Assembly: GCF_026344005.1 (NCBI RefSeq)
Contig: NZ_JAPKNH010000001.1
Location: forward strand, 434,001-498,000
Direction of reading: 5' to 3'
DNA length: 64,000 nucleotides
From: Kaistia terrae
Lineage (GTDB): Bacteria > Pseudomonadota > Alphaproteobacteria > Rhizobiales > Kaistiaceae
The translations under genes and the position numbers were made by a program. Positions 1-64,000 of the stretch are shown here, piece by piece (the first letter of the stretch is position 1; the number at the start of each line of letters is the position of its first letter). The notes beneath the pieces are model-generated. The model did not search any database. It was not told the DNA's origin and saw only the letters and a list, made by a program, of their open reading frames with translations.

Positions 1-1326
1 GTGCCGGCCATGATCGCCGCCGCCGTGGTGCCGGTCGCCTTCGCCGTCGGCTTGATGCCGGTCGATCTGGTCGTCGGCATCGTGCTCCTTGTCACCGCGC
101 CGATGATTCCGCTGTTCATGGCCTTGGCCGGTTGGGGCGCCGAGGCCGCCAGCCGCCAGCATCTGACCGCCCTGTCGCGGCTATCCGGCATGTTTGCCGA
201 CCGGATTCGCGGGTTGCTTGTCTTGAAGCTGTTTGGCCGGGCGGAGGACGAGATCGTTCGCGTCCGTAGCGCCAGCGACGAGTTCGCCGAGCGCACCCTG
301 GCCGTGCTGCGGATCGCCTTCCTGTCGTCGGCGGTGCTGGAATTCTTCGCCGCCCTCGGCGTCGCCGGCGTCGCGCTCTATGTCGGGCTGACCTATGTCG
401 GCCTGCTCGATCTGCGCGGCACCGGGTTCACCCTGCAGGCGGGGCTTTTCTGCCTGCTGATGGCGCCCGAAGTCTACATGCCGCTGCGCACGCTCGCCGC
501 TCACTACCACGACCGGGCCAGCGCCAAGGCCGCCGTAACCAGCCTTGCCGCGACCTTTGAAAACCTGCCGCCCGTCGACGAAGTCGTTACGGCGCCCGGC
601 TCGCCTTGGTCTCCTTCCGGGGCAATTGCCGTCACGGCGCGCCACTTGACGGTCGAGACGCCGGATCGCGGCACTATTCTCTCCGATGCAACGCTGGACA
701 TCGCAGCCGGCGAGACCGTCGCGCTGCTTGGCCCGAGCGGGATTGGCAAGTCGACGCTGCTCGAGGTGCTGGCGCGCCTGCGCTCGCATCAGGGCCAGAT
801 CGAGCTCGGCGGCGTTCCACTCGCTGACATCGACGAAGGGGCGCTCCGTCGCCATGTCGCATCGCTCGGCCAGCGGCCGCGCCTGTTCCATGGCACGATC
901 GCCAGCAATATCCGCCTCGGCCGGGCCGATGCCACGGACGCGGAAGTACGCCTCGCTGCCGAACGCGCCTGTGTTCTCGATTTTGCCGACAGGCTGCCCG
1001 AAGGGCTGGCGACGCCGGTCGGCGAACGGGGCAGGGGCGTTTCGGGCGGCGAAGCGCAGCGTATCGCGCTTGCGCGCATCTTCCTGCGCGATCCGGCGCT
1101 GGTGCTGCTTGACGAGCCGACCGCCCATCTCGACATCGAGACGGAAGCGCGCGTCATGCGCACCATCCTCGCCTTCGCGCAGGGACGAACGTTGCTGATC
1201 GCGACCCACTCCATGGCCGTCGCCGCTCTGATGGACCGGATTCTCGAGATCGACGATCGCCAGCGCATCCTGGTGCGCGCGCCGGATCTTACCGCAGAAC
1301 CGGTCCTGGCCCAGGGAGTGGCATGA
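1..1326 (+). CDS. cydD: CydD, ABC exporter subunit (5' partial)
   Basis: Half of the heterodimeric CydDC exporter, which moves glutathione/cysteine to the periplasm and is needed for cytochrome bd assembly. The visible 441 residues hold the last membrane helices and a complete nucleotide-binding domain: Walker A GPSGIGKST (about residue 243), signature VSGGEAQR (about 347), Walker B LVLLDEP and the H-loop ATHS. Family members are about 550-590 residues, so roughly 120-140 N-terminal residues lie left of the window and the GTG at base 1 is not a true start. The stop overlaps the cydC start (ATGA), so the two are translated together. No cydAB is visible in the window. Confidence 0.93.
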   Translation: MPAMIAAAVVPVAFAVGLMPVDLVVGIVLLVTAPMIPLFMALAGWGAEAASRQHLTALSRLSGMFADRIRGLLVLKLFGRAEDEIVRVRSASDEFAERTLAVLRIAFLSSAVLEFFAALGVAGVALYVGLTYVGLLDLRGTGFTLQAGLFCLLMAPEVYMPLRTLAAHYHDRASAKAAVTSLAATFENLPPVDEVVTAPGSPWSPSGAIAVTARHLTVETPDRGTILSDATLDIAAGETVALLGPSGIGKSTLLEVLARLRSHQGQIELGGVPLADIDEGALRRHVASLGQRPRLFHGTIASNIRLGRADATDAEVRLAAERACVLDFADRLPEGLATPVGERGRGVSGGEAQRIALARIFLRDPALVLLDEPTAHLDIETEARVMRTILAFAQGRTLLIATHSMAVAALMDRILEIDDRQRILVRAPDLTAEPVLAQGVA

Positions 1327-2978
1327 TGCGTTTGCTTTTCAGCCTTTTCGCAGCGCGTGCCGGCGGCCTCGCATTGGCGCTGGCGCTTTCCTGCCTCACT
1401 CTGGCTGCGGGTGTCGCCTTGTTCGGCGTCTCCGGCTGGTTTCTGACCGGCGCGTCGCTCGCCACCTCGGCCATGGCCTTCAACCTGTTCGGGCCGTCGT
1501 CGATGGTTCGCGGCTTCTCGTTCCTCCGCATCGTGTCGCGCTATTTCGAGCGACTGGCCGGACATGCCACGACCTTCAAGATTCTGTCGGATATCCGCGT
1601 CCGGATTTTTTCCCGGCTGATCCCGCTGGTGCCGCTGAAGGCGGCGGCGCATCGGACCGGTGATTTCGTCGCGCGGCTCACTGCCGACGTCGAAGCCCTC
1701 GACATGATGTTCCTTCAGGTCGTCGCGCCGATTGCCACGGCGGTCCTCGGCGCGCTCGGCCTCGGCCTGTTCCTCTGGATCGTGCTGCCCGATGCGCTGC
1801 CTGTGGTGCTCATCGGATTTGCGCTGACGACGCTGTTCCTGCCCCTGCTGATCGCGCTTTCCGGCCAGCGAACCGGCGCGGCGACCGTGCGCACCGCCGC
1901 CGATCTCCGCGTCGCCGTGCTCGACGGCATTGATGGCCATGCCGATCTCGTCGCGCTGGGGGCTGTCGATGGCGCCCGTCATGCGGTCGATGAAGCGGTC
2001 GCCAGCGTCCGCAAGGCGCGGCTGCGGCAGTCCTGGCGTGTCGCCTTTGGACCGGCCTTCGTCGTGCTCGGCACAGGCGCGACGGCGATCGCCACGCTCT
2101 ATGTCGGGCTCCCGGTTCTGGAACAGGGGCGCGTCACCGGTCCGGTGCTGGTCGGCGCGCTGCTGGCCGTGATGGCGGTGTTCGAAGTTTCCGGCCCGAT
2201 TCTTCGCGGGGCGGGCAAGTTGGGCGCCGCGAGTGCCGCGGCCCGTCGCGTCCAGTCGCTGGTCGACATGCCGCCGGCGATCCGTGATCCGGCCCAGCCC
2301 ATTGCCGTGCCGGATGCGGGCGACATCACGTTCGAGCAGGTCGGCTTCACCTATGGCCGCGACCAAGCCGTTCTGGCGGGTCTCGACCTGACGATCCGGG
2401 ATGGCGAGCACATCGCCATCATCGGCGAGAGTGGTTCCGGCAAATCGACGCTGCTCGGCCTGCTGTTGCGGCTTGTCGATGTCGAGAGCGGCGGTATTGG
2501 CATGGGCGGCGTCGATATCCGCGCGGTTCGCCAGGCGGATCTGCATGCCCATATCGCGCTGCTATCTCAGGACGCGCCGGTCTTCATCGGCACCATTCGC
2601 GACAATCTGAAGATCGCCGATCCACATGCCGCCGATGCAGCGCTTTGGGGCGTTCTGGAAAAGGCGCGGCTCGACGATTTTGTCCGCAGCCTGCCGCAGG
2701 GGCTCGATACATGGCTCGGCGAATCCGGCGAAACGCTGTCGGCCGGACAGGCACGACGCCTCTGCCTCGCCCGCACACTGCTGTCGCCTGCGAAGGTTCT
2801 GTTGCTGGACGAGCCGACGGCTGGCCTCGATCGGCCGACCGAAGCCGAGTTCCTCGCTGACCTGTTGGCGGTGACGACCGGCCGCACCTTGATCCTCGCC
2901 ACCCATGCGGCGCTGCCGAAGGGCGCGGTCGATCGCGTCTATCGCCTCGAAGAAGGCGCCCTAACGCTGGAGGGGTGA
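1323..2978 (+). CDS. cydC: CydC, ABC exporter subunit
   Basis: Second half of the CydDC thiol exporter. 551 residues, full family length: an N-terminal six-helix membrane domain (about 1-310) followed by an ATPase domain with Walker A GESGSGKST (about 361), signature LSAGQARR, Walker B VLLLDEPTAGLD and H-loop ATHA. It starts within the cydD stop codon (ATGA). The assignment as CydC rather than CydD rests on gene order (cydD then cydC, the usual one) and the N-terminal LFGVSGWFLTG region. It runs convergently into a TetR gene 6 bp away, with no obvious intrinsic terminator between them. Confidence 0.93.
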   Translation: MMRLLFSLFAARAGGLALALALSCLTLAAGVALFGVSGWFLTGASLATSAMAFNLFGPSSMVRGFSFLRIVSRYFERLAGHATTFKILSDIRVRIFSRLIPLVPLKAAAHRTGDFVARLTADVEALDMMFLQVVAPIATAVLGALGLGLFLWIVLPDALPVVLIGFALTTLFLPLLIALSGQRTGAATVRTAADLRVAVLDGIDGHADLVALGAVDGARHAVDEAVASVRKARLRQSWRVAFGPAFVVLGTGATAIATLYVGLPVLEQGRVTGPVLVGALLAVMAVFEVSGPILRGAGKLGAASAAARRVQSLVDMPPAIRDPAQPIAVPDAGDITFEQVGFTYGRDQAVLAGLDLTIRDGEHIAIIGESGSGKSTLLGLLLRLVDVESGGIGMGGVDIRAVRQADLHAHIALLSQDAPVFIGTIRDNLKIADPHAADAALWGVLEKARLDDFVRSLPQGLDTWLGESGETLSAGQARRLCLARTLLSPAKVLLLDEPTAGLDRPTEAEFLADLLAVTTGRTLILATHAALPKGAVDRVYRLEEGALTLEG

Positions 2979-2984
2979 GGGCGC

Positions 2985-3596
2985 CTACTTCCGGTGTGAC
3001 GCGATGATGCCTGCCGCGAGCGTTGCGAGGTTTGCGCCCGGTCGTTCGTCGCCGACATTCTGCCAGGCGACGCGCGAGCCCTCGATCAGCAGGAACAACT
3101 GATCGGCCAGCAACTCTGGCTCGGACAAGCCTGAGGCGCGGCAGAGGCGAATGAGATTGTCGCGGTGCTGGCGCGTATTGGCTTCGATCACCTTGCGACC
3201 GGGATGTGCCGGGTCGGTAAGCTGGATCGCGGCGGTCGCCAGCGCGCAGCCGCTCTCATTGCCATGCTCGACATGGTTGGTGATGCGCATCAGCCATGCG
3301 TCGATCTGCGCCAGCGGTTGGCCCGGATGCTCGTTCTCGATCTCGCACCAGATTGCCGATCCCTCGGCCGCCAGCCCGCGCAGATACTCCGCGACCAGCA
3401 GGTCCTTTGATTCGAAGTGCCGATAGAGCGTCATCTTGTTGGTGCCGGCCGCCTCGGCGACCGCTTCGACGCCAACGCCGTGGACGCCATGGCGCGCGAA
3501 CAGCTCGCGCGCAGCGATCAGGATGCGTTCGCGAGGCGGCAGCGCGCGTGCGGTAGCGCTGCTGTGAACAGACTGTTCAGCGATTTTCACATCCAT
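2985..3596 (-). CDS. TetR/AcrR family transcriptional regulator
   Basis: Probable repressor of the divergent azoR. The N-terminus has a clear TetR helix-turn-helix (RERILIAARELFARHGVHGV, then AEAAGTNKMTLYRHFESKDLL); the C-terminal domain resembles the YcdC/AcrR-like ligand-binding fold. The start is chosen at the ATG at 3596 (203 residues). An ATG 33 bases further upstream (3629) would place the operator-like repeats inside the coding region and has no better ribosome-binding site. Regulation of azoR is inferred from the divergent layout and the palindromes between the genes. TetR/azoreductase pairs are a common arrangement in which the regulator senses quinones or electrophiles; that role is not shown here. 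Confidence 0.85.
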   Translation of the reverse strand: MDVKIAEQSVHSSATARALPPRERILIAARELFARHGVHGVGVEAVAEAAGTNKMTLYRHFESKDLLVAEYLRGLAAEGSAIWCEIENEHPGQPLAQIDAWLMRITNHVEHGNESGCALATAAIQLTDPAHPGRKVIEANTRQHRDNLIRLCRASGLSEPELLADQLFLLIEGSRVAWQNVGDERPGANLATLAAGIIASHRK

Positions 3597-3611
3597 CCCA
3601 TTTGACTCGGT

Positions 3612-3643
3612 GTTACCAAGGAGTAACATTTAGTAACGTTACT
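3612..3643. promoter_or_regulatory. candidate TetR operator, GTTAC/GTAAC repeats
   Basis: The short TetR-azoR intergenic region carries the half-site GTTAC four times: GTTAC (3612-3616), GTAAC (3623-3627) and the perfect 12-bp palindrome AGTAACGTTACT (3632-3643). The first two form an inverted pair with a 6-bp spacer. The spacing and position between divergent starts are what is expected of an autoregulated TetR operator. Confidence 0.6.
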
Positions 3644-3711
3644 CTACGGTATCGGCGTCCGTTCCTCCCCGGATCTGGACCGGTTGCCGTAACATAGTGA
3701 AGGCAAGACCG

Positions 3712-4335
3712 ATGACCAACATCCTTTTCGTGACCTCAAGCCCGCGCGGCGGCGCCTCGCACTCCAGCAAGGTTGCCGAGCGCGTTCTGCAAGACCTTGT
3801 TGCCGGCAATCCGGATGCGACCGTTGTCCGCCGCGATCTCGCGCGTGACCCGCTCCCCCATGTCGACGAAGCCTATCTGGGCGCTGTGTTCACTCCCGCG
3901 GAAGCGCGCAGCGACGAGCAGAAGGCGATTGCCGCGGTTTCGGACGCTCTGATCGATGAGCTGTTCGCCGCTGACATCATCGTCATCGCCTCGGCAATGA
4001 TCAACTTTACCATCACCTCGACGTTGAAGACCTGGCTCGACTACATCGCCCGCGCCGGTCGCACCTTTGCCTATGTCGACAATGCACCGGTCGGTCTGGT
4101 TACCGGCAAGCGCGTCGTGCTGGTCGAGTCGAAGGGCGGCATCTATTCGGAAGGTCCGATGAAGCCGAACGATTTCCAGCTGCCCTATCTTCGCTTCATC
4201 CTCGCCTTCATCGGCCTGACCAATGTCGAGGAAATCACGGTCGAGGGCGTCGCCTTCGGACCGGAGCAGGCGGCCAGCGCCGTGGCAGCTGCCGAGATCA
4301 AGGCGTCGGAGACGGCCCGCGCCATCGCGGCCTGA
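3712..4335 (+). CDS. azoR: FMN-dependent NADH-azoreductase
   Basis: Flavodoxin-fold NAD(P)H:quinone/azo reductase of the AzoR (AcpD) family, 207 residues, the usual size. Visible family features are the N-terminal phosphate-binding loop (FVTSSPRGGASHSSK), the central ASAMINFTITSTLKTWLDYIAR segment contacting FMN, and the C-terminal YLRFILAFIGLTNVEEI stretch. The ATG at 3712 is preferred over an upstream GTG (3697) because GAAGG lies at an ideal distance (3699-3703). The enzyme reduces azo dyes and quinones in the cytoplasm, probably as protection from electrophiles. It is transcribed divergently from the TetR gene and ends at a strong bidirectional terminator. Confidence 0.93.
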   Translation: MTNILFVTSSPRGGASHSSKVAERVLQDLVAGNPDATVVRRDLARDPLPHVDEAYLGAVFTPAEARSDEQKAIAAVSDALIDELFAADIIVIASAMINFTITSTLKTWLDYIARAGRTFAYVDNAPVGLVTGKRVVLVESKGGIYSEGPMKPNDFQLPYLRFILAFIGLTNVEEITVEGVAFGPEQAASAVAAAEIKASETARAIAA

Positions 4336-4358
4336 ACCCGACTCTAGAGCGACAAATG

Positions 4359-4390
4359 AAAACGGCCGGATCTTTCGATCCGGCCGTTTT
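4359..4390. terminator. bidirectional intrinsic terminator
   Basis: Perfect 14-bp stem (aaaacggccggatc / gatccggccgtttt) with a TTTC loop. It has A and T runs on both sides, so it can serve azoR on the + strand and the convergent exported-protein gene on the - strand. Confidence 0.9.
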
Positions 4391-4393
4391 GCG

Positions 4394-6361
4394 TTACGGG
4401 GTGGTCTTGATTTCGACTTGCAGCAGGTCGGGCAGCTTTTGCGGCGCGCTTTCGGCCGTCTCCATCAGCGTCGTCACCGGAACCGGCGTCGTCGGCTCCG
4501 CGGCAATGGTCATCGTGCCCGGCGTCTTGATGAAGGCCTGAAGGGCAGGGGCGAGCTTTGCCTGGAAGCCCGGATTCTTCAGCACCATCAGGAACAGCGG
4601 CAAGGCGCCGGCGATCTGCTGGCGGAACTTGTCCGGCTCGACCTTCATCTTGGTCGCCTGCATGCCGATGGCGCGATCGACGATCGACTTGTCCTCGATC
4701 GCCAGCTTGCCGCGCGTGAACAAGAGCGACGCGAGCGCGCCTTCCAGTTGCTTCGGATCTTCGATCGCCTGGCGTGTCAGTCCGGTCAGCGTGGCGTCGA
4801 CGTTCATCGTCGCCAGATCCTTGATGGCGAGCTTGAAGCCGTCGAGGATCAGGCTGTCGTCGGCTTCGCGCCAGGCAAGGCGGAAGCCGTAATCGGCAAC
4901 CAGCCTGTCATAGCCGAGCCCCTTGATGATATCGCGGGCACGACGGTCGTCGATCTGCGACAGGTCGAGATCGAGGCCGCGCATCTCGCTGGTGATCGTG
5001 GTCGGCACGGGGCCGACATAATCGCCGAGATCGATGCGCGCGCGATCGACCGCGCCGAGCTTCTTGCCGGCCTGGGTCACGTCGACGCCGACAGCCTCGG
5101 CGAAGCCCATGGTCGGGATGATCGCCATCGGGTCGAAGTCCATGCCGACGGTCGCGGCGAGCGCCGACGACATGATCACTTCCGTCGACGGGAACTTGAA
5201 GCCGCCGATGGCCAGGCGCTCAGCCCCGACCGAACCCTTGTCCTGGACGGCGACATCGAGATCGCTGATGCCGATCTCGCCGATGCCGTCGCTGGAGAAA
5301 TCGTTGATGTGGAAATCGCCGAGATGGAAGCGCTCGATCTCGGGCGCGGTGATGTCGAGATCGTTGAGGCGCACTGCACCGACGCCGACGAAGCTGAACA
5401 GGCCGGCGATATTGCCGCTCAACAGCCGCTCGGTATCCTCATCGGTGAGTTCGGGTTTCGAGAGGATTGTGTCGAAGAGGTCGGCGAAGCTCGTCTTCGG
5501 CTGGCGCATCCGGAGATTTTCCATCTCGAACGAGCCCATGCGGATCGAGGCGCCGGGCATCTCGATCGAGAAGTTGCGATAGACCTCAAGGCCGAGCACG
5601 GTGCGCCACTTGCCATCGCCGACGCCACCGACATAGCGGTCGGGATCCAGCACGGCCGAAACCGCGTCGAGGTCGTATTTGCGCGCTTCGATCTTGTCGA
5701 TCGTGAATTTCAGCAGGCCATCGGGGGAGGGCATTTCCTGTGACACAGGTCCAAGCGTCACCTGATCGATGACGCCGTTGGCCATGCCCTTCAGCTCATA
5801 CGAGCCGAAGCTTGCCGCCGAGGTCTGGCCCTCGGTCGTCTCCGTGGCGTCGATGCGGCCAATCCGGATGCTGTCGACGGAGGCCTTGGCGACAATACCC
5901 CAGCCTTTGGCGAGCGACGTGAAGATGCGGTTCTGGTCGAAGACGAAATTGACGAAACTCGGCACGGCGAGATTTTCGACGCGGATATCCGCGAGCGTTG
6001 CGCTCCCCAGATCGCCGAACGTCATCTTGCTGCTGTCGACCGTGATCCCGGTCGCCCTGAAGCCGCCATCCGCTGCCTCGGCGTAATTGGTGATGCCGAT
6101 CGTCCCGAAGGAGACCTCCATCTTGGTCGCCAGCGTCTCGCTGCGGATCGTCAGGTTGCGCAGCGTCACGGTGCGCTGGCTCTCGTCATAGGACAGCTCG
6201 GAGAAACCGGCGACCCAGTTCGGCGAAGCATCTAGCGCCGAGACCCAATTGCGGATGGTCGTCTCGATCGGCGTTTCGGCTAGCGCGGGCAACGAGGCCG
6301 TCATGGCGGCGGCGCTGACACCGGCGGCGAATAGACGGACGCGTAGCGACGAACGGCTCAT
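4394..6361 (-). CDS. exported protein of unknown function (long paralogue)
   Basis: No known function recognised. 655 residues beginning with a Sec signal peptide (MSRSSLRVRLF, a hydrophobic AAGVSAAAMTASLP core, ALA cleavage site), so it is probably periplasmic. The rest is soluble, rich in beta-prone alternating segments and Asp/Ile, in a pattern reminiscent of AsmA/TamB-like or repeat beta proteins. The last ~190 residues align by eye with the C-terminus of the next gene upstream (LGYD-L, AGALPLFL/SGALPLLL, NPGFQ/NQGFQ, LPDLLQV/LPDVLAV). The ATG at 6361 is used because GGAG lies 6 bases upstream; an in-frame ATG 12 bases earlier lacks this. A terminator separates it from the upstream paralogue, so it probably has its own promoter. 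Confidence 0.8.
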   Translation of the reverse strand: MSRSSLRVRLFAAGVSAAAMTASLPALAETPIETTIRNWVSALDASPNWVAGFSELSYDESQRTVTLRNLTIRSETLATKMEVSFGTIGITNYAEAADGGFRATGITVDSSKMTFGDLGSATLADIRVENLAVPSFVNFVFDQNRIFTSLAKGWGIVAKASVDSIRIGRIDATETTEGQTSAASFGSYELKGMANGVIDQVTLGPVSQEMPSPDGLLKFTIDKIEARKYDLDAVSAVLDPDRYVGGVGDGKWRTVLGLEVYRNFSIEMPGASIRMGSFEMENLRMRQPKTSFADLFDTILSKPELTDEDTERLLSGNIAGLFSFVGVGAVRLNDLDITAPEIERFHLGDFHINDFSSDGIGEIGISDLDVAVQDKGSVGAERLAIGGFKFPSTEVIMSSALAATVGMDFDPMAIIPTMGFAEAVGVDVTQAGKKLGAVDRARIDLGDYVGPVPTTITSEMRGLDLDLSQIDDRRARDIIKGLGYDRLVADYGFRLAWREADDSLILDGFKLAIKDLATMNVDATLTGLTRQAIEDPKQLEGALASLLFTRGKLAIEDKSIVDRAIGMQATKMKVEPDKFRQQIAGALPLFLMVLKNPGFQAKLAPALQAFIKTPGTMTIAAEPTTPVPVTTLMETAESAPQKLPDLLQVEIKTTP

Positions 6362-6446
6362 AGGGTGCTCCATGGCGGCTGGGCGATCGGGCTATGCGTG
6401 CCTTCGATCGGCCGTGTCAGGCAAAATCATCCCGAAAGGGGATAAC

Positions 6447-6475
6447 AAAAACCCGGACGGTCTGCACCGCCCGGG
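6447..6475 (-). terminator. intrinsic terminator of the shorter exported paralogue
   Basis: Read on the minus strand: stem CCCGGGCGGT / ACCGTCCGGG with a GCAG loop and one mismatch, followed by TTTTTG. It lies 44 bases past the stop of the 380-residue gene. Confidence 0.85.
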
Positions 6476-6518
6476 GAACATTTGGCGTCTATTCGACGCG
6501 CAGTCTCGCGAGAGAGAC

Positions 6519-7661
6519 TTACTGGTTGGCCTGGATATCGACAGCCAGGACGTCCGGCAGCGTCTGCGGCGCGGTCGAGGCGGCGCCGAAGATCTGCATG
6601 ATCGGAACCGGATTGCCGGGAGCCGCGGTGATCGTCAGCGACTGCGGGTCCTTGAGGAAGGCGGTCGCCGCGGTGGCGATGCGATCCTGGAAGCCCTGGT
6701 TGCCGACAACCGAAAGCAGCAGCGGCAGCGCGCCGCTGATCTGCTCGACGAACTGCTCGGAGGTGGCGCCCATTGCCTTGGCCTGCATCTCGATCACGCG
6801 GCCGACGATGCCGGCATTGTCGAAGCGGATCTTGGCATTGTCGACCGTCGCTGTGGCAGCGAGTTCCGAAAGCTTGTCGGGATCCTGCAGCTTGTCGCGC
6901 GGCAGGCCGCCGAAGGTGCCGGTGATGTTGAGCTTGCCGACATCCTTGCCGTCGAACGAGATCGACCGGAAGGTGAAGCTCTGCTTGGCGTTGTCATACG
7001 CGCCGTCGATGCCGACGTCGAAGGTCAGCTTGTCATAGCCTAGCTTCTCGACCCAATCCTTGGTCTGCTCGTCCGACTTCAGCACGTCGCCGGGAATGTT
7101 GACGCCGCTGACGCGCAGCTGGCCATCGTTCGGCGCGCCCTCGATGACATCGCCGAGCGCTACGTTGACGCTGTCGATCGTGATCGGCGCGGGGGTCTCG
7201 GTGGAGACGACGTTGATCGTCGACATTTCCATGTTCGAGAACGGCGTGATCTTGGCCTTCGAGTTGATCTCGCTCGGCGCGGGAACGACGGCGTCCTTGA
7301 ACGAGCCCTTGTCCCAGCTGATCGTCGTTTCCTTGTCGACGACCTTGCCGGCGTCGAAGGAGATGCTGGCCGCGGTGAAGCCGCCGCTGGTGCGCTCTAG
7401 CGGGCTTTCGATGACGATCACCGGGATCGTCACGTCGCCGCCCTGCTTGGCGACCATCTTCACGTTGTTCAGCGTGACGTTGTCGCCGTCGGCCTTGGCC
7501 GATTCAATCGTGACCTTGGCCTCGCCGCGCGCCTGAGCCGCGGCGACGAACGCGTCTGCGATTTTCTGGGCGTCGGGAGCTGCGAATGCCGCCGTCGACA
7601 GCATGAGCGCCGATGCGAGCGTGAGGCCGCGCACCGCGAAGCCGGAAACCGTCAGGTTCAT
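6519..7661 (-). CDS. exported protein of unknown function (short paralogue)
   Basis: 380 residues with a clean signal peptide (hydrophobic LTLASALMLSTAAF core, AFA cleavage). Function not recognised. After the signal it has DAQKIADAFVAAAQARG and then repeated beta-type segments; the C-terminal half shares short blocks with the 655-residue protein downstream (LGYDKL, SGALPLLL, NQGFQ, LTITAAP, TLPDVLAV), so the two are diverged tandem paralogues. The ATG at 7661 has a strong GGAGG five bases upstream. It has its own terminator. Both proteins together suggest a periplasmic or envelope role, but no catalytic motif is visible. Confidence 0.82.
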   Translation of the reverse strand: MNLTVSGFAVRGLTLASALMLSTAAFAAPDAQKIADAFVAAAQARGEAKVTIESAKADGDNVTLNNVKMVAKQGGDVTIPVIVIESPLERTSGGFTAASISFDAGKVVDKETTISWDKGSFKDAVVPAPSEINSKAKITPFSNMEMSTINVVSTETPAPITIDSVNVALGDVIEGAPNDGQLRVSGVNIPGDVLKSDEQTKDWVEKLGYDKLTFDVGIDGAYDNAKQSFTFRSISFDGKDVGKLNITGTFGGLPRDKLQDPDKLSELAATATVDNAKIRFDNAGIVGRVIEMQAKAMGATSEQFVEQISGALPLLLSVVGNQGFQDRIATAATAFLKDPQSLTITAAPGNPVPIMQIFGAASTAPQTLPDVLAVDIQANQ

Positions 7662-7986
7662 AGTGTCCTCCAAGGAACGAATCGAGTGGGCTCGGCAAAA
7701 GCCTGAGCCATGTCCGTGATGTATTCTGTCGAGACTTCATGGCGAGAGCAAGAACGGCAGCCTTGCGTGTGACGCGCGTCACCCGCGACAAAACCGGGCC
7801 TTGCCTCTGCCCGAATCTCCGGCACAACCTGCCCCGCGCAATTTCCGCTACGTCAGGCGCGGGTTAGAGCGCTTTCGAGCGGAGGGGACGCCAGTTCGCG
7901 AGACGAAAACATGGCAAGGAACTGGGGCCTCTCGCCGTTTCGGCGAAACGGTGAAAGGCTCCAGGTTGCGCGCCGATCCGGATAAG
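7662..7986. other. intergenic region, no gene seen
   Basis: 325 bases upstream of the short exported paralogue. It should hold that gene's promoter, but no convincing -35/-10 pair was picked. At 7865-7910 there is a diverged copy of the palindromic element family described at 39980-40026 (gagcgctttcgagcgga ... ccagttcgcgaga). No open frame with coding character was seen. Confidence 0.5.
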
Positions 7987-8151
7987 CTAGCGGCGACCGC
8001 TATCGCAATCTTCCGCGTTGCTGGTTCCGCCGGGGCCGCAGGCATTGACGGGGTCCATCGCCTTGATGGCGGGGGCGTTCGAATTGGTGGTGCAACCGGC
8101 CAGGCCTGCAAGGCCGGCGCTGATTGCGAGAACGGCGAGTAGGGCGCGCAT
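7987..8151 (-). CDS. small lipoprotein
   Basis: 54 residues: basic start MRALL, hydrophobic core AVLAISAGLAGL, lipobox LAGC at residues 16-19, then a short Thr/Asn/Gly-rich tail (TTNSNAPAIKAMDP...). The lipobox predicts diacylglyceryl modification of the Cys and anchoring to a membrane facing the periplasm. The start at 8151 is supported by GAGGAAGAG just upstream; longer in-frame extensions lack membrane logic. Function unknown; the size resembles entericidin-like or other small rhizobial lipoproteins. Confidence 0.7.
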   Translation of the reverse strand: MRALLAVLAISAGLAGLAGCTTNSNAPAIKAMDPVNACGPGGTSNAEDCDSGRR

Positions 8152-8269
8152 GGACTCTTCCTCTGGTTGGCCCTCGCGCATCGTCGCGTAGGGTTCCCCT
8201 GCGACGTAGCGCTTGTTTTGTGGGCGACCAGAGGTTCGCGCAACCCAAGGTCGCGCGCAAGCGTCCATT

Positions 8270-8968
8270 TCAGAGCACGATCAGGCCGACGCCTTTCAAA
8301 AGCTCCGTCGCCTGCGCCTTGGAGATGGTGGCCTTGCGGAACAGGCTTGCATCGGCCAGCGTGATGGCGCCAAGATCGCAGCCGCGCAGGTCCGCGCCTT
8401 CGAATTTCGCCGCCCGCAGGCTTGCCGAGCGCAGCGACGAATCCAGGAACACGGCATCGCGGAAATCCGCGCCGGCGAGATCCGCATCGGCAAAATCGAC
8501 GCCGTCGATCCGCTCCTTGCGAAACGACACGTTGCGCAGCATCGCGCCATTGAGCCGCGTGCGCAGAAACGAAATGCCGATGGTCGCCGCGCCCTGGAAA
8601 TCGCCCCCCGTCAGCTTGCTGTCCTCGAAGCGCGCATTGGTCAGTCGCGCCCGGACGAATTCGGAATTGCTGAAGTTGCAGTTTTTGAACTGCGCATCGG
8701 CAAGCTCGGCGCCGGAAAAGATCGCCTTCAGCGCCCGCACTTCGTTCCAGCGTGATCCGGTCGCTTCGACGCCGCGCAGATCGCTTTCGGTCAAGTCACA
8801 GCGTTCGAACTCGGCCTCGGAAAAGTTCATCCCCTTCAGGTCGCAACCGGTGAACTGGCAATCGACAAAACGCGCGCCGGAAAAATCGATCTCGCCGTCG
8901 AACAGCGTCGTCAGGCGAACCTTCTCGGCAGTGAGGTTTTCGACAATGCGGGCAGTGGGCTTGGTCAT
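8270..8968 (-). CDS. pentapeptide-repeat protein
   Basis: 232 residues made almost wholly of A(D/N)LXX-type pentapeptides (for example DFSGARFVDCQF, ADADLAGADFRDAVF, AKFEGADLRGCDL), which fold as a right-handed quadrilateral beta-helix. There is no signal peptide or transmembrane segment, so it is cytosolic. Family members include DNA-gyrase-protecting proteins (Qnr/MfpA), but most have no known role. Here the repeat register is interrupted around residues 130-150 (FLRTRLNGAMLRNVSF), and no Qnr-specific loop could be identified, so no function is assigned. Confidence 0.88.
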   Translation of the reverse strand: MTKPTARIVENLTAEKVRLTTLFDGEIDFSGARFVDCQFTGCDLKGMNFSEAEFERCDLTESDLRGVEATGSRWNEVRALKAIFSGAELADAQFKNCNFSNSEFVRARLTNARFEDSKLTGGDFQGAATIGISFLRTRLNGAMLRNVSFRKERIDGVDFADADLAGADFRDAVFLDSSLRSASLRAAKFEGADLRGCDLGAITLADASLFRKATISKAQATELLKGVGLIVL

Positions 8969-9035
8969 GGAATCGGGCGCCTCTTTGAACGGCCCCGTTG
9001 TAGCGCCGAAGCGGCCGCCCGGCCATGCGCAGGGC

Positions 9036-9476
9036 CTATGGCACTTCGCCGGATTGCCAGAGCCGGGTATCGAAGCGGAACGGCCGCCGGCTCGTCACCT
9101 TCAGCCCCGCCGCATCCCGATGGGCCGGATTGAGCAGCAGGTTGAAGCTCTCCGGCACGATGAAGGACGGCACGCGCAGCACCGGTGTGCGCGCCTCCGC
9201 CAGCCAGTCATCGCCAAAGGCTTGCGGCGTATCCGGCAGTGTGTCCAGCGTCTCGACGGCAATCCCGCCCAGGGCGATGCCGGTCAGTACATAGTCGTCC
9301 GGCAGCAGGTCGGGCGTCAGGTCGAGATGGACGCGCACTTCCAGCACGGCCAGCGCCGCCGTTTCCGCCGCATAGATCAGTGCCCGCCCCGGCGAATTCC
9401 AGCGCCCGCCATAGAGCCGCGCGCCAGTGCCCGAAAGGTCGGCATAGGGCGCGCGGGAAATGCGCCAGGCAATCAA
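9036..9476 (-). CDS. RES-domain toxin
   Basis: 146 residues, a complete RES domain: N-terminal IAWRISRAPYADLSGTGA, GGRWNSPGRALIYAAET, ALAVLEVRVHL and the late PESFNLLLNPAH. Characterised RES toxins are NAD+ phosphorylases/glycohydrolases that drain NAD+ and stop growth. The start is a TTG (9476) with AGGA eight bases upstream. The upstream partner is the Xre/DUF2384 gene, as in known Xre-RES type II systems, but here 112 bases separate them instead of the usual overlap. The Arg and Tyr in the GGRWNSPGRALIY region seem intact, so the toxin is probably active. Confidence 0.87.
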   Translation of the reverse strand: MIAWRISRAPYADLSGTGARLYGGRWNSPGRALIYAAETAALAVLEVRVHLDLTPDLLPDDYVLTGIALGGIAVETLDTLPDTPQAFGDDWLAEARTPVLRVPSFIVPESFNLLLNPAHRDAAGLKVTSRRPFRFDTRLWQSGEVP

Positions 9477-9588
9477 GCGTCGCGTCCTGCTACAAGACGG
9501 GCGGGGCAGGCGGGAGATCGGCGGGCTTGCCCTTGGCCGTTCCGGTCAGGGCGTCCAAATGCAGGGCCGTCTTCGGCGCGGCCGTCCA

Positions 9589-10017
9589 TCAGGCGGCGAT
9601 GCCGTGATTGATGCGCCCAAGCAGGGTTTCGACCTGCAGAGCGCCTTCCGACGTGTCGAGCAGCGACAGGGGTGTCTCGTCGTCGAGCGCGCTGGTCGGC
9701 CGGCGAAGCCATGTCGCCGCCTTCTGCTGGCTGCCGAACGTATCCTCGGCCGCAGCGATCACGCGCGCCGCGCGCATTAGCCGGTCGGACTGGTCGGCGG
9801 TGAGCGTGCCGATCTTCCGGCGATGCGACAGCGTTTTTCGCGGGAGGACGACGAGATCGAGTTCTGCCAGCGTCATGCGGCCGGTATCGAGCACATGCTC
9901 AACCGCCTTGACGGGCAGCCCGTGCCGAACGGCGGCGATCAGGTCCCGCCCGCTGCGGATCGAAAGCCCGAGCGCGGTTTCCCCACCGACAATATCGAGT
10001 GCTTGCGTATGAGCCAT
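9589..10017 (-). CDS. Xre/MbcA/ParS-type antitoxin (DUF2384)
   Basis: 142 residues. N-terminal Xre-like segment (GLSIRSGRDLIAAVRHGLPVKAVEHVLDTG) and C-terminal DUF2384 toxin-binding domain (RAARVIAAAEDTFGSQQKAATWLRRPTSALDDETPLSLLDTSEGA), ending in the typical LLGRINHGIAA. The start at 10017 has a perfect AGGAGG seven bases upstream. It should bind and block the RES toxin downstream and repress the pair's promoter. After its TGA, the same frame stays open for 32 more codons to a TAG at 9490-9492, filling the gap to the toxin. Confidence 0.88.
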   Translation of the reverse strand: MAHTQALDIVGGETALGLSIRSGRDLIAAVRHGLPVKAVEHVLDTGRMTLAELDLVVLPRKTLSHRRKIGTLTADQSDRLMRAARVIAAAEDTFGSQQKAATWLRRPTSALDDETPLSLLDTSEGALQVETLLGRINHGIAA

Positions 10018-10104
10018 GAGAGCCTCCTGGCGATATGCCAAGAAGATAGGTGCATATGGCCGGGGCGACAAGGGACGTCGCACGGTTGGTGACTTCCGTG
10101 CGTT

Positions 10105-10590
10105 CTAAGTGGTGAGGCTTTGTGGGGCGAAGCGCAGCCGCGAGACTGCTCGATCTACCTTGGAGCGATTGCGCTTGTAGAAGGCGAGCAACTCTACGAA
10201 CGTTTCTTCAGAGGTAACTGCGTGTTCGATATGATCTCGCGTCGAGTCATTGGATAAAAGCATTCCAAGATCCGTCACGAGTCTATCGCTCGCGAGTTGC
10301 CGAGTCTTCGTTCCGAATAGACGGTGATTTACGGCAACCGCAAAAATTTCAAGAAGGTTGAGATAGTTATTGAGTTCAATCTTGAAGGCTACGGGGTCTT
10401 GAGTTTGAGCGGTAAGTCGCGCCTCCGCCTCTCGGATGTTTGCCGCAATGGTGAACAAAGTTTTCGCATCGTTAGATCTTCTTTGTTGTGTTATGGCATT
10501 GGCATTGAAGATTAGTGCAACTGCTGCTGCTATGGCTGATAGAATACTTCCCCAAACGCCCGCCTCTGAAAGCGAGGGAAAGTCGATCAT
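10105..10590 (-). CDS. hypothetical membrane-anchored protein
   Basis: 161 residues, not recognised. One N-terminal transmembrane segment (GVWGSILSAIAAAVALIFNANAI) is followed by a charged helical soluble domain (QQRRSNDAKTLFTIAANIREAEARL ... FYKRNRSKVDRAV). The layout resembles small DUF4760-like single-pass proteins, but no specific family is claimed. Codon usage is clearly more A+T-rich than the neighbours, and the gene sits beside a toxin-antitoxin pair, which suggests recent transfer. It overlaps the end of the 62-residue gene by 4 bases (ATGA), so the two form one unit. Confidence 0.6.
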   Translation of the reverse strand: MIDFPSLSEAGVWGSILSAIAAAVALIFNANAITQQRRSNDAKTLFTIAANIREAEARLTAQTQDPVAFKIELNNYLNLLEIFAVAVNHRLFGTKTRQLASDRLVTDLGMLLSNDSTRDHIEHAVTSEETFVELLAFYKRNRSKVDRAVSRLRFAPQSLTT

Positions 10591-10775
10591 CGGCGCTTGT
10601 CGCCGATAGGTGGGAACTCAATCGAACTATTCTTGCCCCCTGCGTTCGAAGGTTTGGAGCCAGCTTGCTGCAATGCCTGTTGAAGGTTTTGCGATGTGGT
10701 TCCGCGGCCTTCGTCTTTCAGTGCACCCGTCTTGGATGCGCCGGGCCGTTTAATAATCGGGATTCTTTCCGACAT
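10587..10775 (-). CDS. small hypothetical protein, first gene of a two-gene unit
   Basis: 62 residues, polar and basic, no membrane segment: MSERIPIIKRPGASKTG ... IEFPPIGDKRR. The upstream AATGTCGG/CTCC context gives only a fair ribosome-binding site (GGTCTCCTAATG on the minus strand). The main support is the 4-base ATGA overlap with the next gene and the shared A+T-richer composition. No homologue recognised. Confidence 0.5.
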   Translation of the reverse strand: MSERIPIIKRPGASKTGALKDEGRGTTSQNLQQALQQAGSKPSNAGGKNSSIEFPPIGDKRR

Positions 10776-10863
10776 TAGGAGACCTCAGTTACAAAGTGCA
10801 TCCCATGCGAGAAACGAAGGGATGCACTCTCCAATACTACGCCAGCGAGTTTCTTAGCCGCTC

Positions 10864-13800
10864 TTACGAGCAGCCGCTCGTATTTCCGCAGGTGTCGCAC
10901 TTCAGGCAGGTGCCGTTGCGCACCATCGTGAAGTTGCCGCATTCGGTGCAGCTTTCGCCCTCATAACCCTTCATCCGCGCGATCGCGACCTGTTCGGCCG
11001 CCTTCGGCTTCGGCTGGGCGGTGGGCGAAGCCGAGATCGGTTCGGCGTGGCCGACGGAGAGTTCCGTCTCGGTGGCGACGTCGCGCTTGAAGGCGGTGGC
11101 GGCGGCGCCGCCGATGCCCGTCGTGCGCAGGGCCGTTACCGTCGAACCGGTGGAGGCGGGAGCGGTGGCCGCGCCCTTCGATTCACCGGCGCGGTCGACC
11201 AGCTTGAAGCGCTCGGTCTTGCCGCGGACGAGGCCATGGCTGACCTGCGCCGGCTTGATCGTCGGGATATCGCCGCCGCCAAGCGTCGTGGCGTTGTTGT
11301 CGTCGGGGACGACATGCGCCAGGTCGTTGCGGCCGAGATAGGACACGGCGAGCTCGCGGAACACGTAGTCGAGGATCGACGTCGCGTTCTTGATCGCCTC
11401 ATTGCCGGTGACCAGGCCGGCCGGCTCGAAACGGGTGAACACGAACGCCTCGACATACTCTTCCAGCGGCACGCCGTATTGCAGGCCGAGCGAGATGGCG
11501 ATGGCGAAGTTGTTCATCATCGCACGGAAGGCAGCGCCCTCCTTGTGCATGTCGATGAAGATCTCGCCGATGCGGCCGTCGCGATATTCGCCGGTGTGGA
11601 TATAGACCTTGTGGCCGCCGACATTCGCCTTCTGGGTGTAACCCGTGCGGCGATCCGGCATCTTCTCCCGCTTGCGGACTTCACGCTCGATGATCCGCTC
11701 GACGATGCGCTCGGCAACCTGTTCGGCGCGGGCGGCCGGCGTCTTGGCCATCAACGCCTCGACGACGTCGTCGGCATCCTCGTCGTCATCGGCGAGGATC
11801 TGCGAATTCAGTGGCTGCGAGAGCTTGGAGCCGTCGCGATAGAGCGCGTTGGCCTTGAGCGCCAGACGCCAGGACAGCATGTAGGCGTTCTTGCAATCCT
11901 CGACGGTGGCGTCGTTCGGCATGTTGATGGTCTTGGAGATCGCGCCCGAGATGAAGGGCTGCGCCGCCGCCATCATGCGGATGTGGCTTTCGACCGACAG
12001 ATAACGCTTGCCGAGCTTGCCGCAGGGATTGGCGCAATCGAACACGGCGTAGTGCTCAAGCTTCAGGAAGGGAGCGCCTTCCAGCGTCATCGCACCGCAG
12101 ACATGCACGTTGGCGGCTTCGATGTCCTTCTTCGAGAAGCCGAGCGCCGGCAGCAGTTCGAAGGCCGGGTCGTTCAGCTGCGCTTCGGTGAAGCCGAGGC
12201 TCTTGAGGAAGTCCTCGCCGAGCGCCCACTTGTTGAAGACGAACTTGATGTCGAAGGCGGAGGCGAGCGTGCCTTCCAGCTTCTCCAGCACCTCGTCGGT
12301 GAAGCCCTTGGCCTTCAGCGTCGTGTGATTGACGCCGGGCGACTGGCGCAGCGACGCATGGCCGACCGCGTAAGCCTCGATCTCGGCGATCTGATGCTCG
12401 GCATAGCCAAGGCCCTGCAGCGCTTCGGGAACGGCGCGGTTGATGATCTTGAAGTATCCGCCGCCGGCGAGCTTCTTGAACTTCACCAGCGCGAAGTCGG
12501 GCTCGATACCGGTGGTGTCGCAATCCATGACCAGGCCGATCGTGCCTGTCGGCGCGATCACGGTCGACTGGGCGTTGCGGTAGCCATGCTGTTCGCCGAG
12601 TTCCAGGGCCTTGTCCCAGGCAGCCTTGGCATGCTCGCCGAGGCGAACATCCTTGAGCGAGGCGTGGTCGAGCAGCACCGGCAGGACCGACAGGCCTTCA
12701 TAGCCCGTCGCCTCGGCATGCGCCGCGCGGCGATGGTTGCGGATGACGCGGAGCATGTGCTCCCGGTTCTTGGCGAAGCCGGGGAAGGGGCCGTGCTCCT
12801 TGGCCATCTCGGCCGAGGTGGCATAGGCGATGCCGGTCATGATCGCGGTCAGCGAGCCGCAGATGGCGCGGCCTTCGGCCGAGTCATAGGGGATGCCGGC
12901 GGTCATCAGCAGGCCGCCGATGTTCGCATAGCCGAGGCCCAGCGTGCGGAACTCGTAGGAGAGCTCGGCGATTTCCTTCGACGGGAACTGCGCCATCAGC
13001 ACCGAGATCTCGAGCACCACCGTCCAGAGGCGGCAGGCATGCTCGTAGCGCTCGACGTCGAAGGTCTTGTCCTCGTTGCGGAACTGCAGAAGGTTCAGCG
13101 AGGCGAGATTGCAGGCCGTGTCGTCGAGGAACATGTATTCCGAGCACGGATTGGACGCGTTGATGCGTCCCGATGCCGGGCTGGTGTGCCACTCGTTCAT
13201 CGTCGTGTTGAAGTGCAGGCCCGGATCAGCGGAAGCCCAGGCGGCGTGGCCGATCTGCTCCCAGAGGTCCTTGGCCTTCAGCGTCTTGGCGACCTTGCCG
13301 TCGGTGCGACGGATCAGGTTCCAATCCCCATCATTCTCCACTGCGCGCAAAAAGTCGTCGGTGATGGAGACCGAGTTGTTCGAGTTCTGGCCCGAGACGG
13401 TGAGGTAGGCCTCCGAATCCCAATCGGTGTCGTAGACCGGGAATTCGATGTCCGTGTAGCCCTGCTTGGCGAACTGGATGACGCGCAGGATGTAGTTCTG
13501 CGGCACCAGCGCCTTCTTGGCGGCGCGGATTTCGCGCTTCAGGGCCGGGTTCTTGGTCGGGTCGTAGCAATCGTCGCCCGAACCCTCGCAGTTCACGCAG
13601 GCCTTCATGATGGCCTTGAGGTGCTGCGCGTTGATCTTCGAGCCGGTGACGAGGGCGGCGACCTTCTGCTCCTCGTGCACCTTCCAGTTGATGTACTTCT
13701 CGATGTCGGGATGGTCGGCGTTGACGACGACCATCTTGGCGGCGCGACGCGTCGTGCCGCCCGACTTGATGGCGCCGGCCGCGCGGTCGCCGATCTTCAG

Positions 13801-14571
13801 GAAGCTCATCAGGCCGGACGACTTGCCGCCGCCGGAAAGCTTTTCGCCTTCGCCGCGCAGCGCCGAGAAGTTGGAGCCGGTGCCGGAGCCATACTTGAAC
13901 AGGCGCGCCTCGCGGACCCACAGGTCCATGATGCCGCCTTCGTTCACCAGGTCGTCGGAGACGGACTGGATGAAGCAGGCATGCGGCTGCGGGTGCTCAT
14001 AGGCGGTCTTCGACTTGACCAGCTTGCCGGTCTTGAAGTCGACGTAGAAATGGCCCTGGCTCGGGCCGTCAATGCCATAGGCCCAATGCAGGCCGGTGTT
14101 GAACCACTGCGGGGAGTTCGGCGCCACCTTCTGGGTCGCCAGCATGAAGCGGTGCTCGTCGAAGAAGGCCTGGGCGTCCTCCTCGGTGTCGAAATAGCCG
14201 CCCTTCCAGCCCCAATAGGTCCAGGTGCCGGCGAGACGATCGAACACCTGGCGCGAATCGACCTCGCCGGTGAAGCGCTCCTTCTCGGGCAGGGCAGCCA
14301 GCGCCTTGTCGTCGGCGACCGAGCGCCAGAGGAACGACGGGACGTCGTTTTCCTCGACACGCTTCAGCCGCGCCGGGACGCCTGCCTTGCGGAAATACTT
14401 TTGGGCGATGATGTCGCTGGCGACCTGGCTCCAGGTCGTCGGCACGGCAATGCCTTCCAGGCGGAAAACGACCGACCCATCGGGATTGCGGATCTCGCTT
14501 TTCGTCGTTCGGAACTCGATGCCGGCATAGGCTGATTGGCCCGCTGTCGTGTAGCGCCGTTCGATCCGCAT
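10864..14571 (-). CDS. nrdJ: vitamin B12-dependent (class II) ribonucleotide reductase
   Basis: Reduces ribonucleotides to deoxyribonucleotides using adenosylcobalamin as radical source, with or without oxygen. 1235 residues, the long form usual in Alphaproteobacteria. Visible motifs: N-terminal [16 protein letters not shown], the [13 protein letters not shown] loop, [21 protein letters not shown] with an active-site Cys (about residue 475), [23 protein letters not shown], and a C-terminal Cys-rich zinc ribbon (CTECGNF ... [13 protein letters not shown]) used for re-reduction. No nrdAB or nrdD is seen here. Regulation by NrdR is likely from the tandem box upstream. No cobalamin riboswitch was recognised in the leader. 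Confidence 0.97.
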
Positions 14572-14682
14572 CGTCTCAAGCCCTTTGTTTTTGCTGGCGC
14601 TGCCCCTGGCGCGCCGCCGGCCGGCGCATGGCGCCCGCTCTGTCCCTTGCCCAACGCTTTACACCAGGACGGGGTTCATTCC

Positions 14683-14729
14683 ATCCCTCATCTAGTGCTC
14701 AAGATACGCTGAGACTCTAAATATAGTGT
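14683..14729 (-). promoter_or_regulatory. tandem NrdR boxes upstream of nrdJ
   Basis: On the minus strand a good match to the NrdR consensus ACACWATATATWGTGT, namely ACACTATATTTAGAGT (14729-14714), is followed exactly 31 bases later by a weaker one, GCACTAGATGAGGGAT (14698-14683). Paired boxes about 31 bp apart (three helical turns) are the known arrangement for NrdR repression of ribonucleotide reductase genes. Box 1 also contains a GANTC site. The start of nrdJ is 112 bases further on. Confidence 0.7.
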
Positions 14730-15298
14730 TTACACATCGAAATGTCACCAAGCGAACACGCATATCCAGGACACAATAGGGCGATCAGACGGGGAAGGGA
14801 GTCCACCCAACCGCCGTATGTTCCAACTGCCAATGATGTCCTGGAAATCCGGATCGGGGGGATCCGGAGCGCATTCCAACTCTTCGTCGGAAGCTATGAC
14901 GAGTCCGGCGAAAGCGTCAAGGAATAGTGGTGGCCATTTCTAAGTCGGCTAGATGTGGATTTGCCGTTGCAAATTTCGGCGACGGTTGCGTAGCGATTGG
15001 GGGCGAGGTTTGAATCGACAGGAGTTTCAAGGTTAACAAAGCCTTGCGGTTCGAGACTCGATCGCGCGACAGGTCGATGACAGCCTGCGTTCAAGGGGGC
15101 TGATGGCCGCCTTATCCTCAATCTCCACAGGCGGCGAATATGCGCCGCTCCGTTGCCGCTTCTGCCTTGCGGAAATGGAAACGGCGGAAAGCCGCCATGC
15201 TGCCGGGACGAGTGAATTTCGCCTCTACGTCGCTCTGCGAATCAGCGCCGCGGGGCCGTTCGGCCAGCGCTGCGCGATATCGCGACGCTGAAACGAAA

Positions 15299-15321
15299 GA
15301 GCCCTCCAAAGAGGAGGGCTC
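15299..15321 (-). terminator. hairpin, possible terminator of the NDUFA12 gene
   Basis: Perfect 9-bp stem GAGCCCTCC / GGAGGGCTC with a 5-base loop; on the minus strand it is followed by TTTCGTTTC, only a weak T-run. It lies 200 bases beyond the NDUFA12 stop, past the repeat element. Confidence 0.45.
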
Positions 15322-15360
15322 GCAAGCCGGCCGGGGCCGGGCAATAGCTTGAAGGGGAAA

Positions 15361-15494
15361 TCGCTTCACCTCTCCCTGAGGGATAGGTCGACGCCCGCAA
15401 AGGCGGCGGGTGAGGGTTTACGGCCTCACCGGATAGTTCCCTAAACCCTCACCCGGAGCTTCGCTTCACCTCTCCCTCAGGGAGAGGTGAAGGA
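15361..15494. repeat. dispersed palindromic repeat, family A
   Basis: Two inverted modules: cttcacctctccctgaggga ... gtgagggtttacggcctcac, then ccctcacccggagcttcgc and ctctccctcagggagagg. Other copies in the window are at 25653-25679, 46302-46427 and 55085-55164. The modules are long inverted repeats able to form a cruciform or RNA hairpin. Confidence 0.8.
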
Positions 15495-15521
15495 AGAAAC
15501 GACGGGGCAAAGAGGCAGGGC

Positions 15522-15926
15522 CTAGGGCGTCCAGGCGTCGTAGTCGCCGGTCGCGCGCGGACGCTGGTCGGCACCGATGATCGAACCCTTGGGGCGGTAG
15601 GCAGCAGCGGTGCCCGTGCCGTTCGGCTTGTGCGCCTTCTGCCAGTCGCGCGGCGTATAGCTCAACTGCGATGGCGGCGTTTCGATCCGGTGATGGATCC
15701 AGCCATGCCAGCCGGTCGGGATGGTCGAGCTATCGGCATAGCCGTTGTAGATCACCCAGCGACGCTCCGGAAAACCGCCGGCGGTGCACGCCGGGTCGGG
15801 AGTGCGGTAATAGGTGTTGCCGAACTCGTCCGTGCCGACCTTTTCGCCCTTGCGCCGCGTAAAGAGGCGCGTGCCCATGGTCTGGCCGTTCCACCAGGTG
15901 AACATTTCGGTCAGGAACCAGCCCAT
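15522..15926 (-). CDS. NADH:ubiquinone oxidoreductase accessory subunit, NDUFA12 (B17.2) family
   Basis: 134 residues. Family hallmarks: N-terminal TWWNGQTMGTRLFTRRKGEKVGTDEFGN, TYYRT, ERRWVIYNGYADSSTIPTGWHGWIHH, and the C-terminal PPSQ ... YRPKGSI. It is the alphaproteobacterial counterpart of the mitochondrial 17.2-kDa complex I subunit, attached to the matrix/cytoplasmic arm near the Q module. The gene stands alone, away from any nuo operon, as is usual in this class. The start at 15926 is preceded by GAGAAGGG on the minus strand. Confidence 0.95.
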   Translation of the reverse strand: MGWFLTEMFTWWNGQTMGTRLFTRRKGEKVGTDEFGNTYYRTPDPACTAGGFPERRWVIYNGYADSSTIPTGWHGWIHHRIETPPSQLSYTPRDWQKAHKPNGTGTAAAYRPKGSIIGADQRPRATGDYDAWTP

Positions 15927-16031
15927 TTTCGACCCTTCTCTCGACAGGTAATTCGCTTGCTTATGCCGCCACCGCGCGGCCGAGTCAAAGGCTGCAAGGT
16001 GTTCCGGGCGGGAATGCCACCCATCTTGCGC

Positions 16032-16523
16032 TCATCCGTCGCGGGCAAGGTCCGAAGCCGCGACCGAAGGCTTTGTCGAAGCCGGCTCGTCGAGGCTGTC
16101 GCGCAGTCCGGCGATGGCGTCGCGGAGCGCGATGGCCTGCGTCTGCGTGACGGCAAGCTTGCCGGCGAGCGACTGCGTCACCGCGCAGGCATCCTGCAGC
16201 AGCGCCCGCCCGGTGTCGGTCAGGGAGACCCGCACCTGGCGCTCGTCGGCGGTATCGCGGCGACGCACGACATGGCCGGCCGCCTCCAGCCGCTTCAGCA
16301 GCGGGGTCAGCGTGTTCGATTCGAGGAAGACGTGCGCGCCGATCTCGCCGACCGTCAGCCCGTCGGTTTCGCCCAGCGCCATCAGCACGAGATATTGCGG
16401 ATAGGTCAGGCCGAGCCGATCCAGCATCGGGCGATAGGCCCGGTTGAAGGCGCCATTGGCCGAATAGATCGCGAAGCACAGCATCTGGTCGAGATCGAGG
16501 GGGGAGGTCGGAACGTCCGGCAT
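16032..16523 (-). CDS. ohrR: OhrR, MarR-family organic peroxide sensor
   Basis: 163-residue MarR-type repressor. The N-terminal [12 protein letters not shown] carries the redox-sensing Cys (Cys16) conserved in OhrR; the winged helix spans [47 protein letters not shown], and the wing has [16 protein letters not shown]. Oxidation of the Cys by organic hydroperoxides releases DNA and derepresses ohr. The start at 16523 is supported by GGAGA; an in-frame ATG 27 bases upstream has no such site. It is divergent from ohr across a shared operator. A second Cys (DACAVTQ, residue 118 region) makes a 2-Cys mechanism possible. Confidence 0.94.
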
Positions 16524-16555
16524 GGTCTGGTCTCCAGCGTGACCCCGCATAATGC

Positions 16556-16641
16556 ATCGTGCGCGATTGAAGCGGAAGCGCTTTTATTTGCAGGGCAGGT
16601 ATGCCCAAATATATATCGCACTCGATTAAATCGTGTGCGAT
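16556..16641. promoter_or_regulatory. OhrR operator sites between ohrR and ohr
   Basis: A near-perfect 27-bp inverted repeat, ATCGCACTCGATT / AAATCGTGTGCGAT (16615-16641), lies between the divergent starts. A shorter related palindrome ATCGTGCGCGAT (16556-16567) is nearer ohrR. OhrR is known to bind inverted repeats in the ohrR-ohr intergenic region; assignment of these exact sites is inference. Confidence 0.75.
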
Positions 16642-16712
16642 ACATATGTCGCCGGACAGGACCGGTGCCGATGCAAGCGCCTCCGGCGCAGACAAAACCC
16701 AGGAGACAGATC

Positions 16713-17141
16713 ATGACCATACTCTACACAGCCGCCGCCACGTCCACAGGCGGCGGCCGCGATGGCCGCGCCGCCAGCTCCGATGGTCGCCTTGATCTGC
16801 AGCTGAGCGTGCCGAAGTCGATGGGCGGCAATGACGGTCCGGGCACCAATCCGGAGCAGCTTTTCGCCGCCGGCTATTCCGCCTGTTTCATGGGCGCGCT
16901 GCGCTTCGTCGCCGGCAAGGAAAAGGTGAAGTTGCCGGACACGACGGCTGTGACGGCCAATGTCGGCATCGGCCCGCGCGCCGATGGCACCGGCTTCGGT
17001 CTTGACGCGGCGATCTCGGTCGCGATCCCCGGCTTCGACCAGGCAGCGGCCGAAGACCTCGTCGCCAAGGCGCATATCGTCTGCCCCTATTCCGAGGCGA
17101 CCCGCGCCAATCTCGATGTTCGCGTCTCCGTCGACGTCTGA
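16713..17141 (+). CDS. ohr: Ohr, organic hydroperoxide reductase
   Basis: 142 residues, OsmC/Ohr fold. Two active-site cysteines are visible in their usual contexts: AAGYSACFMGAL (about residue 58) and KAHIVCPYSEATR (about 123). The enzyme reduces fatty-acid and other organic hydroperoxides in the cytoplasm with electrons from lipoylated proteins. AGGAGA sits 7 bases before the ATG. It is paired divergently with its sensor and ends in a strong terminator. Confidence 0.96.
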   Translation: MTILYTAAATSTGGGRDGRAASSDGRLDLQLSVPKSMGGNDGPGTNPEQLFAAGYSACFMGALRFVAGKEKVKLPDTTAVTANVGIGPRADGTGFGLDAAISVAIPGFDQAAAEDLVAKAHIVCPYSEATRANLDVRVSVDV

Positions 17142-17162
17142 TTTCTGGACGGCTGACCAATA

Positions 17163-17192
17163 AAAAAGGCCCGGCAAATGCCGGGCCTTTTT
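17163..17192. terminator. bidirectional intrinsic terminator between ohr and rne
   Basis: Perfect 14-bp stem aaaaaggcccggca / tgccgggccttttt with a 2-base AA loop. It serves both convergent genes. Confidence 0.92.
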
Positions 17193-17241
17193 CTATTCAT
17201 GGGGCTTTCGCCGAAGAGGCGGCTTGCACCGCAGCCCGTTC

Positions 17242-20091
17242 CTAGAAGAACGAGCGGCGCTGCCACCAGCCACCGCGCTTCGGACGACCGTCCTCAGGCT
17301 CGGCTTCCGCCTGCGGCGCTGGTGCTACCGGTGCAGGCGCTGCCGCCGGTGCGACGGGTTCCGGCGCACGGTAGGCAACCGGCTCAGCTGCCGTTTCGGC
17401 GGCTTCAGCGGCTTCCTCAGCGGCGATCGTATCCTCGGTCACAACCGACAGGCTCTGGCGATCTTCGGCCGGAGCGTCGTCCTCGTTGTCGCCGACTTCC
17501 GGCATTTCGAGTTCCGGCTCGTCGTTGATTTCGTCCAGGAACGGCTCGCTCATGTCGCCGATATCGGCAACCGGGATATCGGCGGCGATCCTGCGCTCAC
17601 CAGCATCTTCCGGCTCGACGTCGCGAACGCCCCGGCTCTCGACTTCGACAAAGCGCTCGGAAAGCACTTCGCCGGTCTCGTCGAGTTCGAGCGTCTGGCC
17701 TTCTTCGGCACCCTCGCCCTCGGAACCTTCGCCCTCGGCGCCACGACGACCGCGACGGCCGCCACGACGACCGCGACGACGGCGACGACGGGGCTCGCCA
17801 TTCTCGTCGGTCTCGTCGCCCTCGGCATCGCTGCCTTCTTCGGAGGGCTCAAGCGTCGAGGCCTCGGAACCTTCTTCGCCGGCCTCGCCGTCTTCATCCT
17901 CTTCGCCGGCTTCGCCCGCGGATCCGGCTTCCTGGCCGGCACCGCCAGCCTCGCCGCCCCGACGACGCCGACGCCGACGACGCTTGCGCCGTCCGCCTTC
18001 ATCCGCACGAGCTGCTTCGTCCGAGCTGTCACCTGCCGCATCCGTCTCTGCTTCGGCCGCAGCCTCTGCCTCGACTTCGTCTTCGACCTCATCCTCGATC
18101 TCTTCGTCTTCCGGATAGATCGTATCGGGATGGACGATGGGCGAGGGGGCCGCGATCAGCGCCGGGTCGCGCGGCACGACTGCCTCGCCGCGCTCGAGCA
18201 TGTAATGCTGGGCGGTGTTGACGGTCTCGTCGGCGAGAACGGTGATGGCGATGCCGAAGCGGGCTTCGATCTCGGCCAGATGGTTGCGCTTCTGGTTCAG
18301 GATGTAGAGCGCGACGACCGTCTTGGTGCGGATGGTCAGGTTATGGGTTGCGCCCTTGAGCAGGGTGTCCTCAAGCGAACGCAGAACATGCAGCGCGACC
18401 GATGCCGGCGCGCGGACATAGCCGGTGCCGTGGCAATGCGGGCAGGTCTCGACCGAGCTCTCGACGACGCCGGTGCGCAGGCGCTGGCGCGACATTTCGA
18501 GCAGGCCGAAATGCGAGATGCGCCCGACCTGGATGCGGGCGCGGTCGTTCTTCAGCGCGTCCTTGATCTTGCGCTCGACCGCCCGGTTGTTGCGCTTCTC
18601 TTCCATGTCGATGAAGTCGACGACGATCAGGCCGGCGAGATCGCGCAGGCGAAGCTGGCGCGCCACTTCCTCGGCCGCTTCCAGATTGGTCTGGTAGGCG
18701 GTGTCTTCAATGTTGTGTTCGCGCGTCGACCGGCCCGAGTTCACGTCGATGGCGACGAGCGCTTCGGTCTGGTTGATGACGATGTAGCCGCCAGACTTCA
18801 GCGTTACCTGCGGCGAGAACATCGCGTCGAGCTGCGCCTCGATGCCGGTGCGGGCAAAGATCGGCTGGCTCTCGCGATAGGGCTGAACGCTCTTGGCATG
18901 GCTCGGCATGAGCATGCGCATGAAGTCCTTGGCCTCGCGATAGCCGTCCTCGCCGGAGACGAGAACCTCGTCGATGTCCTTGTTGTAGAGATCGCGGATC
19001 GACCGCTTGATCAGGCTGCCCTCCTCATAGACGAGGGTGGGGGCGGCCGAGCGCAGAGTCAGCTCGCGGACATTCTCCCAGAGACGCAGCAGATATTCGA
19101 AGTCGCGCTTGACCTCGGCCTTGGTGCGCGAGGCGCCTGCGGTGCGCAGGATGACGCCCATGCCCTCCGGCACCTCCAGATCGGCAGCGACTTCCTTGAG
19201 GCGCTTGCGATCAGCGGTGTTGGTGATCTTGCGGGAAATGCCGCCGCCCCGCGCCGTGTTCGGCATCAGGACCGAATAGCGACCGGCGAGCGACAGATAG
19301 GTGGTGAGAGCCGCGCCCTTGTTGCCGCGCTCTTCCTTGACGACCTGGACAAGCAGCACCTGGCGGCGCTTGATCACTTCCTGGATCTTGTACTGGCGAC
19401 CGCGACCGCCGCGACGCCGCTCGGGCAGTTCCTCGAGCGCGTCCTCGGCGCCGACCGACTCGACGGTGTCTTCTTCGTGCTCTTCGTCGCCGCCGATTTC
19501 CTCGACGCTATGGTCGGATTCGGGCGCGTCGAGATGCGAAGCGTGGTTGTCGTCGCCATTCTCATCGCCATGGTCGCCATTCTCGGCGCCGCCGGCCGAG
19601 ACCGGGCGTTCGTCGTGATGGTCGTCGTCATGGTGCTGGTCGTCGGAATGCGCTTCTTCGGAAGCGCCGCCTTCTTGGCCTTCCTCGGAACCGACATTCT
19701 CGGAGCGGGCGTCATCGGCGGCCTTGGCGGCAACCGAGCGGTTGCTGCCGCGCCGGCGGCTGTTCCTGGCCTTGGCGGCGGCGCGCTCTTCGGCTTCGCG
19801 CTCTTCCTGCTCTTCGGCCTCGATCAGCGCCTGACGGTCGGCAACCGGGATCTGGTAGTAGTCGGGGTGGATTTCGGAGAAGGCGAGGAAGCCGTGCCGA
19901 TTGCCGCCATATTCAACGAAGGCTGCCTGCAGCGAAGGTTCGACGCGTGTGACCTTGGCTAGATAGATATTGCCGCGAAGCTGCTTCCGGCTCGCGGACT
20001 CGAAGTCGAATTCCTCGACTCGATTGCCGCGCACCACAACGACCCGGGTCTCCTCCGGGTGTGTGGCATCGATGAGCATCTTGTTTGCCAT
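17242..20091 (-). CDS. rne: ribonuclease E
   Basis: Main endoribonuclease of mRNA decay and rRNA processing, scaffold of the degradosome. 949 residues. N-terminal S1 domain (from about 37) is split by an acidic, low-complexity insertion (about 95-220: EEQEEREAEERAAAK, SEEGQEGG, DDQHHDDDHH) typical of alphaproteobacterial RNase E. The catalytic core has VAIDVNSGRSTREH (about 447, Mg2+-binding Asp) and FIDMEEKRNN; the zinc link is CPHCHGTGYV (about 548). The C-terminal third is a disordered acidic/Arg-rich scaffold with RRRRRRGRRGG patches and ends in the conserved KRGGWWQRRSFF. It is transcribed divergently from amiC, as in other Hyphomicrobiales. Confidence 0.97.
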   Translation of the reverse strand: MANKMLIDATHPEETRVVVVRGNRVEEFDFESASRKQLRGNIYLAKVTRVEPSLQAAFVEYGGNRHGFLAFSEIHPDYYQIPVADRQALIEAEEQEEREAEERAAAKARNSRRRGSNRSVAAKAADDARSENVGSEEGQEGGASEEAHSDDQHHDDDHHDERPVSAGGAENGDHGDENGDDNHASHLDAPESDHSVEEIGGDEEHEEDTVESVGAEDALEELPERRRGGRGRQYKIQEVIKRRQVLLVQVVKEERGNKGAALTTYLSLAGRYSVLMPNTARGGGISRKITNTADRKRLKEVAADLEVPEGMGVILRTAGASRTKAEVKRDFEYLLRLWENVRELTLRSAAPTLVYEEGSLIKRSIRDLYNKDIDEVLVSGEDGYREAKDFMRMLMPSHAKSVQPYRESQPIFARTGIEAQLDAMFSPQVTLKSGGYIVINQTEALVAIDVNSGRSTREHNIEDTAYQTNLEAAEEVARQLRLRDLAGLIVVDFIDMEEKRNNRAVERKIKDALKNDRARIQVGRISHFGLLEMSRQRLRTGVVESSVETCPHCHGTGYVRAPASVALHVLRSLEDTLLKGATHNLTIRTKTVVALYILNQKRNHLAEIEARFGIAITVLADETVNTAQHYMLERGEAVVPRDPALIAAPSPIVHPDTIYPEDEEIEDEVEDEVEAEAAAEAETDAAGDSSDEAARADEGGRRKRRRRRRRRGGEAGGAGQEAGSAGEAGEEDEDGEAGEEGSEASTLEPSEEGSDAEGDETDENGEPRRRRRRGRRGGRRGRRGAEGEGSEGEGAEEGQTLELDETGEVLSERFVEVESRGVRDVEPEDAGERRIAADIPVADIGDMSEPFLDEINDEPELEMPEVGDNEDDAPAEDRQSLSVVTEDTIAAEEAAEAAETAAEPVAYRAPEPVAPAAAPAPVAPAPQAEAEPEDGRPKRGGWWQRRSFF

Positions 20092-20799
20092 ATTGGAAAA
20101 TTCTCCATGGCTCGACGCGCAAATCTACGGCCGGCGCGCAGCGCCGATGCCGTGTTGGTCGCGAAGAAGCCGTGATGGGGGAAAAGTGAAAGTGCGCGCG
20201 CCTGCGCCAGGACCGTAGATACCACCCGACCGGCAATGGCCGGTTCAAGGTTGGCGGAACGGTCGGGGGTCGGCAAAAACATGGGTACGCGCTATGAGCC
20301 TCTTGAAGAACACACCGGCAAAGCTTCCCCTGCCGGTAATCCCGACCGCGAACGCTTCCGCGCCGCGCAGTCGCCGGATCGCAGGCACGCCCGACGTGCG
20401 CTCGGAAAGTCGAGCTGCACGAAAACGATACCTGTCCCATCCCCTGACCGTGCACCGAAGTGACCGCGGAACGCTCTTGAGCCGGCAACCTTTTGACAGG
20501 TCGATCGTCCCTCAGCGCCCCACCGCATCATGCCGATCACGCCTCGTTGGGGCGCAAATCGGTCGGAGGATGAATTCCGTAGTTTCCTTTTATGGAAGGT
20601 CACGATTCTTGGCAAGGATATTGGGTGGCAGGTGGGCCTTGCGAGGAAGCTGCAACAGGGCTTCAACAACACAGGCTTTTGTCGTCACGCAACTGTGCGC
20701 GGATGCTGTCTGGTTAGGACCTCTTAACCATTCGATCCTAATCGTTTAAACAGCCAGCATCGGGGCGGGGGCAAGGCTGCACCGGACGACACGATAGAC
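20092..20799. other. 708-bp divergent rne/amiC intergenic region
   Basis: It must hold the promoters of both rne and amiC. A long rne 5' leader is expected because RNase E commonly autoregulates through its 5' UTR. Short inverted pieces are visible (for example ggccggttc around 20236-20248; gccggcaaagc ... gccggtaat around 20320-20342), but no specific fold can be defended. Several open frames here lack coding character. TTAACCATTCGATCCTAATCG at 20725-20745 is a possible promoter or regulatory stretch ahead of amiC. Confidence 0.45.
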
Positions 20800-22254
20800 A
20801 TGCGAGCAAGACAAGGCGTCAGCGCCGATCCCACGGGTTGGCAAAAGGCCAAGAAACACGCCGAGCGTTTTCTCGGCGCCAGCGCCTTTGTGCTGATTTC
20901 CGTGCTGGCATCCGCCGCGCAATCGCCCGGCGACGACGCCCCGCCGAATTTTTCCGAAACGGTTGAGATGGCTCCGGCCGAAGACGCGTCGACGGGTTCC
21001 ATCCCGGCCGTCATCGCGCCCGCCGATCCTGGATCTCCCTCGCAACGTGGCAGTCCTGCCCAAGCCTCGCCGGAAGCGCCGGCCGCCGTCCGCGCTGTGC
21101 CCGTCATAGCGCGCGAAGCCCGCGTCGTTGGCGATGGCGCGCGCACGCGCTTCGTCATGGACCTTTCCGGCCCTTCCGCCGTCACCGTCTTCACGCTCGA
21201 CGAGCCGTATCGCGTCGTCGTCGACCTGCCCGAAATGCATTTCGATCTGGCCGCCGATGCCGGCAAGGCGGGGAAGGGACTGATCTCCGCCTTCCGCTAC
21301 GGCCTGATCTCGGCTGGCAAGTCGCGCATCGTGCTCGATGCGACCGGACCTGTCGCGGTCGACAAGGCCTTCGTGCTGCCGGCCGAGAAGGAGCAGCCCG
21401 CCCGCCTCGTCATCGACATGGTCAAGAGCAACCGCACCGCCTTCCTGGATACGCTGCGGATTTCCCGCGACCGGGCTGCGGCGGAGCACAAGCCTGAACC
21501 CGCACCCGGCCCCGCGCCAAATGACGGCAAGCTGCGCATCGTGCTCGATCCCGGCCATGGCGGCATCGATTCCGGCGCCATCGCCAAGTCCGGCGTGTTG
21601 GAAAAGAGCGTCGTTCTCGCCTTCGCCCGGACGCTGAAGGAAAAGCTCGAGGCGAACAGCCGCTACGAAGTGCTGATGACGCGTGACGACGATACGTTCG
21701 TCACCCTGCGCGGCCGCGTCCAGTTCGCTCGGTCGAAGCATGCGGACCTGTTTGTCTCGATCCACGCCGATTCGTTCTCGGGCAAGGATATTCGCGGCGC
21801 GACCGTCTACACCCTGTCCGAGCGCGCCTCGGACCAGATGGCAGCCTCGATCGCAGAATCGGAAAACAAGTCGGATATCCTGGCTGGCGTCGACGTGCCG
21901 GAAGATACGGATGACGTTTCGGACATCCTGATCGACCTGGCGCGGCGCGAGACGAAAAATTTTGCCGTCGTCTTTGCGCGAAACGTGATCAAGGAATTGA
22001 AGCCCGCCGTACGCCTGTTCAAGCGCGCGCACCAGCAGGCCGGCTTCATGGTTCTGAAGGCTCCGGACGTCCCCTCGGCTCTTGTCGAACTGGGCTATCT
22101 GTCCAACGTGGATGACGAAAAACTGCTGACTTCTCCCGAATGGCGCGACAAAACCGCGGTTGCGATCACCCGCGCCATCGACGAATATTTTCGCACGCGG
22201 ATCGCCAACATGGCCGCCTCCGAAACGGTGGATCCGAAGGTTGGCGTGCCATGA
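20800..22254 (+). CDS. amiC: N-acetylmuramoyl-L-alanine amidase with AMIN domain (AmiC-type)
   Basis: Periplasmic zinc amidase that cleaves the bond between MurNAc and the stem peptide, needed for daughter-cell separation. 484 residues: an N-terminal membrane/signal segment (FLGASAFVLISVLASAAQS), a disordered Pro/Ala linker, an AMIN septum-targeting domain (ARVVGDGARTRFVMDLSGP ..., about 105-205), and an Amidase_3 domain with LDPGHGGIDSGA (His about 252), the Glu in SGVLEKSV, SIHADSF (His about 321) and the catalytic Glu in ALVELGYLSN (about 429). It lies upstream of mrcA in the same direction. Confidence 0.95.
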   Translation: MRARQGVSADPTGWQKAKKHAERFLGASAFVLISVLASAAQSPGDDAPPNFSETVEMAPAEDASTGSIPAVIAPADPGSPSQRGSPAQASPEAPAAVRAVPVIAREARVVGDGARTRFVMDLSGPSAVTVFTLDEPYRVVVDLPEMHFDLAADAGKAGKGLISAFRYGLISAGKSRIVLDATGPVAVDKAFVLPAEKEQPARLVIDMVKSNRTAFLDTLRISRDRAAAEHKPEPAPGPAPNDGKLRIVLDPGHGGIDSGAIAKSGVLEKSVVLAFARTLKEKLEANSRYEVLMTRDDDTFVTLRGRVQFARSKHADLFVSIHADSFSGKDIRGATVYTLSERASDQMAASIAESENKSDILAGVDVPEDTDDVSDILIDLARRETKNFAVVFARNVIKELKPAVRLFKRAHQQAGFMVLKAPDVPSALVELGYLSNVDDEKLLTSPEWRDKTAVAITRAIDEYFRTRIANMAASETVDPKVGVP

Positions 22255-22577
22255 GAGGGCTGTTGCCCATAGATCACGCGGACGGACGGGCTTCCCTTCC
22301 GGACGCTCGCGCCCAAGTTTCTCCACAAAGCGACTGGAAGAACGAGGCTGTTGGGTCTATCGAGGCCAAACGAACCTGTAGTTCGCCTTCGGACAACGGA
22401 CGGTTGAGTCCCTCGTTTTCAGGCGTTGATCGCGCGGTGAGCGTGAGCGGTGTCGTTCTTTTATCGGGACCGACCCGGCAATGCATGCCGGGAAGATCAA
22501 CCAATTTCGAACCGGGGTTCGTCTCGTCGGCTTGAGCTTGTCGCCGGCTAGGCGATCCAGCGGGGAACGCGAGCGAT
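22255..22577. other. amiC-mrcA intergenic region
   Basis: 323 bases. No gene. It contains G+C-rich short inverted pieces (cgggaccgacccg at 22466-22478) but no T-run terminator. A separate mrcA promoter is likely here; none was assigned. Confidence 0.4.
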
Positions 22578-25022
22578 ATGTTTCTGCGACTAATCGGCTA
22601 TTTATTCGGGATTGGCGCCGTGTTTTTCTTGGCAGTTGCTGCAGGTGTGGCTTGGTATGTCTCCGGCTTGACGGGCGGATTGCCCTCGGTCGAGGTACTG
22701 GCGAAATACGAGCCCCCGGTCATGACGCGCATCCACGCGTCCGATGGACAACTCGTCGGCGAATATGCCCGCGAGCGTCGCCTCTATCTGCCGATCCAGG
22801 CGATCCCGGATCGCGTCAAGGCCGCCTTCATCTCGGCCGAAGACAAGAACTTCTACACCCATGCCGGCCTTGATTATTACGGCATCGCCCGCGCGGCCCT
22901 CCAGAACATCGCGGCGCTCTCGTCCGACAAGCGCATGATCGGCGCGTCGACGATCACCCAGCAGGTCGCCAAGAACTTCCTGCTGACCAACGAGCGCTCG
23001 CTTGACCGCAAGATCAAGGAAGCGATCCTGTCGCTCCGCATCGAGCAGGCGAATTCGAAGGACAAGATCCTCGAGCTCTACCTGAACGAAATCTTCCTCG
23101 GCCTTGGTTCCTATGGCGTTGCGGCTGCGTCCTTGTCGTATTTCGACAAGTCGGTGCATGAGCTGACGCTGTCGGAAGCCGCCTATCTGGCAGCGCTGCC
23201 CAAGGGCCCGAACAACTACAATCCGTTCCGCTACGCCGACCGCGCCATCGAGCGCCGCAACTGGGTTATCGACCGCATGGTCGATAACGGCTTTGCCACC
23301 GCCGATGAGGGCGTGGCCGCCAAGGCTCAGCCGCTCGGCGTCAAGACACGCGTCGCCAGCCCGCACATCTTCGCCGCCGACTATTATGTCGAGGAAGTTC
23401 GCCGCCAGCTGATGCAGATCTATGGCGAGAAGGCACTCTATGACGGCGGCCTTTCCGTCCGCACCTCGCTCGACCCGGGCCTGCAGGTCATGGCGCGTCA
23501 GGCGCTGATGAACGGCCTTGTCCAGTTTGACGAGCAGCATGGCTGGCGCGGACCGGTCAAGAATGTGCCGATCGAAGGCGACTGGGGCGTCGCCGTCGGA
23601 ACCGTGCCGCCGCTCGCCGATATCATCGAATGGCGCCTCGCCATCGTTACCGCCGTCGACAAGGATCAGGCCGAGATCGGGCTGCAGCCGGGTCGTGACG
23701 GCTCCGGCAAGCTGATGGCCGAGCGCGAGACGGGCGTCATTCCGTTCTCGGAGATGAAGTGGGCCAAGCCCGCCGGCAAGAAGCTGACCGGCGCCAGCGA
23801 CGCGCTGGCTGTCGGCGACGTCGTCTATGTCGAACCGGCCGATGGCAAGCCGGGCTCCTTCCGCCTGCATCAGGTGCCGAACATCGCCGGCGCCATGGTC
23901 GTGATGGATCCGCATACCGGCCGCGTGCTGGCAATGGATGGCGGCTTCTCCTATGCGGAGAGCCAGTTCAACCGCGCCACCCAGGCGATGCGCCAGCCGG
24001 GTTCGTCGTTCAAGCCGTTCGTCTATGCCGCCGCTCTCGATAATGGCTATACGCCGTCGTCGGTGGTGATGGATGCGCCGATCGAGGTCGATCCGGGCTT
24101 CGGCCAGCCGATCTGGCGGCCTGAAAACTACGCCCAGAAGTTCTATGGACCGTCGACGCTGCGCACCGGCATTGAGCAGTCGCGTAACGTGATGACCGTG
24201 CGCCTGGCGCAGGACATGGGCATGCCGCTCGTGGCCGAGTATGCCAAGCGCTTCGGCGTTTACGACAAGCTCGGACCGTTCCTGCCGAACGCGCTCGGCG
24301 CGTCGGAAACGACGGTTCTGCGCATGGTCGCCGGCTATTCCGTGTTCGCCAATGGCGGCCGGCAGGTGAAGCCGACGCTGATCGACCGTATCCAGGATCG
24401 CTTCGGCAAGACCATCTTCAAGCATGAGGAGCGGGTCTGCGAAGACTGCTCTGCCGAGCAGTGGTCGCATCAGGACGAACCGGCCATCGAGGACAATCGC
24501 GAGCAGGTGCTCGACCCGATGACGGCCTACCAGATCACCTCGATGCTCGAAGGCGTCGTCCAGCGCGGTACTGCCACGGTTCTGAAGAGCGTCGGCAAGC
24601 CGTTGGCTGGCAAGACGGGTACGTCGAACGACTACAAGGACGCCTGGTTCATCGGCTATTCACCGGATCTCGTGGTCGGCGTGTTCATCGGCTACGACAA
24701 TCCCAAGCCGATGGGACGCGGCATGACGGGCGGCGAAATGGCCGCTCCGATCGCCGGCGACTTCTTCAAGCTGGCGCTGGCCGACAAGGCCGCCATCCCG
24801 TTCCGCGTGCCGCCGGGCCTGTCGCTGATCCCGATCGATCGCAAGACGGGCATGCGTTCCGCCGCGGGTGGAGCCGGCACGATCCTCGAAGCCTTCAAGC
24901 CGGGCACCGGTCCGCCGGATACCTATTCGATCATCGGCCAGACCGATGCGAATGGTCAGCCCCTGACCGTGACGCCGGAAGCAGACCGAGCCGTCGTCTC
25001 GGGCACCGGCGGGCTCTACTGA
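22578..25022 (+). CDS. mrcA: penicillin-binding protein 1A, bifunctional glycosyltransferase/transpeptidase
   Basis: Class A PBP that polymerises and cross-links peptidoglycan. 814 residues: an N-terminal transmembrane helix (LIGYLFGIGAVFFLAVAAGVAW), a GT51 domain with SAEDKNFYTHAGLDYYG (catalytic Glu about 96) and STITQQVAKN, an OB-like insert (about 370-440), and a transpeptidase domain with SxxK in GSSFKPF (Ser about 476), SxN as SRN (about 535) and KTGT (about 678). It follows amiC as in other rhizobia and ends in a strong terminator. Confidence 0.97.
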   Translation: MFLRLIGYLFGIGAVFFLAVAAGVAWYVSGLTGGLPSVEVLAKYEPPVMTRIHASDGQLVGEYARERRLYLPIQAIPDRVKAAFISAEDKNFYTHAGLDYYGIARAALQNIAALSSDKRMIGASTITQQVAKNFLLTNERSLDRKIKEAILSLRIEQANSKDKILELYLNEIFLGLGSYGVAAASLSYFDKSVHELTLSEAAYLAALPKGPNNYNPFRYADRAIERRNWVIDRMVDNGFATADEGVAAKAQPLGVKTRVASPHIFAADYYVEEVRRQLMQIYGEKALYDGGLSVRTSLDPGLQVMARQALMNGLVQFDEQHGWRGPVKNVPIEGDWGVAVGTVPPLADIIEWRLAIVTAVDKDQAEIGLQPGRDGSGKLMAERETGVIPFSEMKWAKPAGKKLTGASDALAVGDVVYVEPADGKPGSFRLHQVPNIAGAMVVMDPHTGRVLAMDGGFSYAESQFNRATQAMRQPGSSFKPFVYAAALDNGYTPSSVVMDAPIEVDPGFGQPIWRPENYAQKFYGPSTLRTGIEQSRNVMTVRLAQDMGMPLVAEYAKRFGVYDKLGPFLPNALGASETTVLRMVAGYSVFANGGRQVKPTLIDRIQDRFGKTIFKHEERVCEDCSAEQWSHQDEPAIEDNREQVLDPMTAYQITSMLEGVVQRGTATVLKSVGKPLAGKTGTSNDYKDAWFIGYSPDLVVGVFIGYDNPKPMGRGMTGGEMAAPIAGDFFKLALADKAAIPFRVPPGLSLIPIDRKTGMRSAAGGAGTILEAFKPGTGPPDTYSIIGQTDANGQPLTVTPEADRAVVSGTGGLY

Positions 25023-25029
25023 TCCAACA

Positions 25030-25056
25030 GGCCGCGGCTTACCCCCGCGGCCTTTT
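25030..25056 (+). terminator. intrinsic terminator after mrcA
   Basis: 8-bp stem GGCCGCGG / CCGCGGCC with a 7-base loop, then TTTTCCTT. Confidence 0.88.
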
Positions 25057-25082
25057 CCTTTGCGCAACTTTTCCCGAACGAC

Positions 25083-25622
25083 ATGACAAGTACTTCCCCG
25101 ATCAAGACGGGCGGCTCCCCGACCCAAGCGGGCGCCTGGCGCCCGATGCGCACAGACGATCTTGGCGCCGTGGCCGAGATCGCCGACCGCGTCCACGAGG
25201 CCTATCCCGAGGATCCGGAGATCTTCGCCGAGCGGCTGCGGCTCTGGCCGGAAGGTTGCTGGGTCTATGAGAGCGACGGCGCGCTCATAGCCTATGTGTT
25301 GAGCCATCCTGCCATTGCGTTCGCGCCGCCGCCGCTCAACTCGCTCTTGGGCGAACTGCCCAAGGTACCCACGACCTATTACATCCACGACCTCGCCCTG
25401 CTGCCGGAAACGCGCGGGCAGGGCGCCGGCTCGGCCATCGTCCGCATCCTGCTCGACGGCGCGCTCCGGTCGGGTTGCCCGGATGTCTCTCTGGTCGCGG
25501 TCAACGAGTCGGCCGGTTTCTGGGGCCGACATGGTTTCGAGACCGTGTCGGTGCCGGCCCTCGACGCCAAGCTGCGCAGCTATGACGAGGATGCCCGCTT
25601 CATGGTCCGCCCGCTGGTGTGA
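25083..25622 (+). CDS. GNAT family N-acetyltransferase
   Basis: 179 residues with the GNAT fold: an N-terminal WRPMRTDDLGAVAEIADRVHEAYPEDP motif, the YYIHDLALLPETRGQGAGSAIVRILL segment holding the acetyl-CoA pyrophosphate-binding R/Q-x-x-G-x-G/A pattern (RGQGAG), and the late NESAGFWGRHGFE. The acceptor is unknown. There are only about 27 bases between the mrcA terminator and the start, and no good ribosome-binding site (the ATG follows CCCGAACGAC), so the start is moderately certain. Confidence 0.88.
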   Translation: MTSTSPIKTGGSPTQAGAWRPMRTDDLGAVAEIADRVHEAYPEDPEIFAERLRLWPEGCWVYESDGALIAYVLSHPAIAFAPPPLNSLLGELPKVPTTYYIHDLALLPETRGQGAGSAIVRILLDGALRSGCPDVSLVAVNESAGFWGRHGFETVSVPALDAKLRSYDEDARFMVRPLV

Positions 25623-25652
25623 GGCGGTGTCGGCAGGGCCGGCGACGCGCTT

Positions 25653-25679
25653 AACCTCTCCCTCAGGGAGAGGCGAAGA
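25653..25679. repeat. dispersed palindromic repeat, family A (short copy)
   Basis: Half copy: acctctccctcagggagagg, a perfect inverted repeat of 9 bp also found at 15361, 46302 and (variant) 55085. Confidence 0.75.
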
Positions 25680-25771
25680 AGGCGTCAGTGCGATCCCGAA
25701 ACGTGCGGGCTGCATTGCGCCCGGCACAACCTTCTGCGACCCTCCGGGGCGAGGGTTCGGAGGAATGGGTG

Positions 25772-26209
25772 ATGCGGACCATGCTGACATCCTGGCTATT
25801 CTGGGCGCTGCTCTCGGCGGTGTTCGCGGCGTTGACGGCGATCTTCGCCAAGGTCGGCATCAGCAACGTCAATTCCGACTTCGCGACCTTTATCCGCACC
25901 ATCGTCATCATTCTCACCATCGCCTTCATCCTGACGCTGACCGGACAGTGGCAGCCCTTCGGCTCGGTATCGCCGCGCAGTTACGTCTTCCTCGTCCTGT
26001 CGGGGCTGGCGACCGGTGCTTCCTGGCTCTGCTATTTCCGCGCCCTGAAGCTTGGCGAAGCGGCGCGCGTTGCGCCGATCGACAAGCTGAGCGTCGTGCT
26101 GGTGGCCGTTTTCGGCGTCGCCTTTCTCGGCGAAAACCTCTCCGTGAAAAACTGGCTCGGCGTGGGCCTGATTGCATCCGGGGCGGTTCTGGTGGCAATG
26201 CGCAGTTGA
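25772..26209 (+). CDS. EamA/DMT-type small membrane transporter
   Basis: 145 residues with about five hydrophobic helices (LTSWLFWALLSAVFAALTAIFA; TIVIILTIAFILTLTG; YVFLVLSGLATGASWLCYFRAL; LSVVLVAVFGVAFLG; NWLGVGLIASGAVLVAM). It matches a single EamA domain (COG2510-like), whereas standard drug/metabolite transporters have two, so it probably dimerises. The substrate is unknown. The start at 25772 has GGAGG eight bases upstream. Confidence 0.88.
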   Translation: MRTMLTSWLFWALLSAVFAALTAIFAKVGISNVNSDFATFIRTIVIILTIAFILTLTGQWQPFGSVSPRSYVFLVLSGLATGASWLCYFRALKLGEAARVAPIDKLSVVLVAVFGVAFLGENLSVKNWLGVGLIASGAVLVAMRS

Positions 26210-26325
26210 CGGCGCTCCCCTAGCGGTTCGGCCTGCTCGGCCTCCAAAGCCAGCTAAATTCAATCCGAGGCCCTCTCTCGATGCGAATCGAGCGATTTAT
26301 CACATTCGTCGCACGCGCGGTGCGA

Positions 26326-26523
26326 ATGGGGGTTGACGTTGCCCTCGGGTTGGCGCACCTCAGCAGCGTCAAAGTCGGTTCGCGTATGCGGCCGACCCCC
26401 ATCGGAACCTCAGTTTCATGTCGAGCGACAGTAGCTGTCGAATACAGGCGCCGCCCACGGCCGCCGTGAACTGATCGCTCGATCGGCTCACGCGACCGGC
26501 TGGGTGGCCGATCGGAGTGAGTC
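26326..26523 (+). promoter_or_regulatory. candidate structured leader of mgtE
   Basis: The 314 bases before mgtE hold no gene but several matched arms. ATGGGGGTTG (26326-26335) pairs with CGACCCCCAT (26393-26402), enclosing about 57 bases. A tight hairpin CGACAG-TAG-CTGTCG lies at 26426-26440. CGATCGGC (26480-26487) pairs with GCCGATCG (26507-26514), whose last base is the first G of the GGAG ribosome-binding site. mgtE genes in several bacteria are controlled by Mg2+-sensing leaders (M-box), but M-box consensus elements were not recognised here. Confidence 0.35.
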
Positions 26524-27891
26524 ATGGAAGATATCGTCCGCCAAGACGAGGCGGTCCTGCGTTCCCGCGCATTGGATCTCGAAGGCGAGCACGTCGCCGA
26601 TCTTATCGAACATCTCAACCAACACGACGCCGACGCCAATCCGGCCTTGTTGGCCGGCATTTCCGACGAAAGGCTGATCGAGATTCTCGACCAGCCCGAG
26701 TTCGAGGCGACGGTCGAGGTCATGTCGAGCCTGCCGGCCGATCGCGCGGTTCGCGTGCTCGCCGGCATGTCCGCCGACCAGGCAACGGATCTTCTGGCCG
26801 AGATCGAGGAGCCGACCCGCTCGCAGCTGATCGCGAAGCTCGATCCGGAGACGCGCAATGCCGTTGCGCGATTGGCCGCCTATCCCGAAGGCAGCGCCGG
26901 CTCGATCATGACGACGGAAGTGGTCAGCGTGCCGGCCAACTGGACCGTCGGCCAGACGCTGCAGCACATTCGCCTCGTCGAGAAGAGCCGCGAGACGATC
27001 TACACGATCTGTCTGCTCGATCCGCTGACCCATGCCCTGGTGCAGACCGTCACGCTGCGCCGGCTGATCGCAGCGGAACTCGATGCTCCCGTGCTATCCG
27101 CCGCCCGCCATCGCCGTCCGATCACCGTCACGCCCCGCACCGACCGCGAGGAAGTGGCGCGCCTGTTCTCGAAATACGATCAGATCGCCGTGCCGGTCGT
27201 CGACGAGCGCTATCATGTCGTGGGCATCGTCACCGTCGATGACATCATCGACACGATCTTCGAGGAGAGCACCGAGGACGTCCAGAAGTTCGGCGGCATG
27301 GAGGCGATCGACCAGCCCTACATGGACATCGGCTTCCTCAAGATGATGCACAAGCGGGCCGGCTGGCTCTGCGCGCTGTTCATCGGCGAAATGCTGACGG
27401 CAACCGCCATGCAGCACTTCGAGCACGAGCTGGAGAAGGCGATCGTGCTGACGCTGTTCATCCCGCTGATCATGAGCTCTGGCGGCAATTCCGGCTCGCA
27501 GGCGACCTCGCTGATCATCCGCGCGCTGGCGCTGGGCGAGGTCAAGCTGCGGGACTGGTGGCGCGTCGCACTGCGCGAATTGCCGAGCGGCCTGACGCTT
27601 GGCGCCATTCTCGGCCTGCTCGGCATCATCCGCATCAGCGCCTGGCAGGTGCTCGGCCTGTATGACTATGGCGAACACTGGATGCTGATTGCCGCCACCG
27701 TCGGTACCGGCCTTCTCGGCATCGTTACATTCGGTTCGATGGCGGGCTCGATGCTGCCCTTCATCATGCAGCGCCTCGGCTTTGACCCGGCCAGCGCCTC
27801 GGCGCCTTTTGTCGCGACGCTCGTCGATGTCACCGGCCTGGTGATCTATTTCAGCGTCGCCATGGTGATCCTGAGCGGCACGTTGCTTTAG
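26524..27891 (+). CDS. mgtE: MgtE family magnesium transporter
   Basis: Mg2+-selective channel/transporter of the inner membrane. 455 residues: cytosolic N domain (about 20-130, with LLAGISDERLIEILDQPE and EIEEPTRSQLIAKLDPETR), paired CBS domains (about 135-255; AYPEGSAGSIMTTEVVSV, YDQIAVPVVDERYHVVGIVTVDDI), then about five transmembrane helices (about 280-455) with the pore-lining IMSSGGNSGSQATSLIIRALALGEV motif. The N and CBS domains sense intracellular Mg2+ and close the pore. It is preceded by a long leader that could be regulatory. Confidence 0.96.
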   Translation: MEDIVRQDEAVLRSRALDLEGEHVADLIEHLNQHDADANPALLAGISDERLIEILDQPEFEATVEVMSSLPADRAVRVLAGMSADQATDLLAEIEEPTRSQLIAKLDPETRNAVARLAAYPEGSAGSIMTTEVVSVPANWTVGQTLQHIRLVEKSRETIYTICLLDPLTHALVQTVTLRRLIAAELDAPVLSAARHRRPITVTPRTDREEVARLFSKYDQIAVPVVDERYHVVGIVTVDDIIDTIFEESTEDVQKFGGMEAIDQPYMDIGFLKMMHKRAGWLCALFIGEMLTATAMQHFEHELEKAIVLTLFIPLIMSSGGNSGSQATSLIIRALALGEVKLRDWWRVALRELPSGLTLGAILGLLGIIRISAWQVLGLYDYGEHWMLIAATVGTGLLGIVTFGSMAGSMLPFIMQRLGFDPASASAPFVATLVDVTGLVIYFSVAMVILSGTLL

Positions 27892-27908
27892 CGAGCAAAT
27901 GCGGAGCG

Positions 27909-28020
27909 TCCTTCGAGGCCCGAGCTTTGCTCGGGCACCTCAGGATGTTGAGGGCTGTTCCTGGCGGAAAGCAAAGACTTCAACATGCTGAGGTGCCGGC
28001 CAAAGGCCGGCCTCGAAGCA
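27909..28020. repeat. dispersed inverted repeat, family B
   Basis: ccttcgaggc ... cacctcaggatgttgag and its inverted counterpart caacatgctgaggtgcc ... ggcctcgaag face each other. Each arm contains a nested small palindrome (cgagctttgctcg; ggccaaaggcc). Related copies are at 46111-46150, 55181-55223 and 62362-62557. It lies between convergent mgtE and the DUF4893 gene and may act as a terminator-like structure. Confidence 0.75.
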
Positions 28021-28039
28021 CGCGCCAAGAAAGCGCGAG

Positions 28040-28651
28040 CTACTTCTTCTTCAGCTCGATGATGTCGAACTTCGATTCGAAGGCCGGCAGCGGTAGGTCG
28101 AGCCGGTAGCTAGACTGTCCGGCCTTGAGGAAATAGCCGACCTGGTCGTTGTCGGCCTTGGCGCCGTAGCGGCCCGGCTTGTCGCCGGCGATGTACGAGA
28201 CACCGTAATAGAGCAACCGATTGGCGGAATCGTCGATGAAGTGGCCGGTCAGCCGCTGCGAGCCGCTCGTCTTGGTCAGCCGGTAGCCGATATCGTCCTC
28301 GTCGATCTTGCAGTTGAACCAGCCATAGATGGTCAGCGGCAGTCCGCCGCCGAGCTTGATCGTGCGGCAGCGATAGTTGCCGCGGATATCGACGCCGAGG
28401 ATCGGCTGCGGCTTCAAAGCCAGCAGCGCATCGAGCGCCGTCACGTCGACTTTGTCGCCGCCTTTGCGGGCTTCCGCGATCGCCGATTTCTGAGTCGCTT
28501 CAAAGCGCGCGAGGCGATCCTTGTCGGTGGGAGTCAGGGTTCGCGCCGCCATAGTCCCATCGGCGAACGCCGCGCCGGACAGCAGCATCATGGCGATCGC
28601 CGGTATGAAGCGAAGGCGGCGGGCAGGCGATATCTTGGCAGGCGACGGCAT
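28040..28651 (-). CDS. exported DUF4893 protein
   Basis: 203 residues with a signal peptide (RRLRFIPAIAMMLLSGAAF, AFA-D cleavage). The mature part carries the features of DUF4893: LTPTDKDRLARFEATQKSAIAEA, NYRCRTIKLGGGLPLTIYGWFNCKI, TGSQRLTGHFIDD, YGAKADNDQVGYFL, FESKFDIIELKKK. The domain is common in Hyphomicrobiales and sphingomonads and has no known function. The start at 28651 is backed by GGGAGA five bases upstream. Divergent from prfB. Confidence 0.85.
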   Translation of the reverse strand: MPSPAKISPARRLRFIPAIAMMLLSGAAFADGTMAARTLTPTDKDRLARFEATQKSAIAEARKGGDKVDVTALDALLALKPQPILGVDIRGNYRCRTIKLGGGLPLTIYGWFNCKIDEDDIGYRLTKTSGSQRLTGHFIDDSANRLLYYGVSYIAGDKPGRYGAKADNDQVGYFLKAGQSSYRLDLPLPAFESKFDIIELKKK

Positions 28652-28757
28652 GGAAGTCTCCCTCGTTCGTCCGCTTGGTTTACATGCGAAAGGGGCGTCA
28701 CTATGTTGCCCCACCCGGCGGGGAGACCCTGCCCGAACGAGAAATGGACGTCTATCC

Positions 28758-29886
28758 ATGCGAGCCGAGATCGAAACGATCATCGACGAAATCAAGCAGG
28801 GCATCACCCTGCTGAGGAGGCATCTTTGACTGGGATCGTGCCCAGAGACGCCTGCTCGAACTGAACGCTCTCTCCGAGACGCAGAACTTCTGGGATGATC
28901 CCCAGAAGGCGCAGAAGCTGATGCGCGAGCGCCAGGGTCTTGAGGACGGCATCGGCGCCGTCGAGACCAGCGAGCGCGAACTCCAGGATAACATCGAGCT
29001 GATCGAGATGGGCGAAGCCGAGGGTGATCCCTCGATCGTCGCCGAGGCCGAGGCCGCCATTTTCGCGCTCAAGGGCGAAATCCGGAAGCGCCAGGTCAAT
29101 TCGATGCTGTCCGGCGAAGCCGACGGCAACGACAGCTATCTCGAAGTCCATGCCGGCGCCGGCGGAACCGAGAGCCAGGATTGGGCCAACATCCTGCTGC
29201 GCATGTACACGCGCTGGGCGGAGAAGAGCGGCCGCAAGGTCGAACTGCTGGAAGTCCATGACGGCGAAGAGGCAGGCATCAAGTCGGCCACGATCCTCGT
29301 CAAGGGCGAGCAGTCCTATGGCTGGCTGAAGACCGAATCGGGCGTCCATCGCCTGGTGCGTATCTCGCCCTTCGACAGCGCCGCGCGCCGCCACACCTCG
29401 TTCGCCTCGATCTGGGTCTATCCGGTCGTCGATGATTCGATCGATATCGAGATCAACGAGAGCGACTGCCGCATCGATACCTATCGCGCGCAGGGTGCCG
29501 GCGGTCAGCACATCAACACGACCGACTCGGCCGTGCGCATCACGCACATGCCCTCCGGCATCGTCGTGCAGTGCCAGAACGAGCGTTCGCAGCACAAGAA
29601 CCGGGCCGCTGCCTGGGACATGCTGCGGTCGCGTCTCTACGAAGCCGAGCTGGAACGGCGCGAGGCGGCCGCCATGGCGACCGAATCGACCAAGAAGGAC
29701 ATCGGCTGGGGTCACCAGATCCGTTCCTACGTCATGCAGCCCTATCAGCTGGTCAAGGATCTGCGCACCGGCGTCGAGAGCACCAGCCCGCAGGACGTGC
29801 TGAACGGCGATCTGAACGACTTCATGGAAGCGGCGCTCGCCCAGCGCCTCGGCGGCAACGACGTCGACGTCCAGGATCTCGACTAA
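28758..29886 (+). CDS. prfB: peptide chain release factor 2, with programmed +1 frameshift
   Basis: Reads UAA and UGA stops. The first 23 codons ([15 protein letters not shown] ... LRRHL) end at an in-frame TGA (28827-28829). After a +1 shift on CTTTGAC the frame continues from 28828 ([13 protein letters not shown]...) to the stop at 29884-29886, giving 375 residues, normal for RF2. Motifs: SPF anticodon-like tripeptide in [14 protein letters not shown] and GGQ in [16 protein letters not shown]2 controls its own synthesis: when RF2 is scarce the ribosome pauses at UGA and shifts. The early stop is therefore not a mutation. A strong terminator follows. Confidence 0.96.
28812..28830 (+). promoter_or_regulatory. 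prfB programmed +1 frameshift site
   Basis: The sequence AGGAGGCATCTTTGAC has all classical parts: a Shine-Dalgarno-like AGGAGG (28815-28820), three bases, then the slippery CTT TGA C (28824-28830). It matches the E. coli AGGGGGTATCTTTGAC in layout and spacing. Confidence 0.95.
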
Positions 29887-29894
29887 TTCTGCTT

Positions 29895-29927
29895 TTCCGG
29901 GCGGGGCTTGGCTCCGCCCGGAATTTT
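29895..29927 (+). terminator. intrinsic terminator after prfB
   Basis: 13-bp stem TTCCGGGCGGGGC / GCTCCGCCCGGAA (one G-T pair) with a short TTG loop, then TTTTC. Confidence 0.88.
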
Positions 29928-29943
29928 CTAGAGCCGCCCAGCC

Positions 29944-30036
29944 TCAGTCCGGCCTGACGGCGGTGACATAGAGCCAGTCTGTCGGCTTGTTGTCATAGCC
30001 GCCGCCGACGCCCGACTCGATGGCGACCTCGCTACA
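29944..30036 (-). pseudogene. possible C-terminal gene remnant
   Basis: A 30-codon stretch ending in TGA reads SEVAIESGVGGGYDNKPTDW and then LYVTAVRPD; its composition looks coding and resembles the tail of class I SAM-dependent methyltransferases. The frame upstream runs into the cysteine hydrolase gene, so no start or body is present. It may be the scar of a deletion that brought the hydrolase next to prfB. Confidence 0.35.
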
Positions 30037-30046
30037 GAGCCCGCCA

Positions 30047-30601
30047 TCAGCCCTTGCCGGCGATCCAGTCCTGCGTTGCGACCACTTTCGCATAGCCGAA
30101 AGCCAACGCTGCCATGTTGGCGGCATGGACTTGCGCCGCGGGAACGGTCGTGCCGTCAAATTCCAGTTCCCGTGTCGCGCAGGCGTCGTGGATGACCACC
30201 GTCTTGTAACCGAAATCGGCGGCGGCCCGTCCGGTCGCGGCGATGCACATGTGGCTCATGGCGCCGACGATCACGACCTCCTTGATGCCCCGCTCGTCGA
30301 GCGCCTGCTTCAATACCGTCTCGCGGAAGGCGTTGGGGAAGTGCTTGATGACCACGGGCTCATCGCCTTTCGGCCGCACCGCCGCGTTGATTTCGACCCC
30401 TTCGGTGCCGGGCACGAAGAAGGGCGCCTCGTTCGACGCCGCCAGATGCTGGACGTGAATGACGGAATCTCCGTTGGAGCGCGCGGATTCGATCACCTGC
30501 GCCGCCTTGGCGGCGGCCGCCTCGATGCCTTCCAGCGGCCAGTTGCCCGGAGGAAAATAGTCATTTTGCAGATCGATGACGACGATGGCGCGCTGGCTCA
30601 T
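30047..30601 (-). CDS. isochorismatase-like cysteine hydrolase
   Basis: 184 residues. Catalytic triad in family contexts: Asp in VVIDLQNDYFP (about residue 10), Lys in VVIKHFPNAF (about 85), Cys in VIVGAMSHMCIAATGRAAADFGYK (about 118). Such enzymes hydrolyse amide or vinyl-ether bonds (nicotinamidase, isochorismatase, ureidoacrylate or other amides); the substrate here is not evident. It is divergent from a GlxA-type AraC regulator, a frequent pairing, so the regulator probably controls it. Confidence 0.9.
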   Translation of the reverse strand: MSQRAIVVIDLQNDYFPPGNWPLEGIEAAAAKAAQVIESARSNGDSVIHVQHLAASNEAPFFVPGTEGVEINAAVRPKGDEPVVIKHFPNAFRETVLKQALDERGIKEVVIVGAMSHMCIAATGRAAADFGYKTVVIHDACATRELEFDGTTVPAAQVHAANMAALAFGYAKVVATQDWIAGKG

Positions 30602-30703
30602 GATGTTCTTTCCAGATCGGTTGTTAAGACAGTCTGCAATATGACCGCGTGCGTGCGAGTGCTAAATTGGCGAAATCGACAAAGATCGGGGTGATTTCGA
30701 CAT

Positions 30704-31675
30704 ATGGCATTCGGCGATCCGATCGAACTCGGCCTGGTACTTTATCCGGATGCGCAGATGGCGGCAGTGCTCGGCCTGACCGATCTGTTCGCGGTTGCCA
30801 ATCGCACGGCGCTGCGGCGGGGCGAGGCGGAGATCGCCCCGCTCAGGATCTCGCACTGGTGTCAGGCCGGTCCGGGAGGGGCGATGACGCGGGTCTTCGA
30901 CACGGGGCCGGAACGCGCGGTTGAGCCCGCAGCATTGATCCTGCCGCCAAGCCTCGCCGATCCGATCGAGCCGGAGCAAGCTGCGCCCTATGCGGCATGG
31001 CTGCGAAGCTCGCATGCCCCGGGCGGCACGCTTGTCTCCGTCTGCGCCGGGGCCTTTCTGCTGGGCGAGACCGGCCTGCTCGCCGGTCGGACCGCCACGA
31101 CCCATTGGGGCCTCAGTGAGCGCTTTGCCAGCCGCTTTCCCGACGTGCGCCTCGACATCGACCGGCTGATCGTCGACGAGGGCGATATCGTGACCGCCGG
31201 CGGCCTGATGGCCTGGACGGATCTCGGCCTCAAGCTGGTCGATCGCTATCTGGGCTCGGAGGTGATGCTGGAGACGGCGCGGGTGCTGCTGGTCGATCCG
31301 CCGGGGCGCGAGCAGCGCTATTACAGCACCTTCGTGCCGCGACTGGATCATGGCGACAAGGCGGTGCTGCAGGCCCAGCATTGGCTGCATGCGCTCGGCA
31401 CCGAGGACGCGTCGCTGGAAAGCCTCGCATCGCGGGCCTGCCTGGAGGAGCGCACCTTCCTGCGGCGCTTTCGCAAGGCGACGGGGCTGACGACGACGGA
31501 ATATCAGCAGCAATTGAAGGTGAACAAGGCCCGCGAGTTGCTGCAGTTCAGCGCCCTGTCGGCCGATCAGGTCGCCTGGGAGGTCGGTTATGGCGACCCC
31601 GGCGCGTTCCGAAAGGTGTTTGTGCGAATCGTCGGCCTGTCGCCGGCGGAATATCGCCGGCGTTTTCACGCCTGA
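30704..31675 (+). CDS. GlxA-family (DJ-1/PfpI + AraC) transcriptional regulator
   Basis: 323 residues. N-terminal DJ-1/PfpI-like sensor domain (about 8-185) with the nucleophile elbow [15 protein letters not shown] (Cys about 115), then a C-terminal AraC DNA-binding domain (about 215-323) with two helix-turn-helices: [23 protein letters not shown] and [22 protein letters not shown]. It is probably an activator of the divergent cysteine hydrolase across the ~100-bp gap. The ligand is unknown. Confidence 0.92.
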
Positions 31676-31694
31676 GGCCGCGGATGGGGCCGGC

Positions 31695-33128
31695 TTACAG
31701 CAGGCGGCCGATTTCCTGGCCGGCCTTGAGGTAGATCATCGGATCGATGGCCTTGCCGTCGATGCGGATTTCGTAGTGCAGGTGCGGGCCGGTCGAGCGT
31801 CCGGTCGAGCCGACCTGGCCGATCTTCTGCCCGGCGACGACGCGCTCGCCAACCTTGACGGCGATGCTGCGCAGATGGCCATAGCGGGTCACGACGCCAT
31901 TGCCGTGGTCGACGTCGACGCAATTGCCGTAGCCGCCCATATTGCCGGCGTTGACGATGGTGCCGGCGTTGACCGTGCGCGCCGGAAGCCCCGACATCGC
32001 GCGGAAATCAATGCCGGAATGGTACGCCAGTCGGCCGAGGAAAGGATCCCGGCGCGTGCCAAAGCCCGAGCTGATGTCGGCGTCTTCGAGCGGGCGCTTC
32101 AGCGGCAAGGCGAGCGCGATCTGCCGAAGCTTGGCTAGCCGGTCGAATTGGTTCGTCAGCGTCGCCACGTCCGACTTGAATTCGGCCGGGGTGGAGACAA
32201 CGCCAGCCGGCGCGGGAATGAACGGTCCGCCGACACCGGAAGGAGCGGGCGGCACGCGACGTCCGAGCTTGCGCAGCGCCGCGTCGATCTTCTGCGACCG
32301 CTTGGTGACGCCTGCCATCATGCCGCCGACAAAGGCATCCTGATCGGCGGCCATCCGGGTGATCTTGTCCTCGAGCGGGTCGAGCTTGGGGACGACGGCC
32401 GGCATGGGCTGCGACGAACGAAGGGCCATGCTGGCGAGACGAACGTCCGGCTTTGCGACGCTCGGCGCGATCGAGCCCGTGACCTCCGGGTCGAGGCCGG
32501 CCTTGCGGCCTTTCGCCGGCTTCGGCTTGGTCGTGTTCGTCGCGGGGATCTGCACGTCCAGCCCGGCCCGTCGCGCCGCTTCGGTGATCTTGGACAGCGC
32601 CTTCTGGCGCGCTTCCAGTTCCTTCTGGCGGTCGAGCAGGCTGCGAACCTTCTCGTCGACGCCGGCGCTTTCCTTGGAGCGCGCCTTCTGCATGGTTTCA
32701 ATCTCGGCGTTCAGCTTGCCGACTTCGTCGCGGAGCGTCGCTACCTTGCCCTCATAGGCCGAGATCTGGCCCTCGTGGATGGCGCTGGCCTCGACTTCGC
32801 GGGCCTCACGTACATTCTGCGAGGCGATGATCGCGTTCTGCCGCTCGGCGGCTGCATTGAGCAGGCCGTCGCGGAAAAACAGATAGGCGGTCGCGCCGAA
32901 ATAGAGCGTCGAGAGCAGCAGCAGGCACGCGCCGCCGATCGCGATCGTGCGCGGGCGGATGTGAATGGCCCGTACCCGCTCGCCGTCGGCGACTACCAGC
33001 TTGGCCTTGCTCCGCTGACCGCGAACCCGGGTCGGAGCCAGTTCGGGCTCCGGCATGGGGGGCGCGGGAAGATGAGAGACCAGGCTCTGGCGGGGGATGG
33101 GGTGATAATCTTGGTACTGACTCGGCAT
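31695..33128 (-). CDS. M23 family metallopeptidase, membrane-anchored, coiled coil
   Basis: 477 residues: cytosolic N-terminal ~65, one transmembrane helix (TIAIGGACLLLLSTLYFGATAYLFF), long coiled coil (about 105-190: ALSKITEAARR, RSLLDRQKELEARQK), Pro-rich spacer, then a LytM/M23 domain at the C-terminus with HxxxD as HSGID, and HLHYE. All zinc ligands look present, so it may be an active endopeptidase rather than an EnvC-like activator. The layout is like RgsM-type proteins needed for polar growth in rhizobia; that equivalence is inference. Confidence 0.92.
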   Translation of the reverse strand: MPSQYQDYHPIPRQSLVSHLPAPPMPEPELAPTRVRGQRSKAKLVVADGERVRAIHIRPRTIAIGGACLLLLSTLYFGATAYLFFRDGLLNAAAERQNAIIASQNVREAREVEASAIHEGQISAYEGKVATLRDEVGKLNAEIETMQKARSKESAGVDEKVRSLLDRQKELEARQKALSKITEAARRAGLDVQIPATNTTKPKPAKGRKAGLDPEVTGSIAPSVAKPDVRLASMALRSSQPMPAVVPKLDPLEDKITRMAADQDAFVGGMMAGVTKRSQKIDAALRKLGRRVPPAPSGVGGPFIPAPAGVVSTPAEFKSDVATLTNQFDRLAKLRQIALALPLKRPLEDADISSGFGTRRDPFLGRLAYHSGIDFRAMSGLPARTVNAGTIVNAGNMGGYGNCVDVDHGNGVVTRYGHLRSIAVKVGERVVAGQKIGQVGSTGRSTGPHLHYEIRIDGKAIDPMIYLKAGQEIGRLL

Positions 33129-33246
33129 CTGCGTTCCAACCGTCGCGGCGGTACTCGGACCTTTGGCCGAGGAGCACGACCGACCGCAACGATTAGAGGC
33201 AGTTAAGGTTAAGGCTTGGTTGACGCTTGGTCGGCTTTGCCGCTCT

Positions 33247-34086
33247 TCAGCGGTCGTAGGCGGGGGCCAGAGGCCGGTAGAAGCCGGGCGTCATGCCCGC
33301 CTCGGACCGCGCCGCTTCGTTAAAGGGAGGCTTCAGCGGACCGCGGAAATGCTTGATCACCAGCTGTCGGAATGTCGGTTCCGGCGCCAGATTCTGGCGG
33401 TCGCACATGAAGCGAAACCACTTGGCCCCGAAGGCGACATGGCGCTTTTCGTCGCGGTAGATAATTGACAGGATATTGGCGCTCTCGGCGTCGCCGACCT
33501 CGATCATCTTGTCGATCAGCGGCGGGGTGACGTCCAGTCCGCGCGCCTCCAGCACCAGCGGCAGGATGGCGAGTCGGGCGGTCAGGTCATGCCCGGTCTC
33601 CTGCGTTGCCTGCCAGAGGCCGTCATGCGCCGGCAGGTCGCCATAGGCGGCGCCGAGCAAGCGCAGGCGGTCGGCCAGCAGCGAATAGTGCTTGGCCTCC
33701 TCCAGCCCGACCTGCACCCAATTGTCGAAGAACGAGCGGGGCAGGGGGACGCGCACAAAACGGCCGACGAGATCCCAGGTCAGGTCGACGGCATTCAGCT
33801 CGATATGGGCGAGTGAATGGATCATGGCGATCCGGCCATGCTCGGAGTGGACCGAGCGCTTCGGCAGCGAGCGCGGTGGCACCAGGACGAGGTTGGCCGG
33901 CCGGCCGGGCTGGTCGGGCATGGCGCCGTCGAGCGCGCCTGCCGAGAGCGACAGGCGTCGCCCGAACCACGCCTTGGCGGTGGCGAAGGCCAGCTCAACC
34001 TTCTCGTCCAGGTCGGCGGTGGCAACGATCCGGGCGGAGGCGGCGGCGAGGCTGCGAAGATCGGAGGGCTCCATCGGGGTGTTCAC
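33247..34086 (-). CDS. DUF455 ferritin-like protein
   Basis: 279 residues. Four-helix ferritin-like pattern with paired metal-binding motifs: HSLAHIELNAVDLTWDLV, GLEEAKHYSLLADRL, and RDEKRHVAFGAKWF. The family is widespread in proteobacteria, function uncertain (possibly tRNA-modifying MiaE-like or rubrerythrin-like). It begins with a GTG (34086) overlapping the bcp stop by 4 bases (GTGA), which indicates translational coupling to the peroxidase and hints at an oxidative-stress or iron role. Confidence 0.88.
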   Translation of the reverse strand: MNTPMEPSDLRSLAAASARIVATADLDEKVELAFATAKAWFGRRLSLSAGALDGAMPDQPGRPANLVLVPPRSLPKRSVHSEHGRIAMIHSLAHIELNAVDLTWDLVGRFVRVPLPRSFFDNWVQVGLEEAKHYSLLADRLRLLGAAYGDLPAHDGLWQATQETGHDLTARLAILPLVLEARGLDVTPPLIDKMIEVGDAESANILSIIYRDEKRHVAFGAKWFRFMCDRQNLAPEPTFRQLVIKHFRGPLKPPFNEAARSEAGMTPGFYRPLAPAYDR

Positions 34087-34550
34087 AGGCTCTTTGCCGC
34101 CGCCAGAACGTCCTCGACATGGCCCTTGACCTTCACCTTGTCCCAGACTCGCGCGATGTTGCCATCGGCGTCGATGAGATAGGTGGTGCGCACAACTCCC
34201 ATGTATTTATGCGCGAACATCGATTTTTCCGCCCACACGCCATAGGCCTCCAGCATGGCCTTGCTTTCGTCCGATACGAGGCGGATCGACAAATCGTGTT
34301 TCTTCTTGAAGGAATCGTGAGATTTGACGCTATCGGGCGATACGCCGATGACGATAGTCCCCGCAGCCTCGAAGTCGGCCTTTCGAGCCGAAAAGTCGAT
34401 CGCTTCCAAGGTACAGCCGGAAGTGTTGTCCTTCGGGTAGAAATAGAGGACTACCTTGCGTCCCTTCAATTCCGAGAGCTTGATTCTGCTGCCGCCATCG
34501 GCCGGCAGGTCGAAGTCGGGAGCAGGAGAACCTTGTGTCAGCGTGGACAT
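34083..34550 (-). CDS. bcp: thioredoxin-dependent thiol peroxidase, Bcp/PrxQ family
   Basis: 155 residues, thioredoxin fold. Peroxidatic Cys in FYPKDNTSGCTLEAIDFSA (about residue 46). The residue five positions on, where many PrxQ enzymes keep the resolving Cys, is Ile here, so this should work as a 1-Cys peroxidase or use a partner thiol. Downstream it has GVSPDSVKSHDSFKKKHDLS and the usual GVVRTTYLIDADG. The start at 34550 follows GGAAGG; an ATG seven codons earlier has no site. Cotranscribed with the DUF455 gene. Confidence 0.94.
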   Translation of the reverse strand: MSTLTQGSPAPDFDLPADGGSRIKLSELKGRKVVLYFYPKDNTSGCTLEAIDFSARKADFEAAGTIVIGVSPDSVKSHDSFKKKHDLSIRLVSDESKAMLEAYGVWAEKSMFAHKYMGVVRTTYLIDADGNIARVWDKVKVKGHVEDVLAAAKSL

Positions 34551-34753
34551 GCTGCCTTCCTTTCGTCGCACTTGTCTGGCGTGAGAAGCAGAATTGAAGC
34601 GGAATTTGCAAGGGGGGCTTGGATCAGGGCCCCGAATCCGGTTGAGATCAGAACAGAACGTCGGTCTGGTCCTGAGGGTCGGTCGACGTCTCCGATGAAT
34701 TTACGCCGCTCCTGCATTGGGAGCCGGCTGGCAAGGGGTGTTGACGCCTGACA

Positions 34754-37700
34754 ATGCGCCTCGACGAGTACCCATCGGCGCGCGCTCACCGGCCCCTCTA
34801 TGAGCGTCCGCCGCCAAGGCGACGCGGCTGGTCGCGCTTGCTGCTGCGTCTGCTCGGCGCGTTTGTCCTGCTCGTCGTCATCCTGTTTGGCACATTGGCC
34901 GCCATCGTCGCCTCAGGCCCCGTCGATCTCGACGCGGTGCGCGATCGCGTGCGCGCCTCGCTCGCCTCCCGGCTGGGCCCCGATTATGCGGTCAGCGTTG
35001 GCCGCGCGATGATCGATGTCGATCCGGTGCTCGGCCTCGTGGTTCAGATCGACGAGATCTCTGTTCGCGACCAGAGCCATGCCGTTGTCGGCAATGTGCC
35101 GGCGGCGCGGCTGGCGATCGATCCGCTCTCGCTGCTGCGCCTGCGCCTGGATATCAGCACCGTCGAAATCTCCGATGCCGACATCTCGCTGGTGCGGGCG
35201 CCTTCGGGCAGCATCTATCTCGGCACCGCCGAGACGATCCGCCGAGCCGAACCGACACCCGCCACGCCCAGCACCGGGCCGGCCACGGCGCAAACAGGCA
35301 ATGTGGCGGATGGCGGTTTTCCGGATCTGCTGCGGGCCATGCGGACCGTGAACGGAGCGCTCGATCCCGCCGTCGAGTTCGCGATTGCGCGTGGCTTCGA
35401 GCGCCTGTCGGTCGATGCCTCGACGATCCAGGTCTGGGATGCCGCCCAGATGCAGAAGCGGACCTTCGCCCACACCGATATCGCCTTGACGGTCGACCGT
35501 GACACGGGCGCCGTGAAGGCCAATTTCGACACCTCTGGCTATGCCGGGCGCTGGGCGGTCCAGGCCGAGCGGACCGTCGATTCCGACAACCAGGACCGCA
35601 ATCTCTCGCTCATCCTTTCGCAGCTGTCGCTGGCGGATATCAATCCCGCCCTTGGCCGCCCCGAAAGCATGCTGCAATCCAACGTGCCGATGTTCGGTCG
35701 CGCCACCGTCCGGCTAAACCCCGCCGGCGAGGTCCAGCACGCGACGCTGCGGCTCGATCTCGGCGCCGGCCATGTCATCTCCGGCCTCGGCAAGGATACC
35801 GTGTTGCTCGACGAGGCGACGGTGCGGCTGCGCTGGGATGTTCCCCAGCGCACCATCGTCATCGAGCCGTCCGCCTTCTTCTTCGGCGACACGCGCGCCG
35901 TCGTCGCTGGCGAGATCAAGCCGCTGACGGCGGAGGCGGACGGGCGCTATGGATTTGCGCTCGAGAGCCGCAACGCCGTGCTTTTCGCGCACGACGCCAA
36001 TGCGCCGCCAATCGTCGCCGACCGCATCTCGTTGGTCGGCACCGCCGATATCCCGGCCAAACGCATCGACTTCTCCGATGCGTCGATTACCACCGAGGGC
36101 GGATCGATCGCCGCCGCCGGTTCGGTCGGCTTCGATGGCGCCACGCCGTCGCTGGCGATGGCGGCTTCGTTCACGCCGATGGCCCTGTCCACCTTGAAGC
36201 AGATGTGGCCGCCCTTCCTCGCGGGCGGACCGCGCAAATGGGCCTATCAGCACATTACGGGCGGTACGCTGGAGGCTGGCCGTTTCGAGGCTTCTATCCC
36301 CGGCGGCGTGCTGTGGACGGGCGAGCGGGTGATCCTGCCGGAAGAATATATGCGCCTCGACATGCGCCTCGACGATGTTTCCTTCACCACCATCGGCACC
36401 GTTCCGATGGTGACGGGCGCCAGTGGCAATGCCGTGCTGGCGGGATCGACCTTCGGTGTCGACATCGAGAAGGGCCGTGTCGTCACGCCGCTCGGCAAGA
36501 CCGTCGACGTGACGGCGGGCGCGTTCGCGGTTTCCAATACGGCACCGCGCTTTCCCGACGCGCAGATAGAGATCCAGCTGGAAGGCGATGCGGGCGCGAT
36601 AGCCGAGATCGCCGACAGCGAGCCGGTTCTCGCCATGCAGCGCCGGTCGATCGACCCGGCCACGCTGTCCGGCAAGTCGCAGGCGACCGTGTCGATCAAG
36701 CTGCCGCTTCGGCCCGGCGTGACGCCGAGCGAGGTCGATTGGCGCGTCGGACTTACGACGACGAATTTTGCCAGCAGCGAGCCGATCGAGGGCAAGCTGA
36801 TCAAGAACGGCGCATTGTCGATGACGGCGACGCCCGAAGAGATGGAGATTCAGGGCAAGGCGACGATCAACGGCGTCCTCGCCTCGATCGACCTCTCCCA
36901 ACCGCTTGGCGATACCGATGGCGACGGCGTCACCGAGGCCGGGCGCCGCAAGGTCACGCTCAGCCTAGACGCGAAGGCGCGCAAGGCGCTCGGCATCGGC
37001 CTCGACAATGTCATCGGCGGCACGGTCGGCGCGATCGTTTCCGATCTGGGCGATGGCAGCAAGGCCCAGCGCTACGAACTGGACCTGAAGCAGGCGCGCC
37101 TCGTCCTGCAGGCGGTCGGCTGGTCGAAGGGCATCGGGGTTCCGGCCAAGCTGAGCTTCGATCTGCGTCCCACCGCCAACGGGTTCCTTGTCGAGAACAT
37201 GGTGGCGACGGGCGATGGCTTCGGCTTCCGGGGCAAGGCCGTGCTCGATTCCAAATACGGCCTCGTCTCGGCCGATCTGGACCGGCTGGCACTTCGCAAG
37301 GGCGACCAGATCTCGGTCAAGCTCAGCCGCAAGGGCAACGGCTATTCGATCGTCGCGCGCGGCGCTTCTTTCGATGTGCGTGGCCTGATTGCCCAGTACA
37401 AGGCCGCCGCCACCGGGCCGAGCGAGGATGCGGCCGATATCTCCATCGACGCCAAGGTCGAGACCCTGATCGGCTTCAACCAGGCGACCCTGTCGGGCGC
37501 GGCGATCGTGGTTCAGGCGCGTGGCGGCACGCTGCAAAAGGCCTCGCTGGAAGGCATGCTCGACAAGGGCGGCATCTCGATGAGCTTCGTCGACAGTGGC
37601 GACCAGGCTGACCTGCGGCTGAACTCGGGCGATGCGGGCAGCGTGTTCCGCTTCATCGACATCTACAACCGGATCGTCGGCGGAAGGCTGACGCTGACCG

Positions 37701-38200
37701 GCAAGCGGGCAGGGCCGTCCGGCTCGTTCTCCGGCGTTTTCGACGTCTGGAATTTCCGCATCGTCGACGAGCCGTCGATGAGCCGGCTGGTGTCGGCGAC
37801 GAACGGCACCGGGCCGGATGCGACCCGCACCGGGCTGAACCCGTCCAACGTCCCGTTCGACCGGATGCGGCTCGATTATACCAAGCGCGGTTCGATCGTC
37901 GTGATCGAGGACGCGACGCTGCGCGGCGCGTCGGTCGGCGCGACCTTCAACGGCACGCTGGACCTCGCCCGGCAGACGGTGTCGCTGGCCGGAACCTACT
38001 TGCCCGCCTATGCCTTCAACAATTTGTTCGGCAAGCTTCCCATCATCGGGCTCGCGCTCGGCGGCGGCAGCAAGGGCGGCCTGATCGGCGTGACCTTCAA
38101 GGTCGATGGCAAGCTGAGCGCGCCGAGCCTGATGATCAATCCGCTCTCGGCCATCACCCCCGGCATCTTCCGCAAGATTTTCGAATTTCCGGTCAACTGA
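34754..38200 (+). CDS. AsmA/YhdP-like giant envelope protein (DUF3971 type)
   Basis: 1148 residues. One N-terminal transmembrane helix (LLRLLGAFVLLVVILFGTLAAIVASG) is followed by a very long periplasmic region of repeated beta-strand segments: an AsmA-like start (DRVRASLASRLGPDYAVSVG), a middle DUF3971-like region, and an AsmA-like end (GSIVVIEDATLRGASVGATFNGTLDLARQTVSLAGTYLPAYAFN..LFGKLPIIG). Such proteins (YhdP, TamB, YdbH) form hydrophobic grooves bridging the two membranes and carry phospholipids to the outer membrane; that role is inferred. Single gene, start at the first ATG after a divergent bcp. Confidence 0.87.
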   Translation: MRLDEYPSARAHRPLYERPPPRRRGWSRLLLRLLGAFVLLVVILFGTLAAIVASGPVDLDAVRDRVRASLASRLGPDYAVSVGRAMIDVDPVLGLVVQIDEISVRDQSHAVVGNVPAARLAIDPLSLLRLRLDISTVEISDADISLVRAPSGSIYLGTAETIRRAEPTPATPSTGPATAQTGNVADGGFPDLLRAMRTVNGALDPAVEFAIARGFERLSVDASTIQVWDAAQMQKRTFAHTDIALTVDRDTGAVKANFDTSGYAGRWAVQAERTVDSDNQDRNLSLILSQLSLADINPALGRPESMLQSNVPMFGRATVRLNPAGEVQHATLRLDLGAGHVISGLGKDTVLLDEATVRLRWDVPQRTIVIEPSAFFFGDTRAVVAGEIKPLTAEADGRYGFALESRNAVLFAHDANAPPIVADRISLVGTADIPAKRIDFSDASITTEGGSIAAAGSVGFDGATPSLAMAASFTPMALSTLKQMWPPFLAGGPRKWAYQHITGGTLEAGRFEASIPGGVLWTGERVILPEEYMRLDMRLDDVSFTTIGTVPMVTGASGNAVLAGSTFGVDIEKGRVVTPLGKTVDVTAGAFAVSNTAPRFPDAQIEIQLEGDAGAIAEIADSEPVLAMQRRSIDPATLSGKSQATVSIKLPLRPGVTPSEVDWRVGLTTTNFASSEPIEGKLIKNGALSMTATPEEMEIQGKATINGVLASIDLSQPLGDTDGDGVTEAGRRKVTLSLDAKARKALGIGLDNVIGGTVGAIVSDLGDGSKAQRYELDLKQARLVLQAVGWSKGIGVPAKLSFDLRPTANGFLVENMVATGDGFGFRGKAVLDSKYGLVSADLDRLALRKGDQISVKLSRKGNGYSIVARGASFDVRGLIAQYKAAATGPSEDAADISIDAKVETLIGFNQATLSGAAIVVQARGGTLQKASLEGMLDKGGISMSFVDSGDQADLRLNSGDAGSVFRFIDIYNRIVGGRLTLTGKRAGPSGSFSGVFDVWNFRIVDEPSMSRLVSATNGTGPDATRTGLNPSNVPFDRMRLDYTKRGSIVVIEDATLRGASVGATFNGTLDLARQTVSLAGTYLPAYAFNNLFGKLPIIGLALGGGSKGGLIGVTFKVDGKLSAPSLMINPLSAITPGIFRKIFEFPVN

Positions 38201-38222
38201 GCGCGGGCCTGTTCGGCTGGAG

Positions 38223-38466
38223 CATCAGGTCGGGCGCGGGCTCGTTACGCCGGCAAGGTGTCGGATGTGAACGTCGGCCTCGGCGCCAGCTATACTTGGA
38301 ACGAGATCGAAAGGACGCGCCACGTCTCGCTGTCCGGCTTCTTCGAGACCGAAAAGGCTGATTACTCCGCCGGCACGACGCAGATCTTCGGCGAAGTCGG
38401 CTATGACGTCGCGGTCAGCGCCGCGACGACGATCGAGCCGTTCGCAGGTCGCGACCGACGGCTATA
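38223..38466 (+). pseudogene. remnant of an autotransporter beta-barrel
   Basis: An 80-codon stretch reads like part of the C-terminal autotransporter barrel: VGAGLRYAGKVSDVNVGLGA, SYTWNEIERTRHVSLSGFF, ADYSAGTTQIFGEVGYDVAV, TTIEPFAG, then runs out of frame and stops (RDRRL). The N-terminal passenger, most of the barrel and the final strand are missing. There is no ribosome-binding site, so it is a dead fragment. Confidence 0.7.
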
Positions 38467-38578
38467 GCGAGACGGGCGGTTCGGCTGCACGGGCTCCCGG
38501 ATCAAGTCCGGGATGACGCCGAGATGATGATCATTGGCTTGGCAATCCGGCCGGAGCGCTTGTCTTGCGGAGCAACAG

Positions 38579-38606
38579 AAAAGGCGGCGCAGTTGCCTGC
38601 GCCGCC
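38579..38606 (-). terminator. intrinsic terminator after tyrS
   Basis: Minus strand: 10-bp stem GGCGGCGCAG / CTGCGCCGCC with a 4-base loop, followed by TTTTCTGTT; 26 bases past the tyrS stop. Confidence 0.88.
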
Positions 38607-38631
38607 TCGAATTCTCATATCGACCGATTGA

Positions 38632-39885
38632 TCAGACCGGACGAACCAGAATGTGCTTCTTGCGGCCGAGCGACAGCTTGACGACGCCTTCCGCCGTCAG
38701 CGCGTCCGGGCCGACCAAGACCTTCTCGTCGGTCACGGCCTGATCGTTGACGCGCAATCCGCCGCCCTTGATCTGGCGGCGGGCTTCGCCGTTGGAGGCG
38801 ACGAGGCCGGCCTGGACGAACAGCGACAGTATGCCGAGGCCGTTGGCGAAGTCGGACTGGGCCACCTCGATCGTCGGCAGGTTTTCCGCCAGCGCCCCTT
38901 CTTCAAACGTCCGGCGGGCGGTCTCAGCCGCTTCGTCAGCGGCAGCGCGGCCATGCGCCAGCGCCGTCACTTCGGTGGCGAGGATCTTCTTCGCCTCGTT
39001 GATGTCGGAGCCGCCCAGCGCTGCCAGGCGGGCGATCTCGTCCAGCGGCAGCTCGGTGTAGAGCTTCAGGAAGCGCTCGACGTCGCCGTCCTCGGTGTTG
39101 CGCCAGAACTGCCAGAACTCGTAGGAGCCCAGCATGTCGGCGTTGAGCCAGACCGCGCCATTCGCCGTCTTGCCCATCTTGGCGCCGGACGAGGTGGTCA
39201 GCAGGGGGGTGGTCAGCGCGTAAAATTGCTTGTCGAGCATGCGGTGGCCGAGCTCGATGCCGTTGACGATGTTGCCCCACTGGTCGGAGCCACCCATCTG
39301 CAGCGTCACGTCATGGCGCTGGTTCAGCTCGACGAAGTCGTAGGCCTGCAGGATCATGTAGTTGAATTCGAGGAAGGACAGCGACTGCTCGCGGTCGAGG
39401 CGCGTCTTCACCGAATCGAAGGAGAGCATGCGGTTGACCGAGAAGTGCCGGCCGACATCGCGCAGGAAGTCGATGTAGTGCAGGCCGTTCAGCCACTCGG
39501 CATTGTTGGCCATGATGGCCGGGCGCTCGGCGCGCTCGAAATCGATGTAGTTGGCGAACACCTTGCGGATGCCGACGAGGTTCTCGTCGATCATCTCGTC
39601 GGTCAGCAGCTTGCGCGCTTCGTCCTTGAAGGACGGGTCGCCGATGCGCGTGGTGCCGCCGCCCATCAGCGCCAGGGGGCGATGGCCGGTCTTCTGCATC
39701 CAGCGCAGCATCATGATCTGCATCAGCGAGCCGACATGCAGGCTCTTCGCCGTGGCGTCGAAGCCGATATAGCCGGTGACCGTCTCCGTCGCGAAGCGGC
39801 GATCGAGCGCCTCGCTATCCGAGCACTGGTGGACGAAGCCACGCTCGGTCAGGATCTGCATCAACTCGGACTTGAAGGCGCTCAT
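38632..39885 (-). CDS. tyrS: tyrosyl-tRNA synthetase
   Basis: Class Ic synthetase charging tRNA-Tyr. 417 residues. HIGH-like motif HVGS ([20 protein letters not shown]), tyrosine-binding QAYDFVELN and [17 protein letters not shown]-like GAKMGKT, and a C-terminal S4 RNA-binding domain ([27 protein letters not shown]). It belongs to the TyrRS type with Gly at the third KMSKS position. It lies downstream of the DAHP synthase gene in the same direction, linking aromatic supply and use, though a repeat (39980-40026) separates them. Confidence 0.97.
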
Positions 39886-39979
39886 GACAGCCGGACCTTT
39901 GGAATTGTTTTGGGATTGGCCGGCTTTCTAGCAGCCGGGCCGGGAAATTTCACCCTCAAGGCGAAATTTCCCGGGCAGA

Positions 39980-40026
39980 AGCATTTTCGAGCGAAGCGGG
40001 TACCGGTTCGCGTGAGAACACGCGAG
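39980..40026. repeat. palindromic element typical of Hyphomicrobiales, family E
   Basis: gcattttcgagcgaagcggg, then taccggttcgcgtgagaaca. This is the core of a widely dispersed repeat in rhizobial genomes. A diverged copy is at 7865-7910. Confidence 0.7.
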
Positions 40027-40036
40027 CCGGCAAGCT

Positions 40037-41104
40037 TCAGGCGGCGCGACGAGCCTTGGCGCGGCGCGCCTCTACGGATGCGGCAAGCCGCTCCAGTACG
40101 TCGACCGTGGTGTCCCAGTCGATGCAGCCATCGGTGATGCTCTGGCCGTACACCAGAGGCTGGCCTTCGACCAGATCCTGACGGCCGGCAACAAGATTGC
40201 TCTCGACCATCACACCCATGATGCGGCTGTCTCCTGCCTCGACCTGACGAGCGATGTCGTCGACGACGATCGGCTGGTTTTCCGGCTTCTTCGACGAATT
40301 GGCATGGCTGGCGTCGATCATGATCTTCGGCGAGATACCGGCCTTTTCGGATGCCTTGGCGGCCTCTTCGACGCTGGCGGCGTCATAATTGGTCGATTTT
40401 CCGCCGCGCAGGATGATGTGGCAGTCCTCGTTGCCGGAAGTCGTCGCGATCGCCGAGCGGCCGCTCTTGGTCACAGCGAGAAAATGATGCGGCTCGGATG
40501 CCGAGAGAACCGCATCGAGCGCGATCTTCACATTGCCATCCGTGCCGTTCTTGAAGCCGACGGCGCAGGAAAGGCCGGAAGCCAGTTCGCGGTGCACCTG
40601 GCTCTCGGTCGTGCGCGCGCCGATGGCGCCCCAGCCGACGAGATCGGCGAAATATTGCGGCGTCGTCATGTCGAGGAATTCCGAGCCGGCCGGCACGCCG
40701 AGATCGTTGATCTCGAGCAGCAGGTTGCGCGCAATCCGCAGGCCCTTGTCGATCTCGAAGCTGCCGTCGAGGTCCGGATCGTTGATCAGGCCCTTCCAGC
40801 CGACGGTCGTGCGCGGCTTCTCGAAATACACCCGCATGATGATCTCAAGCCGATCGGCGAGATAGGGGCGGATTTCGGCAAGCCGGCGCGCGTAGTCCAT
40901 GGCGGCGACGGGATCGTGGATCGAGCAGGGGCCGATGACGACGGCGAGGCGGTCGTCGGTGCCGTGCAGGATGTTGTGCAGGGCGGTACGGGCGTTGGTA
41001 ACCGTCTCGCTGGCCGTCTCTGTGCGCGGGATTTCCCGCATCACCTGCTCTGGCGTCGAGAGTTCTTTCAATTCGCGGATGCGGAGGTCGTCTGTGGTCA
41101 ACAC
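40037..41104 (-). CDS. aroG: class I DAHP synthase (3-deoxy-7-phosphoheptulonate synthase)
   Basis: First enzyme of the shikimate pathway, joining phosphoenolpyruvate and erythrose-4-phosphate. 355 residues, E. coli AroF/G/H type. Motifs: VVIGPCSIHDP (metal-binding Cys about 59), MRVYFEKPRTTVGWKGLINDP, GARTTESQVHRELASGLS, GFKNGTDGN, IMIDASHANSSKKP. The allosteric class (Phe/Tyr/Trp) cannot be read with certainty, so the symbol is generic. A terminator-like hairpin and a short leader frame lie in front of it. Confidence 0.94.
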   Translation of the reverse strand: MLTTDDLRIRELKELSTPEQVMREIPRTETASETVTNARTALHNILHGTDDRLAVVIGPCSIHDPVAAMDYARRLAEIRPYLADRLEIIMRVYFEKPRTTVGWKGLINDPDLDGSFEIDKGLRIARNLLLEINDLGVPAGSEFLDMTTPQYFADLVGWGAIGARTTESQVHRELASGLSCAVGFKNGTDGNVKIALDAVLSASEPHHFLAVTKSGRSAIATTSGNEDCHIILRGGKSTNYDAASVEEAAKASEKAGISPKIMIDASHANSSKKPENQPIVVDDIARQVEAGDSRIMGVMVESNLVAGRQDLVEGQPLVYGQSITDGCIDWDTTVDVLERLAASVEARRAKARRAA

Positions 41105-41145
41105 GGGTCATGGCTCCTTGGAAAATGGACCCACCCGGCGGCATA

Positions 41146-41222
41146 AAAAAAGCCGCCAGGTGTCTGGCGGCTTCGGGACAATTTGCGGTTTTTTAGACCG
41201 CGCGCACCCCTACCTCCGCCAT
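41146..41222 (-). promoter_or_regulatory. attenuator-like leader of the DAHP synthase gene
   Basis: Between the divergent promoter region and the gene, the minus strand carries a perfect 10-bp hairpin (AAGCCGCCAG / CTGGCGGCTT, 3-base loop) followed by seven T residues: a textbook intrinsic terminator 42 bases before the coding start. Upstream lies a 9-codon frame with start and stop, MAEVGVRAV (41222-41193). TGGCGG at its start can pair with CCGCCA of the terminator's 5' arm, giving an alternative antiterminator. The leader frame has no Phe, Tyr or Trp codon. Confidence 0.6.
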
Positions 41223-41415
41223 TGTGAGCGGATAGCTAAAGTACCAAGCGTAGGTGGCGACGGCGAAAGTCATGACAGCGCATATAGATCAGCGAAATCG
41301 GTTTGTCACGTGGCAGATCGGCGGATCGCACGAAAGAGGGCGACTGTTGCCGATCTGCTCTTTGCCGAAGCGTGACTTGCGGCTATCCCGGATTAGAACA
41401 GTTCCGGGGGAACCT

Positions 41416-42531
41416 ATGCGCAGAACCGTCGTTGTCGGGCTCATGAGTGGAACGTCGATGGATGGCGTCGACGCGGCCTTGATCGCGACCGACGGCGAAG
41501 AGGTCGAAGCTTTCGGCCCAACCTATTTCCGGCCCTATGCGCCGGACGAGCGCGCTGTACTGCGGACGGCGCTGAAGGCAGCCGTCGAGTTGAATCATCG
41601 CGATGCGCGCCCTGGCATCTTGGTCGAGGCGGAGCGGATCGTTACCGAGGCGCATGCCGAGGCCGTCGAGGCGCTTTTGGCGCGGCAGGACGTGGATGCT
41701 CCCCGCGTGACGCTTGTCGGCTTTCATGGCCAGACCGTTTTTCACGCGCCGAACCGCAAGCTGACGATCCAGATCGGCGATGGCGCGGCGCTGTCGCATC
41801 GGCTTGGCATTCCCGTCGTCTATGATTTTCGCGCGGCCGATGTCGCGGCCGGCGGGCAGGGGGCGCCGCTGGTGCCGATCTTCCATGCCGCCCTGGTGCG
41901 CGCCGCCGGCCTCAGGGGCGATGTCGCGGTGGTCAATATCGGCGGTGTCGGCAATGTCACGCGGATCGGCGCCGATGGTTCGATCGTCGCTTTCGACACC
42001 GGCCCCGGCAATGCGCTCATCGACGATCTCGTTCGCGAACGGACGGGCGAGGCGATGGATCGCGGTGGCGCGCTTTCGTCCGCCGGCACCGTGCAAAAGC
42101 AATCCCTGGCGGAGCTGATGGACAATCCCTGGTTCGACCTGGCTCCGCCGAAATCGCTCGACCGCGACGCCTTTTCGCGAGAGGCCGTCGCGCGCCTGTC
42201 GACCGCCGATGCAGCGGCCACTTTGGCTGCCTTCACCGCTGAGACCATCGCCCGTGCCGTTGCGCTGGCCGGTGGCGCCGACGACATCATCGTCTGCGGT
42301 GGCGGCGCGCATAATCCCGCCATCCTGCGCCTGCTTGCCGAGGCCAGCGGCGCCAACGTGACAACCGCCGATGCACTCGGCTGGTCGGGCGACTTCATGG
42401 AGGCGCAGGCCTTCGCCTATCTCGCCGCCCGCAGCGTCGCCGGCCTGCCGCTCAGCCTTCCGGAAACCACCGGTGTTCCGCATCCCATGCCGGGCGGTGT
42501 CCTGGCCCAGCCGGGAGCGCTGACGCGATGA
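41416..42531 (+). CDS. anmK: anhydro-N-acetylmuramic acid kinase
   Basis: Recycles cell-wall 1,6-anhydroMurNAc to MurNAc-6-phosphate with ATP. 371 residues of the ASKHA fold: N-terminal VVVGLMSGTSMDGVDAALI, the middle GFHGQTVFHAPNRKLTIQIGDGAALSHRLGIPVVYDFRAADVAAGGQGAPLVP, and the FDTGPGNALIDDL and VCGGGAHNPAIL motifs. The ATG at 41416 begins the conserved region and has GGGGGA upstream; longer in-frame starts are noncoding in character. Near tyrS, as in other rhizobia. Confidence 0.96.
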   Translation: MRRTVVVGLMSGTSMDGVDAALIATDGEEVEAFGPTYFRPYAPDERAVLRTALKAAVELNHRDARPGILVEAERIVTEAHAEAVEALLARQDVDAPRVTLVGFHGQTVFHAPNRKLTIQIGDGAALSHRLGIPVVYDFRAADVAAGGQGAPLVPIFHAALVRAAGLRGDVAVVNIGGVGNVTRIGADGSIVAFDTGPGNALIDDLVRERTGEAMDRGGALSSAGTVQKQSLAELMDNPWFDLAPPKSLDRDAFSREAVARLSTADAAATLAAFTAETIARAVALAGGADDIIVCGGGAHNPAILRLLAEASGANVTTADALGWSGDFMEAQAFAYLAARSVAGLPLSLPETTGVPHPMPGGVLAQPGALTR

Positions 42532-42592
42532 GCCAACGCATCGCCGCCCCTGCGCGCCCATCCTTTCCCTTTTCTCCCGAGGAGTCGTCCGT

Positions 42593-43351
42593 ATGCGCAA
42601 TCGTCTGCTGAAGTATGGTGCTCTGTTGATGGTCGGCGCCGCGCTGGCCGTGCCGCTGGTGGCCTCGGCGCAGGCGGCGCCTGCCGTTGCGCCGCCTGCC
42701 GCGCAGGAGCCCGTGGCGGGTGCCGCGCCCGCGGCAAAGGTCGCGCCCAAGAAGGTGATTGCCAAGGTCACCAAGACCGCGCCGCGCGTCGCGCGCGACC
42801 CGCAGATCTATCTTTTCCGTGGCCTCGCCAACGTCTTCTCGCTCGGCATGGACGACATGTCGAAGGAGCTGACCGCGCAGGGCATTCCCAACAAGGTTCT
42901 CAACCACGCCAATTGGCCGAGGATTGCCGCGGAGATCACCGCCAAGTACAAGGCCAATCCGAAGTCCACCCGCCCGATCGTGCTGGTCGGCCATTCACTC
43001 GGCGCCAATGCCGTTCTGATCATGGGCCAGCAGCTCGCCCGCAACGGCGTGCCGGTTGATCTGGTCGTCACCTTCGATCCCACGACCAAGGGCCCCATCG
43101 CGCCCGGCGTGCGGCGCTATCTGAACCTCTATCAGTCCAACAATGGCTGGGCCGAGGCGCTGGACGTGCCGGAGGGCGCCGGCAAGCGCGTGGTCAATTC
43201 CGACGTCCGCAAGCGCGCCGACATCAAGACGGTGTCGCATTTCGACATCGAGAAGAACCGCGTGCTGCATCAGCAGGTGGTGTCGGAGATTGCCCGCCTG
43301 GTGGGAACGCGGGTCAAGCCGCAGAACCCGTCCAAAGCCGGAACGATGTGA
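42593..43351 (+). CDS. exported alpha/beta-hydrolase-like protein
   Basis: 252 residues: signal peptide (LLKYGALLMVGAALAVPLVASAQA), an Ala/Pro-rich linker (about 27-65), then an alpha/beta-hydrolase core with RPIVLVGHSLGANAVL (nucleophile Ser about 145), VVTFDPTTKG (Asp about 162) and a late SHFDIEKN His. Related to secreted lipase/thioesterase-like proteins of rhizobia with no assigned substrate. GAGGAG lies before the start, 62 bases after anmK, so it is probably cotranscribed. Confidence 0.85.
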   Translation: MRNRLLKYGALLMVGAALAVPLVASAQAAPAVAPPAAQEPVAGAAPAAKVAPKKVIAKVTKTAPRVARDPQIYLFRGLANVFSLGMDDMSKELTAQGIPNKVLNHANWPRIAAEITAKYKANPKSTRPIVLVGHSLGANAVLIMGQQLARNGVPVDLVVTFDPTTKGPIAPGVRRYLNLYQSNNGWAEALDVPEGAGKRVVNSDVRKRADIKTVSHFDIEKNRVLHQQVVSEIARLVGTRVKPQNPSKAGTM

Positions 43352-43484
43352 GGCGCCGGCTCGTCGCGGATCCGTTTGGCGTCGCCCGAGCGGTTGAACT
43401 CTCCGGTTCGTCGCCGGGTGGCTGGCTCACTCGACAACGCTGACAGGCGTGAGTTCGAGCGGCTGTCAGTACTGAGTGAACTAA

Positions 43485-43518
43485 AAAAGGGCTCCCTCGG
43501 CGGAGCCCTTTTCTTTTT
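43485..43518 (+). terminator. intrinsic terminator after the exported hydrolase
   Basis: 11-bp stem AAAAGGGCTCC / GGAGCCCTTTT, 6-base loop, then CTTTTTG. Confidence 0.88.
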
Positions 43519-44044
43519 GTGGCGTCGAGCCGGCCTTGCCCGTATCGAGGCGCCAATGCCCGACTGTGCGGGTGGGGGCGTTGGTGGCGGGAGACCGGCG
43601 GCAACCCGGGCCCATTGCGAATCAGAGGCGTTTTAGGCGAGCGCAGAATCGACCCCGCCGACGCTTCCCAGGCGGATATTCGACGACCAGACTTTAGCAG
43701 TGCTTCAAATCCCCCCTGCTAGTGCCGCCTTATAGATCGGGTGGCATTGTTCGCCAGGTTCGCAATCAAAATTTGCGCGAGAACCGATTGCATTTTCGAA
43801 GGGCATCTCAACCTATGATAGGGATGAAATTCTCGTTTTCCTGCAAGGAGCTGCTGTCCAATTGCTAAGGGTAACAACTAGTATTAAGTGATAAGTGTAT
43901 ATTGACCCTGCGTCACTTGTAGATTGGTGATGCTATTTGGCAACGGTTTAACTCCGTGCGCTGCGCTAGCTTTCGTGCACCAGGCGGTGGGGGCCAAGAT
44001 GGTCGTTCGCCCGGAGCATTTCTTTTGAGCGCAGGGGCTCCTTG
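43519..44044. other. A+T-richer leader region of the first Omp25/31-like gene
   Basis: No gene. From about 43740 the sequence becomes markedly A+T-richer (caattgctaagggtaac, tattaagtgataagtgta), as expected for a strong, regulated outer-membrane-protein promoter. A TTG-rich stretch near 43890-43905 may be the promoter; no exact -35/-10 was assigned. Confidence 0.4.
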
Positions 44045-44803
44045 ATGAAATTCATTCTTCGCAGTGCAACGATGGCTTCCGTACTCGTCTTGGGCGTGGT
44101 GGGCGCTCATGCGGCGGACCTGACCTACGAGCCGGTCCCCGTGGCCGCTCCGGAAGTCTTCAACTGGACCGGCTTCTATATCGGCGTGCATGGCGGCGTC
44201 GCCGCCGGCGACTTCAAGTATCCGGGAGACATTACTGTCAACGATGACGGAGACATTTTCTCCATCGCCAACGGAGAGCTGGAGCAGGATGCAAGCGGCG
44301 GCTTCGGCGGCGTCCAGGTCGGCTACAATTGGCAGTTCAATCAGAACTGGGTTGTTGGTATCGAGGCCGACATCGCGGCTTCGTCCTACGAGGGCAAGCT
44401 CACCGGCAATCTCAATGCCGGCGGCACGAACGTCAATTTCGAGGCAGGCTCCGAAGTCGAATGGTTCGGCACGGTTCGCGGCAGGCTCGGCTACGCGCTC
44501 GACAACCTCCTGCTCTACGGCACCGGTGGTCTGGCTTATGGCAGTGTCGAGTCGTCGATTTCGGCCGGCATTAACGGCAACTCGCTGATCAATGAATCGG
44601 AATCGAATACTCAGTACGGCTGGACGGTCGGCGCTGGCTTCGAATACGGCGTCACCAAGAACATCACGCTGAAGACCGAATATCTCTATGTCGATCTCGG
44701 CAGCGAGAAGATCATTGATGCGAACTTCGGTCCCTTCCACGCAGGATTGGACGCAGAAACCAAGTTCCACACGCTCAAGGCTGGTCTGAACTACAAGTTC
44801 TGA
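44045..44803 (+). CDS. Omp25/Omp31-like outer membrane beta-barrel protein
   Basis: 252 residues. Signal peptide (SATMASVLVLGVVGAHA-AD), the family start AADLTYEPVPVAAPEVFNWTGFYIGVHGG, eight-stranded barrel segments (VQVGYNWQFNQNWVVGIEADI, VRGRLGYALDNLLLYGTGGLAYG, YGWTVGAGFEYGVTKNITLKTEYLYVDLG) and a C-terminal aromatic GLNYKF required for Bam insertion. Major surface proteins of this type occur throughout Hyphomicrobiales. It is a paralogue of the gene at 45254. Confidence 0.93.
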   Translation: MKFILRSATMASVLVLGVVGAHAADLTYEPVPVAAPEVFNWTGFYIGVHGGVAAGDFKYPGDITVNDDGDIFSIANGELEQDASGGFGGVQVGYNWQFNQNWVVGIEADIAASSYEGKLTGNLNAGGTNVNFEAGSEVEWFGTVRGRLGYALDNLLLYGTGGLAYGSVESSISAGINGNSLINESESNTQYGWTVGAGFEYGVTKNITLKTEYLYVDLGSEKIIDANFGPFHAGLDAETKFHTLKAGLNYKF

Positions 44804-44830
44804 TCGCCACGGGTCAATCTGGATTTTGGA

Positions 44831-44858
44831 AAGGCTCCGCTTCGGCGGGGCCTTTTTT
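44831..44858 (+). terminator. intrinsic terminator after the first Omp25/31-like gene
   Basis: 10-bp stem AAGGCTCCGC / GCGGGGCCTT (one G-T pair) closed by a TTCG tetraloop, then TTTT. Confidence 0.9.
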
Positions 44859-45253
44859 CGTTGCCGCTGGTATCTCGGATCGCGATCCGGATCTCGCTTG
44901 CCTTGTGGTGCCTCCGAGGCGCCGCGCTGCCGTTCCAGCAGCTCATCTGTATGGCCGCCAGCTTAGTGGATTGCCTTACGAAGATGGATATGTGTTCCTA
45001 TCAAGTTACTTTCGGACTGAACAGAAAGTTAGCTAATCTACTACAGGCAAATCCTCGGAATAATTATACCAGAGGGTCAAACAATCGCGTATTTGCGCCT
45101 GAATCATCGAAAATTCGGCCAATTATGGAGTCGAATCCATGCGTTGTGTGACGAGTCTGCAATAGTTTGTTTGCAGATACGGTGTTAGCGTGAAGTCTCT
45201 GGGTGGCACTTTCATTTCAACCTTCGTGAACGACAAGATCGAAGAGGCTCGCA
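44859..45253. other. intergenic region between the Omp paralogues
   Basis: 395 bases without a gene. The right two thirds are A+T-rich (gttagctaatctactacagg, aataattataccagagg) and probably hold the promoter of the second barrel gene. A GANTC site occurs at 45128-45132. Confidence 0.45.
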
Positions 45254-45976
45254 ATGAAATATTCCCTTCTAATGGCGACCGCGGCTGCATCCGTCTTGGC
45301 CATGAGCCTCGGCGGCGCGCAGGCGGCTGACCTCACCTACGAACCCGCGCCAGTCATCGTAGCGCCCGCCGCCTTCAACTGGACCGGCTTCTATGCCGGT
45401 GTGCATGCGGGCTATGCCTGGGGCAGCGAAGACGACAACCAGAGTGTTTTCTTTCCCAACGTCATTACCCCCGCGGATAGCTTTGATGCGGACGGCTTCC
45501 TGGGCGGCGTCCATGCCGGCTACAATTGGCAGATGGACCAGTTCGTCTTCGGCGTCGAAGGCGATATCGATTATGCCGATATCAGCGGTGACCAGAGCTA
45601 CAGCTATCTCGGCGGCGACGTGACTGGAAACCTTTCCTTCCGGAGTGACTGGCAGGGTTCGGCCCGCCTGCGCGCCGGCTATGCGTTCGACAACTTCCTG
45701 ATCTATGCGACGGGCGGTATCGCTTTTGCGAGCGGCAAGCTGAGCTCGTACGGCTTCGACGTCAACAATGGAGCGTTCGGCTCCGATGACTCGAACACGC
45801 ATGTCGGCTGGACGATCGGCGCCGGTGCTGAATATGCCTTCAGCCCGAACTGGATCGCCAGGGCCGAAGTTCGCTACTCCGATTTCGACAACCAGACCTA
45901 CAATCTATACGAGGGCAGTGTAGATGCGGGCTGGGACCAGACGGCCGTCACCGTCGGTCTTAGCTACAAGTTCTGA
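45254..45976 (+). CDS. Omp25/Omp31-like outer membrane beta-barrel protein (paralogue 2)
   Basis: 240 residues. Same plan as its neighbour: signal peptide (MATAAASVLAMSLGGAQA), AADLTYEPAPVIVAPAAFNWTGFYAGVHAGYAWG, HAGYNWQMDQFVFGVEGDIDYAD, SARLRAGYAFDNFLIYATGGIAF, VGWTIGAGAEYAFSPNWIARAEVRYSDF and final GLSYKF. The loops differ strongly from paralogue 1 (QSYSYLGGDVTGN), as expected of surface-exposed regions. Separate promoter and terminator from paralogue 1. Confidence 0.93.
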   Translation: MKYSLLMATAAASVLAMSLGGAQAADLTYEPAPVIVAPAAFNWTGFYAGVHAGYAWGSEDDNQSVFFPNVITPADSFDADGFLGGVHAGYNWQMDQFVFGVEGDIDYADISGDQSYSYLGGDVTGNLSFRSDWQGSARLRAGYAFDNFLIYATGGIAFASGKLSSYGFDVNNGAFGSDDSNTHVGWTIGAGAEYAFSPNWIARAEVRYSDFDNQTYNLYEGSVDAGWDQTAVTVGLSYKF

Positions 45977-45999
45977 TCGAGAATTTCGGCTGATATGAG

Positions 46000-46030
46000 A
46001 AGGGCCCCGCTTGTCGGGGCCTTTCTTTTT
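46000..46030 (+). terminator. intrinsic terminator after the second Omp25/31-like gene
   Basis: Stem AAGGGCCCCG / CGGGGCCTTT (one G-T pair), then CTTTTTGG. Confidence 0.88.
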
Positions 46031-46110
46031 GGATTGCCCGGAGGTCGCTTTTGCCTGTGAGGGGATGTCTCACGCTCCCGGCAGGAGCTTTTTCTCCCAG
46101 CCTCCATTCG

Positions 46111-46427
46111 CATCATCTTGCGGAGGGCCGAAGGGCCGTCTCGAAGGATGCAGGACGGCAAGACTGGATCCCGGCCTGACCGTGTGTCCTTCGGCGGGGG
46201 CTTCAGTTATGGCCTCTCGAGTGTCTGGCTCGTAATACATGATCGAAGGGAGCAGCCAGTCTTGAGCCTCCCCACCAGCGCGGTCCGAAATAGCCTTCCT
46301 TCACCTCTCCCTGAGGGAGAGGTCGACAGCCAAAGGCTGGCGGGTGAGGGTTTACGGCCTCTCCGGATGGTTCCCTAAACCCTCACCAGGAGCTGCGCTC
46401 CGACCTCTCCCTCAGGGAGAGGTAAGG
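46111..46427. repeat. repeat-rich spacer: family B half copy and family A full copy
   Basis: 46111-46150 carries a family B arm (ttgcggagggccgaagggcc, then gtctcgaagg). 46302-46427 is a nearly complete family A element: cacctctccctgagggagag, gtgagggtttacggcctc, ccctcaccaggagctgcgc, gacctctccctcagggagag. The whole 45977-46705 gap has no credible gene. Confidence 0.75.
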
Positions 46428-46626
46428 GGCAACGCGGCTCGAATGAGGAAATCGGGCTCGCTTGCTGAATCACGGGCCGGACAATCAGGGGGATAGAAAT
46501 ACTGGCTGCAGGTAGGGCGCTTGGGGTTACGTGAAGGTCTGTCCAGGCCAGAGCCAAAGCACGCTCTGGTGCTTCAAAGCTGGTGTCTCTCAGGCGAGCC
46601 GGGGCGCAAAACTCATTGCATCTACA

Positions 46627-46665
46627 AACAAAAACGGCCCGGGCGATGACGCCTCGGGCCGTTTT
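46627..46665 (-). terminator. intrinsic terminator of the alpha/beta hydrolase gene
   Basis: Minus strand: AAAACGGCCCGAGG ... CCGGGCCGTTTT with a small internal irregularity, then TTTTTG. 41 bases past the stop. Confidence 0.85.
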
Positions 46666-46705
46666 CTTATGGGTCGAAAGGGCCTTGCGGCCCGTTCCAG
46701 AAAAA

Positions 46706-47359
46706 TCAGGCGGCGGTCAGCATCGCGAGGCGCTTGTCGACATAGTTGCCGCAGATATCGATCAGCGGCTCGACCTGGCCTTCGAAGAAGTGGTTGGCGC
46801 CCGGCATGATCGTCTGTTCGACAATGATGCCCTTCTGCGTCTTCAGCTTGTCGACCAGCGTCTGCACGTCCTTGGGCGGTGCGACCTTGTCCTGGTCGCC
46901 ATGGACGATCAGGCCGGAGGACGGGCAGGGCGCCAGGAACGAGAAGTCATACAGATTGGCCTGCGGCGCGATCGAGATGAAACCCTCGATCTCCGGGCGG
47001 CGCATCAGGAGCTGCATGCCGATCCACGAGCCGAACGAGAATCCGGCGACCCAGCAGGCGCGCGCATCCGGATGGATGGTCTGCACCCAGTCGAGCGCCG
47101 ACGCGGCGTCCGAAAGCTCGCCCTCGCCATGGTCGAATTCACCCTGGCTGCGGCCGACACCGCGGAAATTGAAGCGCAAAACGGCAAAGCCGCGCTTCGC
47201 GAACATGTAGAACAGCTGGTAGGTGATCGCATTGTTCATCGTGCCGCCGAACTGCGGATGCGGATGAAGGATGATGGCGATCGGGCCGTTCTTTTCCTTG
47301 GACGGCTGGAACCGTCCCTCGATGCGGCCGGCGGGGCCGGTGAAGATTACCTCGGGCAT
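46706..47359 (-). CDS. alpha/beta hydrolase (COG2945 type)
   Basis: 217 residues, cytosolic. Features: HPHPQFGGTMNNAITYQLF, FNFRGVGRSQGEFDHGEGE, nucleophile elbow VAGFSFGSWIG (Ser about 105), acid in IVHGDQDKVAPP, His in MPGANHFFEGQ. Family members are unspecific esterase/hydrolase-like with no firm substrate. It is consistently found divergent from the suf operon in rhizobial genomes, and is so here, which hints at a link that is not understood. Confidence 0.9.
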   Translation of the reverse strand: MPEVIFTGPAGRIEGRFQPSKEKNGPIAIILHPHPQFGGTMNNAITYQLFYMFAKRGFAVLRFNFRGVGRSQGEFDHGEGELSDAASALDWVQTIHPDARACWVAGFSFGSWIGMQLLMRRPEIEGFISIAPQANLYDFSFLAPCPSSGLIVHGDQDKVAPPKDVQTLVDKLKTQKGIIVEQTIMPGANHFFEGQVEPLIDICGNYVDKRLAMLTAA

Positions 47360-47427
47360 GCTTAGCCTCGGACCTTTCGATCTGTTCAGAGCCCCATGAG
47401 CGACCTATATCAAAGCCAAATCGTAAC

Positions 47428-47456
47428 TTGACTCTGAGTCTCAGGGTTTCTAGAAC
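47428..47456 (+). promoter_or_regulatory. suf operon promoter with overlapping palindrome
   Basis: A -35-like TTGACT (47428-47433) and -10-like TAGAAC (47451-47456) are 17 bases apart. The -35 is embedded in the imperfect palindrome TTGACTCTGAGTCTCA (47428-47443), whose core GACTC-T-GAGTC is perfect and contains two overlapping GANTC (CcrM) sites. Position and symmetry suit an Fe-S/iron-responsive repressor such as IscR or RirA; the factor is inferred. Confidence 0.5.
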
Positions 47457-47582
47457 ACTTTAGAATTATTCGAAAACGGCATCGGATGTCGATCCTGCCT
47501 TGTAGCGGGCCTTGTAGCATGATGCGGGGTCCGGATTTCAAGCATAATGCGACATCCGCCTCGCAACAGGAGACGGCAAGCC

Positions 47583-48743
47583 GTGGCAGCGCCGCGTATC
47601 TACCTCGATTACAATGCCGGTGCGCCGCTTCGACCCGAAGTGCGCGCGGCGATGATCGACGCGCTGGATGCGACCGGCAACGCCTCTTCCGTGCATGGCG
47701 AGGGCAGGGCGGCCCGCTCCAAGGTCGAATTGGCGCGACGCCTCGTGGCCAAGCTGGTCGGCGCCGATCCGGTGCGGGTGATCTTCACGAGTGGCGGCAC
47801 CGAGGCAAATGTCACGGTGTTGTCGCCGAAAATGCGTATCGGTGCCGGTGAAATAGCGATCGACACGCTGCTGGTCGGCGCGACGGAACATCCGTCCGTG
47901 TTGGCGGGCGGCCGTTTCGGAAAGTCGGACACGCTGGCGATCGCTGTCGACGGCGAGGGTCGGTTGAACCTCGACGATCTTAGCGGCAAGCTTGATGGCT
48001 TGCAGGCTGAGGGCAAGCGGGCGCTGGTTTCGGTGATGCTGGCGAATAACGAGACCGGCGTGATCCAGCCGGTCGCTGAGATCGCTGCCATCGCGAGAAA
48101 ATTCGGCGCGCTGGTTCATACCGATGCGATCCAGGCCGCCGGCCGGATCCCGGTCGATATCGCGGCGCTCGGCGTCGATTTCCTGACGCTCTCCGCCCAC
48201 AAGATCGGCGGTCCGCAAGGGGCTGGCGCCATCGTGCTGGGTGGGGATCTCGCCTCGCCCCTGCCGCTGCTGGTTGGTGGCGGCCAGGAAAAATACAGCC
48301 GCGCCGGCACGCAGAACGTGGCGGCGATTGTCGGTTTCGGTGTGGCGGCGGAATGTGCCCGCGCCGATCTCGACCGGCAGGCCGAATGGACGCTATGGCG
48401 CGACGAAATCGCGACGGCGGCGCATCCGGCAATCCTATTGAGTGGCGGAGCCGACCGGCTTCCGCAGACGCTGTCGCTCAGCGTCGAAGGTCTCCAGGCG
48501 GAAACGCTGGTGATCGCCCTCGATCTCGAAGGAGCAGCGGTTTCGGCCGGGTCTGCGTGTTCTTCGGGAAAAGTCGGTATTTCGCATGTGATGAAGGCCA
48601 TGAAGGTGCCGGAATCTCAAGCGAAGGCCGCGATCCGCGTCAGTTTCGGATGGCAAACATCCGAAAGCGACATACGTAGATTTACGGAGGTCTGGGGACG
48701 TGTCATGAGACGGCTTGCGCCGGGCGTGACACGCGCCGCATGA
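47583..48743 (+). CDS. cysteine desulfurase, IscS/NifS type, first gene of suf operon
   Basis: PLP enzyme releasing persulfide sulfur from cysteine. About 386 residues from a GTG at 47583 (RBS AGGAGA); the ATG at 47547 would add a basic, noncoding-looking stretch. Motifs: IYLDYNAGAPLRPEVR, TSGGTEANVTVL, ATEHPS, NNETGVIQPV, HTDAIQAAGRIPVD, SAHKIGGPQGAGAIV (PLP Lys about 200), and the loop GSACSSGKVGISH with the catalytic Cys. The operon also holds a SufS-type enzyme, so two desulfurases of different subgroups are coexpressed, as in many rhizobia. Confidence 0.92.
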   Translation: MAAPRIYLDYNAGAPLRPEVRAAMIDALDATGNASSVHGEGRAARSKVELARRLVAKLVGADPVRVIFTSGGTEANVTVLSPKMRIGAGEIAIDTLLVGATEHPSVLAGGRFGKSDTLAIAVDGEGRLNLDDLSGKLDGLQAEGKRALVSVMLANNETGVIQPVAEIAAIARKFGALVHTDAIQAAGRIPVDIAALGVDFLTLSAHKIGGPQGAGAIVLGGDLASPLPLLVGGGQEKYSRAGTQNVAAIVGFGVAAECARADLDRQAEWTLWRDEIATAAHPAILLSGGADRLPQTLSLSVEGLQAETLVIALDLEGAAVSAGSACSSGKVGISHVMKAMKVPESQAKAAIRVSFGWQTSESDIRRFTEVWGRVMRRLAPGVTRAA

Positions 48744-48792
48744 CAACGCACTCAACCCGCGGTCCTTGAAACCGCTGTGGATGGAGTAGGCA

Positions 48793-50271
<1,479 letters not shown>

Positions 50272-50283
50272 GTCCCCGCTTGT

Positions 50284-50412
50284 TGAACCCTCCCCGAGAG
50301 CGGGGAGGGTCGAAGCGCCTGAGGCGCTTTGGGAAGGGTCGCGGCCTTTCCGCTTGAACCCTGACCGAAGACGCCAGGGCGTCTTCGACCTCCCCCCGGG
50401 AGGTTCAAGAAC
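50284..50412. repeat. repeat-derived hairpins inside the suf operon (sufB-sufC gap)
   Basis: The 163-bp gap carries ccctccccgagagcggggag, agcgcctgaggcgct, gacgccagggcgtc and cctccccccgggagg: four consecutive inverted repeats with no T-run. They relate to family C seen at 57381 and 57900. They may stabilise or partly terminate the suf mRNA. Confidence 0.65.
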
Positions 50413-50434
50413 CAGTTTTGAACGGAACAACGAT

Positions 50435-51184
<750 letters not shown>

Positions 51185-51201
51185 GCGAGGGAGTGGCATC
51201 G

Positions 51202-52515
51202 ATGAACGCCGAGCCGCGCATCCTGCGCACACAGGCTGAAGAAACGCTGGCGCTGGAGTTTGCCGCCGCCCGCACGCAGTTGCCGGGTTCGCCCGCGATT
51301 GCCGCGGCGCGTGAAAGCGCCTTCGCCACCTTCCAGAAGCTGGGCCTGCCGCATCGCCGGACCGAAGCCTGGCGCTATACCGACCTGCGTGCCCTGCTGC
51401 GCACCATGCCGCCGCTCGCGGTCGGTGCTACCGCCGAGGTGAGCTCGCTTGCAGATCCGCTTCCGGGTCTCGACCGTGCCCGTCTCGTGGTGGTCGATGG
51501 CATTTTCCGGCCGGATCTCTCGGACCTCAACGGTATTGACGGCGTCACCGTTCGTCCGTTGGTCGATCTGCTCCAGGCTAGCGATGCGCGCATCGGTCAG
51601 CAGATCGCCACGCTGAACGACGCGGTCGTGTCGCTGAATTCGGCGCTGATGATCGGCGGCGTTTCGATCGAGGTGCCGGCCGGCGCCCGCATCGAGCGCG
51701 CCATCGAGATCGCCCATGTGACGAGTTCGGCTGTCGCCTCGCATGTCCGCAACATTGTGACGGTTGGCGCGGACGCTTCCGTGCGCCTGCTCGAGACGCA
51801 TGTCGGCCCGGCCGGCAGTGCCTATCAGGCCAATATCGTCACCGAGGCGACCGTCGGCGACCGCGCCAAGGTGATCTGGGCCAAGCTGCAGAGCGAAGGC
51901 AACGCTGCCGTCCATCTCGGCACGCTCGCTGTCACCATCGGCACCGAGACCCAGTTCGATCATCTGACGCTGATGATCGGCGCTACGGTTTCCCGCGCCC
52001 AGACCTTCGTCACCTATTCCGGCGAAAACGCCCGCGCCGGCCTGTTCGGCGCGACGATGCTGCGCGGCAAGCAGCATGCCGATATCGCGCTCAGCGTCGA
52101 TCACGCGGTGCCGAATGGCGCCAGCCGCGAATTGTTCAAGGCGGTGATGGACGGTCGTTCGGAAGGCGTGTTCCAGGGCCGCATCATCGTGCGCCCCGAC
52201 GCGCAGAAGACCGACGGCCGGATGATGACGCAGGGCCTGCTCCTCTCCGAGGACGCGTCCTTCTTCGTCAAGCCGGAGCTGGAAATCTTCGCCGACGACG
52301 TCCAGTGCGCGCATGGCGCGACCAGCGGCGAGATCGACGACGACATCCTGTTCTACCTGCTCTCGCGCGGCATTCCCCGCCCCGAGGCCGAAACCCTGCT
52401 GGTAACGGCATTCCTGGCCGAAGCGATCGAAGGCCTTGGTGACGAAGCCATTGGCGACGCCTTCGAGGAAATCTCGCGCAACTGGCTGGCAACACGCGGA
52501 CAAGAGGCAGCATGA
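51202..52515 (+). CDS. sufD: SufD, Fe-S assembly complex subunit
   Basis: 437 residues, paralogue of SufB with the same beta-helix core. Features: N-terminal helical domain (FAAARTQLPGSPAIAAARESAFATFQKLGLPHRRTEAWRYTDLRAL), LVVVDGIFRPDLS, and the C-terminal VFQGRIIVRPDAQKTDGRMMTQGLLLSEDASFFVKPELEIFADDVQCAHGATSGE, which holds the conserved His/Cys of SufD. The ATG at 51202 follows GGGAG; an alternative TTG at 51181 overlaps the sufC stop. Overlaps sufS by 4 bases. Confidence 0.95.
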   Translation: MNAEPRILRTQAEETLALEFAAARTQLPGSPAIAAARESAFATFQKLGLPHRRTEAWRYTDLRALLRTMPPLAVGATAEVSSLADPLPGLDRARLVVVDGIFRPDLSDLNGIDGVTVRPLVDLLQASDARIGQQIATLNDAVVSLNSALMIGGVSIEVPAGARIERAIEIAHVTSSAVASHVRNIVTVGADASVRLLETHVGPAGSAYQANIVTEATVGDRAKVIWAKLQSEGNAAVHLGTLAVTIGTETQFDHLTLMIGATVSRAQTFVTYSGENARAGLFGATMLRGKQHADIALSVDHAVPNGASRELFKAVMDGRSEGVFQGRIIVRPDAQKTDGRMMTQGLLLSEDASFFVKPELEIFADDVQCAHGATSGEIDDDILFYLLSRGIPRPEAETLLVTAFLAEAIEGLGDEAIGDAFEEISRNWLATRGQEAA

Positions 52516-53744
52516 GCGAGCAGGGCGGCTATGACGTTCAGGCGATAAGGCGGGATTTTCCGATCCTGTCGAGGACGGTTTACGGCAAGCCGCTCGTCTA
52601 TCTCGACAATGGCGCTTCGGCTCAAAAGCCGCAGGCGATGCTGGACGCGGTGACGAAGGCCTATTCGGAAGAATATGCCAACGTCCATCGCGGCCTGCAC
52701 TACCTCTCCAACGTCGCGACCGATGCCTATGAAAAGTCGCGCGAGACGGTCCGGCGCTTCCTGAACGCCGGCTCGGTCGACGAGATCATCTTCACGCGGT
52801 CCTCAACCGAGGCGATCAACCTGGTCGCCTCGTCGTTCGGCGCGATGGAGATCGGCGAGGGCGACGAGATCATTGTCTCGATCCTCGAGCACCATTCCAA
52901 CATCGTGCCGTGGCATTTCCTGCGCGAGCGCAAGGGCGCGGTGATCAAGTGGGCGCCGATCGCCGATGACGGCACCTTCCTGCTCGACGAGTTCGAGAAG
53001 CTGATCACGCCGCGCACCAAGATCGTCGCGATGACGCATATGTCGAACGTCACCGGCACCATCGTGCCGATCGCCGACGTGATCCGCATCGCCCATGCCC
53101 ATGGCGTCAAGGTGCTGGTCGATGGTAGCCAGGCCGCCGTGCACCTGCCGGTCGACGTGCAGGCGCTCGACGCCGATTTCTATTGCGTCACCGGCCACAA
53201 GCTCTATGGCCCGACCGGCATTGGCGTTCTCTACGCCAAGAAGTCGCTGCTGGACGTCATGCCGCCCTTCCTTGGCGGCGGCGAGATGATCCGCGACGTC
53301 ACCGAGGACAACGTCACCTATGGCGTGCCGCCGCATCGCTTCGAGGCCGGCACCCCGCCGATCGTCCAGGCGATCGGCCTTGGCGCGTCGCTGGAATACA
53401 TGGAAGGCCTCGGCCGCGATAAAATCCTCGCGCATGAGCTGGCGCTGCGCGATTACGCGACGGAGCGGCTTTCGGCGATCAACAGCCTGAAGATCTTCGG
53501 CACGACCAGGGACAAGGGCGCGATCATCTCGTTCGAGATGAACGGCGCGCATGCGCACGACGTCTCCACGATCATCGATCGCGAGGGCGTCGCCGTCCGC
53601 GCCGGAACGCATTGCGCCCAGCCGCTCTTGCACCGGTTCGGCGTGACCTCCACATGCAGGGCATCCTTCGGTCTCTACAATACCTTCGACGAGGTCGACC
53701 GCCTTGCCGATGCGCTGGTTAAGGCGCACTCTTTCTTCGCATGA
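52512..53744 (+). CDS. sufS: SufS cysteine desulfurase
   Basis: PLP-dependent group II desulfurase feeding SufBCD. 410 residues. Features: IRRDFPILSRTVYGKPLVYLDNGASAQKP, YANVHRGLHYLSN, EHHSNIVPW, DGSQAAVHLPVDV, CVTGHKLYGPTGIGVLY (PLP Lys about 227), and RAGTHCAQPLLHRFG with the catalytic Cys (about 369). No sufE is in the operon. It starts inside the sufD stop (ATGA). Confidence 0.97.
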   Translation: MSEQGGYDVQAIRRDFPILSRTVYGKPLVYLDNGASAQKPQAMLDAVTKAYSEEYANVHRGLHYLSNVATDAYEKSRETVRRFLNAGSVDEIIFTRSSTEAINLVASSFGAMEIGEGDEIIVSILEHHSNIVPWHFLRERKGAVIKWAPIADDGTFLLDEFEKLITPRTKIVAMTHMSNVTGTIVPIADVIRIAHAHGVKVLVDGSQAAVHLPVDVQALDADFYCVTGHKLYGPTGIGVLYAKKSLLDVMPPFLGGGEMIRDVTEDNVTYGVPPHRFEAGTPPIVQAIGLGASLEYMEGLGRDKILAHELALRDYATERLSAINSLKIFGTTRDKGAIISFEMNGAHAHDVSTIIDREGVAVRAGTHCAQPLLHRFGVTSTCRASFGLYNTFDEVDRLADALVKAHSFFA

Positions 53745-53753
53745 GGATCTGAA

Positions 53754-54161
53754 ATGGACGACATCGCGCTGATCAGCGAAGAGACGAACGAAGTGGCGGA
53801 CGAAGCGACGGCGACCGCGCCGGAAGCTGCGGTTTCCGCCATTCCGGCCGAGGAACTGGAGCGTCTGACCGGCGACATCGTCGCCGCGCTGAAGACCGTC
53901 TACGATCCGGAAATCCCCGCCGACATCTACGAGCTTGGCCTGATCTACAAGATCGACGTCGATGACGACCGCAATGTCGCGATCGAGATGACGCTGACGG
54001 CGCCGGGTTGTCCCGTGGCCGGTGAAATGCCGGGCTGGGTGGAAAACGCCGTTGGATCCGTTCCGGGCATTGGCCGTGTCGATGTCACCATGACCTTCGA
54101 TCCGCCCTGGTCGCAGGACCGGATGTCGGATGAGGCTCGCGTCGCGCTCGACTGGTATTGA
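53754..54161 (+). CDS. sufT: SUF system assembly factor, SufT/DUF59 (MIP18 family)
   Basis: 135 residues. An Ala/Glu-rich N-terminal ~35 (EETNEVADEATATAPEAAVSA) precedes the DUF59/MIP18 domain: ALKTVYDPEIPADIYELGLIYKIDVDDD, MTLTAPGCPVAGEMPGWVENAV with the conserved Cys, and FDPPWSQDRMSDEARVALDWY. It takes part in Fe-S cluster maturation or delivery. Ten bases after sufS. Confidence 0.95.
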   Translation: MDDIALISEETNEVADEATATAPEAAVSAIPAEELERLTGDIVAALKTVYDPEIPADIYELGLIYKIDVDDDRNVAIEMTLTAPGCPVAGEMPGWVENAVGSVPGIGRVDVTMTFDPPWSQDRMSDEARVALDWY

Positions 54162-54169
54162 GGCCGACA

Positions 54170-54628
54170 ATGGGCACGCCGCCACCGATCACCGGCGTTC
54201 TGGAAACGGCGATCTATGTCGACGACATCAAGCGTGCCGCGAAGTTCTATCGCGACGTGCTCGGCCTGCAGGCTTTGATCGAGGATGACCGCCTGGTTGC
54301 CTTCGATGCCGGGCCGGCCAGTGTGCTTCTGGTGTTCCTGCGTGGCGCGACGTTGAAGGATGTCGTGCTGCCGGGCGGCACCATTCCCGCCCATGACAGC
54401 AGCGGACCCTATCATTTCGCGCTGCGTATCCCGAAGGATGCGCTGTCCGCCTGGCGCGATCATCTGGTGGCGAAGGGCGTCCTCGTCACCGCCGAGATGG
54501 TCTGGCCGCAGGGTGGCGAGAGCCTCTATTTCAACGATCCGGATGGCCATGTCGTCGAGCTGGCGACACCCGGCATTTGGTCGAACGATTCCGATCTACC
54601 CGTCGCTGCCTTGCAGAACGGCATTTGA
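54170..54628 (+). CDS. VOC superfamily protein inside the suf operon
   Basis: 152 residues, one vicinal-oxygen-chelate (glyoxalase/bleomycin resistance) unit: ITGVLETAIYVDDIKRAAKFYRDVLGLQ, then GPYHFALRI and YFNDPDGHVVELATPG. Two of the possible metal ligands (His in YHFAL, Glu in VVELA) are present. Its start (54170) is 8 bases after sufT with GAGG in the overlap, so it is translated with the operon. Function unknown; a VOC gene between sufT and sufA is not part of the classical Suf machinery. Confidence 0.9.
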   Translation: MGTPPPITGVLETAIYVDDIKRAAKFYRDVLGLQALIEDDRLVAFDAGPASVLLVFLRGATLKDVVLPGGTIPAHDSSGPYHFALRIPKDALSAWRDHLVAKGVLVTAEMVWPQGGESLYFNDPDGHVVELATPGIWSNDSDLPVAALQNGI

Positions 54629-54683
54629 TAGCCGATCTTAAGGGTCGACAAAGGCGCTTTGCGCCGCGAACTGGAGATATGCC

Positions 54684-55076
54684 ATGGGCGTCCGTTCACG
54701 CTTTGCCGTGATGACCCTGACCGATGCCGCCGCCGAGCGCGTGCGCGAAATCGTCGAGGATTCCGACGTGCCCGTGCTGGGCCTACGCATTGGCGTCAAA
54801 AAGGGTGGCTGCGCCGGCATGGAATACACCATGAAGCCGGTCGCCGAGCCCGATCCCAAGGACGAGCGCATCGAGGAGAAGGGCGCTTCGGTGTTCATCG
54901 ATCCGGCCGCGGTTCTCTACCTGCTCGGCACGGTGATGGATTTCGAGACGACCAAGCTGCGTTCGGGCTTCGTGTTCAAGAACCCGAACGAGGTTTCGGC
55001 CTGCGGTTGCGGTGAGTCCGTCATGCTGAAGCCGGCGGATCTCTCCGAGGCGAATGCCGCGACGGCCGACCACTAA
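54684..55076 (+). CDS. sufA: SufA, A-type Fe-S carrier
   Basis: 130 residues. The three A-type carrier cysteines are present: IGVKKGGCAGMEYTM (about 44) and SACGCGESVML (about 108 and 110). It takes Fe-S clusters from SufBCD and delivers them to targets. Last gene of the operon; RBS GGAGAT. Confidence 0.96.
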   Translation: MGVRSRFAVMTLTDAAAERVREIVEDSDVPVLGLRIGVKKGGCAGMEYTMKPVAEPDPKDERIEEKGASVFIDPAAVLYLLGTVMDFETTKLRSGFVFKNPNEVSACGCGESVMLKPADLSEANAATADH

Positions 55077-55084
55077 GGCGGGCT

Positions 55085-55360
55085 TGCTTCACCTCTCGCC
55101 TCACGGGAGAGGTCGACGCACGCAGTGCGGCGGGTGAGGGTTTACGGCCTCACCGGATTTCCCAAACGCAACGCACCGTGCTCAACATGCTGAGGAGGCC
55201 CGAAGGGCCGTCTCGAAGCACGCAGAGCATATTCCGAACCCACCCTCTCCGCAGTCATCCCGGCGAAGGCCGGGATCCATACCCGCCGCCGGATTTCCGG
55301 ACAGCCCCGCCTACATCCCCTGGCCAATGGTGATGGCCCCAGCCTTCGCCGGGGCGACGA
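55085..55360. repeat. cluster of three repeat families after sufA
   Basis: Family A (55085-55164: cacctctcgcctcacgggag, ggtgagggtttacggcctca), family B half copy (55181-55223: ctcaacatgctgaggaggcc, tctcgaagcacg) and family D (55253-55275 tcatcccggcgaaggccggg; 55333-55360 gccttcgccggggcgac). No gene in this 321-base gap. Confidence 0.75.
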
Positions 55361-55397
55361 TGCCCGCGCCATCCCGAGTTCCATTCTGGAGACTTTC

Positions 55398-56063
55398 TTG
55401 TCCAGCCTGTTCGAGCGCTTGAAGTCCGATGCCGCCGCTGAGTGGCACGCCTATGTTCGCCATCCCTTCGTGGTCGGCCTTGGCGACGGCACGCTGCCCA
55501 AGCCGAGCTTCCAGCACTATTTGGTGCAGGATTACCTGTTCCTGATCGAGTTCGCTCGCGCCTATGCCATCGGCGTCTACAAGGCGCCAAACGCTTTGGA
55601 AATGCGCAAGGCTTCGGCCGGGATGCATGCCATCCTCGACGAAACCAGCCTGCATCTGACGCTTTGCGCCGAATGGGGGCTGTCGCAGGAAGCGGTTGAG
55701 AACACGCCGGAAGCCCGCGCCACCGTCGCCTACACGCGCTTTGTGCAGGAGGCCGGCTTGCGCGGCGACATGCTCGATCTCATTGTCGCGCTGTCGCCCT
55801 GCGTCGTCGGTTATGCAGAAATCGGTACCGATCTCGCGGCTTCCGGTACCGGCCTTGATGGCGCAAATCCCTATTCCGCCTGGATCCGCGAATATGCGGG
55901 CGAGGGCTATCAGGGCGTGGCCGAGGCAAGCCTTGCCCAGATCGACCGCCTCGCGGCAGACTATCTGACCGAGGCGCGCTATCCGCGCCTGCTTGAGATC
56001 TTCCGGCAGGCGGTCCGCCTGGAGGCTGATTTCTGGCAGATGGGCCTCGATATCGCAGACTGA
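55398..56063 (+). CDS. tenA: TenA family thiaminase II / aminopyrimidine aminohydrolase
   Basis: Salvages thiamine breakdown products by hydrolysing aminomethyl- to hydroxymethyl-pyrimidine. 221 residues, all-helical. Features: HPFVVGLGDGTLPKPSFQHYLVQDYLFLIEFARAYA, the active-site Cys in LSPCVVGYAEIG (about residue 137), and the late Glu in RLEADFWQMGLD. It begins with TTG (55398) after GGAG at a 7-base distance. The start lies just beyond the repeat cluster; no thi genes are nearby. Confidence 0.92.
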   Translation: MSSLFERLKSDAAAEWHAYVRHPFVVGLGDGTLPKPSFQHYLVQDYLFLIEFARAYAIGVYKAPNALEMRKASAGMHAILDETSLHLTLCAEWGLSQEAVENTPEARATVAYTRFVQEAGLRGDMLDLIVALSPCVVGYAEIGTDLAASGTGLDGANPYSAWIREYAGEGYQGVAEASLAQIDRLAADYLTEARYPRLLEIFRQAVRLEADFWQMGLDIAD

Positions 56064-56071
56064 GGCAGCCC

Positions 56072-56421
56072 ATGACGGCCGATCTCGATTATCTCGCAGA
56101 GCTGTTGAGCCGGTCGGCGGCGTTCGCATCCGCCGCATGTTCGGCGGTCTGGGCTTTTTTCGCGATGGGCTGATGTTCGGCATCTGGCAGGGCGATGTCA
56201 TCTACCTGAAGGCCGATGACCAAACCCGCCAGGCCTATGAAGCCGAGGGCTGCGGCCCATTCGTCTATGGCTCGAAGAACGGCCGCGATACATCGCTCAG
56301 CTACTATCGCATTCCGGAACGCCTGCTCGACGACACGGACGAGTTGCGCGACTGGGCGCTGGCCGCGATCGACGTCGCGATCCGGGCCAACGCCGCCAAG
56401 CCGATCAAGCAGCGGAAGTAG
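56072..56421 (+). pseudogene. TfoX N-terminal-domain gene with a frameshift
   Basis: The natural start is the ATG at 56072 (MTADLDYLAELLS...), but that frame ends early. The family core GGVRIRRMFGGLGFFRDGLM FGIWQG and the C-terminal YRIPERLLDDTDELRDWA lie in the +1 frame, which has no start codon nearby. Adding one C to the GAGCCGG at 56108-56114 would join MTADLDYLAELLSP directly to VGGVRIRRMFGG. It is therefore a one-base deletion, either a real inactivation or a sequence error. TfoX/Sxy proteins are competence regulators in gamma-proteobacteria; short single-domain forms are of unknown role. Confidence 0.75.
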
Positions 56422-56446
56422 CGGAAAGTCCTCTTTCGCGCCGCCA

Positions 56447-57223
56447 TCAGGGCGCCAGCGCGATCGCCTTCAGTTCCTTCCGGGCCGTGCCGAAGGTGCC
56501 GAGTTGATAGACCGATGCGCCGGTCGGGGAGAACGTGAACGTTTCGAACGGCTTGGCCAGCATCTTGTTCAGATAAGCTTCCGTTCCGACGCCGATGGTC
56601 ACGTGCGGATTGAAATGGTCGCCCGCCGCGACCTTGGTGAATCCGGCGACATACTCGATCAGCGATTTCTGGATGTCCCGTCCGCCGTCTTGGCTGAAGA
56701 ATGCCGAAGGCGTTCCCGTCTTCACCGTGAAGGGCTTGATGGCGGTGATCAGCTCATCCTGCAGCCGATGCAGGTCGGCGGTCGGTTCGACAACGATCCC
56801 GGCAAGGCCGACCGGCGGTGACGGGATATAGTAGTATTTGAAGGCCTTCAGCGGCCATGTCGTCGGCTTCTCCTTGCTGATAACCGCGTCCGCCGCCGCA
56901 TAGACCTTGTCGAGGTCGTCGGTGCGTACGAATTGCTGCAGCAGCGTGACGTGAGGGTGGTGGGTCGCGTCGAGCGAAAACCCCTTCGGGAAGGACTTCA
57001 GCAGACGGGCGTTGGCGTCCTTCGCGTGCTGAAGCATCGTCGCGTCGGGTTCGAGCGCGATATCGATCGCGGTCACGGAATCGGATTGCGCTCTCGCACC
57101 GTCGATCGGCCCGAGCGCCAGGAGCAGCCCGAGGCCAGCCGCCATGCCGGCCACGATGAAGGCAGGTGCGCGCCGAGTGTGCTTCGGGGACAAAAACGGG
57201 CTCGCCGGAATAGCATTCGTCAT
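56447..57223 (-). CDS. exported 2H phosphoesterase-like (2'-5' RNA ligase superfamily) protein
   Basis: 258 residues. N-terminal signal/anchor (RRAPAFIVAGMAAGLGLLLALG, ARAQ cleavage). Two HxT motifs of the 2H superfamily, spaced as expected: HPHVTLLQQF (about 95) and NPHVTIGVG (about 215). Intracellular relatives (LigT/ThpR) act on 2',3'-cyclic phosphates; an exported form would act on periplasmic substrates that are not known. The start at 57223 is supported by GGGAGAAG; a longer in-frame start at 57313 lacks it. Confidence 0.85.
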   Translation of the reverse strand: MTNAIPASPFLSPKHTRRAPAFIVAGMAAGLGLLLALGPIDGARAQSDSVTAIDIALEPDATMLQHAKDANARLLKSFPKGFSLDATHHPHVTLLQQFVRTDDLDKVYAAADAVISKEKPTTWPLKAFKYYYIPSPPVGLAGIVVEPTADLHRLQDELITAIKPFTVKTGTPSAFFSQDGGRDIQKSLIEYVAGFTKVAAGDHFNPHVTIGVGTEAYLNKMLAKPFETFTFSPTGASVYQLGTFGTARKELKAIALAP

Positions 57224-57380
57224 CGCTCTTCTCCCGCAATTTTTGGCAAATCCGCAGGGGAGGTTGGTCGCCTGCGCGCTTTGAAAGACTTGCGCGCAGC
57301 CGATCGCCTTCAAGGCGCTTCACGCGATTGTGGAAGGCGCGAGATCGCTCAACCGGGAGCCAGTCCCCAACGGAAAGCAA

Positions 57381-57420
57381 GCCCCTCACCCAACCCTCTC
57401 CCGCGAGCGGGCGAGGGCTC
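57381..57420. repeat. dispersed palindromic repeat, family C
   Basis: gcccctcacccaaccctctc, ccgcgagcgggcgagggc. Further copies: 57506-57546 (inside the DUF559 gene), 57900-57940, 57999-58038, and related hairpins at 50284-50412. Confidence 0.75.
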
Positions 57421-57482
57421 TTTCGGCCTGCGGCTTTGTCGCAGGCCTAGCCGTCACTGTTCGGGAGAGCCAGCGTCTTCAA

Positions 57483-57881
57483 TTACGCCGAGCCCGCCGG
57501 GATCGCCCCCTCTCCCGCCTGCGGGAGAGGGCTGGGGTGAGGGGCTTTCTGGCAGGCTTCGACGATCTGCCGCAACACTTCGTCGATGTTCTCAAACAGA
57601 TCGTTGTTCCAGAACCGGACAACGCGATAGCCGAGGCCAGCCAATATGTCCGCCCGGTGCCGATCATGCCCGGCGCGCATTTCCGCATGTTGCCCGCCAT
57701 CGAGTTCGACGATGAGCATGGTGTCCTTGCAGACGAAATCGGCGAAGTAACCTTCGATTGGAACCTGTCGGCGGAACTTCAATCCCTGGAGCCGGCGATC
57801 GCGCAGATGCAGCCAGAGCTTCAATTCGGCATCGGTCTGGGTCCTTCGCAAGGGCCGGGCGCGCGCGATTTCCTTGCGCAT
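57483..57881 (-). CDS. DUF559 (Vsr-like) endonuclease domain protein
   Basis: 132 residues of the restriction-endonuclease-like fold related to Vsr: RPLRRTQTDAELKLWLHLRDRRLQGLKFRRQVPIEGYFADFVC, the catalytic ELDGGQHAE, GYRVVRFWNND and LRQIVEAC. All motifs are intact. The last ~20 residues (PHPSPLPQAGEGAIPAGS) are encoded by a family C repeat (57506-57546), an apparent in-frame insertion at the C-terminus. The start is taken as the ATG at 57881 next to GGGGGAG. Role unknown; such genes are dispersed in rhizobial genomes. Confidence 0.85.
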   Translation of the reverse strand: MRKEIARARPLRRTQTDAELKLWLHLRDRRLQGLKFRRQVPIEGYFADFVCKDTMLIVELDGGQHAEMRAGHDRHRADILAGLGYRVVRFWNNDLFENIDEVLRQIVEACQKAPHPSPLPQAGEGAIPAGSA

Positions 57882-57899
57882 GGCTCCCCCGAAAGCAAG

Positions 57900-58038
57900 A
57901 CCCTCACCCAACCCTCTCCCGCAAGCGGGCGAGGGCTTTTCCGCCGGCGGGTTTCATTCGGAACGAGACCACCATCCGTCCAACCCCTCCGCCCGGACTC
58001 CCTCGCCCGCGTGCGGGAGAGGGTGGGGTGAGGGGCTT
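57900..58038. repeat. two further family C repeat copies
   Basis: 57900-57940 (accctcacccaaccctctcc, gcaagcgggcgaggg) and 57999-58038 (ctccctcgcccgcgtgcggg, agagggtggggtgaggggc) flank a 58-base spacer in inverted orientation, just after the aas stop. Confidence 0.7.
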
Positions 58039-58044
58039 GCTGTC

Positions 58045-61000
58045 CTATTCGACCACCACAGCTTCCGGATGCGGAGCCTTTGCCCTGACCGCGAGCTCCG
58101 TCACGGCCGTATTGTCGACCTTGCCGGATCCGAGCATTGGCAGCTTTTCGACGAAGATCACCGTCCTCGGCAGCATGATCTCCGACAGGCCGCGCGTCCG
58201 GGCGAAGCGCTGGAACTCCGCGAGGTCGGCGTCCGGCCGCTCGGTCACCAGCACGATCTCCTCGCCCTTGCGCTCATGCGGCACGGCGGCGGCCGCCGTC
58301 GCATGGTGCGGCCAGAATTCGCCGGCCAGCGCTTCAAGCGCCGCCAGCGACACCATTTCGCCGCCGACTTTGGCAAAGCGTTTGGCGCGACCGGAGATGG
58401 TGATGTAGCCGCTATCGATGGTGACGATGTCGCCGGTGTCGTACCAGCCATCGACCGGCGCCTCGAGCACGCCCGGCGCCTCGGCGCGATAGTAGCCGCG
58501 CATGACATTGGCGCCGCGAACCAACAATTTTCCGCCTTCCTCGATGCCGGCGATCTTTTCCAGCCGGGTTTCGATGCCGGGAAGCGCCTTGCCGACCGAG
58601 CCCGGACGGTTGGCCATCGGCGTGTTGATGGCGATGACCGGCGCAGTCTCGGTCGTGCCATAGCCTTCCAACAGGCGGATGCCGAACTTCTCCGACCAGA
58701 CGCGGCGCGTCTCGGGCTTCACCCGCTCGGCGCCGGCGAAGACATAACGCACCGAATAGAAGTCGTAAGGGTGCGCCATCCTGGCATAGCCGGCCAGGAA
58801 AGTGTCGGTGCCGAACAGGATGGTGGCGTTCACGTCATAGGCCATTTCCGGCACGATCCGGTAATGCAGCGGCGAGGGGTAGAGCATCTGCCGGACGCCG
58901 GAGAACAGCGGCAGCAGGCAGCCCGCCGTCAATCCGAAGGCGTGGAACAGCGGCAGCGCATTGAGGACGATGTCCTCGCCGGAGAAGTCTATGACGCTGG
59001 CGATCTGCTGGCGGTTTGACTGGATGGCGTGGTGGCTGAGCGAGACGCCCTTGGGTGTTCCCTCGGAGCCGGAGGTAAACAGCACCACGGCTTCGGCCTG
59101 CGGATCGGTCGGGCGCTGGAAGGCGACGCGGGAGAGAAACAGCGGCGCAACCCCGCCAAGCATGGCAAACAGCTTGCGGAACAGGCCGATTTCGCCGCGC
59201 AGATCCTCCAGATAGACGATCCGGGTGTTCTGGCCGAGTATGTCGATCAACGGCTGCAAGCGGCCCTTTTCCACGAACAGCCGCGAGGTCAGCACCAGCT
59301 TGACCTCAGCCGCCTTCCGCGCCGCGTCGACCGAAGCAGGGCCGGCGGAGAAGTTGAGCATGGCCGGGATGCGGCCCGTCACCTGCAGCGCGAAGAACGT
59401 GACGACGGCGGCAAGCGTGTTGGGCAGCAGCACGCCGACCCGCTCGCCCGGCGAAGTCAGTTTCGCGAACGATTTTCCAAGCGCGAACGCGCCGCGGATG
59501 ATCTGCGTATAGCCGATCGGGCTGCGGGTGACGTCTTCGATGACGGGACGCTTGCCGTGGATATGGCGGGCATGCAGCAGCGCGTCGAACAGAGTCTCCG
59601 CCGCCGGGCTGGTCTCGTAGACCATCTCGGTCATGATTGCTTGCAGGTGATGGCCTGCCTCGTGGCGGCGCTTGCGTCCGACAAGGCCGGGCGTCAGCTC
59701 GATCCGGCGCGTCGGCAACACCGTCATCTGGATGTCGGGGAACAGGCGGCGCCGAACCTTGCCCTTGAGCCGTGAGAAGATCGTGTATTGCGCGCCGTCG
59801 ATGCGGACGGGGATGATCGGCACGTCGGCAAGCGCCGCGATCATCGCCGGGCCGTCATAGACCTTCATCAGCGCGCCGGTGACGGTGATGCGCCCTTCCG
59901 GGAAGATCACAAGCCGGCGGCCTTCCTTCACCAGCTTGACCATTTTTCGCACGGTGAACGGGCTGGTCGGGTCGACGGGCACGAGATCGAAGAACAGGAA
60001 GGCCGGCTGCACCCACCAGCGTTCGGCGATGTATTTGTTGATCGCGAACACCGGCTTGCCCGGCAGCAGGCAGCCGATCAGCACAGCGTCGAGGAACGAG
60101 GTGTGGTTGACCACCACCACCGCCGATTCCTCTCCGTCGCCATAGTTTTCCAACCCCTTCACGCGTGCGCCGAAGAAGAGCTGGAGAAGGCGATGGCCGA
60201 TCGCCTTGACCAGTTCGTCGGGGACGAATTTCAGGCACACGATGGCCGCGATGATGTTGGCGAGGCCGAGCCAGAACAGCAGTTGCAGCGTCGTGACCCC
60301 AGCAGCGAGCAGGCCCGCCGCAACGACGGTGCCGAGCACCATGACGGCCGAATTCATGATGTTGTTGCCGGCGATCGCAGCCGAACGCTCATGCTCGTCG
60401 GCGCGCGATTGCAGCAGCGCGTACAGCGGCACGGTGAACAGGCCGCCGCCAAAGGCAACGCCGACGAGATCGATCAGGACGCGAATGCCGGGGCCCGACG
60501 TGATGAACGCGCCGAAATCGAGCGCGCCACCGGCGCCGACCGCGCCGAGCGCGCTGGCCGAATAGGACAAATCGACCATGAAGGCGGCCATGACCAGCGC
60601 GCCGATCGGCGTATGGCGGGCCGAGATGTGGCCGGCGAGCACTTTTGCTGTGGCGGCCGAGCCGAGCGCGATGCCGACGACGAAGGCGGCGACCAGCAGG
60701 TTGGCGACGATTTCGTCGACCTTCAGCGTCGACTTGGCGAAGTCGGGGAACACCGACATCACGATCAGGCCGATCATCCAGAACCAGGAGATGCCGGAGA
60801 CAGCGAGGAAGAGCGTGCGTTTGCGGCGAATGGCGGCGAAGGCGTCGCGGCTGGAGCCGATGAGCGAGAACTTGAATTTTCCGGCTCCCGGCGCCGGCGG
60901 GGCGGACGGGATGAAAAAGGCGGCGACCGCGCCGATCAGCGCGACGGAGACCAGGCCGACAATCGCCACCCACTTGCCGCCGAGACCGATGGTGAGGCCG

Positions 61001-61545
61001 CCGAACAGCGTGCCCAGCAGGATGGCGACGAAGGTCGAGCCCTCGAACAGCGCATTGGCGGCGACCAGCCGTTCGCGGCCGACGAATTGCGGCAGGATCG
61101 AATATTTCGCCGGCCCGAAGATGGTCGATTGCACCGCGTAGAGGAACATGCCGAGCAAGGCGAGGGGTGCGGAATGGATCATGATGGCGATCGACGACAG
61201 GATCGCCAGCCCGACCTCGGCAAGCCGGGTCCAGCGCACGACGAGCTTCTTGTCGACCGTGTCGGAGAGCCGGCCCGAGACGCCGGAGAACAGGAAGAAG
61301 GGCAGCATGAACACCGCGCCGCCCAGCGTCACCGCCACTTGCGGCGATAGGCCGAACAGATCCGCGCCGCCATAGGCGACCATGAAGCCGAAGGCGCTCT
61401 TCAGCGCATTGTCGGCAAACGCGCCGAACCACTGCACGATGAAGAGCGGCAAAAAGCCCGGCGTCTTCAAAAGGGGCGGGGAGCCGGCAGGCGTGGCGCC
61501 AGGCGACGGGGTGTCGTGCGGTGATGTCTGTGCGGAAGCGTCCAT
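58045..61545 (-). CDS. aas: LplT-Aas fusion: lysophospholipid transporter / acyltransferase / acyl-ACP synthetase
   Basis: 1166 residues, three modules. Residues about 20-420: an MFS transporter (LplT-like; FLPLFIVQWFGAFADNALKSAFGF, YGGADLFGLSPQVAVTLGG, VFPDFAKSTLKVDEIVANLLVA). About 440-640: a PlsC acyltransferase with HX4D in VVNHTSFLDAVLIG and FPEGRITVTG. About 660-1160: an AMP-forming acyl-ACP synthetase with LFTSGSEGTPKGVSLSH, GYGTTETAPV and a YDTGDIV motif. Together they take up lysophospholipids across the inner membrane and re-acylate them. E. coli has lplT and aas as two genes. ATG at 61545 is chosen (GAGG 10 bases upstream). Confidence 0.92.
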   Translation of the reverse strand: MDASAQTSPHDTPSPGATPAGSPPLLKTPGFLPLFIVQWFGAFADNALKSAFGFMVAYGGADLFGLSPQVAVTLGGAVFMLPFFLFSGVSGRLSDTVDKKLVVRWTRLAEVGLAILSSIAIMIHSAPLALLGMFLYAVQSTIFGPAKYSILPQFVGRERLVAANALFEGSTFVAILLGTLFGGLTIGLGGKWVAIVGLVSVALIGAVAAFFIPSAPPAPGAGKFKFSLIGSSRDAFAAIRRKRTLFLAVSGISWFWMIGLIVMSVFPDFAKSTLKVDEIVANLLVAAFVVGIALGSAATAKVLAGHISARHTPIGALVMAAFMVDLSYSASALGAVGAGGALDFGAFITSGPGIRVLIDLVGVAFGGGLFTVPLYALLQSRADEHERSAAIAGNNIMNSAVMVLGTVVAAGLLAAGVTTLQLLFWLGLANIIAAIVCLKFVPDELVKAIGHRLLQLFFGARVKGLENYGDGEESAVVVVNHTSFLDAVLIGCLLPGKPVFAINKYIAERWWVQPAFLFFDLVPVDPTSPFTVRKMVKLVKEGRRLVIFPEGRITVTGALMKVYDGPAMIAALADVPIIPVRIDGAQYTIFSRLKGKVRRRLFPDIQMTVLPTRRIELTPGLVGRKRRHEAGHHLQAIMTEMVYETSPAAETLFDALLHARHIHGKRPVIEDVTRSPIGYTQIIRGAFALGKSFAKLTSPGERVGVLLPNTLAAVVTFFALQVTGRIPAMLNFSAGPASVDAARKAAEVKLVLTSRLFVEKGRLQPLIDILGQNTRIVYLEDLRGEIGLFRKLFAMLGGVAPLFLSRVAFQRPTDPQAEAVVLFTSGSEGTPKGVSLSHHAIQSNRQQIASVIDFSGEDIVLNALPLFHAFGLTAGCLLPLFSGVRQMLYPSPLHYRIVPEMAYDVNATILFGTDTFLAGYARMAHPYDFYSVRYVFAGAERVKPETRRVWSEKFGIRLLEGYGTTETAPVIAINTPMANRPGSVGKALPGIETRLEKIAGIEEGGKLLVRGANVMRGYYRAEAPGVLEAPVDGWYDTGDIVTIDSGYITISGRAKRFAKVGGEMVSLAALEALAGEFWPHHATAAAAVPHERKGEEIVLVTERPDADLAEFQRFARTRGLSEIMLPRTVIFVEKLPMLGSGKVDNTAVTELAVRAKAPHPEAVVVE

Positions 61546-61591
61546 GACGTCAAACCTCAGCCTGTTCGCGGCGACTCGCAAGTCGCTTTTA

Positions 61592-61636
61592 TTGAACGAT
61601 GTTCAATTGAATATCATCGTTTTGAACGCTGTTCAA
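61592..61636. promoter_or_regulatory. twin TetR operators between aas and its regulator
   Basis: Two almost identical perfect inverted repeats: TTGAACGATGTTCAA (61592-61606) and TTGAACGCTGTTCAA (61622-61636), centres 30 bp apart (three helical turns), between divergent starts. Each half-site is TTGAAC. This is the expected binding site of the adjacent TetR protein. Confidence 0.85.
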
Positions 61637-61732
61637 TACATGCTATCCCGTCCGGTGATAGGGAACGCAGTTGGAGTGGCCGGCCCGGCTTTCGCAGGAA
61701 TGCGGTCCGGACTGGCAGAAGGCAGGAACGGC

Positions 61733-62317
61733 ATGGCACGTCGCAGCGATCATGCGCCCGATGAATTGAAGCGCCTCGCAAGCGATGCCGGCCGGGCGAT
61801 CGCCTCGGAGGAGGGGCTTCGCGGACTGACCGTGCGCCGCGTCGCCGAGCGGATCGGCTATGCGCCCGGCACGCTCTATAATCTGTTTGCCAATCTCGAT
61901 GACCTGATCGTGCAGATCAACGGCTCGACGCTGGATGCGCTGGGTGTCGTGCTGGCCGAAGCGGCGAAGGCAGATCCGGAAGACCGGCCGCGAAAACTGG
62001 TCGAGGCCTATTTTGATTTCGTCGAAAGCCGGCCGCGCCTCTGGAGCATGTTGTTCGAGCATCGATTGCCGGAGGGAGAGGATCTGCCCGACTGGTATCG
62101 GCCGAAGCTCGCGGCGCTGCTGGCTCTCGTGGCCGAGGCACTGGGACCGCTGATGCAGGATCAGACCTTTGAGGCGCGGCAGGCGATCATCGTCACCATG
62201 TGGGCCGGGTTGCACGGCATCTCGACGCTGGCGGTCTCAAGCAAGCTGACCCTCGTCGCTGAAACCGACCCACGCCAGTTGGGCCATCTTCTCGTCCAGC
62301 GAATGCTGGGGCGCTAG
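61733..62317 (+). CDS. TetR/AcrR family regulator, probable repressor of aas
   Basis: 194 residues. TetR helix-turn-helix (LKRLASDAGRAIASEEGLRGLTVRRVAERIGYAPGTLYNLFANLDDLIVQ) followed by a C-terminal ligand-binding domain of the FadR/YerO-like type (FDFVESRPRLWSMLFEHRLPEGEDLPDW). It is divergent from the LplT-Aas gene across two strong palindromes, so it is likely to repress it and itself; an acyl-CoA or lysolipid ligand is plausible but not shown. ATG at 61733 with AGGA six bases upstream. Confidence 0.9.
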   Translation: MARRSDHAPDELKRLASDAGRAIASEEGLRGLTVRRVAERIGYAPGTLYNLFANLDDLIVQINGSTLDALGVVLAEAAKADPEDRPRKLVEAYFDFVESRPRLWSMLFEHRLPEGEDLPDWYRPKLAALLALVAEALGPLMQDQTFEARQAIIVTMWAGLHGISTLAVSSKLTLVAETDPRQLGHLLVQRMLGR

Positions 62318-62361
62318 GGCAAGGCCGCCGTCCTCTTGGGCATCCGGGCCGCGTGCGAGCT

Positions 62362-62557
62362 TTCTGGACCCTCCTTCGAGGCTTCGCTGCGCGAAGCACC
62401 TCAGGATGATGGCCGGTAAGGGTGAGGGGACGGGGAGCATGAGGCTTCGCCGGATGATCCCGTACCTTCGTCGGGAGCTGACTTGGTGCCCTCTGGAGCC
62501 ACACGACCATCATCCTGAGGTGCCCGGCAGAGCCGGGCCTCGAAGGAGGGTCCAGAA
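62362..62557. repeat. large inverted repeat, family B (complete)
   Basis: A 21-bp exact inverted repeat (62362-62382 with 62537-62557, starting TTCTGGACCCTCCTTCGAGG) encloses a second 14-bp pair CCTCAGGATGATGG (62399-62412) / CCATCATCCTGAGG (62507-62520). Both arms also contain small palindromes (cttcgctgcgcgaag; cccggcagagccggg). The unit sits between the convergent TetR and kinase genes. Confidence 0.85.
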
Positions 62558-62571
62558 GGCTCCTTACAACC

Positions 62572-63579
62572 TCAGCTCGCCGCAACCTCGGCCTCGCGGA
62601 CGATCCCGAGGGCCGCGTCAAAGGCCGGAGCGATGGTGCGGGGCAGGGTGCCGGCGTTGAGCCGGTAGGTCGGCGTCGCGCTGACGAGCTTGGACAGCAG
62701 GCGGAACAACACCTGCTGCTGAGGCGGGACGCCGTCGTCGAACACGCCGATATTGTCGGTCAGTATGACGGAAAGCGCGTCGGCCTTGCTGAGACGAGAA
62801 AGGCTTGCCTCGCCATCCGAACGCGGCCCGACCACGACCACGGCGGCGATCTTGTAGCTTCGAGTGGCGTCCGGCAGCGGCATCAGTCCGGCGAGCGCGG
62901 CGCGCGTCAGCGGCGCCTCGTCCTCGTCGCCGCCAAATTCGCCGAGATGCGGCGCGATTTCCGGGAACAGCGCCGCCGTCCGTCGCTGCACCTTCAAGGT
63001 GCGCGGCATGCCCCAGCCGACAAGGTCGGTACCGTCCTGGCGCAAAATGACTGCGTCATCGCCCATATGGCCAAAGCCGCCAAGCGCCAGAGCCAGCGAT
63101 GTCGTCGTCTTGCCGAAACCACTGGGCGCGAAAAGCAGCACCAGTTCGTCGCGGTCCGGCAAAAGCAGCGATGCCGAGTGAATCGTCATCAGCCCATGCC
63201 CGCGCAGGGCGATGTCGAAAAGCACCGCGCCGGCCATCGAGCGAAGCGGCTTCTCGGCGGACCCTACCGCCAGGACTTCGGTTAACGGCCGGCCGGCTTC
63301 CTCGATGATCGAGAGCCTGCCCGGCATATAAAACTGCTGGCGCTCGCCCGAGCGATGGATCTCGGCATAGCTGCCGTCGATCAGCGTGCCGCTCCAGATC
63401 ATTGCGCCCTGGGGCGCAATGTCGTCACCGGCGGCCTCGCGGATGACAATCTCATGCTCGACAGGGCCTTCCGGCTGCACGAACTCCGCGAGTTGCGGGA
63501 AAGCCACCTCACCAGTGTCCTGGCGCTGGTCGACGAGATTGAAGGTGAGGCCGGGTATGACGAACCGGGTCGTGGACAT
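62572..63579 (-). CDS. HPr-kinase-like (HprK-related) protein kinase
   Basis: 335 residues. An N-terminal ~140-residue domain of mixed strands (FVIPGLTFNLVDQRQDTGEV ..., no recognised motif), then an HprK-like kinase core: HSASLLL, Walker A APSGFGKTTTSLALA (about 150), the double acid GDDAVIL (about 172) that in HprK holds Mg2+ and the catalytic base, and a C-terminal region (LFRLLSKLVSATPTYRLNAG). Related kinases occur in lasso-peptide clusters (phosphorylating the peptide) and in uncharacterised HprK-related/PqqD loci. Its ATG shares the last base of the upstream TGA (TGATG), so it is coupled to the B2-type protease gene. Confidence 0.85.
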   Translation of the reverse strand: MSTTRFVIPGLTFNLVDQRQDTGEVAFPQLAEFVQPEGPVEHEIVIREAAGDDIAPQGAMIWSGTLIDGSYAEIHRSGERQQFYMPGRLSIIEEAGRPLTEVLAVGSAEKPLRSMAGAVLFDIALRGHGLMTIHSASLLLPDRDELVLLFAPSGFGKTTTSLALALGGFGHMGDDAVILRQDGTDLVGWGMPRTLKVQRRTAALFPEIAPHLGEFGGDEDEAPLTRAALAGLMPLPDATRSYKIAAVVVVGPRSDGEASLSRLSKADALSVILTDNIGVFDDGVPPQQQVLFRLLSKLVSATPTYRLNAGTLPRTIAPAFDAALGIVREAEVAAS

Positions 63580-64000
63580 CAGGCGGGTCTCGCGCGGTTC
63601 TTCTCGACGAAAATCGTCACCATGGACGGCTCCGGCGGATTGAGGATTTCCATATTGTCCGCCACCACCCAGCAATGCGCGGAAAGCTTCGCACTGCCGA
63701 TGCTCTTGCGGTCGACGCCAAAGTGCATTTCGGCCGGTATACCCGCGAGCGTGAGGAAACGATAAGCGAGAATTCCTTCGCGCAGGCAGCGGCGGTCGCG
63801 CATGACCCAGGGCCGCCGCGCCGCGCGCTTGGAGCGATGGGCGATATAGGGCGCAGCCAGGCCGCGATAGCGGCGTCCGGGACCGGCATCGGCAATCTTC
63901 ATGATATCGGAGAAATCACGCGATTTGCGACAGCGTAACGCCAGCGTGCGGGCCCAGAACCAGAGTTCAGTCCGGAACATAAGCCAGCGAAGGACGCCGT
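63579..64000 (-). CDS. lasso-peptide B2-type (transglutaminase-like) protease, 5' partial
   Basis: At least 140 codons reach the window edge; the frame is open through base 64000, so the N-terminus probably continues outside. The C-terminal Transglut_core3 domain has the Cys-His-Asp arrangement of lasso B2 leader peptidases: MRDRRCLREGILAYRFLTLAG, IPAEMHFGVD, SAHCWVVADNMEILNPP. The upstream WFWARTLALRCRKSRDFSDIM helix is also family-like. B2 proteins cut the leader of a ribosomally made peptide with help from a PqqD-like B1 protein. It is coupled to the HPr-like kinase. No precursor is visible within the window. Confidence 0.8.
   Translation of the reverse strand, partial: GVLRWLMFRTELWFWARTLALRCRKSRDFSDIMKIADAGPGRRYRGLAAPYIAHRSKRAARRPWVMRDRRCLREGILAYRFLTLAGIPAEMHFGVDRKSIGSAKLSAHCWVVADNMEILNPPEPSMVTIFVEKNRARPA

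Follow-up and report, generated by a model that had tools for sequence, protein, structure and literature searches.

A cyclase-less RiPP-type cassette with an HPr-like kinase and dispersed candidate precursors in Kaistia terrae

Linear polyphosphorylated peptides (LPPs; Popov et al. 2026) are described, in the part of PMC13381572 available to us, as products of clusters that combine an RRE, an HprK-like kinase and an NTP transferase and have no cyclase. According to the same text, core Ser3 receives one to four phosphates from the kinase, the observed product is linear, LPPs are restricted to Bacillota, and their co-localisation with paeninodin is reported for Bacilli. Kinase-type lasso systems (paeninodin, Bsf and pseudomycoidin; available parts of PMC10368454, PMC9266682 and PMC8498205) have homologues of the same enzyme genes, B1, B2, K and N, as the cassette described below, but differ from it in possessing a cyclase, an ABC transporter, an Asp/Glu ring acceptor and longer cores. 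In the Bsf system, BsfK phosphorylates Ser3, the leader carries YxxPxL at −17 to −12 and Ile at −2, and B1 aids both K and B2 (PMC10368454, in the sections available).

We analysed a window of 64,000 nucleotides of Kaistia terrae DNA (assembly GCF_026344005.1, contig NZ_JAPKNH010000001.1, positions 434,001 to 498,000), at whose right end the first-pass annotation had seen the edge of a possible RiPP locus and a candidate for an undescribed system, with a B2-like peptidase gene overlapping an HPr-kinase-like gene. Both open reading frames are real and lie where that annotation had put them, with the TGATG overlap present, and the edge reading was borne out, as the B2/HPr-like kinase pair is followed to the right by a precursor gene, a PqqD-like B1 gene and a nucleotidyltransferase gene. 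These three predicted genes all fall within 2 kb, and the predicted cyclase is not among them. The claim of novelty also stood, since the open-licence PMC literature yielded no description of the set of B1, B2, K, N and precursor; our search for the cassette in Alphaproteobacteria, which covered the same literature mostly at the level of titles and abstracts, with preprints outside its scope, likewise found none.

Cassette genes and their distribution

Five genes and nothing else, K, B2, B1, A and N, occupy the space between a TetR-type and a Crp-type gene. B1, B2 and K form one minus-strand operon with start/stop overlaps (ATGA between B1 and B2, TGATG between B2 and K), and divergent to it stand a 37-codon precursor gene, A, then N and then the Crp/Fnr-type gene. 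The start of B2 lies 10 bases past the right window edge, and the right-hand genes are given in coordinates of L009, 20 kb of sequence read across that edge (window position = L009 position + 58000):

61724..62317, + strand: TetR-type regulator by sequence reading, start chosen within ORF 61382-62317; left border, outside the system
62572..63579, − strand: K, HPr-kinase-like, 335 aa from its own ATG, P-loop intact
63579..64000 (L009 5579-6010), − strand: B2, lasso-type leader peptidase, 143 aa (NF033537, PF13471)
L009 6007-6300, − strand: B1, PqqD-like RRE, 97 aa (PF05402)
L009 6440-6553, + strand: A, linked precursor, 37 codons, TTG start behind GGAGG, MANRSEKKPYERPELVKRDRVAMIVAAISGSAPLPPP
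L009 6692-7750, + strand: N, NTP_transf_5 protein, 352 aa from the chosen start (PF14907)
L009 7815-8492: Crp/Fnr-type gene, right border of the cassette

There is no transporter gene among the genes between TetR and Crp, and a scan of the divergent B1-A region for promoters and terminators returned none. To the left of TetR and the cassette in Kaistia, the neighbouring gene (58045-61581) encodes a protein of 1178 aa that reads as a fusion of MFS permease, acyltransferase and AMP-ligase; to the right of Crp, the genes read as resembling those of glycogen metabolism. The stretch between TetR and K (62344-62565) contains two ~50-bp inverted REP-like elements, and a 2-kb query including it gave 143 matches in the own genome, where all matches listed, the self match aside, fall in 62344-62565.

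K was found in 9 of 28 genomes of the family (E <= 1e-8), six of them among the 14 of the genus, K. terrae included; across the order, 17 of 397 genomes have it (E <= 1e-15). The K orthologues in the five other genomes of the genus are 61-76% identical and share the gene order acyl-TetR-K-B2-B1-A-N-Crp (one contig ends inside the acyl gene), so the pairing of K and B2 is not a matter of chance. In all eight Kaistia without K, the acyl, TetR and Crp genes are contiguous and none of the five cassette genes (K, B2, B1, A, N) is matched in the fetched stretch; with the site empty in eight of eight cases, the cassette is gained or lost as a single piece. In the B2 profile search, the best 80 of 91 confirmed loci were mostly from Mesorhizobium, the other hosts including Aquibium, Hoeflea, Ancylobacter, a Candidatus Sedimenticola MAG and a MAG labelled Phycisphaera. 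After eight same-contig duplicates and L026 were removed from 100 annotated loci, 91 distinct loci were left; L026, which was dropped from the counts, has a weak K match and an AsnB match and none to B1, B2 or N. B1, B2, K and N occur together in 90 of the 91 loci (L122 lacks N), a count that speaks of the co-occurrence of the other genes and not of abundance, as loci were picked by K or B2. Near three cassettes we also noted genes for DUF6065 proteins (L044 5239-6303, L128 5563-6642 and L108 10575-11333), two of them fused to a second PqqD domain; the DUF6065 protein is possibly an extra modifying enzyme.

The peptidase and the RRE are recognised by curated models. B2 scores 52.8 bits against a cut-off of 33 for NF033537, which four of four distant relatives tested also pass, and 46 against 26 bits for PF13471; B1 passes PF05402 (38.5 vs 23.4 bits). 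Cys75 and His112 of B2 are invariant in alignment A2. The residue at His+12, which we take to be Asp in lasso B2 proteins, was Ser or Asn in 82 of the 89 family members inspected. We gave up the idea that its replacement means loss of B2 activity, since the lasso B2 proteins inspected from Mesorhizobium lack the Asp as well. Searches of the B2 and N sequences against solved structures gave nothing useful, and Foldseek with the B2 model gave uninformative matches only (E > 0.6), a putative cysteine protease at the top.

K reaches none of the curated HPr-kinase cut-offs (PF07475 12.9 vs 33.3 bits; the best, TIGR04352, 25.6 vs 200). Searched against solved structures, its alignment found HPr kinases at E = 0.002 beside other P-loop proteins, for instance a replication factor C subunit at 0.0026. 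Its P-loop is intact, and H134, K157, D174 and D175, invariant among 13 aligned sequences, are residues that we take to match the published kinase motif of kinase-type lasso systems; K is a putative peptide Ser kinase. Membership in the HprK-related kinase A group, one of the options of the first-pass annotation, did not hold up at 25.6 against 200 bits. HPr-rel-A loci (TIGR04352) resemble the cassette in having a distantly related kinase with a protein matched by the N profile and what reads as a PqqD-like protein, but the five that we fetched contain no B2 match at E <= 0.01.

Short precursors, linked and dispersed

The linked precursor of the window has the leader motif YERPEL, a first core Ser at position 3 and no Asp or Glu at positions 7-9. 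By iterated profile search, 49 of the 91 cluster loci yielded 81 distinct precursors, and the other 42 yielded none. Aligned on the leader Tyr (n = 81), the family has Y in 80 sequences; position +3 is P or A in 81, +11 is L in 71, +15 is V or T in 70 and +16 is A in 73. We set the core start at +17 after the leader Tyr by the Bsf register (Y = −17; PMC10368454, as available to us); the cassette precursors share this register, with V or T at −2 in 70 of 81 where Bsf has Ile. With the core start so inferred, the 81 cores have a median length of 10 residues, 69 being of 12 or fewer and three longer than 30. Ser is present in 76 of 81 cores, the first at position 3, 4 or 5 in 61. A second collection of 74 distinct peptides, partly overlapping the first 81, has Ser in 73 and the pattern Cys-x(1-3)-Ser-x(1,2)-Cys in 18. 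The linked Kaistia leaders are under purifying selection: among five leaders, pairwise dN was 0.00-0.24 and dS, where computable, 0.42-1.21, with 3 of the 10 pairs saturated.

A profile of the leader alone matched, at E < 0.1, ORFs with 70 distinct cores (< 45 aa), of which 69 contain Ser and the remaining one Thr, and had no match in the same 4138 ORFs reversed or in 1127 ORFs of the window, the empty sites and other own-genome loci; the loci for this control were mostly fetched through the A4 profile, whose rows include cores, so it is not wholly selection-free. The L022 locus of Kaistia has a divergent linked precursor whose ORF runs into N. In the Aquibium locus L108 (9567-10504), we observed five precursors with VTLIWVP-like cores, four of them without Ser, and N is there a weaker match sited across B1 from its usual side; these peptides are perhaps Thr-modified or of a different chemistry.

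The most unusual feature of the system, beyond what the window alone could show, is its dispersed precursor set. With the A4 profile, matches far from the cassette were found in 12 of 12 cassette genomes. The own genome has four matches at E < 1e-4, the linked precursor included, and a fifth that is weaker; the unlinked ones are the following:

C32:534001: unlinked precursor, core VSATSTIKS, beside what read as gcv-like genes
C23:280327: unlinked precursor, APCTSNDPCGPQ
C1:63302: unlinked precursor, ATLTISGIPVPPT
C35:107392: weaker fifth match (E 0.003), EPIAISGVPHVG

With E < 1e-4 as the limit, the six cassette-bearing Kaistia genomes yield 4, 6, 6, 8, 9 and 13 matches, and no genome has more than one that is linked. 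One Mesorhizobium has 14 matches, two with an internal stop, and some Mesorhizobium precursors flank what read as exopolysaccharide genes. Tandem arrays of three to six precursors occur in G024, G017, G018, G014 and G022. Such arrays lie at L158 7701-8934, L157 7863-9015 and L172-L174, with several cores of the form Cys-x-x-Ser-x-Cys, possibly disulfide or metal-binding peptides; those of L157 and L158 adjoin a gene that reads as FGGY-kinase-like. Nine of the 42 loci with no precursor found by the profile (L022, L039, L040, L055, L081, L090, L107, L112 and L126) sit in genomes that were searched whole, and all nine of these carry unlinked precursors; a by-eye motif scan of 13 of the 42, L022 aside, gave no convincing linked candidate.

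Precursors and cassette go together across genomes. Precursors were found in each of the 15 cassette genomes examined (best E <= 1.8e-6), A4 being partly built from the linked precursors of some of the 15, and 36 cassette-less genomes (15 without a K match and 21 without a B2 match) have none at E <= 0.01; two marginal matches, at 0.03 and 0.07, are both in cassette-less Kaistia. This distribution bears on an explanation in which the HPr-like kinase is a metabolic regulator and the small ORFs an unrelated family of leader peptides. Many unlinked precursor ORFs do adjoin what read as metabolic genes, as such an explanation would have it, but the lack of precursors in the cassette-less genomes, the gain or loss of the cassette as a unit and the match of B2 to a lasso-specific curated model all count against it, and we consider it very improbable. 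The common leader and the genomic co-occurrence suggest instead that the cassette processes the unlinked peptides too, and that a single machinery would serve them all is a speculative reading of these sequences.

Lasso cyclases in the genomes and flanks

The first-pass annotation had read the locus as a possible lasso-peptide cluster. B1, B2, the kinase, the nucleotidyltransferase and a YxxPxL leader are indeed all common to kinase-type lasso clusters, so that the cyclase might be encoded elsewhere or have been missed. Within the examined flanks, an AsnB match at E <= 1e-5 occurs in none of the 91 distinct loci. Genome-wide, PF00733 gave some match in all 19 cassette genomes searched. A near-full-length Asn_synthase domain is present in 11, namely G014 (Kaistia), G006, G027, five genomes of the Mesorhizobium group, G102, G069 and G182, which leaves room for a cyclase somewhere in those genomes. 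The other eight, among them the own genome (G000) and four other Kaistia, have short matches only; one of the eight, G024, is a single contig. The three over the cut-off in the own genome are MnmA, NadE (NAD synthase) and ArgG (argininosuccinate synthase).

The Mesorhizobium genomes provide a positive control, as our home-made AsnB profile detects a lasso cyclase in the same genomes that hold the cassette (E 1.5e-275). All three Mesorhizobium regions examined (L209, L210 and L211) have matches to B1, B2, AsnB, K and N together, ~9-30 kb from the cyclase-less cassette, and a lasso-like precursor was recognised by its pattern in two of the three. One region has the following cluster:

L209 9796-13820: kinase-type lasso cluster with precursor MESKMEQNVERHEYETPSLTVHGSIETITQGGGGNTATDVSFPAHTPIGDLTFS, B2, cyclase, kinase, ABC transporter and N

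In L209, the sole region run through the libraries, the cyclase scores 791 against 525 bits for NF033535 and B2 scores 65.9 bits for NF033537. Against the cassette profiles, B2 of this cluster reaches only E 1.6e-5 and its kinase 1.7e-8: the cassette and the lasso cluster are distinct sets of genes. The proximity of a canonical lasso cluster in Mesorhizobium could be taken in favour of the lasso reading, and cross-talk is possible there because a true lasso cluster lies nearby; against that reading, these clusters have their own, distantly similar B1, B2, K and N.

The precursors point the same way as the missing cyclase. Cores with a median of 10 residues are short for a lasso peptide, and Asp or Glu at core positions 7-9, counted from the inferred core start, is found in 7 of the 81 cluster-locus precursors, being absent from 74, and in 10 of 74 of the second collection. 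We therefore rejected the lasso assignment, as the own genome has no cyclase and the cores mostly lack ring acceptors; for the own genome this reading is already refuted, short of a new, unrelated cyclase, and overall we give it hardly any credence.

A proposed pathway and its relation to LPPs

The reading that we prefer, and hold to be probable, is that this is a RiPP cassette without a cyclase and that its enzymes work in trans on a number of dispersed precursors. As read from sequence, it builds on the genes themselves, the gain or loss of the whole cassette in one step, the lack of a cyclase in the own genome, the precursor family and the co-occurrence of that family with the machinery. 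By analogy, its product is best read as a linear, Ser-phosphorylated and probably further capped RiPP. In the proposed pathway, modelled on homologous systems, B1, the PqqD-like RRE, would bind the YxxPx[LV] leader and present the precursor to K, which would phosphorylate a core Ser, perhaps repeatedly. B2 would cut after residue 16 past the leader Tyr (in the window's precursor, directly after YERPELVKRDRVAMIVA), releasing a linear core of mostly 5-14 residues. More speculatively, N would then modify the phosphate further, the likeliest addition being a sugar or another phosphodiester-linked group, and the peptide might be extracellular or associated with envelope glycans.

The role of N depends on what it transfers. 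N is well above the cut-off of PF14907 (94.5 vs 31.2 bits), and the carboxylates D139, D141 and E188 are invariant in its alignment. Foldseek with the N model (pLDDT 89) found no match at E <= 0.001; the weak ones, at E 0.06-0.2, are to aminoglycoside and lincosamide nucleotidyltransferases such as ANT(2'')-Ia and LnuA, to ppGpp synthetases and to FKRP. In Mesorhizobium, three inserts beside N were run through Pfam: those of L053 and L073 encode a formyltransferase and that of L091 two glycosyltransferases; a fourth (L117) reads as unrelated catabolic genes. In pseudomycoidin, the homologue PsmN has been connected with the addition of one or two hexoses to phospho-Ser, a route by nucleotidylation being left open (review PMC9266682, as available), and for LPPs the available text of PMC13381572 has deletion of the NTP transferase LppN without visible effect in a heterologous host.

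These data must be weighed for a scheme with the same enzymes and precursors in which the peptide stays inside the cell as a signal or tag and N adds a nucleotide (NMPylation) and not a sugar. The cassette has no linked exporter, and the top fold matches of N, all of them weak (E 0.06-0.12), are nucleotidyltransferases (ANT(2'')-Ia, LnuA) and ppGpp synthetases, as this scheme would predict. On the other side are the link of PsmN to hexose addition on phospho-Ser (PMC9266682, in the part available), the presence of FKRP, a phospho-alditol transferase, among the same weak matches, and the three Mesorhizobium inserts with formyltransferase (two) or glycosyltransferase (one) genes. We regard the intracellular, NMPylating scheme as unlikely, though it deserves some weight. 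Because of the PsmN-hexose link, FKRP among the fold matches and the Mesorhizobium inserts, we favour the phospho-linked sugar cap, by analogy and at less than an even chance.

The preferred trans-acting cassette is closest in kind to LPP clusters, within what the accessible text of PMC13381572 covers. Both combine an RRE, an HprK-like protein and an NTP transferase without a cyclase, the kinase of the cassette being assigned by homology and below curated cut-offs. Both have a YxxP leader, Ser near the N-terminus of the core and a similar distance from Tyr to the cleavage site, which in the cassette is a predicted one. A kinase-type lasso cluster is likewise found nearby in Mesorhizobium, where some precursors lie by what read as polysaccharide genes. 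One could therefore see the cassette as a true LPP family member moved from Bacillota into Alphaproteobacteria. The defining LPP components differ, however. The LPP protease is a SipW-like (SpI-like) signal peptidase, whereas the Kaistia cassette has a lasso-type B2 instead, and the MsbA-like transporter of LPP clusters has no linked counterpart. The LPP leader reads YxxPxVLxHQxIxFETxxS; the cassette precursors have no more of it than YxxPx[LV] and a hydrophobic residue at +11, the HQxIxFETxxS part being absent, and the LppA core has 45 aa against ~10 aa in cassette precursors. LPP clusters have one to three precursors of 35-200 aa, compared with up to 13 matches per Kaistia genome, and LPPs are stated to be Bacillota-restricted, while the cassette is mainly alphaproteobacterial. 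As its protease, transporter and leader motif are not those of LPPs, we did not file the cassette under that name and judge a transfer of the LPP family improbable. By analogy, we take the cassette to work like the LPP system and to be a new variant of cyclase-less, kinase-modified RiPPs, not a lasso system.

Our fuller proposal is tentative, and we put it somewhat short of an even chance. One B1-B2-K-N machinery, with minimal precursors dispersed genome-wide, would produce a panel of linear, phospho-Ser-linked peptides that perhaps carry a phosphosugar cap; among them, a subset with Cys-x-x-Ser-x(1,2)-Cys recurs. Such a RiPP class, lying outside Bacillota, would diversify through its precursors and not through its enzymes, with N an FKRP-like phosphosugar transferase and not an NMP transferase.

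If the preferred reading is true, cyclase-less, kinase-modified RiPPs reach from Bacillota into Alphaproteobacteria, many Mesorhizobium included. The loci also show that a lasso-type B2 peptidase gene can stand in clusters that have no lasso cyclase gene. Since the precursors are very short and scattered, genome mining based on cyclases or on linked precursors is expected to miss these peptides. Cores of ~10 residues are easy to synthesise and would help in studying the uncharacterised NTP_transf_5 step in vitro. As the cassette is present or absent within one genus, with empty sites for comparison, its function in Kaistia should be testable by comparing strains.
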